Position numbers and translations under genes: made by a program. From an uncultured Sinobacteraceae bacterium (GTDB lineage: Bacteria > Pseudomonadota > Gammaproteobacteria > Nevskiales > Nevskiaceae): a stretch of DNA of 64,000 nucleotides. Under the pieces are notes generated by a model. That model was not told the DNA's origin. It was given only the letters and a program-made list of their open reading frames with translations, and searched no databases. Below, piece after piece: positions 1 through 64,000 of this stretch; the stretch's first letter is position 1, and every line of letters begins with the position of its first letter. The stretch is from the NCBI GenBank assembly GCA_903822975.1, contig CAIJRD010000020.1, positions 1 to 64,000 of the forward strand. The letters run 5' to 3'.

Positions 1-1
1 G

Positions 2-88
2 GCCACCTTGGGACAGCGGGTTACCAAAGGAAAGGCGGGGCGGCCTCGCAAGGAAGCAGACTCGGAGTCGGGAGATTTGTTTGCTTAG
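2..88 (+). pseudogene. C-terminal end of a REP-associated tyrosine transposase (RAYT)
   Basis: The window opens inside an open frame that ends at TAG 86-88. The visible 28 residues include RVTKGKAGRPRK and end ...GDLFA. This Lys/Arg/Gly-rich tail ('RVTxGKxGRPRK') is what I recall at the C-terminus of Y1-type REP-associated transposases, single-strand HUH-family enzymes that mobilise short palindromic repeats. A second fragment of the same family begins 82 bp downstream, and a RAYT-type repeat lies between them. The start is outside the window, so it could be an intact gene cut by the window edge rather than a pseudogene. Confidence 0.5.
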
Positions 89-118
89 CTGTGGGTGAGA
101 GGAGCTTATTTATTGGGA

Positions 119-141
119 TAATCGTGGTCTGTCCCCTATTA
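119..141 (-). repeat. RAYT-associated terminal repeat, inverted copy
   Basis: The reverse complement of 119-138 reads TAGGGGACAGACCACGATTA. The same 20 nt occur at 549-568, and with one mismatch at 1633-1652, in the opposite orientation. The repeat sits just upstream of the RAYT fragment starting at 170, the usual position of the target repeats of such transposases. Confidence 0.7.
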
Positions 142-169
142 TTACTATTATTATGGTAAGGATCTCGTC

Positions 170-394
170 ATGCCCCGCCGCGCGCGCCTTCTACTGCCTG
201 GAGTCCCTCGCCACATCATCCAGCGCGGCAACAACCGTCTAGTCTGCTTTCATTGCGCCGACGACTACCGCTTTTACCTGGAATGGCTGACGGAATACGC
301 CGGCAAATCCCACTGCCGCATCCACGCCTACGTCTTGATGACCAACCTGAAGTTGACCGGAGCAGAGAATGACGGCGAGTGTGCCATCGCGTAG
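170..394 (+). pseudogene. Truncated REP-associated tyrosine transposase (N-terminal part)
   Basis: The first ~59 residues (MPRRARLLLPGVPRHIIQRG through HAYVLMTN) match the start of Y1/RAYT transposases, including the PRHIIQRGNNR motif and the strand leading to the HUH pair. Immediately before the expected H-x-H motif the frame changes into an unrelated 15-residue tail (LKLTGAENDGECAIA). The catalytic histidines and the tyrosine are therefore missing: this is 74 aa where the family has about 200-300. It cannot be an active transposase. No continuation is seen downstream, so it is a deletion remnant rather than a simple frameshift. A RAYT-type repeat lies 30-50 bp upstream. Confidence 0.75.
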
Positions 395-543
395 TTGAGT
401 GGAGCAGAAACAAAGTATTCCGCGCCCACAATCAACTACCAACGCTGTGCCCCAGAGTTCGCCAGCATGACTCTCAAGCATTGACCGTCGCGTCGCTAGA
501 ACCGACCGTCCGAAGCGCTACGTCCCGGACGCTACGCAACGGG
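395..543. other. Non-coding stretch between RAYT remnant and direct repeat A
   Basis: I see no credible gene here; open frames on both strands have no recognisable family. The DNA could be residue of the deletion that truncated the RAYT gene. Confidence 0.4.
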
Positions 544-786
544 AACATTAGGGGACAGACCACGATTAACCAGATCAAGTCATGCTGCCCATTCTTACTG
601 TCGGGGTCTGTCTTTGGCCGGCTCGCCTTTCCGCAAACGGCGCTACGGCCCAGCGCCAGCGAAATCTGCTCGCAGAATTGCGGAATTCTGAGCGCATAGT
701 TGCCGTCTGTGACATCCAAAGCCGAGGGCGCGGGCGGCGGGTCATGGTTTCGGCTCGACGGTTGGAGTTGTCTGTCCCCGATTTCT
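544..786 (+). repeat. Direct repeat A (~243 bp) left of the toxin-antitoxin unit
   Basis: This segment is nearly identical to 1628-1872. The offset is 1084 bp without indels until close to the right end, where copy B has 2 extra bases. The left end carries TAGGGGACAGACCACGATTA, and the right end carries TCTGTCCCCGATTTC, a short inverted counterpart (GGGGACAGA/TCTGTCCCC). Inside lies a dyad, CAGAATT-GCGG-AATTCTG. This is the layout of a non-autonomous RAYT-mobilised element. An open frame inside it is present in both copies but looks like chance. Confidence 0.85.
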
Positions 787-866
787 ATTCGATGGATTGA
801 CGGGGTATCGCTCGGCACTGTCGCTGCAGCACGTCACGACATCTCTGCTTTTGCTAACTATCGCGC

Positions 867-895
867 TTGACTATGTGTATCCCATTGTATACAGT
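867..895 (+). promoter_or_regulatory. Putative promoter/operator of the toxin-antitoxin unit
   Basis: A -35-like TTGACT (867-872) is followed by a -10-like stretch around GTATACAGT (887-895). GTGTAT and GTATAC half-sites in this segment could be an operator for the antidote protein. The predicted transcription start lies only a few bases from the GTG at 902, so the toxin mRNA could be leaderless. This is prediction by eye. Confidence 0.4.
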
Positions 896-901
896 TGGCA
901 C

Positions 902-1192
902 GTGCTCACAACGCATCAAACCGAGGTCTTTTCCAAGTGGCTGAACAAGCTGCTGGATCGCAAAGGCCGTGCCCTCATCCTGAGTCGGATCGCGCGGATG
1001 GAACTGGGTCACTTTGGTGATGCCAAGTCGGTTGGCGCCGGTGTGAGCGAACTTCGTATCAGCTTTGGCCCCGGATATCGGGTGTATTTCACGAAGCGCG
1101 GGGAGGAAGTGGTGATCCTCCTCTGTGGTGGTGACAAGGGCAGCCAGTCGAGCGACATCAAGAAGGCGCAGGAAATGGCTGCCAAGCTGTAG
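902..1192 (+). CDS. RelE/ParE-family (HigB-like) addiction module toxin
   Basis: A 96-aa protein, if started at GTG 902, of the addiction-module killer family usually paired with HI1420-type antidotes. Such toxins are RelE-fold proteins expected to act on translation in the cytosol. Recognisable features are KWLNKLLDRKGRALILSRI near the N-terminus, then GVSELRISFGPGYRVYF and VILLCGGDKGSQSSDIKKA. An in-frame ATG exists at 797, but the added residues resemble nothing in the family. GTG 902 gives the usual 95-100 aa and sits just after a promoter-like sequence. The antidote gene follows after 49 bp. Base composition is visibly less GC-rich than the housekeeping genes, and the pair is bracketed by ~243-bp direct repeats, which suggests acquisition. 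Confidence 0.88.
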   Translation: MLTTHQTEVFSKWLNKLLDRKGRALILSRIARMELGHFGDAKSVGAGVSELRISFGPGYRVYFTKRGEEVVILLCGGDKGSQSSDIKKAQEMAAKL

Positions 1193-1241
1193 TAGCAAGT
1201 AAACCGGTAAAACGTTAAGTCGATATCAATGGAGTGGTGCC

Positions 1242-1535
1242 ATGTCTGGCAAAGCAATCAAACTGACTGCGTTCGACGCAGCCGATTATCTCGAAACCCC
1301 AGAAGACATCGCCGTCTTCGTGAATGACGCACTTGTGACGAACGATCCTCGTCAGATCAATCACGCCCTCGGTATTGCCGCCCGTGCAAAGGGCATGTCC
1401 GCTGTTGCGCGTGATGCAGAGCTTGGTCGCGAGAGCCTATACAAAGCGCTCAAGGAAGAGGGCAATCCTTCCTTCTCCACGATACTCCGTGTCTTTAACG
1501 TGCTTGGAATCAAGATAACTGCGCAGGCGGCCTAA
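1242..1535 (+). CDS. HI1420-family addiction module antidote (HTH antitoxin)
   Basis: A 97-aa helix-turn-helix protein that should neutralise the upstream toxin and repress their common promoter. The N-terminus (DAADYLETPEDIAVFVNDAL) and the HTH segment (AARAKGMSAVARDAELGRES, then LYKALKEEGNPSFSTILRV) are typical of the 'putative addiction module antidote' family, and the length is normal. The start ATG is preceded by GGAGTGG at good spacing. Gene order is toxin first, antidote second, as is common for this family. A perfect inverted repeat lies just after the stop. Confidence 0.9.
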   Translation: MSGKAIKLTAFDAADYLETPEDIAVFVNDALVTNDPRQINHALGIAARAKGMSAVARDAELGRESLYKALKEEGNPSFSTILRVFNVLGIKITAQAA

Positions 1536-1539
1536 TTTC

Positions 1540-1569
1540 CGGACCGATTATTTGTCGGTAATCGGTCCG
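1540..1569 (+). terminator. Perfect inverted repeat after the antidote gene
   Basis: GGACCGATTA (1541-1550) pairs with TAATCGGTCC (1559-1568) across an 8-nt loop; one flanking C-G pair extends the stem to 11 bp. It starts 4 bp after the antidote stop. There is no T-run, so it may be an attenuated or bidirectional terminator, or a protein-binding dyad. Confidence 0.55.
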
Positions 1570-1627
1570 AATTACGCTAGGGACTTTCCGCTGAATGCGG
1601 CAGGTTAGACCTCGGCGAACATTAGCG

Positions 1628-1872
1628 AACATTAGGGGATAGACCACGATTAATCAGATCAAGTCATGCTGCCTATTCTTACTGTCGGGGTCTGTCTTTG
1701 GCCGGCTCGCCTTTCCGCGAACGGCGCTACGGCCCAGCGCCAGCGAAATCTGCTCGCAGAATTGCGGAATTCTGAGCGCATAGTTGCCGTCTGTGACATC
1801 CAAAGCCGAGGGCGCGGGCGGCGGGTCATGGCTTCGGCTCGACGGTTATAGAGTTTTTTGTCCCCGATTTCT
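1628..1872 (+). repeat. Direct repeat B (~245 bp) right of the toxin-antitoxin unit
   Basis: Second copy of the element at 544-786, with a handful of substitutions and a 2-bp difference near the right end (GTTATAGAGTTTTTTGTCCCC against GTTGGAGTTGTCTGTCCCC). A short local duplication, GCGAACATTA twice, precedes it at about 1615-1634. After 1872 the sequence becomes intergenic DNA before zapE, with no gene recognised to 2053. Confidence 0.85.
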
Positions 1873-2053
1873 CTTCCATGTGCCCGGTCGGCGATAGGTA
1901 GGGCGCAGCACGTCTTCCAACGCATTCACGAACAGCGACTGCGTGTTCGAAGAAGGGTGGACCTGCGCGCGCGCTGATCGACGCGACTTGGGAGCAGGTA
2001 TTTGATACGCCGCGGTTGTGAGCGAACCGGCGTTGGTGACAGTCGAGCGACGC

Positions 2054-3154
2054 TCAACTCAAATGCGGCTTCGCCAAATATTCCTGCGATTGCATTTCGA
2101 TCAGCCGCGACTGCGTGCGCTGGAATTCGAAGCGAAGTTTCTCGCCGGCGTAGAGCTGTTCCATCGGCACGGCGGCACCCAGCAGCAGCTTTACGCCGCG
2201 GTCGTAGAACTCGTCGACCATGGTGATGAAGCGGCGCGCGGCGTTTTCTTGATCGCTGGTCAATTGCGGGATGCCGGAGACGACGACGGTGTGATGCGTG
2301 CGCGCGAGTTCGATGTAGTCGGCGGCGGCGCGCGGGCTGTCGCACAGGGGCGCGAATTCGAACCAGGCGCCGCCTTCGCCGAGGCAGCGCGCCGGAAGTA
2401 CTCGGTCGTTGAGCTTGAGTTCGACGCGCTCGCAGCGGTTGTGCGGCACCAGGCGATCGAACGCCTCGGCGAGTGCCGCAATTCCGCGCGCGTCGCAGGG
2501 CGAAACGTACAGTGCGGCCGCGTGCAGCGTGCGCAGGCGGTAGTCGTGGCCGCCGTCGACGTTGAGCACGGTGACGTTCTGCTTGAGCCGCGCGATCGCC
2601 GGCAGGAACTGCTCGCGCTGCAAACCGTCGCGGTAGAGATCGTCGGGCGCGACATTGCTGGTGGCGACCAGCGTCAGTCCGCGCTTGAACAGGGCTTCGA
2701 ACAGCCGACCGAGAATCATCGCGTCGGCGATGTCGGAAACGAAGAATTCGTCGAAGCACAGCACGCGGGTCGATTCGGCGATTTCGTCGGCGACATGCAG
2801 CAGCGGATCCTGCTCGTCGGGATAGCGGTTGCGGCGCGCATGCACATCGAGCATGAAGCGATGGAAATGCGTGCGGCGCTTACGCGTGAACGGCAGCGAC
2901 TCGTAAAACACGTCCATCAAATACGTCTTTCCACGACCGACGCCGCCCCACAGATACAAGCCGGGCACCTGCGGCCAGGTGAGCTTCGATAGTGAACCGA
3001 AGCGGCGTTTGGGTGGATTCGCTTGCAGCGCGTCGTAGACCTGCTGCAGTGCATCGACCGCCGCGGCCTGCGAGGTGTCGGCGACGAAATCTTCGCGCTT
3101 CAGATCGGCGGCATAGCGCTCGCGCGGTGTTGGCTTGGCGGAGGCGTCGGTCAC
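2054..3154 (-). CDS. zapE: Cell division protein ZapE (AFG1-like AAA ATPase)
   Basis: A 366-aa AFG1/ZapE-family P-loop ATPase. In E. coli ZapE modulates Z-ring constriction at the inner membrane. Visible features are the Walker A GGVGRGKT (about residues 70-77), the family-typical HFHRFMLDVHARRN that follows it, Walker B VLCFDEF (131-137), and the sensor-like VATSN. Length is normal. The start codon is GTG 3154-3152, which overlaps the stop of the upstream plsC by 4 bp (GTGA), so the two are translationally coupled. Confidence 0.95.
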   Translation of the reverse strand: MTDASAKPTPRERYAADLKREDFVADTSQAAAVDALQQVYDALQANPPKRRFGSLSKLTWPQVPGLYLWGGVGRGKTYLMDVFYESLPFTRKRRTHFHRFMLDVHARRNRYPDEQDPLLHVADEIAESTRVLCFDEFFVSDIADAMILGRLFEALFKRGLTLVATSNVAPDDLYRDGLQREQFLPAIARLKQNVTVLNVDGGHDYRLRTLHAAALYVSPCDARGIAALAEAFDRLVPHNRCERVELKLNDRVLPARCLGEGGAWFEFAPLCDSPRAAADYIELARTHHTVVVSGIPQLTSDQENAARRFITMVDEFYDRGVKLLLGAAVPMEQLYAGEKLRFEFQRTQSRLIEMQSQEYLAKPHLS

Positions 3155-3987
3155 GCTTGCTGCCGAGGTTCAACGCCGTTGCTGCAGCCGCTACCTTCGA
3201 CCTTGCTATCGCCGTTTCCGTTTCCGTTTCCGTTTCCGTTGCCGCTTGCATCGTCATCGTCGCCAACGATGGCGCCGTCTTCTTCGCGGCAGTGCTGCAG
3301 CATTACGGCACGCACTTGCGACTGCAGCGCGCGTGCAGCGTCGCGGTCGCTGCCGCTGGCCAGCACCGGTGCATAGCATTCCAGTTCGATGTGACTATGA
3401 CGGAACAAGCGCTGACCTTCGCCGAACAGTTTGCGCGTGCCGTGCAGCACGATCGGCACCACCGGCACCTGCGCACGCGCGGCGATCAGGAAAGTGCCCA
3501 TCTGGAACGGCCGCAATTCGGCTTTCGCGCGGAACGTGCCCTCGGGAAAGATCGCCAGGGATTCACCCGCCTGCAGGCGGGCGATCAGTTCGCGGGTGAT
3601 GAGTGCCGCCGCGCGGGTCGAGCCGCGGTCGACGAAATGTGCGCCCATGCGTTTCAGAACCAGGCCGATGTAGGGCCAGTCGGCCGCGCCGTGCTGCACC
3701 AGGAAGCTGAAGTGGCCCGGCAGTGCGGCGGTCAGGATCATGCCGTCGATGTAACTCGCGTGATTGCAGGCGGCGATGCAGGCGCCGGCCGGCAGGTGCT
3801 CGAAGCCGCGCCGCTGAAAGCGGATGAAGCTCGTCGCCAGCCAGCTGCGAACGCAGACGCGGCCGAGCGCGCGGCGCAGCGGCAGTGTCGGCGCGATGAT
3901 GATCAAGGGGCAGAACAGGATCAGCACCACGACGACAAAAGTCAGCGCGGCGTAGACACCGTAGATCGAGCGCAGAAGGCGGAGCAT
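3151..3987 (-). CDS. plsC: 1-acyl-sn-glycerol-3-phosphate acyltransferase (PlsC family)
   Basis: A 278-aa membrane acyltransferase of phospholipid synthesis that acylates lysophosphatidate. A hydrophobic N-terminal segment (about residues 9-33) anchors it. The catalytic NHASYID (75-81) fits H-x4-D, and FPEGT (147-151) is the acyl-acceptor motif. The C-terminus is unusual: after the enzyme core comes DDDD followed by a glycine-asparagine run (about 249-259), encoded by a perfect hexanucleotide repeat at 3213-3243. The repeat length can vary without a frameshift, and the run lies outside the conserved fold. The gene overlaps zapE by 4 bp. The ATG at 3987 lies about 25 bp from a perfect TATAAT. 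Confidence 0.9.
   Translation of the reverse strand: MLRLLRSIYGVYAALTFVVVVLILFCPLIIIAPTLPLRRALGRVCVRSWLATSFIRFQRRGFEHLPAGACIAACNHASYIDGMILTAALPGHFSFLVQHGAADWPYIGLVLKRMGAHFVDRGSTRAAALITRELIARLQAGESLAIFPEGTFRAKAELRPFQMGTFLIAARAQVPVVPIVLHGTRKLFGEGQRLFRHSHIELECYAPVLASGSDRDAARALQSQVRAVMLQHCREEDGAIVGDDDDASGNGNGNGNGNGDSKVEGSGCSNGVEPRQQA
3213..3243 (-). repeat. Hexanucleotide microsatellite in the plsC tail
   Basis: About five copies of CGTTTC (GGAAAC on the coding strand, read as Gly-Asn pairs). It is a simple sequence repeat in frame with plsC. Confidence 0.9.
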
Positions 3988-4011
3988 GCGAGCGGGGCAG
4001 GGAACTGCCCG

Positions 4012-4018
4012 TATTATA
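4012..4018. promoter_or_regulatory. Overlapping divergent -10 elements between plsC and xerD
   Basis: The 32-bp gap between the plsC ATG and the first xerD start codon contains TATTAT (+ strand, 4012-4017), which reads as a perfect TATAAT on the - strand (4013-4018). This could serve both genes back to back. For xerD it would place the transcript start at about the GTG at 4026. No good -35 box is evident on either side. Confidence 0.4.
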
Positions 4019-4019
4019 A

Positions 4020-5114
4020 GTGCCTGTGACCACGCGCCCGAAAACTGCCGACAAAACGCCCGTCAAAGCCGCCGCCCGGAAGGTGAAGGTCGGCGATGCA
4101 GGCGCGCAGTCAGGCGTGGACGCAGGTTCGCGAGCAGCTTCGCCGGCTCGTGCGAAGGCAGAACCGCTGAATCGAGAAGACGCTGCCGGCATCGAACGGT
4201 TTGCCGATCACCTGTGGCTCGAATACGGCCTCGCGCGCAACAGCCTGTCGGCCTATCGCTCGGACCTTACCCTGCTGTCGCGCTGGTTGCGAAGCCAGTC
4301 GCGTTCGCTGGATGGCGCCCAGTCCGGCGATCTGAAGGGCTATCTCGCGTATCGGGCCACGCGCAAGCCGCAAGCGCGCGGCGAATCCGGGGCAACGGCG
4401 ACTGCCGCGCAGAACGCATTCTCGGCACGTTCGCAGGCGCGCTTCGTCACCGTGTGCCGACGCTATTACGGCTGGCTGGTGCGTGAGCGCATCCGCGCCG
4501 ACGATCCGGCTGCGCACCTGGAGATGCCGCGCATCGGTCGTGCCCTGCCGAAGACGCTCAGCATCGACGAGGTCGATCGCTTGCTGACCGCGCCGGCCGC
4601 AACCGATTCCCTCGGCTTGCGCGATCGCGCGATGCTGGAACTGATGTACGCCTCGGGCCTGCGCGTGTCGGAACTGGTGCGCTTGCGGCACGACGAGATC
4701 AATCTCGATCACGGCGTCGTGCGCTTGATCGGCAAGGGCGGCAAAGAGCGGCTGGTGCCGACCGGTGAAGCGGCGATCGACGCACTCCGCGCCTGGCTCC
4801 AGCACGGTCGCGGCGAGTTCAGCAATGCCGAATCGGCCGACTGGGTATTTCTGACACGCCGCGGCGAAGTGATGACCCGGCAGAACTTCTGGCTGCTGAT
4901 CAAGCGCCACGCACTCGCCGCCGGCATCCACGCCGCGTTGTCGCCGCACACCTTGCGACACGCCTTCGCCACCCACCTGCTCGAACGCGGAGCGGACCTG
5001 CGCGCGGTGCAGACGCTGCTCGGTCACGCAGACCTGTCAACCACGCAGATCTACACGCACGTTGCGCGCGCTCGCCTGCGCGAGATTCACGCGCGGCACC
5101 ATCCGCGTGCCTGA
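4020..5114 (+). CDS. xerD: Site-specific tyrosine recombinase XerD
   Basis: A tyrosine recombinase that resolves chromosome dimers at dif together with XerC and FtsK. All catalytic residues are visible: Arg215 (ASGLRVSEL), Lys239 (GKGGKER), His310 and Arg313 (HTLRHAFATH), His336 (LLGHADLSTTQ) and Tyr345 (QIYTHV). At 364 aa it is longer than E. coli XerD (298 aa) because of a ~50-residue Lys/Ala-rich N-terminal tail. Starts at GTG 4020 and GTG 4026 are both possible. The genomic spot beside housekeeping genes, the complete core and the absence of adjacent mobile genes argue for XerD rather than a phage integrase. In E. coli dsbC follows xerD directly; here it comes 4.9 kb later. Confidence 0.9.
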   Translation: MPVTTRPKTADKTPVKAAARKVKVGDAGAQSGVDAGSRAASPARAKAEPLNREDAAGIERFADHLWLEYGLARNSLSAYRSDLTLLSRWLRSQSRSLDGAQSGDLKGYLAYRATRKPQARGESGATATAAQNAFSARSQARFVTVCRRYYGWLVRERIRADDPAAHLEMPRIGRALPKTLSIDEVDRLLTAPAATDSLGLRDRAMLELMYASGLRVSELVRLRHDEINLDHGVVRLIGKGGKERLVPTGEAAIDALRAWLQHGRGEFSNAESADWVFLTRRGEVMTRQNFWLLIKRHALAAGIHAALSPHTLRHAFATHLLERGADLRAVQTLLGHADLSTTQIYTHVARARLREIHARHHPRA

Positions 5115-5211
5115 GGCTTAGGATTGCCGCCGCGTTCGCCGGATTTGAACGCTGCACAGGTGTCGCTGAGCGCGCAAGCATCGCGCCGGCAACTCGTGTG
5201 CCCGCGAGAAG

Positions 5212-5688
5212 TCAGATCCGGCCGATCGCGTTGGCGCGCTGCTGCAGTTCGGCGCGCGTCAGCGCTTCGATCGGCAGCGCGATAAAGCGCTCGATGCGCT
5301 GACGCAGCGCGCGATAGGCCTGCTCGAACTCGGCGGCCGTATGCGGATCGGGCACGCCCCAGTGCGTTTTCGGCGGCGTGCCCGGATACAGCGGGCAGGC
5401 TTCGCCGGCGGCGGCATCGCAAACCGTCACCACCAGATGAATCGGCGGTGCGCCGTCGGCGAGAAATTCGTCCCAGCGCTTGCTGCGCACGCCGACGGTC
5501 GAGATGCCCTGTTGTGCCATCAAAGCGAGCGCGAGCGGATTCGGTTCGCTCTTCGGAAAGCTGCCGGCCGAGTAGGCGTGGAAACGTTGCGAGTCCGCCG
5601 CCAGATGATTCAGCGTGACCTCAGCCATGATCGAGCGCGCCGAATTGCCGGTGCAGAGGAACAGTACGTTGAATGGAGAAGAGGACAT
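5212..5688 (-). CDS. arsC: Arsenate reductase, low-molecular-weight phosphatase type
   Basis: A 158-aa protein that reduces arsenate to arsenite, the substrate of the ACR3 pump encoded upstream. The LMW-PTP P-loop is present as LFLCTGNSARS (Cys12, Arg18). A second cysteine pair lies in VTVCDAAAGEACP, as in ArsC enzymes that recycle through a redox cascade, and a PDP loop (GVPDPHTAA) is present. It is read leftward with ACR3 and arsR but is separated from ACR3 by ~660 bp carrying another gene and duplicated flanks. No strong Shine-Dalgarno is seen before the ATG. It converges with xerD, with no clear terminator in the 97-bp gap. Confidence 0.93.
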   Translation of the reverse strand: MSSSPFNVLFLCTGNSARSIMAEVTLNHLAADSQRFHAYSAGSFPKSEPNPLALALMAQQGISTVGVRSKRWDEFLADGAPPIHLVVTVCDAAAGEACPLYPGTPPKTHWGVPDPHTAAEFEQAYRALRQRIERFIALPIEALTRAELQQRANAIGRI

Positions 5689-5760
5689 GAGCGGTTCGCT
5701 GAGTTTTTTAAGGATGGGTGGGAGTCAATTGAAGAATCTTTCCTGCCCCGCAGGGGCGGC
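5686..5760 (-). repeat. Duplicated arsC leader segment, copy 1
   Basis: The region from the arsC start codon outward closely resembles 6267-6345. Shared blocks include CATGAGC-GTTCGCTGA, GGAGTCA-TTGAAGAA and GCAGGGG-GGCGG, with scattered substitutions. Each copy contains a small GC hairpin (here GCCCCTGCGGGGC on the - strand). The two copies flank the small membrane-protein gene at 5812-6126. Confidence 0.75.
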
Positions 5761-5811
5761 TTGGGCTTCGTACGTCAGTCGTTATCGAACAGCGCCTGAC
5801 TCTAACTCGGG

Positions 5812-6126
5812 CTACTCTCGTTTTTCCCTACGGGATCTCGTGGTGGAACGAAATATGAGCCACCCCGAAACGACAGCGCTCGCCGCAAGAATTAATTGAA
5901 CAATAGGGTCTGTTGTAGCATTCGTTCCAATAAGCTCGAAATAGATTTTCTTTTGCAACAGCAACACCATAAGTGTGCCGAATAAAAAGAGGCAGAGACT
6001 CGCAATTTTTTTCCCAATTGCGTCCGCGTTAACTCTTAAGTTGTATGCGTACCACCACGCCAAAGCGATCTCAATCAAACTAAGCGGAAACATTGCTAGA
6101 CGTGCAAGTGTGAGCATATTTTCCAT
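5812..6126 (-). CDS. Small hypothetical membrane protein inserted in the ars operon
   Basis: A 104-aa protein of no family I recognise. It has three hydrophobic stretches: about residues 8-28 (MFPLSLIEIALAWWYAY), 43-59 (LCLFLFGTLMVLLLQ) and 74-93 (DPIVQLILAASAVVSGWLI). It ends in a basic tail, RSTTRSRREKRE, so it is likely an inner-membrane protein. The DNA is visibly AT-richer than every neighbour and holds T/A runs, which points to recent transfer. It is co-oriented with arsR-ACR3-arsC and sits between two ~75-bp duplicated segments. A role in arsenic resistance is possible by position only. Confidence 0.55.
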   Translation of the reverse strand: MENMLTLARLAMFPLSLIEIALAWWYAYNLRVNADAIGKKIASLCLFLFGTLMVLLLQKKIYFELIGTNATTDPIVQLILAASAVVSGWLIFRSTTRSRREKRE

Positions 6127-6156
6127 GGGCTATCGGGCCGGGGTTACAGACAGAAT

Positions 6157-6265
6157 TTAGGTTGGGTCCTCGGGACAGCCAGGATCGCAGTAAAGGCTGT
6201 CGGACGTCGTGCTGCCGCCAACTGGAACGGGTGTGCCGACTGTTATGGTCGGAAATGGATTGCTG
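6157..6265 (-). pseudogene. Possible C-terminal gene fragment
   Basis: On the - strand an open stretch without a start codon ends at TAA 6159-6157. It contains SNPFPTITVGTPVPVGG, then STTSDSLYCDPGCPEDPT. The Thr/Pro/Gly-rich sequence with a CDPGC pair looks like the end of a secreted or lipoprotein-like product. It may be a remnant carried in with the insert at 5812-6126, but a chance frame cannot be excluded. Confidence 0.25.
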
Positions 6266-6266
6266 A

Positions 6267-6345
6267 CATGAGCAGTTCGCTGAACGTTTTTAGGGACGGG
6301 TCGGAGTCAGTTGAAGAAGCAGTCTTGCCACGCAGGGGTGGCGGC
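6267..6345 (-). repeat. Duplicated arsC leader segment, copy 2
   Basis: Partner of 5686-5760, immediately downstream of the ACR3 stop codon. Like copy 1 it ends at an ATG on the - strand, but here the frame closes after seven residues. The hairpin has changed sequence yet is kept (GCCAC-CCCTGC-GTGGC). The arrangement ACR3, copy 2, insert, copy 1, arsC suggests a duplication created by the insertion. Confidence 0.75.
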
Positions 6346-6350
6346 ATCGG

Positions 6351-7421
6351 CTAGGTCGGGCGCCTCGCGCCGGCTTCGTACCAGGGCTTACTGCGGTTGA
6401 CGAGTCGCACCACCAGCAACATCACCGGCACCTCGATCAGCACGCCGACGACCGTTGCCAGCGCAGCACCAGAGTTGAAGCCGAACAGGCTGATTGCGGC
6501 GGCGACCGCGAGTTCGAAGAAGTTGCTGGCGCCGATCAGCGCCGAGGGGCAGGCGACCGCATGCGTTTCACCGAGTGCGCGATTGAGCCCGTATGCCAAA
6601 GCTGAATTGAACAACACCTGGATCAGAATCGGCACGGCGAGCAGTGCAATCACCAACGGCTGCTGCAGGATCGCCTGACCCTGGAATGCAAACAGCAGCA
6701 CGAGTGTGGCCAGTAGGGCGGCGATCGACCAGGGGCCGATCTGCACGAGCGCGCGTTCGAAGACGCTTTCGCCGCGCTTGAGCAGCGCGCGCCGGATCAG
6801 CTGCGCAATCGCAACCGGGATGACGATGTACAGCATTACCGATGTCACCAGCGTCGCCCACGGCACGACGATGCTGGAAATGCCCAGCAGCAGTGCCACG
6901 ATCGGCGCGAATGCGAACACCATGATCGTATCGTTCAGCGCCACCTGCGACAGCGTGAACAAAGGGTCGCCATTGGTCAGTCGGCTCCAGACGAACACCA
7001 TCGCCGTGCAGGGTGCGGCGGCGAGCAGGATCAGGCCGGCCACGTAGCTGTCGATCTGTGCGGCCGGCAGATACGCCGCGAACAGATGGCGCAGAAACAA
7101 CCAGCCGAGCAGCGCCATCGAGAACGGCTTCACCAGCCAGTTGACGAACAAGGTGACGCCGATGCCGCGCAGATGCCGACGCACTTGATGCAAGGCGCCG
7201 AAATCGACCTTCAACAACATCGGAATGATCATTACCCAGATCAGCGCGCCCACCGGCAGGTTGACCTTCGCAATCTCGATGCGGCCGATCGCCTGACACG
7301 CACCCGGCAGCAGTTGGCCGAGCGCAATGCCGACGACGATGCACAGAAAGACCCACAGGCTGAGGTAGCGTTCGAACAGGCTCATGCTGGCTCGCGTTGA
7401 TGTTGTTTCGGACGCAGACAT
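6351..7421 (-). CDS. acr3: ACR3-family arsenite efflux permease
   Basis: A 356-aa polytopic inner-membrane transporter with about ten hydrophobic segments that exports arsenite by the proton-motive force. Diagnostic sequences are LSLWVFLCIVVGIALGQLLP near the N-terminus, AAAPCTAMVFVWS with the conserved thiolate Cys138, and the late SNFFELAVA segment. Length fits the bacterial family. A start at Met13 (7385, MSLFERYLSLW) is the start more often seen in homologues and is equally possible. The gene follows arsR by 16 bp, so they should be co-transcribed and induced by As(III). Confidence 0.95.
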   Translation of the reverse strand: MSASETTSTRASMSLFERYLSLWVFLCIVVGIALGQLLPGACQAIGRIEIAKVNLPVGALIWVMIIPMLLKVDFGALHQVRRHLRGIGVTLFVNWLVKPFSMALLGWLFLRHLFAAYLPAAQIDSYVAGLILLAAAPCTAMVFVWSRLTNGDPLFTLSQVALNDTIMVFAFAPIVALLLGISSIVVPWATLVTSVMLYIVIPVAIAQLIRRALLKRGESVFERALVQIGPWSIAALLATLVLLFAFQGQAILQQPLVIALLAVPILIQVLFNSALAYGLNRALGETHAVACPSALIGASNFFELAVAAAISLFGFNSGAALATVVGVLIEVPVMLLVVRLVNRSKPWYEAGARRPT

Positions 7422-7437
7422 TGGGCGGCGACGGGGC

Positions 7438-7812
7438 TCATTGCGCGGGCGATCGCTTGCGTCGCGGCGCTACTGATTTGGAACCCGCCTTGCGCGCCGG
7501 CACGCAGGCGACGCCACAGGCCTCGGGCTGCCCGTCGCAGCAGTTGTCGGTGAGGTAGGCAATCAGTTCGTTCATGACGCTGTAGTTCGCCGAATACCAG
7601 AAGTAACGACTTTCCTGACGGCTGGTGATCAGGCCTGCGCGACTGAGTTCCTTCAGGTGAAACGACAGCGTGGCCGGCGCTACGGCCAGCGCTTCGCCGA
7701 TGCGCCCGACGGTGATGCCGTCGGGGCCGGATTCGACCAGCAGGCGGAAGATCGCCAGCCGACTTTCCTGCGCCAAGGCGCCGAGCGCCGCGATTGCATT
7801 CTCTGTTTCCAT
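7438..7812 (-). CDS. arsR: ArsR-family arsenite-responsive repressor
   Basis: A 124-aa winged-helix repressor. The winged HTH runs through LGALAQESRLAIFRLLVE, then APATLSFHLKELSRAGLI and SRQESRYFWYS. The canonical ELCVCDL metal site is absent. Instead there is a C-terminal cysteine cluster, Cys91-Cys92, Cys99 and Cys103 (NCCDGQPEACGVAC). This resembles the Cys-Cys-x(n)-Cys site of the Acidithiobacillus-type ArsR, so As(III) is the likely inducer. An upstream in-frame start would add 29 unrelated residues and run over the operator, so ATG 7812 is preferred. It is the first gene of the ars operon and presumably autoregulated. Confidence 0.93.
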   Translation of the reverse strand: METENAIAALGALAQESRLAIFRLLVESGPDGITVGRIGEALAVAPATLSFHLKELSRAGLITSRQESRYFWYSANYSVMNELIAYLTDNCCDGQPEACGVACVPARKAGSKSVAPRRKRSPAQ

Positions 7813-7814
7813 AA

Positions 7815-7847
7815 TTCGATGATTATCGAAATAAGAAGTCGCGTCAA
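7815..7847 (-). promoter_or_regulatory. ars promoter with ArsR operator dyad
   Basis: On the - strand TTGACG (7847-7842) is followed, with about 16-17 bp spacing, by a -10-like TAATCA. A perfect dyad TTCGAT-GATT-ATCGAA (7815-7830) covers the -10 region and lies 3 bp from the arsR start codon. Dyads of this ATCGAA type are typical ArsR boxes, so bound repressor would block RNA polymerase. Confidence 0.7.
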
Positions 7848-7970
7848 TGACTGAGTTGGGCAATGTCTTGCCGACGAGGGTGGCCGTTGCGAGCACCATC
7901 GCCGCTCGATTCAGCAGCGCAATCGCGCGCCTCGGCGCTGCGCGCGCCGCGCTCGCTGCGTTAACTCAGC

Positions 7971-9722
7971 TCAGCTTGGCTCGTGCGGCAGACGCAAGCC
8001 GAGGCCGACGATGCGCTCGCCATCCATCCGGCGCACGATCAGTTCCATGTCGCCCAGTCGGAGGCGATCGCCGACCACCGGCCGGTTCAGGAAGCCGCCG
8101 ATGAAGGCGGACAGCGTCTGCTTCATCGCATCGGCCGGTACTGGCAGACCATACGCGTCGACCAGCGCCTCGACGCTCGCACTGGGATCGATTGCGAACT
8201 CGCCGAAGTAGCGCGCTTCGATGGCATTGCTGCTCGTGCGCCGCGCGGTGAAGACTTCGTCCAGCAGCGGCAATTCGGATTGCGCGGCGAGCAGCGAAAC
8301 GTAGTCGCCGCTTTGCAGCGCGCCCCAATCGCGATACGGCAGGATCTTGCCGCCGCGCGACACGCTGACTAGTCGCGACACATCCGGAATCGGCAACAGC
8401 TTGGTTTTGACGCCGACCATGGCGCTGCCGGACGAGAGCCGATAGCTGACGATTTCGTGGCCGGCGCCGCCCGGCAGATCGAGATCGATGCGGCGCACGC
8501 GCGCGCTGGTCTGCGGCATCTGCAGGTCCAGCAGGCGTGCGACTGGCGCAACGGTCCAGCCCTGCAGCACCAGCGACACCAGCACGATGAAGAAGGCGAC
8601 ATCGAAGAACATCTGCGCGTGCGGCAGACCGGCCAGCAGCGGAAACGTCGCCAGCACCATCGGCACCGAACCACGCAGGCCGACCCAGGCGATGTAGGCC
8701 TGCTCACGCCACGGAAAGCGGAACGGCAGCAGCGCCATCGCCACCGCCAGCGGACGCGCCAGCAGAATCAGCACCAGCGCGATCAACAGCGCCGGAATCG
8801 CCAGTGGCACCAGGCGGCTCGGCGTCGCCAGCAGGCCGAGGATCAGGAACATGCCGATCTGCGCCAGCCAGGCGATCCCGTCGTGAAAGCGCCGGACGCT
8901 GGCGAACGCCCGCAGCGGCCGGTTGCCGAGCATCAGGCCGCACAGATACACCGCCAGAAAGCCGCTGCCGCCGAGCATGGCGGTGCCACCGAATACCAGC
9001 ATGCCGCCGGACAAGGCCAGCAGCGGATAAAGCGAATCGCTGATTTCGAGCCGGTTCAGCAACTGCACCAACAGCCAGCCGCCACCGAGTCCGAACGCCA
9101 GCCCCAGACCCATCTGCTGCACGAACAGCACCAGGCCTTCGACCCAGGTGTAGTCCAGCGGTGCGAGCAGGTATTGCAGCAGTCCAAGTGTCAGGAACAC
9201 CGCCATCGGGTCGTTGGTGCCGGATTCGATTTCCAGTGCTGAGGTAACGCGCTGATTCAGATGCACGGCGTTGGTGTGCAGCAGCGAGAACACCGCAGCG
9301 GCATCGGTCGAGCCGACGATCGCACCGATCAGCAGGCCCTCGATCCACGACAGATGCAGCACCCAGGCGGCAAACGCGCCGGTGATGGCGGTCGTCACCA
9401 GCACGCCGATGGTCGCCAGCGACAAGGCCGGGCGCAGGCCAACGCGGAAATTCTGCAGGGGCGTGCGCATGCCGCCGTCGAACAGGATCACCGCCAGCGC
9501 CGCGGTGCCGGCCAGATTGGCGATGTGGTAATCCGAAAAATGAATCCGGCCGGGACCGTCTTCGCCGGCGAGCATGCCGACGATCAGAAACACCAGCAGC
9601 AGCGGCACACCGAGCCGCGGCGTAAACGCGCTCGCCAGGATGCTCAGCAGGAACAGCGTGCCGGCAACAAAAATGAGCTGATTGCTGAGTTCCATGGCGC
9701 GAGAAAGTGGACTGAACGCCAT
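7971..9722 (-). CDS. Potassium/proton antiporter (CvrA/NhaP2 family)
   Basis: A 583-aa cation:proton antiporter of the CPA1 family. Twelve or so transmembrane segments occupy about residues 10-385, with FDGGMRTPL, the ion-site stretch IVGSTDAAAVFSLL and ESGTNDPMAVFLTL. A cytoplasmic RCK/TrkA-C-like domain follows (about 400-480, GHEIVSYRLSSGS...VSVSRGGKILP). The end is a CorC-HlyC-like domain (about 500-583, GGFLNRPVVGDRLRLGDMEL). NhaP2/CvrA proteins have exactly this order and export K+ (or Na+) under osmotic stress. A start at Met10 (9695) is also plausible. It lies beside arsR, 3 kb from the kdp K+ uptake operon. Confidence 0.9.
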   Translation of the reverse strand: MAFSPLSRAMELSNQLIFVAGTLFLLSILASAFTPRLGVPLLLVFLIVGMLAGEDGPGRIHFSDYHIANLAGTAALAVILFDGGMRTPLQNFRVGLRPALSLATIGVLVTTAITGAFAAWVLHLSWIEGLLIGAIVGSTDAAAVFSLLHTNAVHLNQRVTSALEIESGTNDPMAVFLTLGLLQYLLAPLDYTWVEGLVLFVQQMGLGLAFGLGGGWLLVQLLNRLEISDSLYPLLALSGGMLVFGGTAMLGGSGFLAVYLCGLMLGNRPLRAFASVRRFHDGIAWLAQIGMFLILGLLATPSRLVPLAIPALLIALVLILLARPLAVAMALLPFRFPWREQAYIAWVGLRGSVPMVLATFPLLAGLPHAQMFFDVAFFIVLVSLVLQGWTVAPVARLLDLQMPQTSARVRRIDLDLPGGAGHEIVSYRLSSGSAMVGVKTKLLPIPDVSRLVSVSRGGKILPYRDWGALQSGDYVSLLAAQSELPLLDEVFTARRTSSNAIEARYFGEFAIDPSASVEALVDAYGLPVPADAMKQTLSAFIGGFLNRPVVGDRLRLGDMELIVRRMDGERIVGLGLRLPHEPS

Positions 9723-10022
9723 GCTGCCTGCTTAGGCGGTCGCATACCAGCCTTGCCTCACGGCGCTGGCTGCCTGCTAGTGCTCTCGCGACGCGTGCGC
9801 GGCGCCAGACCGAAGGCCGGGCGCAAGGCCGGGCGCAACGCCAGCCGCAATTCAGGGCGCGACGATGCGCGATCCGGCATGTGCTGCATTGCGCGTTGAC
9901 GACGACGATTGGCGCTTCACGAGCACCGCTCAACGGAAACAGCGGGTAGACGCAAGCGGTTCAAGCACCCGCGGGGGGCGTTTTTGTCATACTGCTCGCC
10001 GTTCCCGTATGCCGGATTCGCA
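9723..10022. other. Intergenic region between the antiporter gene and dsbC
   Basis: 300 bp between divergent genes with no credible coding sequence. It contains a 12-bp tandem pair, GCCGGGCGCAAG/GCCGGGCGCAAC (about 9826-9849). A CATACT about 30 bp before the dsbC ATG could be its -10 box; no convincing -35 is seen. Confidence 0.4.
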
Positions 10023-10793
10023 ATGAAAAAGTTCAGCTTCGCAGTCGCCGCCACGTTATCGATGCTCGCCCTTACGCTGGCCGTACGCGCGGATGACACC
10101 GAAGCGACGCGCGAGAAGCTCGCCAAGGCGCTGAGCGTGTCGAAAGATAAGGTGCGGCCTTCGCCGATCGCCGGGCTGTACGAGATCGAACACGATCACG
10201 ATTTCGGCTATGTCACCGCCGACGGCAAGTACTTGCTGCAGGGCGACCTGGTCAACGTGCAGACCGGTGAGCAGATCACCGAAAACCATCGCCGCGCGGA
10301 TCGACTCGCCGCGTTGAAGGAACTGGGCGACGACAACGTCATCAAGTTCGATCCGCCGCCGCCGATTGCGACCAAGTACGTGATCAACGTCTTCACCGAT
10401 GTGGATTGCGCGTACTGCCGCAAGCTGCACAGCGAAATGGCCGGCTACAACGCGCAGGGTATCGCCGTGCATTACCTGTTCTGGCCGCGCAGTGGGCCGA
10501 ACACCGAGAGCTGGACGCGTGCCGAAGCGGTCTGGTGCTCGGCCGATCGCAACGCCGCGCTGACCAAGGCCAAACTCGGCAAGGATATTTCGGCGAAGAA
10601 ATGCGACAACCCGGTTGCGCGCGAATACGCACTCGGTCAGCAGCTCGGCATCCGCGGAACCCCGATGCTGGTGCTGCCGAACGGCGACACCGTGCCCGGC
10701 TACATTCCGCCGAAAGTACTCGCCGACCATCTCGCCGAACTCGATGCGGCCGACAAGAAAGCTGCAGCGCTCGCGGCTGCCCCGAAGGGCTGA
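10023..10793 (+). CDS. dsbC: Periplasmic disulfide isomerase DsbC
   Basis: A 256-aa thiol:disulfide interchange protein. A signal peptide (MKKFSFAVAATLSMLALTLA, then VRA) directs it to the periplasm. The N-terminal dimerisation domain (about 24-90) is followed by a thioredoxin-fold domain with active site Cys129-Ala-Tyr-Cys132 (FTDVDCAYCRKLH) and the cis-Pro loop GIRGTPMLVLPNG. It has a second cysteine pair (VWCSAD, KKCDNP), as in E. coli DsbC. ATG 10023 is chosen over the longer frame because it begins the signal peptide. The C-terminus has a short Ala/Lys-rich tail. It converges with kdpE. Confidence 0.95.
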   Translation: MKKFSFAVAATLSMLALTLAVRADDTEATREKLAKALSVSKDKVRPSPIAGLYEIEHDHDFGYVTADGKYLLQGDLVNVQTGEQITENHRRADRLAALKELGDDNVIKFDPPPPIATKYVINVFTDVDCAYCRKLHSEMAGYNAQGIAVHYLFWPRSGPNTESWTRAEAVWCSADRNAALTKAKLGKDISAKKCDNPVAREYALGQQLGIRGTPMLVLPNGDTVPGYIPPKVLADHLAELDAADKKAAALAAAPKG

Positions 10794-10839
10794 AAGGCGT
10801 CAATCCTGCAAGGCCAACGGCAGCCGAACCGCGAAGAAC

Positions 10840-11529
10840 CTAGACGCGCAGCCGATAACCCACGCCCGGCTCGGTGAGTATCAAGGCCGGACTTTCTGGA
10901 TCGGGTTCGAGCTTGCTGCGCAGCTGGCGAATGTAGACGCGCAAGTAGGCGACATCGTCTTCGTTGCTGGAACTCCAGACTTCGCGCAGAAGATGACGAT
11001 GCGTCAGCACCTTTCCGGCGTGAATCACCAACTGCTGCAGAATGCCGTATTCCTTCGGCGATAGTTTCACGTCCTCGCCATTGCGCGTCACCGTGCGGCG
11101 CACCAGATCGACCGAAAGCCCTTCGTTGTCGTACTCGGGCTTGCCGCCCTGATCCTGCACGCGATGGCGCAAGGCGGTGCGGATGCGCGCCATCAGTTCG
11201 TCCACGCCGAACGGTTTGGTGACGTAGTCGTCCGCACCGGCATCGAGGGCTTCGACCTTGCCGCGTTCGTCGTCGCGGCTCGACAGCACGATGATCGGCA
11301 ACGCCGAGGTTTCGCGCACGTTGCGGATCACGTCGAGGCCGTCGCCGTCGGGCAGACCGAGATCGAGAATCATCAGATCGACCTTGTGCAGCTTCAACAT
11401 CTCCAGCGCTTCGACAACGCTGCCGGCCTCATGGATCAGGTAGTCCTGCACGCGCAAGGTGTTGCGCAGCAAGCGCCGGATCGGCGGCTCGTCGTCGACG
11501 ATCAGGATGCGGCCGCCATCGACATTCAT
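10840..11529 (-). CDS. kdpE: Response regulator KdpE
   Basis: A 229-aa OmpR-type regulator that activates the kdp operon. The receiver domain has VDDEPP, phospho-acceptor Asp56 (LMILDLGLPDGDG) and Lys105 (VTKPF). The C-terminal winged helix is VKLSPKEYGILQQLV ... YLRVYIRQLRSKLE ... GVGYRLRV. Its ATG overlaps the kdpD stop by 4 bp (ATGA), so the kinase and regulator are coupled. It is the last gene of the leftward kdp cluster and converges with dsbC. Confidence 0.96.
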   Translation of the reverse strand: MNVDGGRILIVDDEPPIRRLLRNTLRVQDYLIHEAGSVVEALEMLKLHKVDLMILDLGLPDGDGLDVIRNVRETSALPIIVLSSRDDERGKVEALDAGADDYVTKPFGVDELMARIRTALRHRVQDQGGKPEYDNEGLSVDLVRRTVTRNGEDVKLSPKEYGILQQLVIHAGKVLTHRHLLREVWSSSNEDDVAYLRVYIRQLRSKLEPDPESPALILTEPGVGYRLRV

Positions 11530-14420
11530 GCAGCGCTGCTGCCGGTATTCACCTGCGGCTCGGGCTGTTCGGGTGTGTCGACCGCCGCACTCTTCGCGAG
11601 CTTTTCGGTTTTTTCCGCACGCTCGGCGCGATCCGGTTTCTCCGGCATGTCGGCGATGACTTCCGGCGAGAACTCGATGATGAATTCGGCGCCGCTGCGA
11701 TCGCTGCGATTGCGCGCATAAATGCGTCCGCCCATCGCTTCAATGAATCCGCGACAGATCGCCAGGCCCAGGCCGGTGCCGGAGCGGCCGCGGTCGCTGG
11801 CCTGACGCACGCGGAAGAACTTGTCGAACACACGGGGCAAGTCTTCTTCGGGAATGCCGGGGCCTTCGTCGCGCACGCTGATCGCAAGGCTGAACTTGTG
11901 GCGGCTGGCGCTGATCTCGATCTGCGTATCGGCCGGGGTGTACTTGGCGGCGTTGTCGAGCAGGTTGACCAGCACCTGCTCCATCAGCACATCGTCGAGT
12001 ACCAGCAGCGGCAGGTTGGCCGGAATCGCGAGCTTGATGCGGTGGTTCGACAACTGCTTGCCGCAGCGACGCACCGCAGCGTTGATCAGGTCCTGCAGAT
12101 CGCAGCTCTGCTTGTTCGGCACCAGCGCGCCGGCATCGAGCTGCGTCATGTCGAGCAGGTTGGCAACGTAGCGGTTGAGGCGCTCGGCTTCATCGAGCGC
12201 GGTTGCCAGCATTTCTTCGCGCGTGTCTTCGGTGTAGAGCTTGCCGTAGCTGCGCAGACTCGAGATCGAACCGATGATCGATGCCAGCGGCGTGCGCAGA
12301 TCGTGCGAGATCGAGGTCAACAGCGCCGAGCGCAGCTTCTCGGTTTCGGCCAGCATGCGCGCCTGATCGACGTCCTTGGCCAGGCGGATGCGCTCGGTCG
12401 CGATCGCCGCCAGATCGACCAGTGCGTCGAGCAGGCGGCGTTCGGGCGGTGTCAGCAGGAAGCCGGGCGCGCTGCGGCTGACGCCGATCACGCCCACTTT
12501 GCCTTGCCCCGTGCGCAGCGGCAGGAACAAGCGGCGCGTGCCGGGGAGGGTGTCGGTGCCGCGGCCGGTCGGCTGGTTGTGCTCCCAGCACCAGGTGGCG
12601 GCGGCGAGATCGGCGCTGTCCAGCGCGGCGCCATCCGGTGCACTGGCGGCGAGCTTCAGCACCTGCGAAGGACCATCCGGCAGCAGCAGCATCGCGTCGA
12701 CCTTCAGCATGTTCGCCACCTGGCCCGCGGTTGCCGCCAGCAAGGTGTCGAGCTTGCGAATGCCGGCAAGCTTGCGGCTGAACGCGAACAGCTCGGCCGT
12801 GGTCTTGGCCTGCTCACCGGCGATCGACGCGTGCAGGCGCTCGCGCGACGTCAGCGTGCTGGTGAGCGCACCGGCGATGCAGAAGAACACCAGCGCCAGC
12901 ACCTGGCTCGGGTCGGCGATGTTGAACGTGTAGAGCGGTTCGGCGAAGAAGAAGCTGTAGCAGAACGTCGACAACACCGAGGTGAACAGCGAGGGCCGCA
13001 GGCCGTAGCGCGCCGCACTCCACAACACCGCCGCGAGGAACACGATGGAGATGTTTGGCAGGTCGACCAAGGCCAGCACCGCGCGGCCGAGCAGCGTTGC
13101 CGCGCCGACCATCGCCGCGCTGTAGAAATAGCCGAGCGCGCGCTCCTGCAGATCCTGCCGACTGCCAAGGCGATACCCATGCCGACCCTGCACGTCGGGC
13201 GCCGGTGCGCCGTCCTCGTCCTTCGCTGCCGTCTTGTCGCGACCGCGCGCGCTGTCTTCGTTGGCTTCGGCGAGCACGTGCACATTGATGCCGCTGGGAC
13301 GCTTGACCAGCTCGTGCACCACCGAACCGTGCATCAGCTCGAACCACCAGGGCCGCGCGGATTTGCCGACGACGATCTGCGTGATGTTGTTGTCGCGCGC
13401 GAACGCCAGCACGTCGTCGGCGATGCGGCGCGTGCCCGGCAGCGTCATCGTCTCGGCGCCGAGTTGTTCGGCCAGGCGCATGGTGGTTGCGACGCGGTCG
13501 CGCTCGGCTTCGCTGAGCTGATGCGTACGCGCGGTTTCGAGGTAGATCGCAAACCATTCGGCATCGATGCGATCGGCGATGCGCTTGGCCGCGCGCACCA
13601 GGCCGGCGGCACCGGGCGATTCGTTGATACACACCAGAATGCGCTCGGATGCCGCCCAGATATCGCGGATCGCATGCTTGCGCATGTACTGCCGCATCTG
13701 ATCGTCGACGCGCTCGGCGGTGCGGCGCAGTGCCAGTTCGCGCAGTGCGGTGATGTTGCCCGGCTTGAAGTAATGGTCGAGCGCACGTTGTGCTTGCTGA
13801 CCGGCGTAGACCTTGCCTTCGCGCAAGCGCTGGATCAGTTCATCCGGCGTCAGGTCGATGACTTCGACATCGTCGGCGGTATCGAACACCGAATCCGGCA
13901 CGGTCTCGCGGATGCGCACGCGCGTGATGCGGGCGACGACATCGTTGAGGCTTTCGATGTGCTGGATGTTGAGCGTCGAATAGACATCGATGCCGGCGGC
14001 GCGCAATTCCTCGACATCCTGATAACGCTTCGGATGGCGCGAGCCTTCGGCGTTGGTGTGCGCCAGTTCATCGACCAGCACCAGCGCCGGACGACGCTTG
14101 AGGATGGCATCGATATCCATCTCCTCGAGCACGCGGCCCTTGTACTCGACCTGCTTGCGCGGCAGGATTTCCAGGCCATCGATCAGCGCACGGGTTTCGC
14201 TGCGGCCGTGCGTCTCGACGATGCCGACGGCGACATCGATGCCATCGTTCTTTTTCTTGTGCGCCGCCAGCAGCATCTCGTAGGTCTTGCCGACGCCGGG
14301 TGCGGCGCCGAGAAAGATCTTCAGCTTGCCACGACGCTCCTTCTGCGCCTCTTCCAGCAAGGCTTCCGGCGACGGGCGATTTTCGGTCTGCGGAGGCTGG
14401 GGCATGCGCGCGGGCGGCAA
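11526..14420 (-). CDS. kdpD: Sensor histidine kinase KdpD
   Basis: A 964-aa K+/turgor sensor kinase. In order: the cytosolic KdpD domain with Walker A GAAPGVGKT (38-46) and the VLVDELAHTN motif; a universal-stress-protein-like domain (about 257-385); four transmembrane helices (DUF4118, about 433-525); a GAF-like region (about 555-675); HisKA with phospho-His706 (SISHDLRTPLASI); and a HATPase domain ending in GTGLGLAICRGF. A Lys/Glu/Pro-rich tail of ~45 residues follows the ATPase domain, longer than in E. coli (894 aa overall). It is 15 bp after the GNAT gene and overlaps kdpE. Confidence 0.96.
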   Translation of the reverse strand: MPPARMPQPPQTENRPSPEALLEEAQKERRGKLKIFLGAAPGVGKTYEMLLAAHKKKNDGIDVAVGIVETHGRSETRALIDGLEILPRKQVEYKGRVLEEMDIDAILKRRPALVLVDELAHTNAEGSRHPKRYQDVEELRAAGIDVYSTLNIQHIESLNDVVARITRVRIRETVPDSVFDTADDVEVIDLTPDELIQRLREGKVYAGQQAQRALDHYFKPGNITALRELALRRTAERVDDQMRQYMRKHAIRDIWAASERILVCINESPGAAGLVRAAKRIADRIDAEWFAIYLETARTHQLSEAERDRVATTMRLAEQLGAETMTLPGTRRIADDVLAFARDNNITQIVVGKSARPWWFELMHGSVVHELVKRPSGINVHVLAEANEDSARGRDKTAAKDEDGAPAPDVQGRHGYRLGSRQDLQERALGYFYSAAMVGAATLLGRAVLALVDLPNISIVFLAAVLWSAARYGLRPSLFTSVLSTFCYSFFFAEPLYTFNIADPSQVLALVFFCIAGALTSTLTSRERLHASIAGEQAKTTAELFAFSRKLAGIRKLDTLLAATAGQVANMLKVDAMLLLPDGPSQVLKLAASAPDGAALDSADLAAATWCWEHNQPTGRGTDTLPGTRRLFLPLRTGQGKVGVIGVSRSAPGFLLTPPERRLLDALVDLAAIATERIRLAKDVDQARMLAETEKLRSALLTSISHDLRTPLASIIGSISSLRSYGKLYTEDTREEMLATALDEAERLNRYVANLLDMTQLDAGALVPNKQSCDLQDLINAAVRRCGKQLSNHRIKLAIPANLPLLVLDDVLMEQVLVNLLDNAAKYTPADTQIEISASRHKFSLAISVRDEGPGIPEEDLPRVFDKFFRVRQASDRGRSGTGLGLAICRGFIEAMGGRIYARNRSDRSGAEFIIEFSPEVIADMPEKPDRAERAEKTEKLAKSAAVDTPEQPEPQVNTGSSAA

Positions 14421-14435
14421 GGGGTCCGGCTTATG

Positions 14436-15131
14436 TTAACCCCGCGCCGACATCCGGGTGCTGCGCGAAGGCGGCTTGCCGGCCCGCGCGGGATTCGCGA
14501 CCGCAGCCGTGCTTGCCGAGGCCTCGGTGTGACCGCCGGTCATCGGCGCCAGGTCCGATACCGACAACAGGGTCGATCCCTGCGCGCCGGAGGCGAGGAG
14601 CGACGAGTGGCGCTGCGCTTTCGCGTTGACCGCCGGTGCTGCCGGCGCTATCGCGGCGGCGTCTGCGTGCGCAGAAAGGTCGACCGCGTCCGCAGTCGAC
14701 AGCGGCGGGATCTCCAGCGTCACCGCGTAGTTTCGATAACCCATCGCGTGCCAGAAGCGGTAAGCCGCGCGGTTTTCCAGCAAGACCTCGACCGTGAGTC
14801 GCTTGCCGGGCGTCCAGATTTTCGACTGCAGCAGTTCGATCGCGCGGCGGCCATACCCATGTCGTCTTGCCGAGCGCGTCACCAGGAACTGACGCAGATA
14901 GATTTCCTTGCGGTGCTCGCGATACAGCGCATAGGCCACCGTCTGCCGCCGCGCGTCGTCGAACAACACTGCGGAATAGCGCCGCGTGCTGATCCAGGTC
15001 TGCATGCGCTGCAGCAGTTCGGCGAAGTCGGTGCTGCCGGTATCGCCATGCTCGGCGATCAGTTGCTGATTGAAGCGTGCGAGCAGCGGGCAGTCGTGCG
15101 CTGCGGCGAGTCGATAACTGAAGGGTTCCAT
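14436..15131 (-). CDS. GNAT-family N-acetyltransferase embedded in the kdp operon
   Basis: A 231-aa protein if started at ATG 15131 (MEPFSYRLAAAHDCPLLARF). The GNAT core includes AVLFDDARRQTVAYALY, LRQFLVTRSARRHGYGRRAI (acetyl-CoA-binding loop, here R-R-H-G-Y-G-R) and NRAAYRFWHAMGYR. The C-terminal ~75 residues are low-complexity Ala/Ser/Thr-rich with no recognisable fold. A longer frame exists but adds unrelated residues. It lies between the kdp transport genes and kdpD on the same strand, 15 bp before kdpD, so it is probably co-transcribed. The substrate is unknown. Confidence 0.85.
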   Translation of the reverse strand: MEPFSYRLAAAHDCPLLARFNQQLIAEHGDTGSTDFAELLQRMQTWISTRRYSAVLFDDARRQTVAYALYREHRKEIYLRQFLVTRSARRHGYGRRAIELLQSKIWTPGKRLTVEVLLENRAAYRFWHAMGYRNYAVTLEIPPLSTADAVDLSAHADAAAIAPAAPAVNAKAQRHSSLLASGAQGSTLLSVSDLAPMTGGHTEASASTAAVANPARAGKPPSRSTRMSARG

Positions 15132-15298
15132 GGGCGTGCATCTCCATTGGCGGCCAGCGGCCGCGAAGACTACAGCGTGTTGGGGAAAGGGCGCGCGGTC
15201 ATCGCCGTGCGCGATTCGGTTGTAGGCCTGCGCATCGAACGCTAACGAACGATGCGCAGCAGTGGCGCGCAAAGGTGCTACGGCGCAACCAACCCGAC

Positions 15299-15553
15299 TC
15301 AGCGCCGCTGCTTCATCCAGCCGATGCACCAGGTGGTCATCAGCGCGGCAAACAGGCCGACCACGACGAAGCGGATGAAGACATTGCGCGGCTCCGGTGC
15401 GAAGACCGCCTGCGCGGCCTCCGCGTGCAGCTTGATCATCAGCAGCACAAACGGCGTTGCGAAAACGGTCGCGACGGCGGCGATCCGTGCCGGCGTCCAG
15501 CAGAACGCGCGCGGCGCGCGATTCAGTGTGTGCGATTCGGTGACGGTGGCCAT
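15299..15553 (-). CDS. Small two-TM protein directly after kdpC
   Basis: An 84-aa hypothetical protein with two hydrophobic segments: about residues 24-40 (RIAAVATVFATPFVLLMIK) and 60-77 (FIRFVVVGLFAALMTTWCIG). The ends are basic and the loop is HAEAAQAVFAPEPRN. The gene starts 16 bp after the kdpC stop and has no promoter-like gap, so it should be co-expressed with the KdpFABC pump. I do not recognise the family; a pump accessory role is inference from position. Confidence 0.65.
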   Translation of the reverse strand: MATVTESHTLNRAPRAFCWTPARIAAVATVFATPFVLLMIKLHAEAAQAVFAPEPRNVFIRFVVVGLFAALMTTWCIGWMKQRR

Positions 15554-15569
15554 GGCGGGAGCGACCTCG

Positions 15570-16232
15570 TTACTTGGCGCTATCGGTCGTCGGCGCGCTG
15601 GGGGCTGCTTCTGCGCTGGCCGCGGCGGCGGCGGGCGCCAGCGCGTCGAGCGCCAGGTTCAGCTGCAGAACGTTGACCACCGGTTCGCCGATGATGCCGA
15701 GCCATCGCGGCTCGGTGTGTTCGGCAACCAGCTGATTCAAGGCATCGCGGCTCATTCCACGCGCTTTCGCGACGCGCGGCAGCTGGAACAGCGCGGCGGC
15801 CGGCGAGATGTCCGGGTCGAGCCCGCTCGCCGAGGTCGTCACCAGGTCCACCGGCACGGCGACGTCGGGGTTCTCGGCCTTCAGCTTGTCGGTATCGGCC
15901 TTGACGCGATCGATCAGCGACTTCGAGGTCGTGCCGAGATTCGATCCGCCCGAGTTGGCCGCGTTGTAAGGCGAGGGCACGGTCTTGGTCGCATCGTTCG
16001 GATCGGTATCCACGGTGGCCGACGGCCGGCCGTGGAAGTATTTCTCAGACGTGAAGGTCTGGCCGATCAGATCGGATCCGATCACCTTGCCGTCGCGCTC
16101 GATCAGGCTGCCGCCGGCCTGGTGCGGGAAGAGCTTGGCGCCGATGCCGGTGATCGCCAGCGGATAGGCGAGGCCGGTGACTATCGTGAACAGCGCGAAC
16201 AGGACGATCGCGGGACGCAATTGACTAAGCAT
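15570..16232 (-). CDS. kdpC: Potassium-transporting ATPase subunit KdpC
   Basis: A 220-aa subunit with one N-terminal transmembrane helix ([20 protein letters not shown]) and a periplasmic domain. Signature stretches are [35 protein letters not shown] and [10 protein letters not shown]. It stabilises the KdpFABC complex that imports K+ with high affinity. It is somewhat longer than the E. coli subunit (190 aa) because of an Ala/Pro-rich tail. It starts 10 bp after the kdpB stop. Confidence 0.96.
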
Positions 16233-16242
16233 GGATGTCTCC

Positions 16243-18297
16243 TTAAACCAGACCGATCGCTGAAATCAGCAGATCGATCGCCTTGATTCCAATGAACGGC
16301 GCAATGATGCCGCCGACGCCGTACACCAGCAGGTTGCGCATCAGCAGCGGGCCGGCGCCGATCGGGCGGTATTTCACGCCACGCAGCGCCAGCGGGATCA
16401 GCGCCACGATGATCAGCGCGTTGAAGATGATCGCCGACAGGATCGCGCTCTGCGGCGAATGCAGACGCATCACGTTGAGCGCGTTGAGCTGCGGATAGAT
16501 CGCGGCAAACATCGCCGGAATGATCGCGAAATACTTGGCGACATCGTTGGCGATCGAGAACGTGGTGAGTGCACCGCGCGTCATCAGCAACTGCTTGCCG
16601 ATGCCGACGATCTCGATCAACTTGGTCGGATCGGAATCCAGATCGACCATGTTGCCGGCTTCGCGTGCGGCCATCGTGCCGGTCTGCATCGCCACGCCGA
16701 CATCGGCCTGCGCCAGCGCCGGTGCGTCGTTGGTGCCGTCGCCGCACATCGCCACCAGCTTGCCTTCGGCCTGCTCTTTCCGAATCAGCGCGAGCTTGTC
16801 TTCAGGCGTGGCCTGCGCGAGGAAGTCGTCGACGCCGGCTTCGGCGGCGATCGCGGCGGCCGTGAGCGGATTGTCGCCGGTGATCATCACGGTGCGGATG
16901 CCCATCAGGCGCAGTTCGGCGAAGCGCTCCTTGATGCCGCCCTTGACGATGTCCTTCAGGTAGATCACGCCGAGCACGCGGCCATCCTTGGCCACCGCCA
17001 GCGGCGTACCACCGGCGCGCGAGATCTTGTCGGCGATGTCGGTCAGCGCACCCGGAATCGCACGCGAACCGGATTCGCGCTCGACGTAGGCGATGATCGC
17101 AGCGACGGCGCCCTTGCGGATCTGGCTGCCGCCGACATCGATACCGGACATGCGCGTCTGCGCGCTGAACGGCACGAAGCGCACGTGCTGGTCGGCGAGA
17201 TCGCGACCGCGCAGACCGTACTTCTCTTTTGCCAGCACCACCACACTGCGACCTTCCGGCGTTTCATCCGACAGGCTCGCCAGCTGTGCGGCATCGGCGA
17301 GTTCGGTTTCGGTGACGCCGGGAACCGCGATGAATTCCGCCGCCTGGCGATTGCCGAGCGTGATGGTGCCGGTCTTGTCGAGCAGCAGCGTATCGACGTC
17401 GCCGGCGGCTTCCACCGCGCGGCCCGACATCGCCAACACGTTGAAGCGCACCAGACGATTCATGCCGGCGATACCGATCGCCGACAGCAACGCACCGATG
17501 GTGGTCGGAATCAGCGTGACGAACAGCGCCACCAGCACGATCACCGGAATGCTGCCGCCGGCATATTTGGCAAAGCTCGGAATCGTCGCGGTCGCAAAGA
17601 CGAAGATCAGCGACATGCCGGCGAGCAAAATGTTGAGCGCAATCTCGTTCGGTGTTTTCTGGCGCGATGCGCCTTCGACCAGCGCGATCATGCGATCGAT
17701 GAAGCTCGAACCTTGCGCCGCGGTGATCTTCACCTTCAGCTGATCCGACAGCACGCGCGTGCCGCCGGTGACTGCGGAGCGATCGCCACCGGATTCGCGA
17801 ATCACCGGCGCGGACTCACCGGTGATCGCGGATTCGTCGACGGTGGCAACGCCGTCGATCACTTCGCCGTCGCTCGGAATCAGATCGTTCGGCTGCACCA
17901 GCACCAGGTCGCCGACCTTCAACTCGGTCGCCGCAACCTGCTCGAACGCCAGACCCTCGGACGACTTCAGCCGCTTGGCGATGGTCTGCGTCTTGGTCTT
18001 GCGCAGCGTCGCGGCCTGCGCTTTGCCGCGACCTTCGGCGATGGCCTCCGCGAAGTTGGCGAACAGCACGGTGAACCACAGCCAGACGATCACCTGGCCG
18101 GAGAACAGCAGCGCACCGCGGCCCATCAGTGCATCACGCACGAACAGGACGGTGGCCAGCGCCGCGACCAGGGCGGTGATGAAGATCACCGGGTTGCGCA
18201 TCAGCGTGCGCGGATTGAGCTTGATGAACGAGTCGCGGATCGCCGGCGCGATCAGCGCACGGTCGAACAACGCGGGTGCCGTTTTGGAGGCGGACAT
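16243..18297 (-). CDS. kdpB: Potassium-transporting P-type ATPase subunit KdpB
   Basis: A 684-aa P-type ATPase that energises K+ import. Visible motifs are TGES (159-162), the phosphorylation site Asp307 in DKTGT (same number as in E. coli), the nucleotide-binding [11 protein letters not shown] region and the hinge [16 protein letters not shown]. The seven-helix membrane region is intact and the length is normal. It lies between kdpA and kdpC in the usual order. No missing residues were noticed. Confidence 0.97.
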
Positions 18298-18360
18298 GCT
18301 TACTCCCGAATCAGTATGAGATCGAAGGCTGCGATGGGGCTTGAGCGATCAGGCGCACGA

Positions 18361-20088
18361 TCAATAGAGCGTGCCGGCCTGCAGCGACAGGTGCTCGACG
18401 ATCGGACCCAGCGCCAGCGCCGGGAAGAACGTCAGGCCGCCGACGATCAGCAGCACGCCAACCAACAGGCTGATGAAAAGTCCGCCATCGGTCGGGAAGG
18501 TGCCCGCGCTCGGATGCGTGTACTTCTTCGCCACCAACGAGCCGGCCACCGCCATCATCGGCACGATGAAGGCGAAGCGGCCGATCATCATCGCCGCCGC
18601 CAGCAGCAGGTTGTAGAACGGCGTGTTCGCAGTCAGGCCCGCGAACGCGCTACCGTTGTTGCCGGTGGCCGAGGTGAACGCGTAAAGGATTTCCGAGAAG
18701 CCATGCGGTCCGCTGTTGTTGAGACCGGCGAGCCCCTGCGGCAGCACCGCGGCGAGTGCGGTGAAGCCGAGGATCGATGCCGGCAGGCAGAGGATGGCGA
18801 GCATCGTCATCTTCACTTCCTTGGCTTCGATCTTCTTGCCGACATACTCGGGCGTTCGTCCGACCATCAGACCGGCGATGAATACCGCGATGATGGCGTA
18901 CAGCAACATGCCGTAGAGGCCGGAGCCGACACCACCGAAGATTACTTCGCCGAGCTGAATGTTGATCATCGGCACCATGCCGCCCAGCGGCGTGAAGCTG
19001 TCATGCATGCCGTTGACCGCGCCGCATGAGGCATCCGTGGTGATGGTGGCGAACAAGGCCGATCGTGCGATGCCGAAGCGCGCTTCCTTGCCTTCCATGT
19101 TGCCGCCCGGCTGCAGCGCACCGGCGCTCTGGTCGATGCCCATTGCCGGGAACGCGGGGTTGCCCTGGCTTTCGGCCCAGTACAGCGTGGTGACGCCGGC
19201 AAGAAACACCACTGCCATTGCCGAGTAGATCGCCCAGCCCTGCAGTTCGCTCTTGACCATGCGACCAAACACGTTGGTCAGCGCGGCGGGAATCAGGAAG
19301 ATCAGGATGATTTGCAGGAAGTCCGAAATCGAATTCGGATTCTCGAACGGATGTGCGGCATTGGCGTTGAAGAAGCCACCGCCGTTGGTGCCGAGCATCT
19401 TGATCGCGATCTGCGAGGCCACCGGGCCCTGCGCGATGGTTTGCTTGGCGCCTTCCAGGGTCGCGACGTCGGTGTAGGCGCCGAGATTCTGCGGCATGCC
19501 CTGCCAGATCAGGAACAGCGCGGCGACGATCGACAGCGGCAACAGGATGTACAGCGTGGTGCGCGTCAGGTCGACCCAGAAGTTGCCGAGCGTCTTGCCC
19601 GAGCGGCGCGCGAAGCCGCGCACCAAAGCCATTGCCAGCGCGATGCCGGTCGCCGCCGAGACGAAGTTGTGCACGGTCAGGCCGAGCATCTGCGTCAGGT
19701 AGCTCATCGTCGACTCGCCGCCGTACGACTGCCAATTGGTATTGGTGATGAAGCTGATCGCCGTGTTGAACGCGAGGTCGGGCGTCAGGTTGTCCATGCC
19801 CTGCGGATTCAGCGGCAGGTGCTTCTGCGTCAGCTGCAACACATACAGCGTGACGAAGCAGACCAGGTTGAACACCAGCATCGCCAGCGTGTAGGTGGTC
19901 CAATGCTGCTCGGCGTCGGGTTTCACGCCGGCGAGCTTGTAGAAGCCGCGTTCGACCGGCCCGAGCACGCGGCCAATGAAGGTCGGCTTGCCTTCCAGCA
20001 CGCGATAGATGAAGCCGCCGAGCGGTCGCGTCAGGACCGTCAGCACGCCGAAGTAGAGAAGAATCTGGATCCAGCCGTTGGTGGTCAT
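18361..20088 (-). CDS. kdpA: Potassium-transporting ATPase subunit KdpA
   Basis: A 575-aa K+-binding, channel-like subunit of the KdpFABC complex in the inner membrane. Selectivity-filter-like loops are visible as [38 protein letters not shown] and [13 protein letters not shown]. Length agrees with the family (557 aa in E. coli). It follows kdpF after 6 bp. Confidence 0.97.
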
Positions 20089-20094
20089 GGCTTT

Positions 20095-20184
20095 TTAGAA
20101 TTTTTCCGGTTTGATCAGGGCGTAAACCAGGAAGCCCAGCAGGAAGACGGCAGTGGCGCCGCCGAGTACGTAGTCGAGCGTCAT
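20095..20184 (-). CDS. kdpF: KdpF small subunit
   Basis: A 29-aa single-span lipid-like stabiliser of the KdpFABC complex. The sequence begins MTLDYVLGGATAVFLLGF and ends LVYALIKPEKF; the Leu-x-x-Pro-Glu-Lys/Arg-Phe ending is the KdpF hallmark. The ATG at 20184 is preceded by AAAGG at good spacing, and a longer in-frame extension upstream is not KdpF-like. It is 6 bp before kdpA and 10 bp after the 40-aa peptide gene. Confidence 0.92.
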   Translation of the reverse strand: MTLDYVLGGATAVFLLGFLVYALIKPEKF

Positions 20185-20194
20185 CGAGGGACCT

Positions 20195-20317
20195 TTAGAG
20201 GCGATCGCACAGCGTGATGTAGGCGGCGAGAACGCCGAACCCGGCCAAGCCGGCAGCCAGCAGGAGGAAGACCATGGGCGAAATGCCAAGCGCACCGGAC
20301 AATTCCGGCGAGCGCAT
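20195..20317 (-). CDS. 40-aa hydrophobic peptide gene heading the kdp operon
   Basis: A short frame from ATG 20317 to TAA 20195, below usual gene-calling limits. The product starts MRSPELSGALGISP, has one transmembrane segment (MVFLLLAAGLAGFGVLAAYI) and ends TLCDRL. An internal ATG at Met15 (about 20275) would give a 26-aa version. It stops 10 bp before kdpF on the same strand, so it should be the first gene of the kdp transcript. I recall similar unannotated hydrophobic peptides with a C-[DE]-R-L ending upstream of kdpF in other proteobacteria, but cannot verify that here. A role as a further small Kdp subunit is inference. Confidence 0.6.
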   Translation of the reverse strand: MRSPELSGALGISPMVFLLLAAGLAGFGVLAAYITLCDRL

Positions 20318-20365
20318 TTAACGGCCGATCGCCGTTGGAATGCCAGATGCGAAAGCGCGCGGCGA

Positions 20366-20384
20366 CATAAAGAATCCGTAAAGA
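20366..20384 (-). promoter_or_regulatory. Candidate KdpE box upstream of the kdp operon
   Basis: On the - strand the segment reads TCTTTACGGATTCTTTATG: two TTTA(C/T) half-sites in direct repeat, about 50 bp before the first kdp start codon. The E. coli KdpE site also consists of TTTA(T/C)A-type direct repeats, so this is a reasonable operator. No clear sigma-70 hexamers were found. Confidence 0.4.
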
Positions 20385-20512
20385 TGCCGGCGCAGCGAGA
20401 ATTTTTTCGCGCCGCCGCGGGTGCGTGCAGCGGCGCGCGGTCTGAATAGGGTCAGCAATTGATCGCGCGGGCGCCTGGGCGCGCGGGCGCATCGACGCGC
20501 TTCAGTCTTGCG

Positions 20513-23500
20513 TCAGTTCTGCGTCAGTTCGACCAATCGATCGCCTTCCGGAAAATACAGCGCGGCGCGGACGGCTTTGCCGGGGCGTTGCGCCGCGAGC
20601 AGTTCGGCATACAGTGCGAGCTGCGGCCGGTAAGTATCGATGCCGTCGGCGATATAAGGTTCCAGTGCCTCGGCGGCCACCGGGCGCGCCGCAGCCTTGT
20701 AGTCCACCACCCAGAGTTCGCCTTCGTCGGTTTCGAAGCAGCGATCGAGCAGTGCGCTGACCCAGCGGCCTTCGCGATAGCCGGCGAGCGCGTACTCCGA
20801 ACGCGCCCAGGGATGCGCGCCGAGCAGCCAGCGGCCGTTGCGGCTCGCAAGCGTGCGTTCCACCAGATCGAGTACGCGCGCAACTGCCTCGACGACCTGT
20901 GGCTCGGGCAGGCCGAGCCGTCGGAAGCCGGCGGCAAGGGCCGTGGCACGCGCGGCGCCACGCGCGGACCAGCGCTCGAATCCTTCGGTGCTGATCTTCT
21001 CGAGCGCCTGGTGAAACAGCGTGCCAATCAATTGTGCGTACAGCTCGCCGTCCTCGCGCTTGTCGTCGACCGCCGACAGCACCGCTTCACTAGGACGCAG
21101 GCTGCGCTGTTCGCGCGGCCGGTAGAGCATTCCTTCCGCCGGCAATGCGAACGGCACGGGCAGTCGCGATGCGCGTGGTGGCGAATGATTTGCTATCGAT
21201 TCGATAGCGTAGCTGTCGGAGGCTGCGGCTTCCGCTGCGAAGTCTTCCATCGCAGCAGGGAATGCATCGTCACCGGCGCCATCACCGACGCCGACTGCGG
21301 CGACCGATTCCGAGGCCGGCAGATCGCCCAGCGCTGGCGCCAGCAATCGGGCAAACGAATCGCCGGGCGCTTGCAGATGCCCATCCTCGTCGCAGTCGGC
21401 GCAGATATACAGATCGAGACTCTGGCGCGCACGCGTGACGGCGACGTACAACAGTCGCAGCGTTTCGTTCTGGCGCGCGCGCTGGTGCAGCTTGTGCACG
21501 TAGTTGAACAAGGCCGACGCACCCTCGGCGCGTGCCTCGTCCCAATGCTCTGGCGGCTTCGGCACCAGCAGGGCGCCATGCGGGGTGTCGCTCAGGTGCA
21601 GCAGGGGCTTGCCACCGCCGTTGGGCTTGCGCGCGCAGCCGACCAGCAAGACGTGGTCGAACTCCAGGCCTTTGGCCTTGTGCACGGTCATCACCTGCAC
21701 GTCGCCGCCGCTCGGTGCGGCATACAGATGCTCGACCGCACGACGAAATCCGCGCAGGTCTTCGAGGCCGCCGCCACGCGTATGTTCGCGCAATAGCCGC
21801 AGTGCGCGACGCACATCGCCGAGCGTTGCCGCATCCACGCAAGCCGCACCGCCGAGTGCGTTCCACAGGCGCTCGACGCGGTCGCCGAGTCCGACGCCAC
21901 GGTCGGCATCGTCGTGTGCGACGCGCAAAGCCTGCAGGAGCCGCGTGCGTCGCAGGCGTCCGTCTTCGGACAACTCGAAATCCGGCGTGTCGTTCAAACG
22001 TTGCGGCCACGACAGTTCACGTCGGCCGATCGACAACGCAGTCAGGTCGGCCCAGGACAGACCGACGAAGGGCGCGCGCAGCAGCACCGCCCACGACAGG
22101 CGATCTTCCGGATGCCACAGCGCGCGCGCGGTGGCGAGCACGTCGCGTACTGCCGGCACTGTCGCCAGCGTGTCGACGTCCTGACAGCTTGCGTTGACGC
22201 CGAGCTTGCGCAGCGCCTGCAGCGTCGCGCCCACGTGCGTGCGTGCGCGCACCAGAATGGCTACGCTCGCACCGCTGCTCGCGAGCCGTGCAGCGCGCGT
22301 CGCCGCAGCCTGCGCCTCACCGGCGCTGTCGCCCTTGTCGAAGCGATGCACCTGCACTGCGCGGCCGATCTCGCTGGTGTCGAAGCGCGCGACGTTCACG
22401 GCGCCGGCCGCATCGAACTTCGCATCGCTTGCAGTTTCAATCGGCGCATCACCCGGCATATTTGCCTGCGTATTTCCGCGCGTATTTCCGCGCGAATGGT
22501 TTTGTGCCTCGCCAGGTGCTGCCGCAATGCTCGGTGCGTAACGCACCGCGCCGGCGAGTTCATCCTCGTGACTCGGGAAAATGAATTCGAATACCAGGTT
22601 GAACCAATCGACCACCGCCGCGTCGCTGCGGAAATTGGTCGCCAGCTGCACGCAGTGCAGTGGCAGCGCGCCGAGTTGCCGCGTGCGCATCAGTTGCAGG
22701 AACAACCGCACCTCGGCCTTGCGGAACGCATAGATCGACTGCTGCGGATCGCCGACCAGGAACAGCGAGCGCCCGTCGCCGGGCTGCCAGCCAAGCGTCA
22801 ACTGCTCCAGCAGTTTCAGCTGGCCTTCGCTGGTGTCCTGCATTTCGTCGACCAGCAAGTGGCGCAGTTGTGCGTCGCGGCGCAGCAGCGCGTCGCCGTA
22901 GCCGCCGCCGGGACGCAGGCTTCGCAGCGCGGCCTGCGCGATCTCGCTGAAATCGGTTTCGCCGCGTTCGCCCATCGCCAGCTGCAGGTGTGCGAGCGCA
23001 TGGCGCAGCAGCGTCAGCAAGGCATCGCGCAGTTGTGCGAGATCCGCCGGCATCGTCGTCGGCGGCAGCGCCAGCAGATCGGCGGCGGCTTCGGCGAGCG
23101 TGGCGTCGTCGGCGCGCTCGGCGAGCAGCCGCGCGATGCGTTCCTTGCTTGCGGTTTTTGCCGGAAAACCGTGCTTGACGTTGATGCCCTTGGGGCTGCG
23201 CAGACGGCCTTCTTTGGTCACCAGCAGATTGGCGAGTGCACGATGCAGCTCGGCATGATCAACACCGAACGCGGGCCAGTCGGTGAGTTCCGCTGCCCAG
23301 GCCAGCAACTCGGATTGCGCAGAACCCTCGCGCACCAGTGCCACCAGTTCGGCGGCGTCGCCGTGACCGAGTGCCGCAGCCAGGCGTTGTTGCTGCTCAA
23401 AGTGTAGCGCGCGCAGCACTTCGGTTTCGTGCGCGGCCCAATCGAACGACGGATCGGCGGCTTTGATCCATTGTTCGCGCCGCGCCAGCAGATCGGCCAA

Positions 23501-24109
23501 TGGCGGCAGCAGCCGATCGATGCGATTGCCGGCGCTGCGCAGCCACAACGCGACCGCTTCGCGCAGCGCCAGCGGTGCCTGTGCGTCTTCGGCCTCGGCG
23601 AACAAGGCCAGCAGTGCCTGTTCGTACAGCAGTTGCGGATCGTCGACCACGCGTGGCCGGCTGCCGATGCCCGAGAGCAACGGCAACTCGGCGGCGATCT
23701 GGGCTTGCAGGCCGTCGATGGTCAGCGCACGCAGGCGCTCGGGATTCGCCTGCAGTTGCCAGCCCCGAAGCTCCGCGCGTTGCAGTGCGGCGCGTGCAAG
23801 TGTGTATTCCTGTTGCGCGTGCGCGGCCTCCGGCGGAACGCCGCTGCTGGCCAACTGCAGCGCCTTCAGCACGCGCGCGCGAATCTCGGCGGCGGCCTTG
23901 TTGGTGAAGGTGATCGCCACCACCTGCTCGGCTTCGTCGACGCTGGCCAGTGCGGCCAGCATGCGCTGCACCAGCAGCCCGGTCTTGCCGGAGCCGGCCG
24001 GTGCGACGGCCAGTACATGACGACTGAGGTCGAGCGCTTCGGCGCGTGCGCCGGCATCGGCGAGTGCCGCACTGCGGTCGGTCGTTGCGTGCGGTGATGC
24101 GGCGCTCAT
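20513..24109 (-). CDS. addA: AddA-like helicase-nuclease for double-strand-break repair
   Basis: A 1198-aa UvrD-type helicase with a C-terminal PD-(D/E)XK nuclease. Motif I is VAPAGSGKT (about 35-43), followed by ITFTNKAAAEIRAR (motif Ia), LLVDEMQDT (motif II), GDPQQSIYAFRKAE (motif III), VMTVHKAKGLEFDHVLL (motif V) and LLYVAVTRAR (motif VI). The nuclease part shows GTLFHQALEKI, WVVDYKAA and QLALYAELLAA. Such enzymes process DNA ends for RecA loading in place of RecBCD. Around residues 530-565 an RGNTRGNTQAN-type low-complexity stretch, encoded by a 12-bp DNA repeat at about 22470-22500, interrupts the region between helicase motifs. It overlaps addB by 4 bp. Confidence 0.9.
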   Translation of the reverse strand: MSAASPHATTDRSAALADAGARAEALDLSRHVLAVAPAGSGKTGLLVQRMLAALASVDEAEQVVAITFTNKAAAEIRARVLKALQLASSGVPPEAAHAQQEYTLARAALQRAELRGWQLQANPERLRALTIDGLQAQIAAELPLLSGIGSRPRVVDDPQLLYEQALLALFAEAEDAQAPLALREAVALWLRSAGNRIDRLLPPLADLLARREQWIKAADPSFDWAAHETEVLRALHFEQQQRLAAALGHGDAAELVALVREGSAQSELLAWAAELTDWPAFGVDHAELHRALANLLVTKEGRLRSPKGINVKHGFPAKTASKERIARLLAERADDATLAEAAADLLALPPTTMPADLAQLRDALLTLLRHALAHLQLAMGERGETDFSEIAQAALRSLRPGGGYGDALLRRDAQLRHLLVDEMQDTSEGQLKLLEQLTLGWQPGDGRSLFLVGDPQQSIYAFRKAEVRLFLQLMRTRQLGALPLHCVQLATNFRSDAAVVDWFNLVFEFIFPSHEDELAGAVRYAPSIAAAPGEAQNHSRGNTRGNTQANMPGDAPIETASDAKFDAAGAVNVARFDTSEIGRAVQVHRFDKGDSAGEAQAAATRAARLASSGASVAILVRARTHVGATLQALRKLGVNASCQDVDTLATVPAVRDVLATARALWHPEDRLSWAVLLRAPFVGLSWADLTALSIGRRELSWPQRLNDTPDFELSEDGRLRRTRLLQALRVAHDDADRGVGLGDRVERLWNALGGAACVDAATLGDVRRALRLLREHTRGGGLEDLRGFRRAVEHLYAAPSGGDVQVMTVHKAKGLEFDHVLLVGCARKPNGGGKPLLHLSDTPHGALLVPKPPEHWDEARAEGASALFNYVHKLHQRARQNETLRLLYVAVTRARQSLDLYICADCDEDGHLQAPGDSFARLLAPALGDLPASESVAAVGVGDGAGDDAFPAAMEDFAAEAAASDSYAIESIANHSPPRASRLPVPFALPAEGMLYRPREQRSLRPSEAVLSAVDDKREDGELYAQLIGTLFHQALEKISTEGFERWSARGAARATALAAGFRRLGLPEPQVVEAVARVLDLVERTLASRNGRWLLGAHPWARSEYALAGYREGRWVSALLDRCFETDEGELWVVDYKAAARPVAAEALEPYIADGIDTYRPQLALYAELLAAQRPGKAVRAALYFPEGDRLVELTQN

Positions 24110-26772
24110 GTCGGATCGTCCGCGTCGGTGGCCGTGCCTGCGCCATCGCCTGCGCCATCGACATCGGCCTCGTCGTCATCGAGTACAGAACCGGCGAGCA
24201 ACAGCAGATCGCGATTGTTGCTGCGGTTGCCGACTTGCGCGAGGTCGAGGCTGGCGACACCCGCGAGGAACGCGTGCGCGATGCTTGCGAGCTGCACGTT
24301 CCAGGCGAGGAGCTGCGCTGGCCAGTCGTCGCCGCTCTGCGGGCTGACTTCGATCAGCCAGCGCGCCCAGTTGGTCCGCGCCGACAGCGCCGGATGTCCA
24401 TCCTTCAGATGTGCGAAGGCGATGCCGTCGGCCTGACCGAGTGCTGCCGTGGACTGCTGTTGCAGCAGGATTGCGTACAGCGGCAACTGCGGCTCCTTCA
24501 GCGAATCGGCGTCCCAGCCTTTGGGATCGGCATCGCGACCGGTCTTGTAGTCGAGAATCAGATTCCGCGTGCCGACCGCAGTTCGCACCTGATCGATGCG
24601 ATCGACGCGCAGGCGCAGCGCAAGCGCGCCGATCTTGCCTTCGAGCGGCTGCTCGCGCGCGATCACGGCGAATCGATCGGTGCGGCGTCGTTCGTGTGCG
24701 AACCATTGCCGCAGAACGTCGGTAAGGCGCGCGCTTTCCAGCCGCACCAGGCTGCTGCCGTAGTCGGCTTCCGGCAGCGTTCGCGCAATCAACGGTGCCA
24801 ATGTGCGATCGATCAGCGCGCCGAGTGCGGCCTCGTCGAGTGCGGCGAGTGCATCGCTGTCGCCCAGGTGCTGCCACAGCTTGTCGAGCGCGGTGTGCAG
24901 CAGCTCGCCTTGCACGGCGGCGTCGAGTCCGCGTGGCGGCTCGCGTAGCGGCCGTATGCCGAGGCGATGCGTGCAATACGCGAAGAACGGTGCTTCGGCG
25001 AACAGCTTGAACAGGCTCGCATCGCCACGCACGTGTTCGGCCGGCACCACCGGCGGCACGGCATCACTTGCGGGCAGCGTCAGCCTGGATGCCTGCGCCG
25101 CGAGCAACTCGGCGACGCTGTGGACGCGTGGCGCCGGCGCGTCTTGCCAGTCCACTGCGAACAGCGGCGAGGGCAACACTTCGCCGCCGCGCTCGTCGAC
25201 GTGCGGGGCCAGTACCAGCACCTCGGCCGCCTGCGCGGTCAGCGCTTCGATCTGGGCCTGCCGATGCGCCAGCCAGGTCTGCGGCGCGGCCTGCGGAATG
25301 CCTGCGGCGCGCTGAGCTTCGATCGGCAGGAAGGGACTCGAACGCGCCGGGCCCGGGAACGCCCCGGCGTCGGCATCGGCAATGATCAGCAGATCGCAGG
25401 GCAGCGCGACGGCATCTTCGACCGCTGCGATCAGCACCGGCTGCGCGTATTCGGCACGCGCTTCGAAGCGACGCTTCAGCAGTTCGCTAAGCCACAGTCG
25501 TGCGCGCGCCGCGTCGATGGTGCCGGTCTGGCCATCGAGTGCTGCGAGATGGGCCAGCTCGCGGCGCAGCTCACGCACGTTCTGGAACACCGCCGACGGC
25601 AGGTCCGGTGCGGTCGGCCAGCGCATCAGTTCAAGCCGAGCGAGGAAGTGCGCGGACCAAGCACTTGGTAACGCGCGCGAGGGTGCGACTGCGACCAGCT
25701 CGGCGAGCCGCGTGAGCGTGTCCTGCACGGCCGGTGCAGCAGCCTGCGACGCGAGCCGGCGCAATGAATAACGCGGCAGCGGCCGTTCACGCAGACGCGC
25801 ATCGAGACCTGCCGCTGCCGCCCGCTGTGCGGCCGGCCACAGCAGCGGCGCCAGCAATACGCGCGAGATCGCCTGCGGCTCGTTGCCATGCGCGTCGAGT
25901 GCCAGCAGCGCCAGCGCGGCTTCGTTGCACGGCTGTTCGGAAAGGCTGCGGCCGCGATCCCAGCGCCACACTTGCGCGTCGGATTCGTGCGGCAGACGCA
26001 GCCAGGGCGCGACCAGATCGGTCAGCGCATCTTCGATGATTTCACGCCGCGCATCGGCGTCCGGCAACACGATCACGATGCGCGGCGCGGGGGCTGCGTG
26101 ATCCGCGTAGGGCGCCAGCTTCAGGCGCACGGCTTCGGCGATCACACGGCATTGCGACTCGACATCGGCGCAGCGCCAGCCTTGTACGCGGCGCGCCGTC
26201 GGCGGCTGCAGTTCGAAGCTGCGCACTTCGCTGCGTTCGGCCAGCGCTGCGAGTACGGCGCGTTCTGCCGGCGTTGTGGCCGTGCCGAAACCGGCGAGCT
26301 GCACGACTTCGGGTGCGGCGATGCTGCCATCGCGCAGACCGGCGGCGACGATCGCGGGCAGTTGTTCGGCCGTGATCCAGTCGGCGGCGCGCAGCCGCTG
26401 CTGAACGCGTCCGTACCAGGCACGCCAGGCCTGGTGCTCGTCGCTGTAGGCGGGAAGCTCGGCGGGATCAAGTGCGTAGTCGCTGAGCAGACGCGCGCTC
26501 GCCTGCGCTTCGCGCGCGCAACCCATGGCGCCGATCACGCCGCGGCGGTCGCGTTCGACCGCCTGCAGCCACAGCACCAGATGCTGGGTCGCATTGATCA
26601 ACTGTGCGCTCGGCCAGCTCTCGGCCCAGGCGTCCTGCAGCCATTGGCGCAGGCTGCGGACTTTCGGTGCTTCCCAGACGCTCAGGCCTTCGGCGCGACG
26701 CGCGAGGCTTTCGTCCTCGCGCAGTGCACGCGCGAGGCGGTCGGTGGCGGTGAGGATCAGCGGCGCGGACAT
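24106..26772 (-). CDS. addB: AddB-like partner nuclease
   Basis: An 888-aa protein of the proteobacterial 'probable DNA repair protein' type found next to AddA-like helicases. The C-terminal PD-(D/E)XK nuclease is visible as GELLHTALDKLW, NLILDYKTGRDAD and EPQLPLYAILLQQQ. I see no Walker A motif at the N-terminus (LILTATDRLARALRE) and no Fe-S cysteine cluster around the nuclease, unlike Bacillus AddB, so its helicase-like part is probably structural. An Asp/Gly-rich tail closes the protein. ATGA overlap with the addA start implies coupled synthesis. Confidence 0.85.
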   Translation of the reverse strand: MSAPLILTATDRLARALREDESLARRAEGLSVWEAPKVRSLRQWLQDAWAESWPSAQLINATQHLVLWLQAVERDRRGVIGAMGCAREAQASARLLSDYALDPAELPAYSDEHQAWRAWYGRVQQRLRAADWITAEQLPAIVAAGLRDGSIAAPEVVQLAGFGTATTPAERAVLAALAERSEVRSFELQPPTARRVQGWRCADVESQCRVIAEAVRLKLAPYADHAAPAPRIVIVLPDADARREIIEDALTDLVAPWLRLPHESDAQVWRWDRGRSLSEQPCNEAALALLALDAHGNEPQAISRVLLAPLLWPAAQRAAAAGLDARLRERPLPRYSLRRLASQAAAPAVQDTLTRLAELVAVAPSRALPSAWSAHFLARLELMRWPTAPDLPSAVFQNVRELRRELAHLAALDGQTGTIDAARARLWLSELLKRRFEARAEYAQPVLIAAVEDAVALPCDLLIIADADAGAFPGPARSSPFLPIEAQRAAGIPQAAPQTWLAHRQAQIEALTAQAAEVLVLAPHVDERGGEVLPSPLFAVDWQDAPAPRVHSVAELLAAQASRLTLPASDAVPPVVPAEHVRGDASLFKLFAEAPFFAYCTHRLGIRPLREPPRGLDAAVQGELLHTALDKLWQHLGDSDALAALDEAALGALIDRTLAPLIARTLPEADYGSSLVRLESARLTDVLRQWFAHERRRTDRFAVIAREQPLEGKIGALALRLRVDRIDQVRTAVGTRNLILDYKTGRDADPKGWDADSLKEPQLPLYAILLQQQSTAALGQADGIAFAHLKDGHPALSARTNWARWLIEVSPQSGDDWPAQLLAWNVQLASIAHAFLAGVASLDLAQVGNRSNNRDLLLLAGSVLDDDEADVDGAGDGAGTATDADDPT

Positions 26773-26812
26773 GCCGTATTCAGGCGCCGCGCCGCCGGGT
26801 GAAGCGCCGGAC

Positions 26813-27136
26813 TCAGCGCTCCAGCAGCTTCAGTTTGTCCGGCTTGCCTTCCCAGGCCTTGGCGTCCGGCAAGCCCGCTTTCTTCTCGGTGATCACCGGC
26901 CAGGCGCGCGACAGCTCCTTGTTCAGCGCCAGATACTGCGACTGATCGGCCTTCAGATCGTCTTCGGCGACGATCGCATTGATCGGGCATTCCGGCTCGC
27001 ACAGCGTGCAGTCGATGCATTCTTCCGGATCGATGACGAGAAAGTTCGGGCCTTCGTGGAAGCAGTCCACCGGGCAGACTTCCACGCAATCGGTGTACTT
27101 GCACTTGATGCAGTTTTCGGTGACGACGAAGGTCAT
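26813..27136 (-). CDS. fdxA: Seven-iron ferredoxin FdxA
   Basis: A 107-aa small electron carrier. The cysteine pattern fits one [3Fe-4S] and one [4Fe-4S] cluster: Cys9, Cys12, Cys17 and Cys21 (CP) in the first half, then Cys40-x2-Cys43-x2-Cys46-x3-Cys50-Pro. The C-terminal extension ([20 protein letters not shown]) is typical of Azotobacter-type FdI/FdxA. The gene appears monocistronic with its own -10-like box upstream. Confidence 0.96.
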
Positions 27137-27178
27137 GGCTTTGCGGTGAGTCGGTCGGACGAGAATTCGGGAGGCCCT

Positions 27179-27184
27179 ATTCTA
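27179..27184 (-). promoter_or_regulatory. Putative -10 box for fdxA
   Basis: TAGAAT on the - strand, 42 bp before the fdxA ATG. No clear -35 box. Confidence 0.3.
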
Positions 27185-27302
27185 AGCCTTTGCGGGCGGG
27201 CCGGCAGCGCCGAACGGGTGAGGTGATAAATGCCTGTCGCGACGGCACACCGGGTTCGATCGGCGCGGCCTTGGGCGTCAAGTCTCGAACCGTTCGAGGC
27301 GG

Positions 27303-28898
27303 TCAGTTCCGCGTCGCTTGATCGATACCTTCGATCGCGATGCGGCCGAGCTGCGCGAGCTGTTCCGGCGTGATCGTATACGGCGGCATGAAGTAGACGA
27401 CGTTGCCGAGCGGCCGCAGCACCGCGCCCCAGTCCTTGTGCGCGTTCAGTGCGTGCCGGTAGACCTTGAGGCCGCGGCGTTCGGCGGCCGGGTAGGGCTC
27501 GCGCTGGTTCGGATTCTTCGCCAGTTCAATCGCCAGAATCATGCCCTGCTGGCGTACTTCGGCGACGTGCGGATGGCTCAGCAGTTCACTCACCGACATC
27601 CACATCAGATGACCGAGCCCGCGGTTCTGCGCATGCCAGTCGCGCTGTTCGAAAATCTCCAGCGTGGCGAGGGCGGCGGCACAGGCGATCGGATTGGCGG
27701 TGTAACTGTGCGAATGCAGAAAGGCCTTGCCGCTGGCGTAGTCGTCGTAGAAGGCTGCGTAGACATCGTCGGTGGTCAGCACTGCCGCCAGCGCCATGGT
27801 GCCGCCGGTGAGGCCTTTCGACAGGCACATGAAATCGGGCGACACGCAGATCCGTTTCGGCGTTTCGCGCGCGGTTTCGCGTGGACGCTGCGGTCCCGGG
27901 CGATCCGCGCGTGCGGGTTCTCCAGACACTGTGTTGCCATCCTTGGCGAGGCTGTCGCCTGAGCCCCCGTTCAAGCCGTCCGTGGCCGGTCGCCGAGGAT
28001 CGCGGCGAGCAGTGCTCGCCTGCTGGTGATCTTCGGCCCATTCGCAGGCGAACAGACGGCCGGTGCGGCCGAAGCCGACCGCGATCTCGTCGGCAATCAG
28101 GTGGACGCCGTGACGCGTGCAAGCCTCGCGCAGCAGGCTCAGGTACACCGGGTGATACATGCGCATGCCGCCGGCACATTGCACCAGTGGCTCGACAATC
28201 ACCGCGGCGACTTCGTGCGCGTGGCGGGCGAGCGCGGCTTCCATGTGGCGGAACGCCTGACGCGTGTGATCTTCCCAGGACGCGCCCGGTGCGCGCTCGA
28301 AACAGTCCGGCGACTGCACATAGATCGGCTGCATCAGCATCGGCGCATAGGCATCGCGGTACATGCCGGTGCCGCCGACCGCGAGCGCACCCAAGGTCTC
28401 GCCGTGATAGCCGTTGCTCAGCGCAATGAACTTGGTCTTCGCCGGCGCGCCGCGATTGCGCCAGTAGTGCGCGCTCATCTTCAGTGCGACTTCCACCGCC
28501 GCGCTGCCGTTGTCGGCGAAGAAGCAGCGGTTGAGGCCGGTCGGCGCCAGCGCACAGAGTTTCTCTGCGAGCTTGACCGCCGGCTCGTGAGTGAAGCCGG
28601 CGAAGATCACGTGATCGAGCACGTCGAGCTGCGCTTTAAGGCGGTCGACGATCAGCGGATGGCGATGGCCGAAAATATTGGTCCACCAGGAACCCACTGC
28701 GTCGAGATAACGGCGGCCATCGTGGCCGATCAGCCAGACGCCTTCGGCCGATGCGATCGGCAGCAGCGGGATCTGGCTTTCGTGATCCTGCATCTGCGTG
28801 CAGGGATGCCACACGTGCGCGCGGCTGCGCGCGGTCCACTCGGCGGCAGTGGCCGCAGCCGCATCGTGTGGCGTGGCGGGTATCAGGGCGTCGTCCAT
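27303..28898 (-). CDS. bioA: Adenosylmethionine-8-amino-7-oxononanoate aminotransferase, with insert
   Basis: A class III PLP aminotransferase of biotin synthesis that converts KAPA to DAPA with SAM as amino donor. Recognisable: HPCTQMQDHE, GSWWTNIFGHRHP, FADNGSAAVEVALK, the PLP aspartate in LIADEIAVGFGRTG (about Asp270) and the Schiff-base lysine in CLSKGLTGG (Lys361). At 531 aa it is about 100 longer than usual. Much of the excess is a ~55-residue polar, Arg/Pro/Gly-rich insert (about 292-347) between FACEWAED and ICVSPDFMCLSK, close in sequence to the PLP lysine. The frame is intact through it. The gene follows the dehydrogenase gene by 32 bp. Confidence 0.92.
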   Translation of the reverse strand: MDDALIPATPHDAAAATAAEWTARSRAHVWHPCTQMQDHESQIPLLPIASAEGVWLIGHDGRRYLDAVGSWWTNIFGHRHPLIVDRLKAQLDVLDHVIFAGFTHEPAVKLAEKLCALAPTGLNRCFFADNGSAAVEVALKMSAHYWRNRGAPAKTKFIALSNGYHGETLGALAVGGTGMYRDAYAPMLMQPIYVQSPDCFERAPGASWEDHTRQAFRHMEAALARHAHEVAAVIVEPLVQCAGGMRMYHPVYLSLLREACTRHGVHLIADEIAVGFGRTGRLFACEWAEDHQQASTARRDPRRPATDGLNGGSGDSLAKDGNTVSGEPARADRPGPQRPRETARETPKRICVSPDFMCLSKGLTGGTMALAAVLTTDDVYAAFYDDYASGKAFLHSHSYTANPIACAAALATLEIFEQRDWHAQNRGLGHLMWMSVSELLSHPHVAEVRQQGMILAIELAKNPNQREPYPAAERRGLKVYRHALNAHKDWGAVLRPLGNVVYFMPPYTITPEQLAQLGRIAIEGIDQATRN

Positions 28899-28930
28899 GC
28901 GCGTGCTCGCTCGGCGTTTCTAGATTCGCA

Positions 28931-30067
28931 TCAGTCGAACAGAACGACCTGACGCACGGCCTCGCCGCGTGCAAGACGGTCGAAACCGGCATTGAGTTCG
29001 TCGAGCTTGAGGCGATGCGTCAGCAGCCGGTCCACCGGCAGGCGTCCGGCGCGATACAGCGCGACATAACGCGGAATATCGCGCTGCGGTACCGCCGAGC
29101 CCATGTAGGAACCTTTCACGGTGCGTTCCTCGGCAACCAGGCTGACTGCCGGCACGGCAAACATCTTTTGCGGATGCGGCAGACCGGCGGTGACCGTGGT
29201 GCCGCCGCGCCGGGTGGCACCGTAGGCCTGCACCAGAACCTGCTCGTTGCCGACGGTTTCGAAAGTGAAGTGTGCGCCGCCACGGGTTGCTGCGCGCACC
29301 GCCGCAACGGTGTCGCCGTCGCGGGCATTGATGCAATGCGTAGCGCCGAGTTCGCGCGCGAGTGCGAGCTTCGATTCGAGCACGTCGATGGCGACGATCG
29401 GATTGGCGCCGGCCGCACGCGCGCCGAGCAAGGCGGCGAGGCCGACGCCGCCCAGTCCGAATACGGCAACACTTTCGCCGGGGGCCACGCGCGCGGTGTT
29501 GACCACCGCACCGACGCCGGTGAGCACTGCGCAGCCGAACAGCGCGGCGATTTCGGCCGGCAGATCGGCATCGACCCGCACCGCCGAGCGCGCCGAAACA
29601 ACCGTCATTTCGGCGAACGCCGAGACGCCAAGATGATGATGCAGGTTGCCATCGCTGCCGTCGCTTGCCTGCCAGCGGCGCGCGCCGTTCAGCAGCGTGC
29701 CGGCAGTGTTCGCCGCCGCGCCCGGTTCGCACAACGCGGTGCGGCCACTGGCGCAAGGGTCGCAATGACCGCAGCCGGGCACGAACGAGAACACCACTTG
29801 ATCGCCGACCGCGAAGCCCTTGGTGCCGGGGCCGACTTCGAGCACTTCGCCGGCCGCCTCGTGTCCCAGCACCATCGGCATCACACGCGGACGCGAGCCA
29901 TCGATCACCGATAAATCCGAATGGCACAGGCCCGCGGCGCGCACGCGTACCAGCAGTTCGTCGGTCCCCGGAGCCTGCAGTTCGAGCGTTTCGATGCGCA
30001 GCGGCTGCGACTGCGCGTACGGCGCCGGCAGCCCCATTTCGCGCAGCACCGCGCCGTGGGTTCTCAT
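28931..30067 (-). CDS. Zinc-dependent alcohol dehydrogenase (class III-like)
   Basis: A 378-aa medium-chain dehydrogenase starting at ATG 30067 (MRTHGAVLREMG). It has the catalytic zinc ligands (GLCHSD, GHEAAGEV), the structural zinc motif CGHCDPCASGRTALC and the Rossmann loop VFGLGGVGLAALLGA. This pattern fits the glutathione-dependent formaldehyde dehydrogenase/ADH class III group, but I cannot fix the substrate. The longer open frame upstream is discarded because it has no dehydrogenase homology. It overlaps the thioesterase gene by 4 bp (ATGA), so both, and possibly bioA, form one transcript. Confidence 0.9.
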   Translation of the reverse strand: MRTHGAVLREMGLPAPYAQSQPLRIETLELQAPGTDELLVRVRAAGLCHSDLSVIDGSRPRVMPMVLGHEAAGEVLEVGPGTKGFAVGDQVVFSFVPGCGHCDPCASGRTALCEPGAAANTAGTLLNGARRWQASDGSDGNLHHHLGVSAFAEMTVVSARSAVRVDADLPAEIAALFGCAVLTGVGAVVNTARVAPGESVAVFGLGGVGLAALLGARAAGANPIVAIDVLESKLALARELGATHCINARDGDTVAAVRAATRGGAHFTFETVGNEQVLVQAYGATRRGGTTVTAGLPHPQKMFAVPAVSLVAEERTVKGSYMGSAVPQRDIPRYVALYRAGRLPVDRLLTHRLKLDELNAGFDRLARGEAVRQVVLFD

Positions 30068-30507
30068 GCGCGCACCTCGGTTTCTACGTTCACCAGCAAG
30101 CGCGACAGTGCACTGCGCAGCGGCGCTGGCAGATCGCGCGGCTTGCGGTCGCTGCGATTGACGAACACATGGACGAACCAGCCTTCGGCGGCGGGCTCTT
30201 GGCTGCCAGATGCGAACAAGCCGATCTCGTAGCGCACACTGCTGCGGCCGAGTTTGGTGACCCGCATCGCGGCGTCGACATCGTTGGGAAACGACAAGGC
30301 CTGCAAGTATCGGCAATGCGATTCCGCACAGAAGCCGAGCACGTCGCCAGCAACCGGATCGAGCTGACCCTCGCGGATCAGATAGGTGTTGATGACGGTG
30401 TCGAAGAAACTGTAGTAATCGATGTTATTGACGTGACCGTATTGGTCATTGTCCTTCCAGCGCGTTGTGATCGTCTGGGTATACGGATAGCCGGTGTGCG
30501 CGGTCAT
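30064..30507 (-). CDS. Acyl-CoA thioesterase (hotdog fold, 4HBT family)
   Basis: A 147-aa single-domain hotdog thioesterase. The active-site region RWKDNDQYGHVNNIDYYSFF has the conserved Asp and GHVNN of 4-hydroxybenzoyl-CoA-thioesterase-like enzymes. It probably hydrolyses an acyl-CoA in the cytosol; the substrate is unknown. Coupled to the dehydrogenase by a 4-bp overlap. The 296 bp upstream to the next gene (30508-30803) contain nothing I recognise. Confidence 0.85.
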   Translation of the reverse strand: MTAHTGYPYTQTITTRWKDNDQYGHVNNIDYYSFFDTVINTYLIREGQLDPVAGDVLGFCAESHCRYLQALSFPNDVDAAMRVTKLGRSSVRYEIGLFASGSQEPAAEGWFVHVFVNRSDRKPRDLPAPLRSALSRLLVNVETEVRA

Positions 30508-30803
30508 GTGTGAGGCGTTGAGAGTCCAAAAGTCGGGCTGCGCGCGTGCCGCAGGAACGGCAGCCGCGCTTCGCGAAGGCGGGCCTCATTATTCGTGCAT
30601 GCCGTGGAAACGCAAGCCGGCACATGCTACGTGGCAAAAGCCGGACGCGGTCAACTGAACCGCCCGAGCACGCAGTCGGGCACGCCCGTCGCCTGAATGG
30701 GGCACGAGGACCCCGGTCGCGCTATGAAGACTGGGCAGGTGTCGCGCGCGCTGGGGGCGAGCTCGATCAACCGGCTTAGTTCGATCAAAAAAAGGGAAGG
30801 GAC

Positions 30804-31763
30804 ATGCAAAACCACCGCAAGCTGTCGGCGCGGCCGCGTCGGCAGATGTGCTTGATGCTGTTCGGCGCCGTGTCCCTGATGGTCGCCGGTGCCGCCGCCG
30901 CGCAGACGGATGGCAAACCTGCTTTGCCGCCGCCCGATCGTGCATTGCCGCAGCCCGCCGACAACGCCGCGCCGGTGGACGCCGCGGCAGCCACACCACC
31001 GGATGCCAGTGCGCCAGATTCGAACGATGCATCATCCGCTACGCCAGCGGTAGCACTCGACAGCGTCACGTCGGCGTCGCCGCAGGTGCAGCATCCGCCG
31101 CAGGGCTTCACCGTCGGCGCCGGACTTCGCGCGTCCACACTCGGCGCGGGCATCGAGTTGGCCACACCGGTGACGCACAACACAAACGTCCGCATCGGCT
31201 ACAACGGGCTGTTCGACATCAGCCATCACTTCAGCAAGGACGACATCGACTACAACGCCAAGCTCAAGCTCAGCAGCTTCGACGCGCTGTTCGATTACTT
31301 TCCGTTCGGCGGAATCTTTCACCTCAGTGCCGGCGTGTCGTACGGCGACCGAATCAAGGCCGATGCGAAGGCGATGGCGGCGGCCGGCTCGACCTTCAAG
31401 CTCAACGACACGCTGTATACCAGCAGCGACAACGATCCGGCGCATGGCAATGCCCGCATCGATTTCAGCAAGCTCGCACCGATGGTGACGCTGGGCTGGG
31501 GCAACCTGGTGCCGCGCGGCGGCCACTTCAGTTTCTCGTTCGAGGTCGGCGCAATCTTCCAGGGCGGTGCGCGCAGCGACCTGCATCTACAGGGCAGCGC
31601 CTGCGACGGAGGCGCCGTGGCCTGCCCGGTCGGCACGATCAATCTGGCGACCGATCCGACCGTGCAGACCAACATCCAGGCCGAGGAACACAAGCTCGAT
31701 CACGAGTTGCATTCCTTCAAGATCTTCCCGGTGCTGGCGCTGGGCTTCGGCTACAGACTTTAA
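30804..31763 (+). CDS. Predicted outer-membrane beta-barrel protein
   Basis: A 319-aa exported protein. A signal peptide (hydrophobic MLFGAVSLMVAGAAAAQ, about residues 17-34) is followed by a ~60-residue Ala/Pro/Asp-rich linker. Then comes a domain of alternating amphipathic strands from about residue 98 (FTVGAGLRASTLGAGIELAT) to the C-terminal FGYRL. Strand patterns such as NVRIGYNGLFDISHHF and FHLSAGVSYGDRIKA suggest an eight-stranded small barrel. I cannot name the family with certainty. A strong GGGAAGGGAC ribosome-binding site precedes the ATG by a few bases. Confidence 0.7.
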   Translation: MQNHRKLSARPRRQMCLMLFGAVSLMVAGAAAAQTDGKPALPPPDRALPQPADNAAPVDAAAATPPDASAPDSNDASSATPAVALDSVTSASPQVQHPPQGFTVGAGLRASTLGAGIELATPVTHNTNVRIGYNGLFDISHHFSKDDIDYNAKLKLSSFDALFDYFPFGGIFHLSAGVSYGDRIKADAKAMAAAGSTFKLNDTLYTSSDNDPAHGNARIDFSKLAPMVTLGWGNLVPRGGHFSFSFEVGAIFQGGARSDLHLQGSACDGGAVACPVGTINLATDPTVQTNIQAEEHKLDHELHSFKIFPVLALGFGYRL

Positions 31764-31767
31764 GTGC

Positions 31768-31797
31768 GCGGTCTCCGCGGTCTCCGCGTTCTCCGCG
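31768..31797. repeat. 9-bp tandem repeat between convergent genes
   Basis: GCGGTCTCC, GCGGTCTCC, GCGTTCTCC, then GCGG: three units between the barrel-protein stop and the argA stop. Confidence 0.85.
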
Positions 31798-31815
31798 GAA
31801 GGCGAACGCGACGCG

Positions 31816-33138
31816 CTACAGCGCCTTGATCAGAACCAGGGAATTGCGCCGGTAGTTGTAGATGCGCTGTTTCTGCATCGGCAGCTGTTCGATCGTGCCC
31901 TGCACGAAGCCGTGCTCGATGAACCAGTGCGGCGTGTGCGTGGTCAGCGCGAACAACTTGCGGATGCCGAGCTTGCGCGCGGTTTCTTCCGCGCGCGCGA
32001 GCAGCGCCGAAGCACGGCCGGAGCGCTGGTAGTCGGGATGCACGGCGACACAGGAGAACTCGGCCATTTCGTTTTGCGGAAACGGGAACAGCGCGCACGC
32101 GGCGATCACCAGGCCGTCGCGCACCATCACGTCGAAGAAGCTGATTTCGAGTTCCAATTGCTCGCGCGAGCGCGGCACCAGGATGCCGCTGTCTTCCAGC
32201 GGCTTGATCAGCGCCAGCACACCGCCAACGTCGTCGATGCTGGCCTCGCGCACGGCCTCGTAGTTTTCATCGGCGTACAGCATCAGACCCACGCCGTCGC
32301 GCGTGAACAGCTCGCGCAGCAGCATGCCCTCGGTTTCGACACCGACCAGATGAATGCGCGCAACGCCACCGCGGCCGGCGGCGAGTGCCGCTTCCAGATA
32401 GGGACGGTCCTGCGGATCGACGCTGCTCGCGCCGTTGAGCAGGCGCTCGCCTTCGGCCAGCGACAACTGGCCCGCGTCGCCGGTATCGTCGGCCAGCTTC
32501 CAGCGGTCCGGATCGGAATTGACCACGAAGATCAGCTTGTCGGCGCCGATCGCAGTCGCCACTGCGGTTGCCACCGCCTCGGCGCGCAAGTTGAAGATCT
32601 CGCCGGTGGGCGAATAGCCGATCGGCGAAATCAGCGCGATGCGGCCCTGCGTCAGCACCTCGCCGATGGTGTCGACATCCACGCGCCGCACTTCGCCGGT
32701 GTGCTGATGGTCGACACCGTCGCGCACGCCCACCGGCTTCGCGACGATCCAGTTGCCGCCGGCAACTTTCAAACGCGCACCGCCCATCGCGGTGCTCGCG
32801 AGCGAGGTCGACAGCCGCGCCTCGATATCCATCCGCAGCGGACCGATCGCCGCTTTCACGCAATCGAGCGCCGCGCGATCGGTGACTCGCAGACCGTCGG
32901 CGTATTGCGGCTGCAGGCCTTTGGCGGCCAGCGCGGCGTCGATCTGCGGACGCGCGCCGTGCACCAGCACCAGCTTGGCGCCGAGGCTGTGGAGCAGGGC
33001 GACATCGGCGACGAAATTGTCGAAGTCCGCGCGCGCCGCCGACTCGCCACCGAAAGCGATGACGAAGGTGCGGCCATTGTGCGCATGCGCATACGGTGCG
33101 GCGGCGCGCAGCGCGGCGACGAACTCGGCGGTGTTCAT
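31816..33138 (-). CDS. argA: N-acetylglutamate synthase ArgA
   Basis: A 440-aa enzyme for the first step of arginine biosynthesis (glutamate plus acetyl-CoA). An amino-acid-kinase-fold domain (TFVIAFGGES, LVLVHGARPQID, ISPIGYSPTGEIFNL) is followed by a GNAT domain (CVAVHPDYQRSGRASALLA, KLFALTTHTPHWFIEHGF). Domain order and length match E. coli ArgA (443 aa), and the alignment can be followed by eye end to end (RSREQLELEIS, FFDVMVRDG). The kinase fold is normally the site of arginine feedback. It is monocistronic and convergent with the barrel protein. Confidence 0.95.
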   Translation of the reverse strand: MNTAEFVAALRAAAPYAHAHNGRTFVIAFGGESAARADFDNFVADVALLHSLGAKLVLVHGARPQIDAALAAKGLQPQYADGLRVTDRAALDCVKAAIGPLRMDIEARLSTSLASTAMGGARLKVAGGNWIVAKPVGVRDGVDHQHTGEVRRVDVDTIGEVLTQGRIALISPIGYSPTGEIFNLRAEAVATAVATAIGADKLIFVVNSDPDRWKLADDTGDAGQLSLAEGERLLNGASSVDPQDRPYLEAALAAGRGGVARIHLVGVETEGMLLRELFTRDGVGLMLYADENYEAVREASIDDVGGVLALIKPLEDSGILVPRSREQLELEISFFDVMVRDGLVIAACALFPFPQNEMAEFSCVAVHPDYQRSGRASALLARAEETARKLGIRKLFALTTHTPHWFIEHGFVQGTIEQLPMQKQRIYNYRRNSLVLIKAL

Positions 33139-33191
33139 GGAAGGGCGGCGTGGAGGCGGCGAAGACGTGGTGTGGGCTTGAGTGACCGCGG

Positions 33192-33197
33192 ATTATA
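33192..33197 (-). promoter_or_regulatory. Putative -10 box for argA
   Basis: A perfect TATAAT on the - strand, 53 bp before the argA ATG. No convincing -35 or ARG box was found by eye. Confidence 0.4.
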
Positions 33198-33331
33198 AGC
33201 AGCCGGGCGGCCACAGGCTGCGGGATCAACCGCACGCCGGGCCGTCAAAGCAGCCGTCGGCGACGATCTGCCCGGTCATCGCCGCGCGCCCGCCACTCCG
33301 GCACCCGCGCCCCCCGGCGTATACTTTTGCG

Positions 33332-33901
33332 ATGATTAAACCGCTGCTGTACACCGACCTGTTGAGTACGCTCGCGGCGATCGGTTCCGCCCAGGAAGTT
33401 TCGGCATTCCACGGCGCGCTGTGCGGCGCGCTGTGCCGCGAAACGCCGGCCAAGCTCGACCCGGCCAGTCTGCTGGAAGACGATGCGCTCACCGTCGACG
33501 AAACCTCGGCCGTGCAATTGCGCGAATTCTGCGAGCAGGCGGTGGCCGCTTTTGGCGACGCCGAACTCGGCTTCCATCCGCTGTTGCCGGACGACGCGGT
33601 GCCGCTCAACGATCGCGCGCAGGCGCTCGGGGCCTGGTGCGAGGGCTTCCTGTTCGGGCTGTCGGCGCGGGTCAAGTTCGACCTCAAGGACTGTTCCGAG
33701 GAAGTCCGCGAAGTGGTGGCGGACTTCACCCAGTTCACGCGTGCGGCAATCGGCGCCGGCGACGATCTGGAAGTCGAAGAAGGCGCGTACGCCGAGCTGG
33801 TCGAATACATTCGCGTCGGCGCGCAGCTGGTGTACATGGAACTGCATCCGCGGCCGGCTGCCGCTGCGGATGTCGAGAGTTACAACAAGACCCTGCATTG
33901 A
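33332..33901 (+). CDS. ygfB: UPF0149/YgfB family protein
   Basis: A 189-aa protein of the UPF0149 family. Typical stretches are EVSAFHGALCGALC, WCEGFLFGLS, SEEVREVVADFTQFTR and EGAYAELVEYIRVGAQLVYMEL. YgfB is a small helical protein encoded ahead of pepP in E. coli, as here. Start ATG 33332 is chosen over an upstream in-frame start because MIKPLLYTDLLSTL begins the family homology. A TATACT (33320-33325) lies only 6 bp before the ATG, hinting at a very short or absent leader. pepP starts 22 bp after the stop. Confidence 0.9.
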   Translation: MIKPLLYTDLLSTLAAIGSAQEVSAFHGALCGALCRETPAKLDPASLLEDDALTVDETSAVQLREFCEQAVAAFGDAELGFHPLLPDDAVPLNDRAQALGAWCEGFLFGLSARVKFDLKDCSEEVREVVADFTQFTRAAIGAGDDLEVEEGAYAELVEYIRVGAQLVYMELHPRPAAAADVESYNKTLH

Positions 33902-33923
33902 CGCCCAGAGTTCGCCACGCCCC

Positions 33924-35258
33924 ATGCCGATTCCAACTCCCGCTGAACTTGCCGAATTCTCCGCGCGCCGCGCACGTCTGCTGAAGGCGATCGGGCCGGA
34001 GGGCATCGCCATCGTGCCGGCCGCGCGCGAAGTCATCCGCAATCGCGATTCGCATTACAAATTCCGCCAGGATTCCGATTTCTGGTACCTGACCGGCTTC
34101 AACGAGCCGGAGTCGATCGCGGTGTTCGCGCCGAATCGGCGCGACGGCGGCCAGCCGGCCGAGTACCTGCTGTTCACGCGACCGCGCGACAAGGCGCGCG
34201 AAATCTGGGACGGCCGCCGCGCCGGCCCGGAGGGTGCGGTGAGCCAGTACGGCGCCGACCAGGGTTTTGTCTTGGAGCAACTCGAGTCGATGCTGCCGAG
34301 GTTGCTCGCGGGTCGCCAGCAGATCCACTACACGCTCGGCGAACACCCGCATTGGGACGCCAAGCTGACCGCCTGCGTGCGCGAAATTCGCGAAGTCTCG
34401 CGGCGTGGGCCGGATGCGCCCGGCAGTTTCATCGCGCTCGACAGCACGCTGCACGAGCAGCGCCTGATCAAGAGCGCGGCCGAACTCGAACTGATCCGCA
34501 AAGCCTGCGAGGTGTCGGCTGCCGCGCATCTGCGCGCGATGAAGATGACCCGCCCGGGCGCCTGGGAATGGCAAGTGGCGGCGGAAATCCATCACGAATT
34601 CGAGCGCAACGAAATGGAGCCGGGCTACGGCTCGATCGTCGGCGGCGGCGACAACGCCTGCATCCTGCATTACAAGGAAAATGAATCGCGCCTGCGCGAT
34701 GGCGACCTGCTGCTGATCGACGCCGGCGGCGAATATCGCGGCTACACCGCAGACATCACGCGCACCTTCCCGGTCGGCGGCCGCTACAGCGGTGCGCAGA
34801 AAGAAGTCTACGAAGTAGTGCTCGCCGCGCAGCGCGCCGCGATTGCGGAGTTGAAGCCAGGCGTGTCGTCGGCACGTCCGCACGAAGTCGCCACGCGCAC
34901 GCTCACTGAAGGGCTGGTGGCGCTTGGATTGCTGCACGGCGATCCGACCGAGTTGATCGCCACCGACCAGCATCGCCAGTTCTACATGCACGGCACCGGC
35001 CATTGGCTCGGCCTCGACGTGCACGATGTCGGCCGCTACAAATTCGATGGCAAGCCACGTCCGTTCCAGGCCGGCATGGTGATGACGGTCGAGCCCGGCC
35101 TGTACATCGCACCGGATACCGAAGGTGTGGATCCGCGCTTCCTCGGCATCGGCATCCGCATCGAGGACGACGTGCTGATCAGCGACGAGGGGCCGCAGGT
35201 GCTGACCGCTGGCGCACCGAAGGCGATCGCCGACGTCGAAGCCGCAATGCGCGGCTAG
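33924..35258 (+). CDS. pepP: Xaa-Pro aminopeptidase (aminopeptidase P)
   Basis: A 444-aa M24 metallopeptidase that removes N-terminal residues preceding proline. The N-terminal creatinase-like domain (FRQDSDFWYLTGFNEPES) precedes a pita-bread catalytic domain. Metal ligands are visible in LLLIDAGGEYRGYTADITRTF (two Asp), HGTGHWLGLDVHD (His), MTVEPGLYI (Glu) and GIRIEDDVL (Glu). Length equals E. coli PepP. ATG 33924 begins the homology; a longer frame upstream overlaps ygfB and is spurious. It belongs to the ygfB-pepP-ubiH-ubiI cluster. Confidence 0.96.
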   Translation: MPIPTPAELAEFSARRARLLKAIGPEGIAIVPAAREVIRNRDSHYKFRQDSDFWYLTGFNEPESIAVFAPNRRDGGQPAEYLLFTRPRDKAREIWDGRRAGPEGAVSQYGADQGFVLEQLESMLPRLLAGRQQIHYTLGEHPHWDAKLTACVREIREVSRRGPDAPGSFIALDSTLHEQRLIKSAAELELIRKACEVSAAAHLRAMKMTRPGAWEWQVAAEIHHEFERNEMEPGYGSIVGGGDNACILHYKENESRLRDGDLLLIDAGGEYRGYTADITRTFPVGGRYSGAQKEVYEVVLAAQRAAIAELKPGVSSARPHEVATRTLTEGLVALGLLHGDPTELIATDQHRQFYMHGTGHWLGLDVHDVGRYKFDGKPRPFQAGMVMTVEPGLYIAPDTEGVDPRFLGIGIRIEDDVLISDEGPQVLTAGAPKAIADVEAAMRG

Positions 35259-35266
35259 GGCGAACG

Positions 35267-36478
35267 ATGACGTCTGTCGTCGACGCTCCACAGTTGCAGT
35301 CGGCGGCGCCGTTGAACTGCAAGAATTGCGCGGCGCCGCTCGGCGGCCACTACTGCGCGCACTGCGGTCAGGAAGCGCAGATCGAAACGCCGACCGTCGG
35401 CGAGTTCGTGCGCGAATTCCTGCAGGACCAGGTCGCGCTCGAAGGCAAGCTGCTGCGCACGCTGAAAGTGCTGGTGGCCAAGCCGGGCCAGTTGACGCTC
35501 GACTACATCGACGGTCGGCGTCAACGCTATATTCGGCCACTGCGTCTGTACCTGACCTTGAGCGTGGTCTATTTCGCCGTCGCGGGACTTTCCGGCAACA
35601 GCGACTCGTCGGTCAGCGACGCGCACAAGCACGTCAAGCAGGTGCTGACCCAACACGACGGCAAGCCGGCCACCGACGCCGACGGCAAGCAGCCGGGTGA
35701 CCGTGGCGGCACCGATTCCAATACCGATTCCAATACCGATACAGACGCCGACACCGATCACTCCGACGCTGACGACAGTTCGTCCGAGGCCGCGAATGGC
35801 GACGCCGACAGCGCAAACGTTCAACCAAAATCGCCGCCTGCGCCGCCGCCGCCGAACGTCGTCGGCGCGCCGACGCCGGGAGCGCCGACGGCAACCGTCG
35901 ACTCCGCGCAGGAATCGAAAACGGTCGATGGCTCGGGCAAGAACGCCGCACCGACCGATGGCGCGCCGCACGACAAGAACGACGGCCTGGTGGTCTTCGA
36001 CAGTCCGAAGGAATACAGCCAGCTGCGCGAGATCAAGACCGGTTACGCGCCGCTCGACCTGCGCATCAACCGTTTCTTCGATCGTCCGGAGCGGCGCGCG
36101 CTCAGCGATTTCCAGAATGCCGTGCGCAGCGATGCGCCGATTGCGGTGTTCTTCGTGCTGCCGCTGTTCGCCGCGCTGTTGAAGCTCGGCTACCTGCGGC
36201 ATCACCTGCGCTATGGCGTGCATGTATTGTTCTCGCTACACCTGCACGCCTTCGTGTTTTTTGACCTGCTGATTTCGGTGCTGCCCTGGCCGGGCATCAT
36301 CGAGTTCGTGCTGAAGGCGGCGATTCCGGTGTATCTGTTGCTGGCGCTTCAGCGCGTGTATGGCGGTGGACGCACCGCAACCGGCTTCTTCGTCGCCGGC
36401 CTGATGCTGGTGCATGCGATATTCATCGGCATTGCGCTGATGCTGGCCGCCGTTGTGACCGTGGCAATCAACTCCTGA
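35267..36478 (+). CDS. DUF3667-type zinc-ribbon membrane protein
   Basis: A 403-aa protein with an N-terminal zinc ribbon (CKNCAAPLGGHYCAHCGQEA) followed by the DUF3667-like segment GEFVREFLQDQ ... PGQLTLDYIDGRRQRYIRP and a first transmembrane helix (LYLTLSVVYFAVAGL). About 150 residues of Asp/Ser/Asn/Pro-rich disordered sequence follow, including SNTDSNTDTDADTD encoded by a 12-bp repeat. Three to four C-terminal helices close it. Function is unknown for the family. It sits 8 bp after pepP and is an addition to the standard cluster. ATG 35267 is preferred over a longer frame inside pepP. Confidence 0.85.
   Translation: MTSVVDAPQLQSAAPLNCKNCAAPLGGHYCAHCGQEAQIETPTVGEFVREFLQDQVALEGKLLRTLKVLVAKPGQLTLDYIDGRRQRYIRPLRLYLTLSVVYFAVAGLSGNSDSSVSDAHKHVKQVLTQHDGKPATDADGKQPGDRGGTDSNTDSNTDTDADTDHSDADDSSSEAANGDADSANVQPKSPPAPPPPNVVGAPTPGAPTATVDSAQESKTVDGSGKNAAPTDGAPHDKNDGLVVFDSPKEYSQLREIKTGYAPLDLRINRFFDRPERRALSDFQNAVRSDAPIAVFFVLPLFAALLKLGYLRHHLRYGVHVLFSLHLHAFVFFDLLISVLPWPGIIEFVLKAAIPVYLLLALQRVYGGGRTATGFFVAGLMLVHAIFIGIALMLAAVVTVAINS
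35711..35758 (+). repeat. Hexa/dodecamer repeat in the DUF3667 gene
   Basis: Alternating ACCGAT/TCCAAT units encoding Thr-Asp and Ser-Asn pairs in the disordered linker. Confidence 0.85.
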
Positions 36479-36642
36479 GCTGTGAATCTGGTGAGCATGA
36501 ACCTGGCCGATGCGCGAATGACCGATAGCGGTGAAACAACGACTTCGCATGCCTGCGAGGATTTTGCCCGGCGTGCTTGCAGGTGGCGGCATTGCACCGG
36601 CACGTCGGCAGTGTCGGCGCTGTTCGCGAGCGGAGTGATGCG

Positions 36643-37848
36643 ATGAACTGCGATATCGCCATTGTCGGTGGCGGTCTGGTCGGTGCGAGCCTCGCCGTGG
36701 CGCTGGCGCGCAGTTCGAAGCAGCGCGTGATTCTGATCGAGGCCGCGCGGCCGCCGCAGTCCGCGCCGTCATGGGACGAACGCTGTATCGCGCTGAACGA
36801 CGCCTCGCGCCGCATCTTCGAATCGTTCGGACTCTGGGACGCCTTGCGCGCCGAGGCCGAGCCGATTCTGGCGACGCATATTTCCGAACGCGGCCGCTTC
36901 GGTGCGGCACGCTTCGCGGCGGCCGACGCCGGACTCGACGCGCTCGGCTACAACGTTCCGCTGCGCGCGATCGGTGCGGTGTTGTGGCAGCGGCTCGGCG
37001 ATTCCGGCGTCGAGTTGCTGTGTCCAGCGCGCGTGTCGGCGGTGACGGCGCGCGAGGACGGCGTCGAACTGCAACTGGAATCGGCGTCGACCACGCCCGC
37101 GCAGACGATCCACGCGCGCCTGCTGGCCGCGGCCGACGGCGCGCAATCGGCCGTGCGTAAGCTGCTCGGCATCGGCGCGGAAACGCGTGACTACGCGCAG
37201 CACGCGGTGGTGTCGGCGGTGAGGCTGGCGCGGCCGCACGCGGGCGTGGCCTATGAACGCTTCCTCGAAAGCGGTCCGCTGGCGCTGATTCCGAAGTCGG
37301 GACGCAGTGCGTCCCTGGTGTGGACCCTGCCGAGCGCGCAGGCGGAAGCGGCAATGGCCGCCAGCGACGAAGACTATTTGCAGCGAGCGCAGGACGCGTT
37401 CGGCGGTCGTCTGGGTCGGTTCACCGACTTGGGCCGGCGCCTGTCCTATCCGCTCGCGCGTGTCGTTGCAGACGTGTGTACTGCGCCGCGCGTGGCGCTG
37501 CTCGGCAATGCCTCGCAGAGCTTGCACCCGGTTGCCGCACAGGGTTTCAACCTGGGCTTGCGCGATGTCGCCGTGCTTGCGCGGCGTTTGCACGACGCGG
37601 CCGATCCCGGTGATGCCGCCGTGCTCGCGGCGTTTACCGAAGCGCGCGGCAGCGATCGGTCGCGCGTCAGCGGCTTCACCGACCTGCTGGTGCGCAGCTT
37701 TTCGAATCGCGTACCGGGTCTTGCGCAGTCGCGCCACTGGGGGCTGGTCGCGGTCGATCTGCTACCCGGCCTGCGTGAGCAGGTATTGCGTCAACACCTG
37801 GGTCATCTGGGTGGAGAGCTCGGCGTGTCTCTGGAAACCAGCGCCTGA
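36643..37848 (+). CDS. ubiH: Ubiquinone biosynthesis flavin hydroxylase UbiH
   Basis: A 401-aa FAD monooxygenase of ubiquinone synthesis. The Rossmann motif is DIAIVGGGLVGASLAVALA (about residues 4-22), followed by WDERCIALNDASRRIFESFG and the NAD-binding DG motif LLAAADGAQSAVR. The second FAD motif has ASQSLHPVAAQGFNLGLRDV. In homologues the latter begins G-N-A-A or G-D-A-A; GNASQSLHPV is within range. ATG 36643 begins the homology. Context (pepP before, ubiI after) matches the E. coli pepP-ubiH-ubiI order and favours UbiH over other family members. Confidence 0.92.
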   Translation: MNCDIAIVGGGLVGASLAVALARSSKQRVILIEAARPPQSAPSWDERCIALNDASRRIFESFGLWDALRAEAEPILATHISERGRFGAARFAAADAGLDALGYNVPLRAIGAVLWQRLGDSGVELLCPARVSAVTAREDGVELQLESASTTPAQTIHARLLAAADGAQSAVRKLLGIGAETRDYAQHAVVSAVRLARPHAGVAYERFLESGPLALIPKSGRSASLVWTLPSAQAEAAMAASDEDYLQRAQDAFGGRLGRFTDLGRRLSYPLARVVADVCTAPRVALLGNASQSLHPVAAQGFNLGLRDVAVLARRLHDAADPGDAAVLAAFTEARGSDRSRVSGFTDLLVRSFSNRVPGLAQSRHWGLVAVDLLPGLREQVLRQHLGHLGGELGVSLETSA

Positions 37849-37865
37849 AACGCTATGCTTCGCGG

Positions 37866-40427
37866 ATGATCCCGTTCCTGCTTTCTCCCGGCATCGGCCT
37901 GCGCGCATTCTGCGCGACGGCACTGTTCGGACTGATGCTGACCGCGTCGCCGCTGCGCGCCGACGAAGCCCGCGTGGCGACGGGCGCAAACGCAGCGTCG
38001 ACACCCGCCGCGGGCGCCGACGCGAACGCGGCACCGAAGGCCGCCGCACAAGCTGCAGACGCGCCTTCCGCAGTCGCACCGGCAGCTGTAGCGAGCGATC
38101 ATGCCGCGCCGTCGTCCACCGCCGCCGCCGTCTCGCATATTCCGGGACTTACGCTGCTCGCAGCACCTGCAGCGTCGAAATCGTCGACCGCAAGCTTGGA
38201 CGATTCGCTCGACACCGTGATCCAGACACTGGAAAACGATCAGTCGCGCGCTGCGCTGCTGGCACAGTTGAAACAGCTGAAAGCGGCCTCGGCCGAGGCC
38301 GGCGGCGAGACGGCTGAAGAGGAAAACGCCGGCCTGCTCGGCGCGGTCTCCAGCAGCTTCGACACGCTGCAGACCCATCTGCGCAGCAGCGACACGGTGC
38401 TACAGTTCTGGCAGCGCCGACTGAGTGCCGCGGCGGGCCAGGTTGGCACTTTGTTCCAACGCTCGCCGGAACCGTTCGCCGACAGCCTCATGATGCTGCT
38501 GCGCGTCATGGCGATCTGGGGCGGGGTGGCCGGCGTGCTGCTGCTGATCGTTCGGCTCGCTGAGCGCGCGCTGAAACTGCCGCGCCCGCTGCCGCCCGAT
38601 GCGCGTACGCGCGATCTGCTGATCTACGTGGTGTGCCGTGTGGCACCCTGGGTGATCGCGTTCTACGTCACCGTGCATTTCACGGTGACGCCGGCCCCTT
38701 CGCTCGGCCGCATGTTCGGACTGACGTTCGCCTACTGCGTGGTTTGCGGTGCCGTATTCACCACGGTGTGCTTGCTGTTGTTCGCGCTGTTTGGTGGAGG
38801 CCACCGCCGACCGGCGTTCCGCGTGCTGGTTCGGCGCGCGCCGATCCTGCTGTATTTCGTCGGTGCCTTCGCAGCACTGGGCGACGCTACCACCAATACG
38901 CGCGTTGTTGCGCAACTGGGCCGCGATCTGGCGATCGTCGTGTCCACCGCCGCGAATCTGCTGGCGGCCGGACTCGCCGCGCTGTTCGTATTGCGTTTCC
39001 GCCGCGCGGTGTCGCACCTGATTCGCAACAGCGCGTACAGCGTGCGCCGCGCGAGCCGCTTCAACACCGAGGCGCTGCGACTGTTCGCCGCGATCTGGCA
39101 TCTGCCGATCCTGCTGCTGGTGACGATTTCGTCCGCGTCGACGCTGCTGACGATTCATCACGACGCGCTCGCGCTGCGCCGCGCGATTGCCACGTCCGGC
39201 CTGATGGTGCTGGGCTTCCTTGCGACGGCGATGATAAGACGTGGCTTTGCAATGGCCAGCGAGCGACGCGCCAAGCGGCTGCGCGCTGCACCCTACGTCG
39301 AGCGCTTCCTGAAAGTGCTGCACGCGATCAGCGTGCTGCTGCTGTGGGCAGTCGCGGTGGAGCTGGCGTCGCGGCTATGGGGCGGCTCGCTGCTCGACTG
39401 GATGCACACGGATGCGGTCGGGCGTCGCGTGGCGACCTCGCTGATCGGCGTGATCTCCACCGTGCTCGCCGGTTCGGTGCTGTGGATCGTGCTGGATACC
39501 GCGATTCGTGAAGCGATCTCGCCGAGCCGTCCGCGACGCGGTCATGTGCCGAGCACACGCGCACTGACGGTGTTGCCGCTGGTGCGCAATGCGCTGTTCC
39601 TGCTGCTGCTGGTGATCGGCGTGATCGCAACTCTCGCGAACCTCGGCATCGACGTGACGCCGTTGATCGCCGGTGCTGGTGTCATCGGCATCGCGCTCGG
39701 CCTCGGCGCGCAGACGCTGGTGAAGGATCTGCTGACCGGCGTGTTCATCCTGATCGAAGACACCATCGCGGTCGGCGACGTGGTCGAGATGGACGGCCGC
39801 TCCGGCACCGTCGAGGGCCTGACCATCCGCACCGTGCGCCTGCGCGACGGCGATGGCGCGGTGCATGCGATTCCGTTCTCCGAGATCAAAACGATCAAGA
39901 ACCAGTCGCGCGAGTTCAGCTACGCCGTGTTCAATGTTCACGTCACCTACGATTCGGATGTCGACGAAGCGCTCAAGCTGATCCGCGAATGCGGCGCCGA
40001 ATTGCTGAAGGATGCGCAGCTGCGCCGCGACATCATCGGCTCGCTGGAGGTGTTCGGACTGGATCGCTTCGATCGCGGTTCGATCGTGCTGCAGTCGCGC
40101 CTGAAGACACGGCCACTGCGCCAGTACGACGTCAGTCGCGCGTTCAACCGGCTGCTGAAAGAAAAGCTCGATGGCAGTGCGTCGGCGCGCTTCGCTGTCG
40201 GCGAGCAGCTTTTGCGCATGCTGCCGGCGCCCGTCGATGCTGCGCAAAAGGTAGCGGCGCCGATCGAATCCGGAATGCAGCGGGGCGCCAGCACAGGCGC
40301 CGATTCAGGTGCAGGTGTTGAAGCTAGCGCCAATGCCAATGCGGGCGATGGCCAGTCGAAGGCGCCGCACGACGATTCGCTGGCCGTGCCGCTGACCGAT
40401 CCTCAAGGCGGACCCCATGCGGCATGA
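37866..40427 (+). CDS. Large MscS-family mechanosensitive channel
   Basis: An 853-aa channel-like protein. It has a signal-like N-terminus (GLRAFCATALFGLMLTAS), an Ala-rich and partly coiled periplasmic region (to about 205) and many membrane helices (about 215-585). The MscS pore helix is VTPLIAGAGVIGIALGLGAQ, then TLVKDLLTGVFILIEDTIAV with GDVVEMDGRSGTVEGLTIRT in the beta domain. The C-terminal tail is Ala/Gly-rich. It should open under hypo-osmotic stress. It sits between ubiH and ubiI, 17 bp after ubiH and overlapping ubiI by 11 bp, so it is likely co-transcribed with ubiquinone genes. Confidence 0.92.
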   Translation: MIPFLLSPGIGLRAFCATALFGLMLTASPLRADEARVATGANAASTPAAGADANAAPKAAAQAADAPSAVAPAAVASDHAAPSSTAAAVSHIPGLTLLAAPAASKSSTASLDDSLDTVIQTLENDQSRAALLAQLKQLKAASAEAGGETAEEENAGLLGAVSSSFDTLQTHLRSSDTVLQFWQRRLSAAAGQVGTLFQRSPEPFADSLMMLLRVMAIWGGVAGVLLLIVRLAERALKLPRPLPPDARTRDLLIYVVCRVAPWVIAFYVTVHFTVTPAPSLGRMFGLTFAYCVVCGAVFTTVCLLLFALFGGGHRRPAFRVLVRRAPILLYFVGAFAALGDATTNTRVVAQLGRDLAIVVSTAANLLAAGLAALFVLRFRRAVSHLIRNSAYSVRRASRFNTEALRLFAAIWHLPILLLVTISSASTLLTIHHDALALRRAIATSGLMVLGFLATAMIRRGFAMASERRAKRLRAAPYVERFLKVLHAISVLLLWAVAVELASRLWGGSLLDWMHTDAVGRRVATSLIGVISTVLAGSVLWIVLDTAIREAISPSRPRRGHVPSTRALTVLPLVRNALFLLLLVIGVIATLANLGIDVTPLIAGAGVIGIALGLGAQTLVKDLLTGVFILIEDTIAVGDVVEMDGRSGTVEGLTIRTVRLRDGDGAVHAIPFSEIKTIKNQSREFSYAVFNVHVTYDSDVDEALKLIRECGAELLKDAQLRRDIIGSLEVFGLDRFDRGSIVLQSRLKTRPLRQYDVSRAFNRLLKEKLDGSASARFAVGEQLLRMLPAPVDAAQKVAAPIESGMQRGASTGADSGAGVEASANANAGDGQSKAPHDDSLAVPLTDPQGGPHAA

Positions 40428-41580
40428 CATCGTTGTAGTCGGCGGCGGCCCGGTGGGCGCGGCCGCGGCCTTGTCGCTTCACGACGCCGGCTTCGATGTC
40501 GCGCTGGTCGAGCGTGGCGCCGCGCCACCGCGCTGGAATGCAAGCGATTACGACCTGCGGGTCTACGCACTGGCGCCGGCCTCGCAGCAGTTGCTCGACG
40601 AACTGGGCGTGTGGGACACGATGGTCGCCGCGAGAGTGAGCCCGTACACGCGGATGCGCGTGTGGGAACGCGGCCCGGAAAGCGCGCTGCAATTCAGCGC
40701 CGCGGACGCGTTCCGCTCGCAGCTTGGCTGGATCGTCGAACACGGCTTGATCACGTCGACGCTGTGGCAGCGCCTGCAGGCCTTGCCGATCTTTACGCAA
40801 GCCGAGATCGAGTCAGTGCAGTTCGACGATGGCGCTGCAGGCGTGAACCTGCGCGACGGCCGCAGACTTGAAGCGCGCCTGGTAGTCGCCGCCGACGGCG
40901 CGGATTCGCAGATGCGCCGTTTGGCCGGCATCGAGACGCTGAGCTGGCGTTACGACCAGCGCGCAATTGTGGCGCATGTTCAGACGTCGCAGCCGCATCG
41001 CGACACCGCCTGGCAGCGCTTTCTGAAAACCGGGCCGCTGGCATTCCTGCCGCTGGCCGATGGCCGCGCATCGATCGTCTGGTCGGCCGACGATGCGCAA
41101 GCCGATGCATTGCTGGCGCTGGACGATGCCGCATTCTGCGATCGGCTGGCGCGTGCTAGCGAGTTCGTACTCGGCGATGTTCTCCAGACGACGGCTCGAA
41201 TCGGCGTGCCATTGAAGTTGATGCATGCACGCGACTACACCGCGCCGGGCATGGTGCTGATCGGCGACGCCGCGCATGCAGTGCATCCACTTGCCGGCCA
41301 GGGCGCCAACTTGGGCTTCGCCGACGTCGCCGCGTTGACCGCCACGCTGGTTCAGGCGCGAAGCGCGGGACGCGACTGGAGCAGCCCGCGAACGCTGGCG
41401 CGCTATGTGCGTCAGCGCAAGGCGCACAACCTTGAAATGCTGGCATTGACGGACACCCTGTACCGCGCGTTCCGGCCGTCACTACCCGGTTTGCGTGGCG
41501 CGCTCGGCTTCGGCATGGGCGCGCTCAACCGCAGTGCACCGTTGAAGGCTTGGCTGGCAGGGCGCGCGGCGAAGGCTTGA
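40417..41580 (+). CDS. ubiI: Ubiquinone biosynthesis flavin hydroxylase (UbiI-like)
   Basis: A 387-aa FAD monooxygenase paralogous to UbiH. Motifs are DIVVVGGGPVGAAAALSLHD, VAADGADSQMRRLAG, and GMVLIGDAAHAVHPLAGQGA followed by NLGFADVAALT. The position after ubiH corresponds to E. coli ubiI (C5 hydroxylase). UbiF-like C6 activity cannot be excluded from sequence alone. The start overlaps the last 11 bp of the channel gene. Confidence 0.85.
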   Translation: MRHDIVVVGGGPVGAAAALSLHDAGFDVALVERGAAPPRWNASDYDLRVYALAPASQQLLDELGVWDTMVAARVSPYTRMRVWERGPESALQFSAADAFRSQLGWIVEHGLITSTLWQRLQALPIFTQAEIESVQFDDGAAGVNLRDGRRLEARLVVAADGADSQMRRLAGIETLSWRYDQRAIVAHVQTSQPHRDTAWQRFLKTGPLAFLPLADGRASIVWSADDAQADALLALDDAAFCDRLARASEFVLGDVLQTTARIGVPLKLMHARDYTAPGMVLIGDAAHAVHPLAGQGANLGFADVAALTATLVQARSAGRDWSSPRTLARYVRQRKAHNLEMLALTDTLYRAFRPSLPGLRGALGFGMGALNRSAPLKAWLAGRAAKA

Positions 41581-41585
41581 GAACC

Positions 41586-41603
41586 TGCGGCAAGCGTGCC
41601 GCA
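41586..41603 (+). terminator. Hairpin after ubiI
   Basis: Perfect 7-bp stem TGCGGCA-AGCG-TGCCGCA starting 5 bp after the ubiI stop. No T-run follows, so termination is uncertain. Confidence 0.4.
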
Positions 41604-41639
41604 AGCATGAACCCGATCGAACACACGGAGGTTTGAACA

Positions 41640-42263
41640 ATGCGAGTCACGGCGAACGAAGCCCTGCAACGGTTGCGCGATGGCAATGCACGATTCGTAT
41701 CCGGCAGCTATCGCAGTGAGCCGCTGCGCAGCCAGGCGCGACGCCAGGAACTGGTAGCCGAGCAGGCGCCGTTCGCGGTGATTCTGGGTTGTGCGGATTC
41801 GCGCGTACCGGTTGAAATCGTGTTCGACCAAGGGCTCGGCGATCTGTTCGTGATCCGCGTGGCCGGCAACATCGTTGCGCCCTCGCTGATCGGCAGCGTC
41901 GAATTCGCCGCCGAACGCTTCGGCACGCGGTTGGTGGTGGTGCTGGGACACACGCATTGCGGTGCGATTTACGCAACACTGGCGGCGCTGCAAAAGCCGG
42001 AATCAACGCGCTCGCAAAACATCAACTCGATCGTCGAACGCGTGCGGCCGGCGGTCGAAGGCCTGATGCTCACCGAGTTGCGCGACGATCCGGTAGCGCT
42101 GGCGGAGCAGGCCGTGCGCGCGAATATCCGTGCGTCGGCCAATCAGCTTCGGCATGGCTCGGCGGTGGTCGAGCAGCTGATCCTGCACGATGGCTTGCAG
42201 GTGGTCGGCGCCGAATATTCGCTTGAGACCGGCCGTGTCGAATTCTTCGAAGGCCTGAGCTAG
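41640..42263 (+). CDS. Beta-class carbonic anhydrase
   Basis: A 207-aa zinc enzyme that interconverts CO2 and bicarbonate. Active-site residues are visible: Cys51, Asp53 and Arg55 in ILGCADSRVPVEI, then His104 and Cys107 in VLGHTHCGAIYA. The sequence FDQGLGDLFVIRVAGNI is a family hallmark. A clear GGAGG ribosome-binding site lies about 8 bp upstream. It appears to be an independent unit after the ubi cluster. Confidence 0.95.
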   Translation: MRVTANEALQRLRDGNARFVSGSYRSEPLRSQARRQELVAEQAPFAVILGCADSRVPVEIVFDQGLGDLFVIRVAGNIVAPSLIGSVEFAAERFGTRLVVVLGHTHCGAIYATLAALQKPESTRSQNINSIVERVRPAVEGLMLTELRDDPVALAEQAVRANIRASANQLRHGSAVVEQLILHDGLQVVGAEYSLETGRVEFFEGLS

Positions 42264-42574
42264 CGCGGCGCTGCCGCGATGCCGCGATGCCGCGCCGCCG
42301 CACAAGCGCTCACAAGCGCTTACAAGCGCACGCAAGCGCACGGAAGCGGATGACCGACGCATCGCGCGCGTTCAAGCCGACTGCGGCGATCGCGATCCCG
42401 ATTCCGATTCCAATTCCGACCTGACCCGCCCTGCGCGCACGCTCGATTCGCACAGGGCGTAATCGCTGCAGGCAATGCGCGCAGCGACAACGCGCGTCGC
42501 GCCCGACAGCCAAGCGGCCGATCAGCGCACGGATTCAACCGTGTCGACGCCGCCGCATTGCTTAAGATGGACGC
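42264..42574. repeat. Intergenic region packed with short tandem repeats
   Basis: No gene seen. The segment holds three units of GCCGCGAT-type 8-mers (42273-42296) and five 10-bp units from CACAAGCGCT, CACAAGCGCT to CGGAAGCGGA (42301-42350). A GATTCC-type hexamer run follows (about 42390-42420). The arrays have different unit sizes, so they are separate expansions rather than one satellite. Confidence 0.8.
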
Positions 42575-44704
42575 ATGAAGGGTCCCAGCAACACGATGCA
42601 ACCGACACGCGCGCCCTACGGCGCCTGGAAGTCGCCGATCAGCGCCGATGCCATCGTCGCCGACAGCGTCAGACTCGGCACGATCGCGATCGACGGTGAC
42701 ACGATCTATTGGAGCGAAGGTCGGCCACAGGAGTCGGGGCGTACCGTGGTGGTCCGTGCGAAGGCCGACGGCGGCGTCGAAGACCTGACGCCCGCACCCT
42801 TCGATGTGCGCTCGCGTGTGCACGAATATGGCGGCGCTGCCTTCGCGGTGCATTCGGGCCTGCTGTATTTCATCAATGCGCGTGACCAGGGTATTTATCG
42901 GCAGCTGCCCGGCGCAGCGCCGGTGCTGCTGCATGCGGTCGCCGGTGTGCGCTACGCCGAGCCGGTGGTCGATGCGACGCGCAATCGTCTGATCTTGGTA
43001 CGCGAAGATCACCGGCTGCCCGGCGGCGAGGCGATCAACAGTCTGGTGGCGATCGCGCTCGGTGCGCCGCATGCCGAGACCTTGCTCTGTAGCGGCGACG
43101 ACTTCTATGCCTCGCCGAGTCTGAGCGCCGATGGTCAGCGCATCGCTTGGCTCAGCTGGCAGCACCCGCAGATGCCCTGGGAGGGCACGCGCCTGTCGGT
43201 CGCGCAATTCGATGACGAGGGGCAGCTCGGCAAGGTCCGTGAGATCGCGGGCGGAATCGCCGAGTCGATCTTCCAGCCGCAGTGGTCGCCGCAGGGCGAA
43301 CTGGTTTTCATTTCCGACCGCAGCGGCTACTGGAATCTGTATCGCTGGCGGCCGCCAACTACGCCGGGCGCAGCAGCTAATTGTGGTGTCGCAATGGCGT
43401 CCGGAAAACCGGCTGGCGTCGGCGTCGATGTCGATGTCGATGTCGATGTCGGTGTCGATGTCGAAATCGACGACGCAACCAAGGCTGCAATCAATGCTAC
43501 TCAACCGATAGCAAGTGACTCGGAGACTTTTGCAGTCGAGCCGCTGCTGCCGCTGGACGAGGAGTTCGGTCGGCCGCAGTGGCAGTTCGGCATGTCGACC
43601 TTCGGCTTCGAGCCCTCGGGCGCGATCGTGTGCACCTATGGCCGGCCTGGCGATTCCAAGCTCGCGCGGCTGACGGGCAGCGCGCTGCCGCAGCTGCTGG
43701 CGACACCGTATCGCGATATCGACCAGCTGCGTGTCGGCGAGGGTTACGCCGTGTTCCTCGGCGGCGCGCCGGGCATTCCGCGCTCGGTGATTCGCGTCGC
43801 GCTGGCCGATGCGCGCCAGCAGTGCCTGCGCGCGAGCAGCACGCTTTCCATCGATCCGCGCTATCTGTCCGAACCGCAGGCGATCGAGTTCCCGACTGAA
43901 GACGGCGTTCACGCGCACGCCTTCTACTACGCTGCGCGCAATACCGAATTCTGTGCGCCGGCCGGTGCCGCGCCGCCGCTGCTGGTGCTGAGTCATGGCG
44001 GCCCGACGGCGGCGAGCGATACCACGTTCAATCCGAGCATCCAGTTCTGGACCAGTCGCGGCATCGCGGTGGTGGATGTCAATTACGGCGGCAGCAGCGG
44101 CTACGGCCGCGCGTATCGACAGCGCCTGTCTCGTCGTTGGGGCATCGTCGATGTCGACGACGCGGTCAACGCCGCACGTCATCTGGTCGCGCTCGGCTGG
44201 GCGGACGCGCAGCGCCTGGCGATCCGCGGCGGCAGTGCGGGCGGTTATACGACACTGTCGGCGCTGACCTTCCGCGATACCTTCAAAGCGGGCGCGAGCT
44301 ATTACGGCATCGGCGATCTCGAAGTGCTGGCGCGCGACACGCACAAGTTCGAATCGCGCTATCTCGACAGCCTGGTGGGTCCGTACCCGAAACAGCAGTC
44401 GCTGTATCGCGAGCGCTCGCCGATCCATTTCGTCGAGCGCCTGTCGAGTCCGATGATTCTGTTCCAGGGCCTGGAGGATAAAGTGGTGCCGCCGAACCAG
44501 GCACAGATGATGTTCGATGCGGTGCGCGCGAAAGGTCTGCCGGTGGCCTACCTGTCGTTCCCGCACGAGCAGCACGGCTTCCGCGCTGCGGCGACGATCA
44601 AGCGCTGTCTTGAGGCGGAGCTTTATTTCTACGGCAAGGTATTCGGCTTCACGCCGGCCGACGCACTCGCACCACTGCAGATCGAGAATCTGCCATCGAC
44701 ATGA
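42575..44704 (+). CDS. S9-family prolyl oligopeptidase / acylaminoacyl peptidase
   Basis: A 709-aa serine peptidase. The N-terminal beta-propeller (about 20-430) contains PD40-like blades, for example PQWSPQGELVFISDRSGYWN. The C-terminal alpha/beta-hydrolase domain has the triad Ser554 (GGSAGG), Asp635 (QGLEDKVVPP) and His667 (HEQHGF). No signal peptide is seen, so it is cytosolic. Residues about 261-322 are an odd insert in the propeller with a GVDVDVDVDVDVGVDVEID run, coded by a GATGTC hexamer microsatellite. An alternative start is Met8 (42596). Confidence 0.92.
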   Translation: MKGPSNTMQPTRAPYGAWKSPISADAIVADSVRLGTIAIDGDTIYWSEGRPQESGRTVVVRAKADGGVEDLTPAPFDVRSRVHEYGGAAFAVHSGLLYFINARDQGIYRQLPGAAPVLLHAVAGVRYAEPVVDATRNRLILVREDHRLPGGEAINSLVAIALGAPHAETLLCSGDDFYASPSLSADGQRIAWLSWQHPQMPWEGTRLSVAQFDDEGQLGKVREIAGGIAESIFQPQWSPQGELVFISDRSGYWNLYRWRPPTTPGAAANCGVAMASGKPAGVGVDVDVDVDVGVDVEIDDATKAAINATQPIASDSETFAVEPLLPLDEEFGRPQWQFGMSTFGFEPSGAIVCTYGRPGDSKLARLTGSALPQLLATPYRDIDQLRVGEGYAVFLGGAPGIPRSVIRVALADARQQCLRASSTLSIDPRYLSEPQAIEFPTEDGVHAHAFYYAARNTEFCAPAGAAPPLLVLSHGGPTAASDTTFNPSIQFWTSRGIAVVDVNYGGSSGYGRAYRQRLSRRWGIVDVDDAVNAARHLVALGWADAQRLAIRGGSAGGYTTLSALTFRDTFKAGASYYGIGDLEVLARDTHKFESRYLDSLVGPYPKQQSLYRERSPIHFVERLSSPMILFQGLEDKVVPPNQAQMMFDAVRAKGLPVAYLSFPHEQHGFRAAATIKRCLEAELYFYGKVFGFTPADALAPLQIENLPST
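43421..43470 (+). repeat. Hexanucleotide (GTCGAT) microsatellite in the S9 peptidase gene
   Basis: Repeated GTCGAT units encoding a Val-Asp run (about residues 284-298). In frame. Confidence 0.9.
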
Positions 44705-44858
44705 ACGGCTGCGTCCCTCGGCGATCCTGGTTGTCCGATGCCTCGTTCAGTGCACGATCGAATGCACCACCCCTTGCAGAAAGCCCACAAGGCGACGCGC
44801 TGCGAAGCTCATTACGCGTGGTTCCCGCGCGGCAGCGGTGCGGAGCTGGAAGGTCAGC

Positions 44859-45827
44859 ATGAGAGAACGACGAATGCCGACGAACCCGATTGGATCGCTG
44901 CACAGTTCGGTGCTGACGGCGCCGGTGCGTACACGTCTGCGCCAATGGGTCATCGGCGTGCTGCAAAAGGGCGAGGGTTCGTCCAGCATCAACTTCGACG
45001 AGCCGCACGGCGATCCCGGCCTGTTCGGCCCCGACAGCGTGACCTGGCGCATCCACGCCGATTTTCCCGGAATGATGTCGGGCGGCATCTGCGCGCTGAT
45101 GCTGCAGACGCTGCATCCGCTGGCCTTGTCCGGTGTCTGGGATCACTCGAGCTTTCGCGACGACGTGCTCGGCCGCCTGCGCCGCACGACCGGCTTCGTT
45201 GCCGGGACGACGTATGCCCCACGCGCAGAGGCGCTGAAACTGATCGCCAAGGTGAAAAAGATTCACGGTTTCGTGCGCGGCACCGCACCCGATGGGCGCG
45301 CCTACTCGGCGGACGATCCGGCGCTGCTGACCTGGGTGCACACCACCGAGATGCAGAGCTTCCTCAACGGCTACCAGCGTTATCGAGATGTCGAGCTGCC
45401 GCTGTCGATCCAGGATCGCTACTACGCCGAGACCAGCCTGATCGCCGAGCGACTCGGTGCACGCAATGTGCCGAAATCGGCCGCCGCCGTGAATGCATAT
45501 TTCGAGCGCGTGCAAGGCGAACTGGAGTTCGGCGAGCGCTCGGTGGCCGTGCTCGACGTGCTGAACCAGATCCGGTTGCCGATCCCGGTTTCGGGCGTCT
45601 CGCGCGAGTTGTTCCTCGGCGCCGGTGCCGCGCTGTTACCGCCCTGGGCACTGCAGAAAATGCAGCGCTCGCGTGTGCGACAGCTGCGCGACCGTGCCGC
45701 CGCACGCGGACTGCGCGCGGTGGCACCGCTGCTGCGTGCAGCGCTGAAAGACGGCATCGGCGCGCATTCCTGTCGTCGCGTCGGGCTCGATCCGGCGCTG
45801 CTGCACAGCTTGCCGCTGGAGAGCTAG
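44859..45827 (+). CDS. MpaB-like (DUF2236) oxygenase family protein
   Basis: A 322-aa protein of the 'oxygenase MpaB family/DUF2236'. Typical segments are GPDSVTWRIHADFPGMMSGG, LMLQTLHPLALSGVWDHSSF, RLRRTTGFVAGTTY and ALLTWVHTTEMQSFLNGYQ. Family members resemble latex-clearing-type heme proteins, but the substrate is unknown. ATG 44859 has a GGAAGG ribosome-binding site at good spacing; the longer frame overlaps the peptidase gene and is spurious. The 270 bp that follow (45828-46097) contain nothing I recognise. Confidence 0.85.
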   Translation: MRERRMPTNPIGSLHSSVLTAPVRTRLRQWVIGVLQKGEGSSSINFDEPHGDPGLFGPDSVTWRIHADFPGMMSGGICALMLQTLHPLALSGVWDHSSFRDDVLGRLRRTTGFVAGTTYAPRAEALKLIAKVKKIHGFVRGTAPDGRAYSADDPALLTWVHTTEMQSFLNGYQRYRDVELPLSIQDRYYAETSLIAERLGARNVPKSAAAVNAYFERVQGELEFGERSVAVLDVLNQIRLPIPVSGVSRELFLGAGAALLPPWALQKMQRSRVRQLRDRAAARGLRAVAPLLRAALKDGIGAHSCRRVGLDPALLHSLPLES

Positions 45828-46097
45828 ACGACGCTACAGTCGAAGTAGCAATCGACGGTTGGGCGGAGAGGGTTCATGGGTAAGGTGCGCAGTCGGTGCC
45901 GTGCACGATCACCGTTCATCGCGACTCGTCCGGTTCGCGCACGCGCCTCGTCTTACGCTTCCAACCACACCTTGACCGCGAGGCGCTGCGCCGCGTGCCA
46001 GAGCTTTCTTGCCAGCGGATTCCGCGCAGTTCGTGCTGGTCTAACACTCCGCTTGGTCTGCGGAACTTGCCTTGCGAGTCGGCTGGCGCCGCAGCGT

Positions 46098-47030
46098 CTA
46101 CAGGTAGGACACGTGCGTGAGCCTTGCCGACAGTTCCCACAGCTGCGCTGCGAGTTGCGGATCGCGCGCGAGTTTTCGGCAGCCGACCTTGACCGGCGTG
46201 CCGTGCAGTTGCTGGAAGCCGGAGGGTCCGTAGTAATCGCCGCCCTGAACATCGGCCGCGGTCGCCGCACGCAGCGAGGGCAGCGCGCCCATCGTCGAGG
46301 ATTGTCCCAACATCGCGTTGCCGAACTTCATCAGCATTGCGCCAATCGCGGAATTGTCCATCGCCGGCCCGACAGCTTGCAGATTGGTCGAGGCGTAGCC
46401 GGGATGTGCGGCGGCGCTGATGACCTCAATTCCGGCTTTGCGCAGTCGGCGATCGAGTTCGAACATGAACAGCAGGTTCGCCAGCTTGCTCTTGCCGTAC
46501 GCGTCCCAGCGAGCGTAGGACTTGTGCTCCCAGTTGAGGTCGGCAAGGTCCATCGCGCGCGTCCAGCGATGCGCGAGGCTCGCAACACTGACGATGCGCG
46601 CGGCGGGTGCAGCTTGCAGTGCGTCGAGCAGCAGACCGGTCAAAGCAAAGTGGCCGAGATGATTGGTGCCGATCTGCATCTCGAAACCATCGGCGGTGCG
46701 TCGCAGGGGCACCGCCATTACGCCGGCATTGTTGATCAACAGATCGATACGCGGATATTTCGTGCCAACACTCTCGGCGAAGGCGCGCACCGAGGCGAGA
46801 TCGGCGAGATCGAGCGGCATGATTTCGATGCGTGATTCCGGCGAGCGCCGACGAATTTCGTCGAATGCCGTCTTGGCCTTGCTGGCATCGCGGCAGGCCA
46901 TCACGACTTGCGCGCCGGCGCGCGCGAGCGCAGCGCTGGTCTCGAGGCCGAGACCGCTGTTGGCGCCGGTGACGATGGCGAGTTTGCCGTGCTGACTTGG
47001 AATGTCGGCGGCGGTCCAGGCTTGAGTCAT
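46098..47030 (-). CDS. Short-chain dehydrogenase, retinol-dehydrogenase-like
   Basis: A 310-aa SDR. The nucleotide motif is TGANSGLGLETSAALARAGA, followed by LLINNAGVMAVP. The catalytic Ser lies in ARIVSVASLAHR and the YxxxK in YGKSKLANLLFMFELDRRL. The pattern resembles WW-oxidoreductase/retinol dehydrogenase-like SDRs common in bacteria; the substrate is unknown. ATG 47030 starts MTQAWTAADIPSQHGK, and the in-frame extension upstream has no homology. It reads leftward 31 bp after the OPT transporter gene. Confidence 0.9.
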   Translation of the reverse strand: MTQAWTAADIPSQHGKLAIVTGANSGLGLETSAALARAGAQVVMACRDASKAKTAFDEIRRRSPESRIEIMPLDLADLASVRAFAESVGTKYPRIDLLINNAGVMAVPLRRTADGFEMQIGTNHLGHFALTGLLLDALQAAPAARIVSVASLAHRWTRAMDLADLNWEHKSYARWDAYGKSKLANLLFMFELDRRLRKAGIEVISAAAHPGYASTNLQAVGPAMDNSAIGAMLMKFGNAMLGQSSTMGALPSLRAATAADVQGGDYYGPSGFQQLHGTPVKVGCRKLARDPQLAAQLWELSARLTHVSYL

Positions 47031-47061
47031 TCGGGTGCTCCTCACATACGGATCAGTTGCA

Positions 47062-49011
47062 TCAGCGTGCTGCGGTTGCAGCCGTCGGCTGAGTTGCGGC
47101 ACGGTACAGCAGCCAGGCCACCACGGCGACGACGATCAATCCGACGACGCGACCGAACTGCACACTTTGTGGCAGCGCCAGCACGTCGGCGCGACCGGAG
47201 ACCACGATCGGAATCGCCATGATGATGCCCATCAGCGCCTCGCCAGTGATCAGGCCTGCGGAGAACAGCGTGCCGGGCCGATGGATACGGTCGCGTTCGG
47301 TTTCATCGTGCGGCTTGAGCTGATGCTTGCGTTCGACCAGATGACTCAACAGGCCGCCGAGGAAGATCGGCACCATCAACTCCAGCGGCAGGTAGATGCC
47401 GATCGCAGCGCCGAGCACCGGCACGCGGAACGTCGAGCCGCGCGCCTTCAGCCATTCGTCGAGCGCGATGGTCAGCGCGCCGACCACCGCGCCGATCTCG
47501 ATCATCGTCCAGGGCAGCTCGCCGCCGAACATGCCCTTCGCGACCGAGGCCATCAGGTTGGCCTGCGGAGCGGCCAGCGAATTCGGATGCTCCGGCGTTG
47601 GTGCGCCGATGCCGTAAGCGGCGGCCAGCAAGTTCAGCACCGGCGCCATCACCAGCGCGCACGAAAACGCGCCGATCGCCAGCATCAGCTGCTGCTTCCA
47701 GGGCGTGGCCCCGACCAGATAACCGGCCTTCAGATCCTGCAGGTTGTCGCCGCCGACCGAGGCCGCGCAACACACCACCGCGCCGATCATGATGGCGGCC
47801 ACCGGCCCGATCGCCGAATGTCGTCCAAGCAGCAGAATCAGCACGAGCGAGGCGAACAGGATGGTCGCGATGGTGATTCCGGACACCGGGTTGTTCGACG
47901 AACCGACCAGTCCGGCCAGATACGCCGACACCGATACGAACAGGAAGCCGGCGACGATCATGATCAAGGTCATCGGAATGCTGACCAGCCAGTCGTTGAC
48001 GATCGCCTGGTACAGCATCGCCAGCGGGATCACGAAAATCACCAGCGCGATCAGCATCCATTTCATCGGCAGGTCGCGCTCGGTTTCGGCAACGACGGTA
48101 CCCGTGCCGGCGCGCGCGGCGGCCAGTCCGCTCTTGATGCCGGAGGCGAGCGACTTCCTCAGCGAGAACAAAGTCCATACGCCGCCAATCAACATCGCGC
48201 CGACGCCGAGGTAGCGGATCTTCGCGTTCCAGATCGCATAGCCGATGTCGGCGGTATCGGCACCGACCAGCTTCGCCGCGAGCACCGGATCGGAATTCAG
48301 GAAGAACGCGTGGTAAATCGGAATCGCGATGTTCCACGACAGCACGCTGCCGGCAACGACGACGATGCCGACGTTGAGTCCGACGATATAGCCGACGCCG
48401 AGCAGCGCGGGCGACAGGTTGGTGCCCATGAAGGCGAAGTAGCGACCGAAGAAACTCGCACCGATGGCCGAGTCTGGAATCACGCGCAGACCGCTGGCGG
48501 CGGCGAGCTTGACTACCGCACCGAGCGCGCCGGCGAAGGCCAGAATCTTCACGCCCTGGCCCGGGTTCTCGCCGGCCTTCAGCACTTCGGCGGCGGCCTT
48601 GCCTTCGGGAAATGCGAGCGGCTCGTCGACGATCATCGAGCGCCGCAGCGGCACCGAGAACAGCACGCCGAGCAGTCCGCCAAGACCGGCGATGGCCAGC
48701 ACCCAGGAATATTTGAAGTCGTGCCAGAAGCCGAGAATCACCAACGCGGGAATCGTGAAGATGACGCCGGCGGCGATCGACGAGCCGGCCGAAGCGCCGG
48801 TCTGCACGATGTTGTTTTCGAGGATGCTGCCGCCGCCGAGGGCGCGCAGGATCGCCATCGACACCACCGCCGCTGGAATCGCGGTGGCGATGGTGAGGCC
48901 GGCGAACAGGCCGAGATAGGCATTGGCGGCGGCGAGAATCATCGCCAGCACCATCGATAGAAGTACGGCGCGCAGCGTCAGCTGCGGAACCACGGCTGCA
49001 TTCATCAACAA
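47062..49011 (-). CDS. OPT-family oligopeptide/metal-complex transporter
   Basis: A 649-aa polytopic membrane protein with about 15 hydrophobic segments. Family marks include AYLGLFAGLTIATAIPAAVV, LENNIVQTGASAGSSIAAGV and AASVGGDNLQDLKAGYLVGA. Bacterial OPT proteins import oligopeptides or metal-chelate complexes by proton symport; the exact substrate is not deducible. Length is normal. The downstream SDR is co-oriented. Confidence 0.93.
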   Translation of the reverse strand: MLMNAAVVPQLTLRAVLLSMVLAMILAAANAYLGLFAGLTIATAIPAAVVSMAILRALGGGSILENNIVQTGASAGSSIAAGVIFTIPALVILGFWHDFKYSWVLAIAGLGGLLGVLFSVPLRRSMIVDEPLAFPEGKAAAEVLKAGENPGQGVKILAFAGALGAVVKLAAASGLRVIPDSAIGASFFGRYFAFMGTNLSPALLGVGYIVGLNVGIVVVAGSVLSWNIAIPIYHAFFLNSDPVLAAKLVGADTADIGYAIWNAKIRYLGVGAMLIGGVWTLFSLRKSLASGIKSGLAAARAGTGTVVAETERDLPMKWMLIALVIFVIPLAMLYQAIVNDWLVSIPMTLIMIVAGFLFVSVSAYLAGLVGSSNNPVSGITIATILFASLVLILLLGRHSAIGPVAAIMIGAVVCCAASVGGDNLQDLKAGYLVGATPWKQQLMLAIGAFSCALVMAPVLNLLAAAYGIGAPTPEHPNSLAAPQANLMASVAKGMFGGELPWTMIEIGAVVGALTIALDEWLKARGSTFRVPVLGAAIGIYLPLELMVPIFLGGLLSHLVERKHQLKPHDETERDRIHRPGTLFSAGLITGEALMGIIMAIPIVVSGRADVLALPQSVQFGRVVGLIVVAVVAWLLYRAATQPTAATAAR

Positions 49012-49232
49012 GCTCCCTATGTTGGTCGGCGTTGCTCGGCGCGGAATCGCGGCATGCCGCCGCGATCATCGCCACGCGCTATGACCGCATTCTGCATGAG
49101 CCGGCGGGCCGCCGTGCAACTGCCGTGTGGCCGTGCTGATCGTCCCTAGCCGGAGCCACCGCACCTCGCCGCCGCACCTCGCTAATGCGCCTCGCTCATG
49201 TGCCTGGCGATTCCGTATCATCGCCGCGCACC

Positions 49233-50054
49233 ATGACCGACTTTCTCTGCCCGCTGTGCCGTGCGCCGCTTGCGATCGGCCCCCAGGCGTGGACGTGCCC
49301 GCAACGTCACAGCTTCGATGTCGCACGCGAGGGCTACGTCAACCTGCTGCCGGTGCAGCACAAGCGCAGCCTGGAGCCGGGGGACAGCGCCGAAATGGTG
49401 CTGGCGCGCCGCAACTTCCTTGAAGCCGGCCATTATCAAGCGCTGCGCGAGGCGGCGGTCGCATTGCTGGCGCCGCTGCGCGTGCACTGTCTGCTCGATC
49501 TCGGCTGCGGCGAGGGCTATTACAGCAGCGCGTTTCGCACGGTAGTGCCGGAGGTGATCGGTCTCGACATCGCCAAGCCGGCCGTGCGCCTGGCGGCGAA
49601 ACGCATTCGCAACATCGCCTGGCTGGTGGCGAGCGGCGCACTGTTGCCGCTGGCTGATGGCGCGGTCGACATGGTCACCAGTCTGTTCAGTCCGCTCCCG
49701 CTCGCCGAGTTTTCCCGCGTGCTGAAGCCGGGCGGCCACGTGCTGGTGATCACGCCGGCCGCCGAACACCTGCTGAGCCTGCGCGAGCGACTGTTCGACG
49801 AGGTGCGCGCGCACGAGCCGGACAAGTTCATCGCCGCGTTCGATGCGCAGTTCGAATTGCAGCAACGACAGGCGCTGACATTCCCGCTGCGCCTGACGCT
49901 GCCCGCGCTGAAGGATCTGTTGATGATGACGCCCTACGCCTGGAAGGCCAAACCGGAGCGCCGCGCCGCGCTCGAAGCGGGCGAAGCCGGCGCAACACTG
50001 GACACCGCTGCGGCATTCACGTTGATGCTGTTCCGCAAGCGTCTAGATCGCTGA
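49233..50054 (+). CDS. rlmA: 23S rRNA (guanine-N1)-methyltransferase RlmA-like
   Basis: A 273-aa SAM methyltransferase. An N-terminal zinc finger (Cys6, Cys9, Cys22, His26: FLCPLCRAPL ... TCPQRHSFD) is followed by GYVNLLPVQHKRS and the SAM motif LLDLGCGEGYYSS. All are characteristic of RlmA (m1G745 in E. coli) and its TlrB relatives. ATG 49233 begins the homology. Confidence 0.92.
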   Translation: MTDFLCPLCRAPLAIGPQAWTCPQRHSFDVAREGYVNLLPVQHKRSLEPGDSAEMVLARRNFLEAGHYQALREAAVALLAPLRVHCLLDLGCGEGYYSSAFRTVVPEVIGLDIAKPAVRLAAKRIRNIAWLVASGALLPLADGAVDMVTSLFSPLPLAEFSRVLKPGGHVLVITPAAEHLLSLRERLFDEVRAHEPDKFIAAFDAQFELQQRQALTFPLRLTLPALKDLLMMTPYAWKAKPERRAALEAGEAGATLDTAAAFTLMLFRKRLDR

Positions 50055-50311
50055 GACCGCGACGGCGGTGGCGGTTGCGAGCGTTGATGCCGTTGATGCG
50101 GTGATTCCCCTGATACCGCTGATTCCGGTGATATCGGCACTGCCAGCGTGGCGATGTCTGCCTAGCCGCTTTCTCAAGTCGACCCTCGCGGCTGCATCGC
50201 CGCCAAGCTCCGACGCATCGGGCAGGATCGTGCAAGCCTGGTACACGATCGGTCTAACGCTGCGATTGCGCGAAGGCGTCTGATAGATGCTCGAATCAAT
50301 GGAGCATTCCC
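50055..50311. other. Intergenic region with GAT-rich repeats
   Basis: No gene recognised. About 50080-50120 holds degenerate repeats of the type GTTGATGCC / GTGATTCCC / CTGATTCCG, another short-tandem-repeat patch just after a gene end. Confidence 0.45.
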
Positions 50312-51223
50312 ATGCAGAAAATCTGGTTCATCACTGGTGCGAGTCGCGGACTTGGCCTCGAGATCGCGCAGGCTGCGTTGCGCGCGGGCGATCGTGTGGT
50401 CGCCACTGCGCGCGATCGCCGCCACGTCAATGCCCGACTGGGGCCCGACAGCGCGCAGTTGCTCACGGTGGATCTGGATGTCAGCCGCGCCGATCAGGTG
50501 CAGGCGGCGGTCGATGCGGCACTCGCAAAGTTCGGCACGATCGACGTGCTGGTCAATAACGCCGGCTACGGTCATCTTGGATATTTCGAAGAGCTGACGC
50601 GCGAAGAGATCGCCACGCAGTTCGCAACCAATGTGTTCGGTCTGTTCGACGTTACGCGCGCGGTGCTGCCGTCGATGCGCGCTGCACGTCGTGGGCGCAT
50701 CTTCAATATTTCGTCTGCGGCCGGCATTCGTGGTTCTGAATTCGCATCCTTGTACTGCGCCAGCAAGTTCGCCATTGAAGGCTTCTCCGAATCGCTCGCA
50801 CAGGAATTGGCACCTTTCGGCGTGTTCGTTACGCTGGTCGAACCGGGTCCGTTTCGCACCGACTTCTTGAGCCGTGACTCGATGCAGTTGGCAAGCGTGG
50901 CGGTTGCCGACTACGACGCGCGTCGCGGCGACCTGCGCGCCGCCTTCGAGCAGCGCAATGGCAAGCAGCCCGGCGATCCGCTCAAGCTCGCTGAAGCGAT
51001 CGTGCGTTTGTCCGCGGAGTCGCAACCGCCGCTGCGCTTCGTCGCCGGGCGCATGGCCTTGGACGCCGCCGATGCAAAGCTTGCCGGCATGGCCCGCGAG
51101 ATCGAGCAGTGGCGCGAGGTTTCGATCGCCACGGACTTCGAGACCGCTGAGCTGACGACTGCCGCCCGAGCCAACGCCGGCCAGCCGACGAGCGATTCTG
51201 CGCTGGAGCGCTGGAGCGCTTGA
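50312..51223 (+). CDS. Short-chain dehydrogenase with repeat-encoded C-terminus
   Basis: A 303-aa classical SDR: WFITGASRGLGLEIAQAALR, LVNNAGYGHLG, the catalytic Ser in FNISSAAG and YCASKFAIEGFSESLAQEL. The substrate is unknown. The last residues (ALERWSA) and the stop codon are encoded by the first three units of an 8-bp tandem array (51203-51306). Because the unit is not a multiple of three, a change in copy number upstream of the stop would alter the C-terminus. Confidence 0.9.
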   Translation: MQKIWFITGASRGLGLEIAQAALRAGDRVVATARDRRHVNARLGPDSAQLLTVDLDVSRADQVQAAVDAALAKFGTIDVLVNNAGYGHLGYFEELTREEIATQFATNVFGLFDVTRAVLPSMRAARRGRIFNISSAAGIRGSEFASLYCASKFAIEGFSESLAQELAPFGVFVTLVEPGPFRTDFLSRDSMQLASVAVADYDARRGDLRAAFEQRNGKQPGDPLKLAEAIVRLSAESQPPLRFVAGRMALDAADAKLAGMAREIEQWREVSIATDFETAELTTAARANAGQPTSDSALERWSA

Positions 51224-51306
51224 GCACTCGAGCACTCGAGCACTCGAGCAGTCGAGCACTTGAGCGCTGGAGCGCTGGAGCGCTTTAGCGCTGGAGCGCC
51301 GGAGTG
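51203..51306 (+). repeat. 13 x 8-bp tandem repeat spanning the SDR stop codon
   Basis: Units are CTGGAGCG, CTGGAGCG, CTTGAGCA, CTCGAGCA (three times), GTCGAGCA, CTTGAGCG, CTGGAGCG (twice), CTTTAGCG, CTGGAGCG and CCGGAGTG. The SDR stop TGA is inside unit 3. The centre units contain the palindrome CTCGAG. The array ends 60 bp before dinB. Confidence 0.95.
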
Positions 51307-51365
51307 CTTGGCCGGGACGAGCGGATGATTCCCGTCGTCGCGGCCAAGCTTCTAAACTCACCGGC

Positions 51366-52448
51366 ATGCGCAAGATCGTGCATGTCGACATGGATGCCTT
51401 CTACGCCTCGGTGGAGCAGCGCGACGATCCGCGCCTGCGCGGCCAGCCGGTAGTGGTGGCCTGGCGTGGTGCGCGCTCGGTGGTTTGTGCAGCCTCGTAC
51501 GAGGCGCGCCGCTTCGGCATCCGCTCGGCGATGCCGGCCTTGCGCGCCGAGCGTCTGTGTCCGGACGCGGTGTTCGTGCCGCCCGACTTCACGCGTTACC
51601 GCGCCGCATCGAAAGCGGTGCGCGAGATCCTGCTGCAGCACACCGATCTGGTCGAACCCTTGTCGCTCGACGAAGCCTTCCTCGACGTCAGCGAGAACAA
51701 GCTTGGCTTGCCGAGCGCGACCGCGGTCGCCAGCCAGATTCGCGACCAGATCCGCAGCGAGCTGAAGCTGACCGCATCGGCCGGCATCGCGCCGAACAAA
51801 TTCCTGGCGAAGATCGCCTCGGACTGGCGCAAGCCCGACGGCCAGTTCGTGATCCGCCCGGAGCAGGTCGACGCCTTCCTCGCGCCGCTGCCGGTGGAAC
51901 GAATCTCGGGTGTCGGCAAAGTCACTGCCGGACGTCTCAATGCGCTCGGCATTCACACCGTCGGCGAACTGCGCGGCTGGGAAGCGGAGGTGTTGGAAGA
52001 AGCGTTCGGGCGCTATGGTCGACGCCTGTACGAACTTGCGCGCGGCATCGACCTGCGTCCGGTCACGCCGGATCAGCCGACCCAATCGGTCTCCGCCGAA
52101 GATACTTTCGAGCAGGATCTACCCTTGGCCGAACTCGAACCGGCGATTCGTCGTCTCGCCGAAAAAACCTGGGCCGGTGCCGGCAAGACTGCGCGCATCG
52201 GCCGCACCGTTGTTTTGAAATTGAAGACCAGCGATTTCCGCATTCTCACGCGCAGCCACACGCCGCCGGTGCCGCCGAGTTCTGCAAATGAAATCGCCGA
52301 TATCGCGCTGGAATTGCGTACGCGCGTGCTGCTCGATGCCGACACGCGCTATCGGTTGGTCGGTGTCGGTCTGGGTAACTTCGAAGACGCAACGCCCGCA
52401 CCCGCGCAAAGCTCGCTGTTCGATCGACCGCTGCCGGCAGGTTCGTAA
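51366..52448 (+). CDS. dinB: DNA polymerase IV (Y-family)
   Basis: A 360-aa translesion polymerase. Motifs are HVDMDAFYASVEQRDDP (metal-binding Asp), CAASYEARRFGIRSAMP, PLSLDEAFLDV (Asp-Glu), GIAPNKFLAKIASDW and ISGVGKVTAGRLNALG (helix-hairpin-helix). A little-finger domain follows, ending in the beta-clamp-type QSSLFDRPL. It bypasses damaged template in the cytosol. Length is normal. No SOS box was recognised upstream; the 8-bp repeat array occupies part of the leader. Confidence 0.95.
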   Translation: MRKIVHVDMDAFYASVEQRDDPRLRGQPVVVAWRGARSVVCAASYEARRFGIRSAMPALRAERLCPDAVFVPPDFTRYRAASKAVREILLQHTDLVEPLSLDEAFLDVSENKLGLPSATAVASQIRDQIRSELKLTASAGIAPNKFLAKIASDWRKPDGQFVIRPEQVDAFLAPLPVERISGVGKVTAGRLNALGIHTVGELRGWEAEVLEEAFGRYGRRLYELARGIDLRPVTPDQPTQSVSAEDTFEQDLPLAELEPAIRRLAEKTWAGAGKTARIGRTVVLKLKTSDFRILTRSHTPPVPPSSANEIADIALELRTRVLLDADTRYRLVGVGLGNFEDATPAPAQSSLFDRPLPAGS

Positions 52449-52583
52449 ACCGACCGTGGCCAGCAGGTGCATAAGATCGACGCGGGCGCGGCGCTACGAT
52501 CGGTAAACTTTCTGTAAGCGCGGGAACGGATCCTGCGCGCGCAGGCTCCAAGGCCGCGTTCTACATTCTTCGAGACCTCCTTC

Positions 52584-53579
52584 ATGGCGTCATCCAATCT
52601 GCCCGTCGCGCCTGCGGCGGACACCAAGCCCGCTGCAGTGGAGCCACCCGCCGCCGGGTCACCGCAGAAGCCGAAACCGGCCGGTCCCGTAGTCGGTTTG
52701 GCGCTCGGCAGCGGCTCGTCGCGCGGTTGGTCGCATATCGGCGTGATCATGGGGCTGGAGGAAATCGGCGTGCGGCCGAAGGTGGTCGCCGGCACGTCGA
52801 TCGGCGCGCTGGTGGGTGCGGTCTATGTGTCAGGCCAGCTGAAGGAGTTCGCCGACTGGGTGCGCAAGCTGAGCGTGCGCGACGTCGTTGGCCTGATGGA
52901 TTTCACCTTCTCCGGCGGTGTGGTCAAGGGCGAAAAGCTGTTCGGTTTCTTCCACGAGAACCATCGCAATCCAAACATCGAAGAACTCGAACAGCATTTC
53001 GTCAGCGTTGCCACCGAGATGAAGACCGGCCGCGAAATCTGGATCACGCGCGGACCGGTATTCGCCGCCGCGCGTGCATCCTGTGCGTTGCCGGGCGTGT
53101 TCACGCCGGTCAAACACGAGGATCGCTGGATGCTCGATGGCGGCCTGGTCAACCCAGTGCCGGTGTCGGCCTGCCGCGCCGCCGGAGCCGAAGTGGTGAT
53201 CGCGGTGAACCTCAATGCGCAGTTGGTGGGCTCGCATCTATCGACCGCGAGTCGCGAAGAAGTGCAGCGCGAGGGCGGCGCCGGTGCGCAGGCGATGACG
53301 GTCAAGGATCGCGGCTTCTGGCAGAAAGTGATGGCCTACTTCGAAAGTGGCGACGGCAAGGATCCCGGTTTTTTCGACGTCGTCGCCGCCAGCGTCAACA
53401 TCATGCAAGACCGCATCACCCGCAGCCGCATGGCCGGTGATCCGCCGGAACTGACGCTGTTGCCGCGACTGGAAGACTTTGCGCTAATGGATTTCCATCG
53501 CGCTGGTGAGGCGATCGACGAAGGTCGCAGGCTGGTCGAATTGCATGCGGCGGAGATTCGCGCCTGGGCGCACCTCTAG
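52584..53579 (+). CDS. Patatin-like phospholipase (RssA type)
   Basis: A 331-aa serine lipase-like protein. Oxyanion loop GLALGSGSSRGWSHIGV, nucleophile Ser72 in GTSIG and the dyad Asp185 in MLDGGLVNPVPV mark the patatin fold. The order resembles E. coli RssA. An Ala/Pro-rich N-terminal tail of ~35 residues precedes the domain, with no signal peptide. The physiological substrate is unknown. It converges with the small membrane-protein gene. Confidence 0.92.
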   Translation: MASSNLPVAPAADTKPAAVEPPAAGSPQKPKPAGPVVGLALGSGSSRGWSHIGVIMGLEEIGVRPKVVAGTSIGALVGAVYVSGQLKEFADWVRKLSVRDVVGLMDFTFSGGVVKGEKLFGFFHENHRNPNIEELEQHFVSVATEMKTGREIWITRGPVFAAARASCALPGVFTPVKHEDRWMLDGGLVNPVPVSACRAAGAEVVIAVNLNAQLVGSHLSTASREEVQREGGAGAQAMTVKDRGFWQKVMAYFESGDGKDPGFFDVVAASVNIMQDRITRSRMAGDPPELTLLPRLEDFALMDFHRAGEAIDEGRRLVELHAAEIRAWAHL

Positions 53580-53638
53580 CGTCGATTAGCGTCGATCGCT
53601 CGACTCGCCGCCGTTGGCGCGATTGCGTCGGTTGCGAA

Positions 53639-54094
53639 TCAGCCTGTCTGCGCGAGCGAAGTGGACGTCGAATGCGCATCGCCACCGCGAGCACGCCAGC
53701 GCCTGATCAGGCGCGCAAACAGCCAGGCGATGCAGGCGGGCAGCAGCAGTACCAGCAGGGCGTCCTTGGCGATCATCCACTGCATCAGTCCGGTAAACGT
53801 GTGCGTCAGTAACAGGCGCAGCATGTTGGCGGCCGGCAATAGTCCCGGCAACAAACCGAAGCGGAACGGCGCAGGTGCGAAACGCAGCGCGATGCCGGCA
53901 CCGACTGGCAGCGCCAACGTGAGCACGGCCAGCAGATACGGAATGCTCAGGCGCAGGTACAACAGCGGACCGGTATGGCCGGCGAACGGCAGCCAGGGGA
54001 AGGCGATGCGATTCCACCAGGACAGTAGTACGGGCAGTGCGAATACATACAGCGCGGTCAGCGCCAGCAGCAGAATCGAAATGGCTTTTTGCAT
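53639..54094 (-). CDS. Hypothetical four-TM membrane protein
   Basis: A 151-aa protein with four hydrophobic segments: about residues 5-25, 45-66, 80-96 and 107-128 (MIAKDALLVLLLPACIAWLF). It ends in an Arg-rich tail plus DAHSTSTSLAQTG. I do not recognise the family. An overlapping frame is longer at one end but is Arg-rich and unlike a protein. It is 22 bp downstream of the AraC gene and co-oriented, so they could share a transcript. Confidence 0.65.
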   Translation of the reverse strand: MQKAISILLLALTALYVFALPVLLSWWNRIAFPWLPFAGHTGPLLYLRLSIPYLLAVLTLALPVGAGIALRFAPAPFRFGLLPGLLPAANMLRLLLTHTFTGLMQWMIAKDALLVLLLPACIAWLFARLIRRWRARGGDAHSTSTSLAQTG

Positions 54095-54116
54095 GATTGA
54101 ACGCTCCTGCCGCGCA

Positions 54117-55205
54117 TTATCCCTCGGTTGAGACGCGCGCGGCCTGTTCGGTCACGTAGCGACTCGGCGCCGACCCCGTCCAGCGACGGAATGCATGAGT
54201 GAAGCTGCTGGTATCGGCGAAGCCGAGCAGGTAGCCGAGTTCACTGATGCTGTAGCGCGCATCGCGCAGATAGGACAGTGCGAGGTCTCGTCGGGTCTCG
54301 TCGAGCAGCTGCTTGTAGCTTCTGCCTTCCTCGGCCAATTTGCGCTGCAGGCTGCGCGAGCTGAGTAGCAACGACTTCGCAACCTGCTCCTGCGAAGGCA
54401 CGCCGGATGGCAGCGCTTCCACCAGCAGCGCATGCACGCGCGTGCTCAGACGCGATTGCTCGAAGCGCGCCAGGTAGGCTGCCGAGATCGCATCGTTGTG
54501 GCGTGCCAGCTCGGGGTTGGCGCCTTCCAGCGGCTGTTCGAAATCGGCGCGATCGAAATCGATCGCGTTGAGTGGCGCATCGAATTCAACCGGCGCGCGA
54601 AACGCCCGCTCGTAGACGCCGGTATCCACCGGTGCCGTGCGACGCAGTTGCACCAGACGCGGTGCATAGTCGCGACGGTAGAGTCCGCGGCACATGCGGA
54701 TCACCACGCTGCAGAACGCATCGACGGCTTCATCGGGCGGTGCAGCCGCGCCACGCGGCGTGTCGACAATGAAGCGATAGCGCGCGCCGTCTTCGACGAA
54801 GCGAAGATCCGCCACCTCGGTGACGACGCGGAAATAGCGCAGCAGTCGCTCGAAGGCTTCCTTCAGATCGGTACTCGCGCTGAGCGAATAGCCCAGCGCG
54901 TGAAAACTGGTCTGACCGGCGTGACGTGCAGCTTCCAGCCCGAACGCCGGGTTGCCGGTGGCAGCCACCGCAAGCCGCCACAGCGTTTGCGTCGCGGCGG
55001 CCGGAAAGCGTGCTTGCGGATCGCTCAGCGCGGCGATGTCGAGACCGGCGGCTTCGAACAGCGCACGGCTGTCGACGCCGGCGGCTTCGAGCGCCTTGCG
55101 GATCGCGCGGGTCCAACTGGTCAGCGTCGTGGCGGTGGACCGCAAGCGAACTCCATTCGAGACGTTATTTCGCGTCCGCCTGCGATTGGCGCAGGCCGAC
55201 AACAA
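54117..55205 (-). CDS. AraC-family transcriptional regulator
   Basis: A protein of up to 362 aa with an N-terminal 'arabinose-binding domain of AraC-type' ligand region (for example HAGQTSFHALGYSLSASTDL and RLLRYFRVVTEVADLRF). A C-terminal double HTH follows (VAKSLLLSSRSLQRKLAEEG, ISELGYLLGFADTSSFTHAF). This architecture is typical of OruR/MmsR-like activators placed beside a target gene. The N-terminal ~25 residues look non-homologous, so the true start may lie downstream at a non-ATG codon. It is divergent from the fatty-acid desaturase gene with 82 bp between, its probable target. Confidence 0.88.
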   Translation of the reverse strand: MLSACANRRRTRNNVSNGVRLRSTATTLTSWTRAIRKALEAAGVDSRALFEAAGLDIAALSDPQARFPAAATQTLWRLAVAATGNPAFGLEAARHAGQTSFHALGYSLSASTDLKEAFERLLRYFRVVTEVADLRFVEDGARYRFIVDTPRGAAAPPDEAVDAFCSVVIRMCRGLYRRDYAPRLVQLRRTAPVDTGVYERAFRAPVEFDAPLNAIDFDRADFEQPLEGANPELARHNDAISAAYLARFEQSRLSTRVHALLVEALPSGVPSQEQVAKSLLLSSRSLQRKLAEEGRSYKQLLDETRRDLALSYLRDARYSISELGYLLGFADTSSFTHAFRRWTGSAPSRYVTEQAARVSTEG

Positions 55206-55287
55206 CTTGGCGGCTTCGAACAGGCGGCCAATGCCGTCGACTCCTACAGTGGCGACATCCTAAAACACTGATGCCCGAGTCCGCACG

Positions 55288-56325
55288 ATGAACGCTGCCG
55301 TACCACCCCGCATGCTGTTGACCGACGACCAGAAGGCTGCACAGATCCGCATCGTCGTTACTGAAGCCGGACAAAGACTGCGCGAGCGGTATCCGCTGCT
55401 GAAACATCAGAACGCGATCGGCGCAGCCATTCTTGTGCTGTCGCTGGCGGGCATGATCGGTTGTGCAAGCTTGTACGCCCTCGGTCATCTGTCCGCATGG
55501 GCCTGCATTCCGCTGGTGGCGATCTTCGCGTCGTTCACCCACGAACTCGAACACGACCTGATCCACTGGATGTACTTCCGCAAGCGCCCGGCGCTGCATC
55601 ACCTGATGATGGCGCTGGTCTGGCTGGCGCGCCCGAGCACGGTGAACCCCTGGATTCGGCGTCACCTGCATTTCGCGCACCACAAGTTTTCCGGCAGCGA
55701 GCGCGATCTCGAAGAACGTGGCATCACCAACGGCGACCGCTGGGGGCTGCGCCGCCTGATCATGGTGGGGGACAACGTGCAGTCGGTGCTGCTGCGGCTC
55801 ACGCGCGCACCGCGTGGTCGTCGCCTGAAGCTGCTGGCGCGTGCGGCAGCGGCCTATTTCCCGCTGGGCTGGCTGCATTGGGGAACTTGGTACGCATTTC
55901 TTGGATTCCATGCCGCCAACGGCGTCGCACACCTTTTGGGCCATGCGATCGTCTGGCCGGCTGGCGTGCTGAGCGTGATGCCGGCGATCAACTTCTTCAC
56001 CGTGGTGCTGGTCGCGCCGAACGTGCTGCGGACCTTCTGCCTGCACTTCGTCAGCTCCAACATGCATTACTACGGCGATGTGGAGCCGGACAATGTCATC
56101 CAGCAAACGCAGGTGTTGAATCCGGCGTGGATGCTGCCGCTGCAGCTGTTCTGCTTCAACTTCGGCGCAACCCACGCGATCCATCACTTCGTCGTCAAAG
56201 AGCCGTTCTACATCCGCCAGATGACTGCGCCGGCGGCACATCGCGTGATGCGGCAGATGGGCGTTCGTTTCAACGACACCGGCACGTTCCGTCGGGCGAA
56301 TCGCTGGAATCGTGCGGCGGCTTAA
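55288..56325 (+). CDS. Membrane fatty-acid desaturase-like enzyme
   Basis: A 345-aa di-iron membrane enzyme. The three histidine boxes are HELEHD (85-90), HLHFAHH (126-132) and HAIHH (296-300), with an additional HYYGD (260-264). Hydrophobic segments lie around 45-80, 195-225 and 228-245. The fold fits the fatty acid desaturase/hydroxylase superfamily; chain length and position of action cannot be told. It is divergent from an AraC regulator that probably controls it. The HELEHD box departs from the commoner HxxxH of acyl-lipid desaturases but keeps three acidic/His ligands. Confidence 0.85.
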   Translation: MNAAVPPRMLLTDDQKAAQIRIVVTEAGQRLRERYPLLKHQNAIGAAILVLSLAGMIGCASLYALGHLSAWACIPLVAIFASFTHELEHDLIHWMYFRKRPALHHLMMALVWLARPSTVNPWIRRHLHFAHHKFSGSERDLEERGITNGDRWGLRRLIMVGDNVQSVLLRLTRAPRGRRLKLLARAAAAYFPLGWLHWGTWYAFLGFHAANGVAHLLGHAIVWPAGVLSVMPAINFFTVVLVAPNVLRTFCLHFVSSNMHYYGDVEPDNVIQQTQVLNPAWMLPLQLFCFNFGATHAIHHFVVKEPFYIRQMTAPAAHRVMRQMGVRFNDTGTFRRANRWNRAAA

Positions 56326-56501
56326 TCCTTTCGGCTAGCGGATGGCCTGTCACTTCGGCCGCTGTAAGCGGCTCGATTGAACGAGGTTCGGATCTAGGTC
56401 TGGAAGTGAAAAATCTTCTTCCGAAAGTCGAAGACGTTTAAGCCAGCGATTCGAAATCTGAGCAACTTCTGAGCGGGACTGGCCGCGCCCGCGTGCAGCA
56501 G

Positions 56502-56534
56502 CCTCGTGCAGCCGCTTCTGCGGACTGCACGAGG
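56502..56534. terminator. Strong hairpin between convergent genes
   Basis: CCTCGTGCAG (56502-56511) pairs with CTGCACGAGG (56525-56534), with an inner CCGC-TTCT-GCGG stem. It lies between the desaturase (+) and the GST gene (-), so it can act in both directions. No T-run is present. A smaller dyad, GCCGCT-GTA-AGCGGC, lies at about 56358-56372. Confidence 0.55.
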
Positions 56535-56557
56535 GGACGCACTAAATTACGAGTTGG

Positions 56558-57232
56558 CTAGGTGCCCAGCAGCTTGTATTCGCCGCCTTTCTTGAGTGCG
56601 GCTTGATAAGCCGGTCGCGCATGGATGCGTGCGAGAAAGGCGGTCAGTTTCGGGTACTGCTGATCGAGCCCGCCACGCGCCGTGGCAGCCTCCAACGGAA
56701 AACTCAGCTGCACGTCGGCGGCGGTGAATTCCGGTCCGGCGAACCAGGTGCTCTTCGCCAGTTCAGCTTCCATGAAGCCGAGGTGCAGCTTCAGCTGCGG
56801 GTCGATGAACGTGCTCTGAACCTTGCTGGCGATCCCGCGCGCGATCGGTCGCACGAAGAACGGCATCGGCTGCGTCGGGATGAAACCGAAAATCAGCTTG
56901 AGCAACAAGGGCAACATGGCCGAGCCTTCGGCGTAGTGCAGCCAGTAGGTGTAGCGCAGGCGCTCCGGTGTGCCGGCGGCCGGAATCAAGCGGCCATTGC
57001 CGTAGCGTTCGACCAGATATTCGACGATCGCGCCGGACTCGGCGACGGTGTTGGCCCCGTCGGTGATGACCGGCGACTTGCCCAAGGGGTGCACCGCGAG
57101 CAATTCCGGCGGCGCCAGCATGGTCTTGGCGTCGCGCTGGTAATACTTGATCTCATACGGCACGCCGAGTTCTTCGAGCAGCCACAGCACACGTTGCGAG
57201 CGGGAATTGTTCAGATGGTGAACGGTAACCAT
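56558..57232 (-). CDS. Glutathione S-transferase family protein
   Basis: A 224-aa GST. The N-terminal thioredoxin-fold domain has HHLNNSRSQRVLWLLEELGV (Ser for glutathione activation), GKSPVITDG (cis-Pro) and VAESGAIVEYLVERYG. The helical domain follows (AEGSAMLPLLLKLIFGF). ATG 57232 begins the homology and has AAGGA upstream. The substrate is unknown. It converges with the desaturase gene. Nothing is recognised in 57233-57481. Confidence 0.92.
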   Translation of the reverse strand: MVTVHHLNNSRSQRVLWLLEELGVPYEIKYYQRDAKTMLAPPELLAVHPLGKSPVITDGANTVAESGAIVEYLVERYGNGRLIPAAGTPERLRYTYWLHYAEGSAMLPLLLKLIFGFIPTQPMPFFVRPIARGIASKVQSTFIDPQLKLHLGFMEAELAKSTWFAGPEFTAADVQLSFPLEAATARGGLDQQYPKLTAFLARIHARPAYQAALKKGGEYKLLGT

Positions 57233-57481
57233 GGTGCGATCCTTGGACGGTAATCGGGTGGGGCACCTTTCCGTATTCACGGCGGCGCGTCAATGCGCAG
57301 CGCCCGGTTTGCGCTGCGCAAGGGTCCGGCGCGAGGGTAAAAAAACTGGACCACGGCTGCCGATCGATGCGGAGACTTCGGGCGATCCGCTTCCAGCTTC
57401 CCGCTTCAGGCTGCGCGCGCAGCGCCGCTGGAGCGCTGCGCGACGAATATCCTTAAAACAGCCAATCGATCCTGCAAACGA

Positions 57482-57820
57482 TCAGGCAATCAAAAAACTG
57501 TCCCGCGATTGTCCGGCTTCCTCTGCGTGCCGCACCCATAAGGGCGAACGGCCGCGACCGGTCCAGGTTTGACCGGTCTGCGGGTCCCGGTATTTTGCCG
57601 CAACGACTTTTCGGCTTTTCTTCGCGGTTTCGACGGCGGTGCTGCCGCCGAATTTAAGATCGCTTGGGCGCAACTTATAGGCGGCTATTTTCTCGTTGAT
57701 TTCGGCGATAACCTGATTGAGTTCCTTTTTGCGAATTTCCTCGGCTTTTTTCTGCAGGCTCTCGATCTGCTGAACCAACTCTTTATAACTGGCCACTTTC
57801 GCTCCCATGGTTTTGATCAT
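57482..57820 (-). CDS. H-NS histone-like DNA-binding protein
   Basis: A 112-aa nucleoid protein if started at ATG 57820; ATG 57808 and GTG 57832 are alternatives. The N-terminal coiled-coil oligomerisation segment is SYKELVQQIESLQKKAEEIR. The C-terminal AT-hook-like domain is YRDPQTGQTWTGRGRSPLWV, the diagnostic H-NS DNA-binding loop. Such proteins silence AT-rich, often acquired DNA, and the window contains candidates (the ars insert, the TA unit). Its upstream region is AT-rich, so autoregulation is plausible. Confidence 0.9.
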   Translation of the reverse strand: MIKTMGAKVASYKELVQQIESLQKKAEEIRKKELNQVIAEINEKIAAYKLRPSDLKFGGSTAVETAKKSRKVVAAKYRDPQTGQTWTGRGRSPLWVRHAEEAGQSRDSFLIA

Positions 57821-57832
57821 TACCGGAATCAC

Positions 57833-58062
57833 TCAAACCAGCCGCCGACAATCTTAATTCGCATTAATCAAACGCTTATTTGGACTAATGGTTAATTGCC
57901 CATATTAGAGTCGATTTCGCCGCGGACACAAGATAATAAATAGGGCGCCGAAGTTAACTCGCGTGGCTTAAATAAACCGACCCGGCAGGTAATCGACTGA
58001 GTTCGTCGAATCCGTTAGAAATCGACGCGTCGGAGCGAGGCTGGCCGTTAAACTAATCGCCC
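57833..58062. promoter_or_regulatory. AT-rich divergent region between the H-NS-like gene and miaA
   Basis: 230 bp that are markedly AT-richer than the surroundings, with TTAATTCGCATTAATCAAA and AGATAATAAATAG. No gene is seen. It is a probable regulatory region for both genes and a likely binding site for the H-NS-like protein itself. Confidence 0.5.
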
Positions 58063-59034
58063 GTGAATTCCCCCGAGCAGAACTCTGTTCCGCCGCTGAT
58101 CATCCTCAGCGGACCCACCGCGACCGGTAAATCGGCGCTCGCGCTGGCCCTGTGTGCGTCGATGACCCAGAGCCGTTGGAGCGGGGCCGAAATCGTCACG
58201 GTCGATTCGGCGCAGATTTACCGCGGCATGGATATCGGCACCGCGAAACCCGATGCGGCCGCACGCGTGCAGGTGCCGCATCACCTGCTCGATATTCTCG
58301 ATCCCGCCGAGGCGTATTCGGCGGCGCGATTCGCCAGCGACGCGCTGACGACCATTGCAGAAATCCGCAGTCGCAATCGCGTGCCGGTGCTGGTCGGTGG
58401 CACCCTGCTGTATGTGAGGGCCCTGCTCGAAGGCCTCAGCGACCTGCCCGCCGCCAACGCCGAATTCCGCGAACAACTCGAAGCGGAGGGTGCCGAATTG
58501 GGCTGGGGCGCCTTGCACGCGCGCTTGGCGCGCATCGATCCGCGCAGCGCGGCGCGTCTGCATCCGAACGATGTCCAGCGCGTGCAGCGCGCGCTCGAAA
58601 TCGCCCACTTTGCCGGTGCGCCAGCGAGCGATCGTCAGGGGCGGGCGCAGCCACCGACGTTGCCGGGGGTCGTTGCGCGCATCGCGCTGATGCCGCCGGA
58701 CCGAGTGGCACTGACGTTGCGTATTCAACAACGGCTGCACCAAATGATCGCTCGCGGGTTCGTTGAGGAAGTCGCTGCGCTGCGTTCGCGTGGCGATTTG
58801 CATCTTGGCTTGCCGGCCATGCGAGCGGTCGGCTATCGTCAGTTGTGGGGTCACTTGGAAGGGCAGTACGACCTGCAAGAAGCGGTTCGGCTGTCGGTCG
58901 TGGCCACCCGCCAATACGCCAAGCGGCAGATGACTTGGCTGCGCGGCGAGTCCGAAAAGTGGAGCTGGATAGATCCCGTGGAACCTAATGCGCTGGCGCG
59001 GGTCTTGAGTCTGTTACCCGAGGGTTCAAAGTGA
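58063..59034 (+). CDS. miaA: tRNA dimethylallyltransferase
   Basis: A 323-aa prenyltransferase that modifies A37 of tRNAs reading UNN codons. The P-loop [63 protein letters not shown] and [13 protein letters not shown] are all family marks, and [16 protein letters not shown] contacts tRNA. The start is GTG 58063. It heads the conserved miaA-hfq-hflX-hflK-hflC cluster, with hfq 74 bp downstream. Confidence 0.96.
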
Positions 59035-59108
59035 TGCGTGCTACACTTCAGTTGAATAAACGCCCGCCAAGAGCGGAGCCATCCAATAATTCCAATAAGG
59101 TAGTTGCC

Positions 59109-59375
59109 ATGTCTAAAGGCCAGACTCTGCAGGAGCCGTTTCTCAACGCCCTGCGCAAAGAGCGCATTCCCGTCTCCATCTACCTTGTCAATGGCATCAA
59201 GCTCCAAGGCCAAATCGAGTCGTTCGACCAGTTCGTCGTATTGCTGAAGAACACGGTCAGCCAGATGGTCTACAAACACGCGATTTCCACCATCGTGCCG
59301 GCTCGCGCCGTGCGCATGCAGGACGCCGATTCCGATGCCGATCCGGTTTCTGAGTCGGAGTCGGAAGGCGCCTGA
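59109..59375 (+). CDS. hfq: RNA chaperone Hfq
   Basis: An 88-aa Sm-like hexameric chaperone for small RNAs. Sm1 is [20 protein letters not shown] and [20 protein letters not shown]; Sm2 is the [12 protein letters not shown] segment with the conserved Lys-His pair. A short acidic tail ([17 protein letters not shown]) follows. ATG 59109 has AAGGT upstream; a longer frame overlaps miaA and is spurious. Confidence 0.97.
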
Positions 59376-59424
59376 TCGCCGCCGGAGTGATCGCCTTCAG
59401 GCACTGCGCGGTGGTTGAACCCGT

Positions 59425-60750
59425 TTGACTAATCTTTCCACGGTTGCAACCAAACCCGCTGCTGGCGTGCAGAAGGCGGTATTGGTACACCTCGAATTTC
59501 CCAATGTGGATTTCGAGGCGGACCGCCAAGAATTTATCGAACTCGCACGCTCTGCCGGCGCGGAAATCGTCAGCGTGATCGGTGGACGCCGCGACCGCCC
59601 GGATGCCGGGCTGTATGCCGGTTCCGGCAAGGTCGACGAAGTGGCCGCCGCAGTCCAGGCCGGCGGTGCCGATCTGGCGATCTTCAACCACGAACTGTCG
59701 CCGAGTCAGGAGCGCAATCTCGAAAAGCGCCTGCAATGCCGCGTGCTCAATCGCGCCGGCCTGATTCTGGACATCTTCGCGCGACGCGCGCGCTCGCACG
59801 AAGGCAAGCTGCAGGTTGAACTCGCGCAGCTGAACCACTTGTCGACGCGACTGGTGCGTGGCTGGACCCATCTTGAACGCCAGAAAGGCGGCATCGGCCT
59901 GCGCGGACCGGGTGAAACCCAGCTGGAAACTGACCGTCGATTGGTGCGCGGCCGAATCGCCACCGTCAAGCGGCACCTCGAAGAAGTGCGCGCGCGACGG
60001 GCGCAGAATCGCCAGGGCCGGGCGCGCAACGAAATTCCCACGGTCTCGCTGGTCGGCTACACCAACGCCGGCAAGTCGACCCTGTTCAACGCACTCACCG
60101 GCGACGACAGCTTTGCCTCCAACCAGCTGTTCGCAACGCTCGATACCACGGTGCGCCGCGTGCAGTTGCCGACCGGCGAAACCGCTGTGCTGGCCGATAC
60201 GGTCGGTTTCGTGCGCGACTTGCCGCATGAGCTGATCGCCGCCTTTCGCGCCACGCTGGAAGAATCGCGCGAGGCCAGTCTGCTGCTGCATGTGGTCGAT
60301 TCCGCCGATGCCGAGCGGGTCCAGCGGATGCACCAGGTCGATGCGGTGCTCACCGAGATCGGTGCCGACGAGGTGCCGCGCCTGCTCGTGTTCAACAAGA
60401 TCGATCTGCGCGAAGACGAGACGCCCAGAATCGAGCGTGACGAAGACGGCAGGCCGACGCGCGTATTCGTGTCCGCGCAAAGCGGGTCCGGTCTCGACTT
60501 GCTGCGCACGGCAGTCGCCGCCTGCCTGTATCCGGATCTGGTTGAAGAAGAAATGCGCTTGCCGCCGACCGCGTCCAAGCTGCGCGCGCAGCTGTTCGCG
60601 CTCAACGCGGTACGCGGCGAAACCCCGGAAGACGATGGTGGTTCGCGGCTGCGCGTGCGTTTGCCCTATTCGCGCCTCGCACGCCTCTGCCGCGAGGCCG
60701 GAATCGCGCCGCCGCCGCGCGCGGTTGCCGCAGACGCTGCCGCTTCCTAA
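59425..60750 (+). CDS. hflX: Ribosome-associated GTPase HflX
   Basis: A 441-aa GTPase that binds 50S subunits and rescues stalled ribosomes. The N-terminal HflX domain (YAGSGKVDEVAAAV, FNHELSPSQERNLEK, GGIGLRGPGETQLETDRR) precedes the G domain with GYTNAGKST (G1), ADTVGFVRDLPHELI (G3) and NKIDL (G4). The start appears to be TTG 59425. It follows hfq by 49 bp, as in E. coli. Confidence 0.95.
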   Translation: MTNLSTVATKPAAGVQKAVLVHLEFPNVDFEADRQEFIELARSAGAEIVSVIGGRRDRPDAGLYAGSGKVDEVAAAVQAGGADLAIFNHELSPSQERNLEKRLQCRVLNRAGLILDIFARRARSHEGKLQVELAQLNHLSTRLVRGWTHLERQKGGIGLRGPGETQLETDRRLVRGRIATVKRHLEEVRARRAQNRQGRARNEIPTVSLVGYTNAGKSTLFNALTGDDSFASNQLFATLDTTVRRVQLPTGETAVLADTVGFVRDLPHELIAAFRATLEESREASLLLHVVDSADAERVQRMHQVDAVLTEIGADEVPRLLVFNKIDLREDETPRIERDEDGRPTRVFVSAQSGSGLDLLRTAVAACLYPDLVEEEMRLPPTASKLRAQLFALNAVRGETPEDDGGSRLRVRLPYSRLARLCREAGIAPPPRAVAADAAAS

Positions 60751-60883
60751 AATCGCGCCCTCGACTTCGCGTTAACCAAACTTGCCGGCATGCCGAATCC
60801 TCTGTGCCGTTGCGTTCCGATGCCCCCTGCACCCGCGGCCTGCACCCTGCGCCTCGAAGCGGTATCCATGACTGGAGTGAAAG

Positions 60884-62047
60884 ATGGCCTGGAATGAACC
60901 CGGACCCGGGCGCGATCCCTGGACCCAGGGTTCCGGCGGCAAGCGTGGAGACAGCAAGCCGCCCGATCTCGGACAACTGCTGCAAAAGCTCAAGGCGCAG
61001 TTGCGTGGTAAAGGCGGCGGTCCGTCGACCAATCTGGTGGCGGCAGTTGCCAGCCTGCTGGTGGCGATCTGGCTGCTGTCTGGCTTTTACAGCATCGACG
61101 CAAAGGATCGTGGTGCCGTATTGCATTTCGGCGCACTCAAGCGCATCGACGATCCGGGCCTGCATTGGCACATTCCCTGGCCGGTGGAACGCGTCGAACG
61201 CATCGACGTCACGCAGGTGCGTCAGGCGCGTGAACGTGCCACGGTGCTGACCAAGGACAACAACCTCGTCGATGTCGAATTGCAGGTGCAGTATCACGTC
61301 GGTTCCGCCGAAGATTTCCTGCTCGGCGTCAGCGATCCCGACGACACCCTGCAGAATGTGCTGACCGGTCTGCTGCGCGAAGCCGCCGGCAACGTCGATG
61401 TCGACGCACTGCTCGGCGACGGCCGCAATACGCTCGCGCCGCGTGTGCAGGATGCCCTTCAGCAACGGCTCGATGCCTACAAGACCGGCCTCGTCGTCAC
61501 CGCCGTTGGCCTGCAGCAGATCCAGCCGCCGGAGCAAGTGCAGGCGGCGTTCGCCGATGCCATCAAGGCGCGCGAAGATCAGGATCGCTTGCGTGCGGAA
61601 GCGCATGCCTATGCCGATGCCAGACTGCCGAATGCGCGCGGTGAAGCCGCTCAGCGCATCACCGAGGCGACGTCGTATCGCGACGAATCGATTGCCCGCG
61701 CACAGGGCGACGTCGCACGTTTCGAAGCGGTGCTGGAGCAGTACCGCAAAGCGCCGAAGGTCACGCGCGAGCGGCTCTATCTCGATGCAATGAGCGAGAT
61801 CTACGGCAATACCACCAAGGTCCTGATCGATGCCGACAAGGGCAATCCGGTGATCTATCTGCCGCTCGATCAACTGGTCAAGAACGCACAGGCAAAGGCG
61901 CCCGAGGCCAGCACCGAGGCGGCACCGAATGCCGCGCCGTCGGCACCACCCGCGCACGCCGCACCGGGCAATTCCAACGGGAACGGCAGCAACAACAGTT
62001 ACGGCAACGGCGACGCCAATCGTTCGCGTGATCGGGGGAACCGTTGA
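60884..62047 (+). CDS. hflK: FtsH protease modulator HflK
   Basis: A 387-aa band-7/SPFH protein. A Gly/Pro-rich N-terminus (MAWNEPGPGRDPW) precedes one transmembrane segment (LVAAVASLLVAIWLLSGFY, about 50-68) and the SPFH domain (GLHWHIPWPVERVERIDV). A coiled-coil region with AREDQDRLRAEAHAYADARL follows. With HflC it forms the periplasmic cage around FtsH. The C-terminal tail is low-complexity Asn/Gly/Ala-rich (NSNGNGSNNSYGNGDAN). It overlaps hflC by 1 bp (TGATG). Confidence 0.95.
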   Translation: MAWNEPGPGRDPWTQGSGGKRGDSKPPDLGQLLQKLKAQLRGKGGGPSTNLVAAVASLLVAIWLLSGFYSIDAKDRGAVLHFGALKRIDDPGLHWHIPWPVERVERIDVTQVRQARERATVLTKDNNLVDVELQVQYHVGSAEDFLLGVSDPDDTLQNVLTGLLREAAGNVDVDALLGDGRNTLAPRVQDALQQRLDAYKTGLVVTAVGLQQIQPPEQVQAAFADAIKAREDQDRLRAEAHAYADARLPNARGEAAQRITEATSYRDESIARAQGDVARFEAVLEQYRKAPKVTRERLYLDAMSEIYGNTTKVLIDADKGNPVIYLPLDQLVKNAQAKAPEASTEAAPNAAPSAPPAHAAPGNSNGNGSNNSYGNGDANRSRDRGNR

Positions 62048-62925
62048 TGAAAATCAAACAACCACCGCTGCTGCCGGTCGCAATTCTCGCCGCCGCGCTG
62101 ATGGTGCTCGACGCCAGCTATTTCACCATCGATCAGCGCGTCAGCGGCGTCGTATTGCAGTTCGGCCAGATCGAACGCGTCGAGCAAGAGCCAGGCTTCC
62201 ACCTGCGCATTCCCTGGGTGCAGTCGGTTAAAAAATTCGATGCGCGATTACTGCCGGCAGAGAGCGGCCTGCAATCGCTGACGACCAAGGATCAGCGCGC
62301 GCTGCAGGTGGCTGCGTACGCGAAATGGCGTATCAGCGACGTTGCGCTGTTTTACAAGGCAACCGCCGGACAGCTGCGCGGCAACGACCTGATCTCCAAG
62401 GGTCTCGGCCGCGCCGTCACTGCTGAACTGTCGACGCATACGCTGCAGAACATCGTCAGCGCCGATGCTGGAATGTTGGCCGCACTCAAGCAGGCCGCGA
62501 CGGACCAGACGCGCGATCTGGGTGTCGAAATCGTCGACGTGCAGCTGAAGACGGTGGACCTGCCGAAAGACAACGACTACACCGAGGCGGTCTACGATCG
62601 TATGCGCGCCGAACGTCAGCGCGTTGCGGCCGACGTCCGCGCCCAGGGCAGCGAGGAAGCGCAGAAGATTCGCGCCGAGGCGGACGGCACCGCCCAGACC
62701 GTGCTGGCCGAAGCCTATCGCTCGGCCGAGCAGTTGCGCGGCGAGGGCGATGCCAAGGCCACCGAGATCTACGCCAAGGCCTACGGACAAGATCCGGAGT
62801 TCTTCGCGTTTTATCGTTCGCTGAATGCCTACCGCGCCTCGTTCAAGGACAAGCAGGATGTGCTGGTACTCGAGCCCAAGGGGCAGTTCTTCAAGTACTT
62901 CAAGGACGAGGGCAGCGGCAAGTGA
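62047..62925 (+). CDS. hflC: FtsH protease modulator HflC
   Basis: A 292-aa SPFH partner of HflK. An N-terminal signal-anchor (LLPVAILAAALMVLDASYFT) precedes the band-7 domain (VVLQFGQIERVEQEPGFHLR). The late MRAERQRVAADVRAQGSEEA and SEEAQKIRAEADG helices are HflC-typical, as is YGQDPEFFAFYRSLNAYR. ATG 62047 is chosen; the stop of hflK overlaps it. The complex restrains FtsH proteolysis at the inner membrane. Confidence 0.96.
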   Translation: MKIKQPPLLPVAILAAALMVLDASYFTIDQRVSGVVLQFGQIERVEQEPGFHLRIPWVQSVKKFDARLLPAESGLQSLTTKDQRALQVAAYAKWRISDVALFYKATAGQLRGNDLISKGLGRAVTAELSTHTLQNIVSADAGMLAALKQAATDQTRDLGVEIVDVQLKTVDLPKDNDYTEAVYDRMRAERQRVAADVRAQGSEEAQKIRAEADGTAQTVLAEAYRSAEQLRGEGDAKATEIYAKAYGQDPEFFAFYRSLNAYRASFKDKQDVLVLEPKGQFFKYFKDEGSGK

Positions 62926-62949
62926 TCGCGCCCGCGGCGTGCTGATCGT

Positions 62950-63144
62950 ATGCTGCAGGACATTCTGCGGGCGCTCGCCCTCGTGTTCGTGATCGAAGGC
63001 ATCCTGCCGTTCGTATCGCCGGCGCGTTCGCAACGCCTGTTCACGCGCCTTTCGCAACTCGACGAGCGCGCGGTGCGCGTGCTCGGTCTCACCAGCATGC
63101 TCGGCGGCGTGATTTCACTGCAGCTGCTGCGCTGGCTCGCTTAA
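62950..63144 (+). CDS. DUF2065/YjeT-like small membrane protein
   Basis: A 64-aa protein with two hydrophobic stretches: LRALALVFVIEGILPFVSPA (about 7-26) and VLGLTSMLGGVISLQLLRWL (about 44-63). The G-I-L-P-F/P-x-x-x-R pattern between helices is the DUF2065 signature. In E. coli yjeT lies right after hflC, as here. Function is unknown. Confidence 0.9.
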   Translation: MLQDILRALALVFVIEGILPFVSPARSQRLFTRLSQLDERAVRVLGLTSMLGGVISLQLLRWLA

Positions 63145-63160
63145 TCAATCAAGAAACGTC

Positions 63161-64000
63161 ATGACACGTACCTGGATGTTGCCGGAAGGCGTCGAAGAAT
63201 CGCTGCCGGCGGTGGCCTGGCGCATCGAAGCGCTGCGCCGCGCGCTGCTCGATCACTATCGCGGCAACGGCTATGAGCTGATCCTGCCGCCGCTGCTGGA
63301 GCATCTCGACACGCTGTTGACCGGTGCCGGCTCCGATCTCGAATCGCAGACGTTCAAGCTCACCGATCCCGCCGGCGGTCGCCTGTTGGGCCTGCGCGCC
63401 GACATGACCCCGCAGGCCGCACGCATCGCCACGCGCCATTTCGCCGATCAGCCGCAGGTGCGGCTGTGCTATCTCGGCACCGTGTTGCGCACGCGGCCAG
63501 ACAGCCTCGGCGGATCGCGCGCGCCGCGGCAGGTCGGCTGCGAATATTTCGGCGAAGCCGGTCTCGACGCGGATGTCGAAATCTTGCGGCTGATGCTGGA
63601 AACGCTGCAGCTCGCCAATGTCCGCGAAGTGCATGTCGATCTCGGTCATGTTGGCATCTACCGCGCGCTGTCGGCCAAGCTCGGGCTCGATGCCGACGAC
63701 GAGACTGCCGTGTTCGACATCCTGCAGCGCAAATCGCAGCCAGACCTGCGCGACTTCGCCGCAGCTCGCCGGCTCGCCGGCGACGCCATTGCCGGCATCG
63801 CCGCGCTGATGGAACTGAATGGCGATGTCACCGTTCTGCAGCGTGCGCGTCGCATCCTCGACCTCAAGCAGCCTGCCATTGCGGAGGGCCTGCAGGCCCT
63901 GGAACAGGCCGCGCAGGCGCTGAGCCGCTTCGCACCGGCAGTGCCCTTGCACATCGATCTGGCCGAGTTGCGCGGCTATCGCTACCAGACCGGCCTGGTG
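63161..64000 (+). CDS. hisZ: ATP phosphoribosyltransferase regulatory subunit HisZ (partial)
   Basis: 280 residues are visible from ATG 63161; the frame is still open at the window end. The class II aaRS-like fold is visible in WMLPEGVEESLPAVAWRIEA, LILPPLLEHLDTLL, LGLRADMTPQAARIATRHFA and QVGCEYFGEAGLDADVEILR. HisZ lacks aminoacylation and activates the short form of HisG in histidine synthesis. Its place after the hflC/yjeT genes is seen in pseudomonads and relatives. The family is about 380-400 aa, so roughly 100 residues are missing. Confidence 0.93.
   Translation, partial: MTRTWMLPEGVEESLPAVAWRIEALRRALLDHYRGNGYELILPPLLEHLDTLLTGAGSDLESQTFKLTDPAGGRLLGLRADMTPQAARIATRHFADQPQVRLCYLGTVLRTRPDSLGGSRAPRQVGCEYFGEAGLDADVEILRLMLETLQLANVREVHVDLGHVGIYRALSAKLGLDADDETAVFDILQRKSQPDLRDFAAARRLAGDAIAGIAALMELNGDVTVLQRARRILDLKQPAIAEGLQALEQAAQALSRFAPAVPLHIDLAELRGYRYQTGLV

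What the first reader, a model, noticed from the sequence alone, without database searches (positions are those of the whole stretch)
20195..20317. Unannotated 40-aa membrane peptide as first gene of the kdp operon
An ATG-to-TAA frame with one hydrophobic helix and a CDRL end lies 10 bp before kdpF. KdpF is itself a 29-aa structural subunit, so a second micropeptide at the head of the operon is a good candidate for an additional pump component or regulator. Its size makes it invisible to routine annotation.
Basis: partly seen in the sequence, partly recalled or inferred. Interest (0 to 1): 0.58.

Follow-up and report, generated by a model that had tools for sequence, protein, structure and literature searches.

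The report
Overlooked small potassium-pump membrane peptide
Next to the genes for a well-studied bacterial potassium pump sits a tiny, mostly unannotated membrane peptide that is conserved across several bacterial phyla but missing in E. coli K-12, so it may be a pump part that work on E. coli could not see.

Summary
The frame is real and is the first gene of a kdp operon (Z-F-A-B-C, then kdpD). The start given is probably 14 codons too early. The conserved gene is 26 codons long (20275..20195, minus strand: MVFLLLAAGLAGFGVLAAYITLCDRL); the stretch before it looks like a promoter -10 and a leader hairpin.

I call the peptide KdpZ-like (Z). No Pfam or NCBIfam model covers its family. Of 321 kdp loci scanned, 187 hold Z and kdpF, 2 Z alone, 111 kdpF alone, 21 neither. 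In 398 Pseudomonadota genomes 82 of 86 Z-profile matches lie beside kdpA. Z also stands beside kdpA in Chloroflexota, Actinomycetota, Planctomycetota, Nitrospirota, Deinococcota and Clostridia. E. coli K-12 lacks it, and no Z was called in the Pseudomonas and Enterobacteriaceae loci examined.

Substitutions follow its reading frame, it has Shine-Dalgarno sites, and 74 of 185 copies overlap kdpF by 4 or 1 bases. It stays with the operon when gene order changes.

Most likely Z is a second small membrane subunit or assembly partner of the pump; this is inferred. Prior print: C. acetobutylicum kdpZYABCXDE, perhaps the same gene, not checked.

The parts
20195..20275 (-). Z (KdpZ-like) gene, 26 codons, MVFLLLAAGLAGFGVLAAYITLCDRL
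   Evidence: Conserved frame in relatives; family profile match 5.1e-6 in its own genome at 20198-20275 (the window peptide is itself a row of that profile)
20276..20317 (-).
   Evidence: No in-frame ATG at this place in 10 of 15 relatives, one in 5; overlaps a TTAAATG element and a hairpin
20290..20315 (-). Leader hairpin just after the inferred -10
   Evidence: MFE -19 kcal/mol, z -2.57; stem with changed pairs in several relatives by inspection (13 chosen sequences; L010, L014 and L025 do not show the element)
20316..20321 (-). TTAAAT, inferred -10 element (holds the first letters of the ATG of the 40-aa frame)
   Evidence: 45 nt after the KdpE-like box; AAT invariant in 13 chosen sequences, window included. 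Inference; the sigma-70 consensus scan found no promoter
20367..20382 (-). KdpE-like box TTTACGGATTCTTTAT (direct repeat, period 11)
   Evidence: same form as the E. coli K-12 sequence found; that this is the KdpE site is recalled
20095..20184 (-). kdpF, 29 aa
   Evidence: Pfam PF09604 2.7e-8, NCBIfam TIGR02115 1e-8
18361..20088 (-). kdpA, 575 aa
   Evidence: PF03814 2.9e-251
16243..18297 (-). kdpB, 684 aa
   Evidence: ORF with the P-type ATPase motif DKTGTIT; name from sequence and position, no family search run
15570..16232 (-). kdpC, 220 aa
   Evidence: ORF; name from position and recalled features, no family search run
11526..14420 (-). kdpD, about 964 aa, sensor kinase
   Evidence: PF02702 6.2e-101, ORF

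Best explanation
Z is a real small membrane protein, one helix with its N-terminus outside and its C-[DE]-[RK]-L end inside (orientation inferred from the family's charge pattern). It is made from the first cistron of the kdp mRNA, coupled to translation of kdpF, and most likely binds the Kdp pump (KdpA/KdpB/KdpF in the membrane) as a second small subunit or assembly/stability partner, as KdpF does in E. coli (recalled). Shown here: the gene, its selection as protein, its near-restriction to kdp loci in the genomes searched, its place as first cistron after a KdpE-like box. Inferred: binding to the pump and stabilising or tuning it. E. coli K-12 lacks the gene, and no Z was called in the Pseudomonas and Enterobacteriaceae kdp loci examined.
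For: Protein-level selection: 45 disjoint pairs of Z genes differ at codon positions 1/2/3 by 250/168/409 (p 9e-22); pooled dN/dS 0.42 in the window's genus against 1.09 and 1.38 in the other frames, and 0.15-0.32 in four other groups. Location: of 86 profile matches in 398 Pseudomonadota genomes 82 lie within 700 nt of kdpA (median 161); 81 of 136 genomes with KdpA and 3 of 262 without have a match (the profile rows come largely from these same kdp loci, so the telling part is how few matches lie elsewhere). Of the 4 others, one precedes kdpF at a contig end and one precedes a truncated kdpF, by eye. Reverse-strand controls: 1 weak match (E 0.37) in 743 ORFs, 1 (E 0.45), 0. Gene structure: SD-like site at Z in 149 of 187, against 15 of 187 forty nt and 12 of 186 sixty nt upstream; Z stop to kdpF start median 2 nt, -4 overlap in 59 and -1 in 15 of 185. 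Expression unit: KdpE-like box to Z start median 88 nt (62 of 179 loci with a box), to kdpF start median 88 nt in loci called kdpF-only (64 of 110); a box between Z and kdpF in 0 of 184. Rearranged operons keep Z: F-Z-A (L044, L167), B-Z-A with no kdpF between (G516), B-Z-F-A-C in Deinococcus radiodurans (L191). Phyletic: found in loci of eight phyla by record name or phylum search.
Against: No binding, proteomic or ribosome-profiling data were seen. Many pumps lack Z (111 of 321 loci called kdpF-only, a count inflated by missed Z), E. coli K-12 among them, so Z is not required for the pump as such. In the window's genus Z is less constrained than kdpF (dN/dS 0.42 against 0.16). The KdpA chains of the PDB that match are three sequences of 557 residues in 25 entries (E. 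coli origin recalled), so no structure shows a site for Z. The family is variable (mean column identity 37%), and the window's own peptide lacks the family's acidic residue near the N-terminus. Two matches are in genomes without a KdpA match (G641, well formed; G361, partial and not inspected).
Confidence: 0.6

Rival explanations
1. Z is a membrane regulator of the sensor kinase KdpD (or of its separate membrane half), in the manner of MgrB and PhoQ (recalled), giving feedback on K+ status, and not a pump part.
For: kdpD lies in the same operon in the window; 79 of 80 kdp genomes tested carry a KdpD domain, with and without Z. The start of the abstract of PMC3618439 says that membrane peptides can interact with sensor kinases (listing).
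Against: Six of the 12 Chloroflexota genomes (G929, G911, G963, G888, G944, G968) have a single KdpD match, in a frame of only 390-473 aa, too short for the membrane and kinase parts; five of their loci have Z and the sixth (L320, G929) a Z frame at E 0.041. G451 has Z and no KdpD match. Z sits by kdpF/kdpA, not by kdpD. Caveat: in D. radiodurans the other half of KdpD is a separate gene (PMC5716572, passages), so a membrane kinase partner is not excluded.
Confidence: 0.15
2. Z is a non-stoichiometric assembly or insertion factor for KdpFABC that is not part of the finished pump.
For: Same genomic evidence as the subunit reading: tight coupling, single helix, near-restriction to kdp loci.
Against: None specific; not separable by sequence.
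Confidence: 0.15
3. Z is a leader ORF whose translation matters (coupling or attenuation of kdpF) but whose peptide does nothing.
For: First cistron, often overlapping kdpF by ATGA, with a structured leader in the window and several relatives.
Against: Amino-acid sequence under selection, with preferred D2/3, F13 and C-D/E-R/K-L over several phyla; Z also found after kdpF, or inside the operon after kdpB, where a leader role makes little sense.
Confidence: 0.06
4. Chance hydrophobic frame in GC-rich DNA.
For: Shuffles give such a frame in 4 of 2000.
Against: The conservation, codon and location tests above.
Confidence: 0.01

Closest known systems
KdpF (PF09604, TIGR02115), 29-aa subunit of KdpFABC
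   Same: Tiny single-helix membrane protein in the same operon behind the same KdpE-like box
   Different: The window's Z does not match the KdpF models, nor do 61 members; profile comparison probability 13.5%; Z lacks the RPExF-type end; 187 loci have both
Clostridium acetobutylicum kdpZ (orfZ) of kdpZYABCXDE, Treuner-Lange et al. 1997
   Same: Two genes, Z and Y, precede kdpA there (transcript name read in a passage of PMC5401905). That orfZ and orfY were described as putative hydrophobic peptides of unknown role is recalled; the paper is not held
   Different: Its sequence was not obtained, so homology is not tested; other genomes of the Christensenella phylum carry Z before kdpF (6 of 18 loci). 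I recall no link to a family across phyla
CydX, AcrZ, MgtS, MgrB-type small membrane subunits and regulators
   Same: Single-helix accessory proteins of larger membrane proteins (recalled)
   Different: No direct comparison run; no Pfam or NCBIfam model of theirs was matched at E up to 0.1

Membership tests
KdpF | Match to PF09604 / TIGR02115 / PRK147xx models | tested here: not met
   none of 61 Z members matches at E up to 0.1
KdpF | Profile similarity to KdpF alignment | tested here: inconclusive
   hhalign probability 13.5%, E 0.0021 for this one comparison, 9% identity over 22 columns; two hydrophobic helices align a little in any case
KdpF | R-P-E-x-F type C-terminal end | tested here: not met
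   Z ends in C-[DE]-[RK]-L
Kdp-linked Z family (defined here) | Mostly 26-31 aa, D at residue 2 or 3, F at 13, end C-[DE]-[RK]-[LI] | tested here: met
   Window peptide: 26 aa, F13 and CDRL present, profile match 5.1e-6 (but it is a row of the profile); V stands where most have D
Kdp-linked Z family (defined here) | Next to kdpF/kdpA | tested here: met
   10 nt before kdpF
Small accessory subunit of the Kdp complex | Single transmembrane helix | tested here: met
   Hydropathy only; no structure predicted
Small accessory subunit of the Kdp complex | Cotranscription and coupled translation with kdpFABC | tested here: inconclusive
   Inferred from box spacing, gaps and SD sites; no RNA data seen
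Small accessory subunit of the Kdp complex | Physical presence in the purified complex | not testable with these tools
   Needs biochemistry
C. acetobutylicum orfZ/kdpZ | Sequence homology | not tested
   Sequence not obtained; paper not held

The most novel reading that the evidence does not exclude
The ancestral and widespread form of the pump is a five-component KdpZFABC. The E. coli pump, source (recalled) of the solved structures, is a reduced form that lost Z. Z occupies its own membrane site and sets assembly or activity in many other bacteria.
Probability: 0.4. Interest if true: 0.82.

Novelty: new variant of a known kind. Interest (0 to 1): 0.7.

Why it matters
KdpFABC is a model for P-type ATPases, and its structures show four subunits (recalled). 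A fifth gene that travels with the pump across phyla but is missing from the model organism would mean that the model is incomplete for many bacteria. It gives a testable target, a family profile for annotation, and a corrected start codon. It may also explain part of a 'structured 5' UTR' before kdpF: the leader of about 100 nt described for Caulobacter (PMC8552747, passages) is long enough to hold Z, as the DNA before kdpF does in Phenylobacterium of the same family (L197). The Caulobacter sequence itself was not looked at.

Tried and rejected
Considered and rejected: a chance ORF; a KdpF duplicate; a known RNA element over the region (only a sub-threshold match, E 0.96, to an sRNA family); the full 40-aa reading (5 of 15 relatives keep an in-frame upstream ATG). 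A solved relative of Z: none convincing (none; two chains, E 0.35 and 2). Presence and absence of Z on a KdpA tree (212 sequences, FastTree) needs 21 changes against 66 in shuffled labels: clustered, but gains and losses cannot be told apart, and long branches (L012 most of all) make the tree rough. KdpD dependence: see rivals.

Weak points of the counts. One search left out 3 loci with under 250 nt upstream and skipped L001 and L057 (duplicates) and both loci of G060 (L028, L031: broken kdpA, although Z was found there). It missed Z in L053, L027 and L320, where a Z frame is visible, and L007, L012, L029, L046 and L338 may be wrongly placed; so Z counts are lower limits and 'kdpF only' and 'neither' upper ones. 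Some loci are near relatives of each other; therefore used disjoint pairs, but the pooled dN/dS did not. The profile was built from seeds of the same loci, and the later one from L001-L201. Searches are drawn samples of one phylum, to all appearance the same 398 genomes (same handles). Of the 136 genomes with KdpA I read 129 as L058-L186 and 5 in other sets; G374 and G465 (fragments) were not read; 18 loci read of 21 genomes with a match (the others weak or fragments); 30 loci read of 41 genomes with a match. One search kept 80 of 587 or more, ranked by closeness to an Enterococcus sequence. Actinobacteria: six plasmid records only; 4 match (E 4e-7 to 7e-4), one is doubtful (L192, E 0.54), one shows none (L343). 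In one search I used 13 of the 16 leaders: L016 and L022 are near-copies of L015, and L010 lacks the element, as do L014 and L025. Literature: searches listed 20 of 40 and 20 of 492 papers; two off-topic hits and the one were not opened.

Full report
What is there. On the minus strand of the window lie a 40-codon frame (20317..20195), kdpF (20184..20095), kdpA (20088..18361), kdpB (18297..16243), kdpC (16232..15570) and kdpD (14420..11526). The frame has one hydrophobic helix, ends CDRL, and stops 10 nt before kdpF. No Pfam model matches it and NCBIfam gives only a sub-threshold sorting-tail match, E 0.12; among 61 family members each library gives only scattered single-member matches, best E 0.015.

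The start. In the two closest sequences (L002, L009) the AATG of the window's 20317 is kept as part of TTAAATG but is out of frame with the peptide, while the ATG at 20275 and what follows is kept. Over the 15 relatives, 10 have no in-frame ATG there; 5 (L004, L015, L016, L018, L022) have one, 13 codons before the short start, so the longer form is not excluded in them. The segment between folds into a hairpin, whose stem is kept with changed pairs in several relatives (by inspection of 13 chosen leaders); L010, L014 and L025 lack the element. A KdpE-like direct repeat, TTTACGGATTCTTTAT, lies at 20382..20367. In Z-bearing loci such a box is found in 62 of 179 (0.4 expected from mononucleotide shuffles), ending a median of 88 nt before the Z start; in loci called kdpF-only it is found in 64 of 110 (0.7 expected), ending a median of 88 nt before kdpF. 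E. coli K-12 has 83. In the window the distance is 91 nt to the ATG at 20275 but 49 nt to that at 20317. With the E. coli footprint spacing (recalled) the transcript would begin near 20310, after the ATG of the 40-aa form. So the gene is most likely 26 codons. This spacing argument is inference; a sigma-70 consensus scan found no promoter.

The family. I searched kdpA in the window's relatives, class and phylum, in named genomes of many phyla, in the phylum of a Christensenella and that of a Thermomicrobiales genome, and on plasmids, and scanned the DNA before kdpA. A profile from 26 seeds drawn from these loci found Z in 124 loci, with one weak match in 743 reverse-strand ORFs. In a uniform scan of 321 loci, 187 have kdpF and Z, 2 Z alone, 111 kdpF alone, 21 neither. 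By set, Z with kdpF: 86 of 129 in the phylum sample, 19 of 26 relatives, 14 of 23 in the class, 27 of 30 Chloroflexota, 6 of 18 in the Christensenella phylum, 26 of 80 named loci, 9 of 15 plasmid loci. Named loci with Z include Planctomycetaceae and Blastopirellula, Chloroflexi, Ignavibacteriae, Nitrospirae, a deltaproteobacterium and Methylococcaceae; those without a Z call include Pseudomonas, Enterobacter, Bacteroides, Hymenobacter and Enterococcus. Deinococcus radiodurans (6.5e-11; it was already in the profile), Nonomuraea (4e-7), Rhodococcus sp. ZPP (9e-7), Arthrobacter (8e-6) and Streptomyces (7e-4) carry it; before kdpF of E. coli K-12 the best ORF has E 3.1.

Is it tied to kdp? Searching 398 whole Pseudomonadota genomes with the Z profile A2 gave 86 matches in 84 genomes at E up to 0.01; 82 lie within 700 nt of kdpA. 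81 of 136 genomes with KdpA and 3 of 262 without had a match. Rows of A2 come largely from such loci, so finding them again is expected; the point is that almost nothing is found elsewhere, about what E 0.01 allows by chance. Of the four others, G421 is a Z-kdpF pair at a contig end, G652 a second Z before a truncated kdpF, G641 a well-formed Z-like frame in a genome without a KdpA match, and G361 a partial match not inspected.

Is it coding? Among 45 disjoint pairs, substitutions at codon positions 1, 2, 3 are 250, 168, 409. Pooled dN/dS is 0.42 in the window's genus (kdpF 0.16) and 0.15, 0.20, 0.32 and 0.31 in four other groups (kdpF 0.25, 0.16, 0.47, 0.23); the two other frames of Z give 0.85 to 2.8. 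Z is therefore constrained, in the window's genus less than kdpF. SD-like sites precede Z in 149 of 187 and kdpF in 140 of 187, against 15 of 187 and 12 of 186 at control distances. The gap from Z to kdpF is -4 in 59, -1 in 15 and 0-20 in 95 of 185.

How it may work. The preferred features are D at position 2 or 3 (86%), F13 (78%), and C (60%), D/E (67%), R/K (81%), L/I (94%) at the end (percentages of the letters in each column). Mean net charge is -0.9 over the first five residues and +0.9 from residue 21, so N-out, C-in by the positive-inside rule. The window's own peptide lacks the acidic residue. Z is kept when the operon is rearranged: after kdpF (L044, L167), between kdpB and kdpA with no kdpF between them (G516; kdpF elsewhere in that genome was not sought), and after kdpB in D. 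radiodurans. The partner shared by all these is the pump. Six Chloroflexota genomes hold only a short KdpD, which speaks against KdpD as the general partner, although a separate membrane kinase may exist, as described for D. radiodurans (PMC5716572, passages). I therefore favour a pump subunit or assembly partner. Which surface it binds is unknown.

What is in print. PMC5401905 cites a kdpZYABCXDE transcript of C. acetobutylicum (passage); the original (Treuner-Lange et al. 1997) is not held and its description of orfZ and orfY as hydrophobic peptides is recalled. I saw no other mention of such a gene in the listings of searches or in the passages opened; the library holds open-licence papers only, and searches listed only part of their hits. 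The small-protein papers opened by term search mention KdpF or no kdp gene in the passages returned. In annotated records Z is, or lies inside, a 'hypothetical protein' twice, is 'potassium ABC transporter ATPase' once, and is not annotated in the records (PLSDB's tables are incomplete, as the tool states).

Scores. The existence of the gene and the family is near certain. The function is inferred. A specialist would find a conserved, unnamed fifth kdp gene absent from the model organism surprising, and it is directly testable; the 1997 mention and the plain kind (small accessory membrane protein) hold the score below the top.

Noticed in passing
L083, L085, L087-L089, L099, L101, L104, L110 (between kdpF and kdpA): A third hydrophobic peptide frame of about 24-34 aa between kdpF and kdpA in one Pseudomonadota family (f209), e.g. 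MITLVEVVLAFVVTSALLIALIRLLLPAKKS. Conservation not tested.
   Followed up: no
L082, L102, L103, L105 (between kdpF and kdpA): A frame of about 60-85 aa with an N-terminal hydrophobic stretch and a PPFxRK or PPFLRI-like end between kdpF and kdpA. Not identified.
   Followed up: no
window 20290-20315 and relatives: Leader hairpin just after the inferred -10 of the kdp promoter, with changed pairs in several relatives and absent in others.
   Followed up: partly
G516 (L175, L349) and G623 (L174): Rearranged kdp loci: kdpB-Z-kdpA with no kdpF between, and kdpB-kdpA with neither small gene between.
   Followed up: partly
G641 (L348) and G652 (L347): A well-formed Z-like frame in a genome without a KdpA match, and a second Z beside a truncated kdpF: possible relics of lost kdp operons.
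   Followed up: partly
L196:1008-1112: The Z peptide is named 'potassium ABC transporter ATPase' in a RefSeq record (WP_191287747.1), a misleading name.
   Followed up: yes
Chloroflexota genomes G929, G911, G963, G888, G944, G968: Single KdpD match in frames of only 390-473 aa, i.e. a shortened KdpD, as described for Deinococcus.
   Followed up: partly
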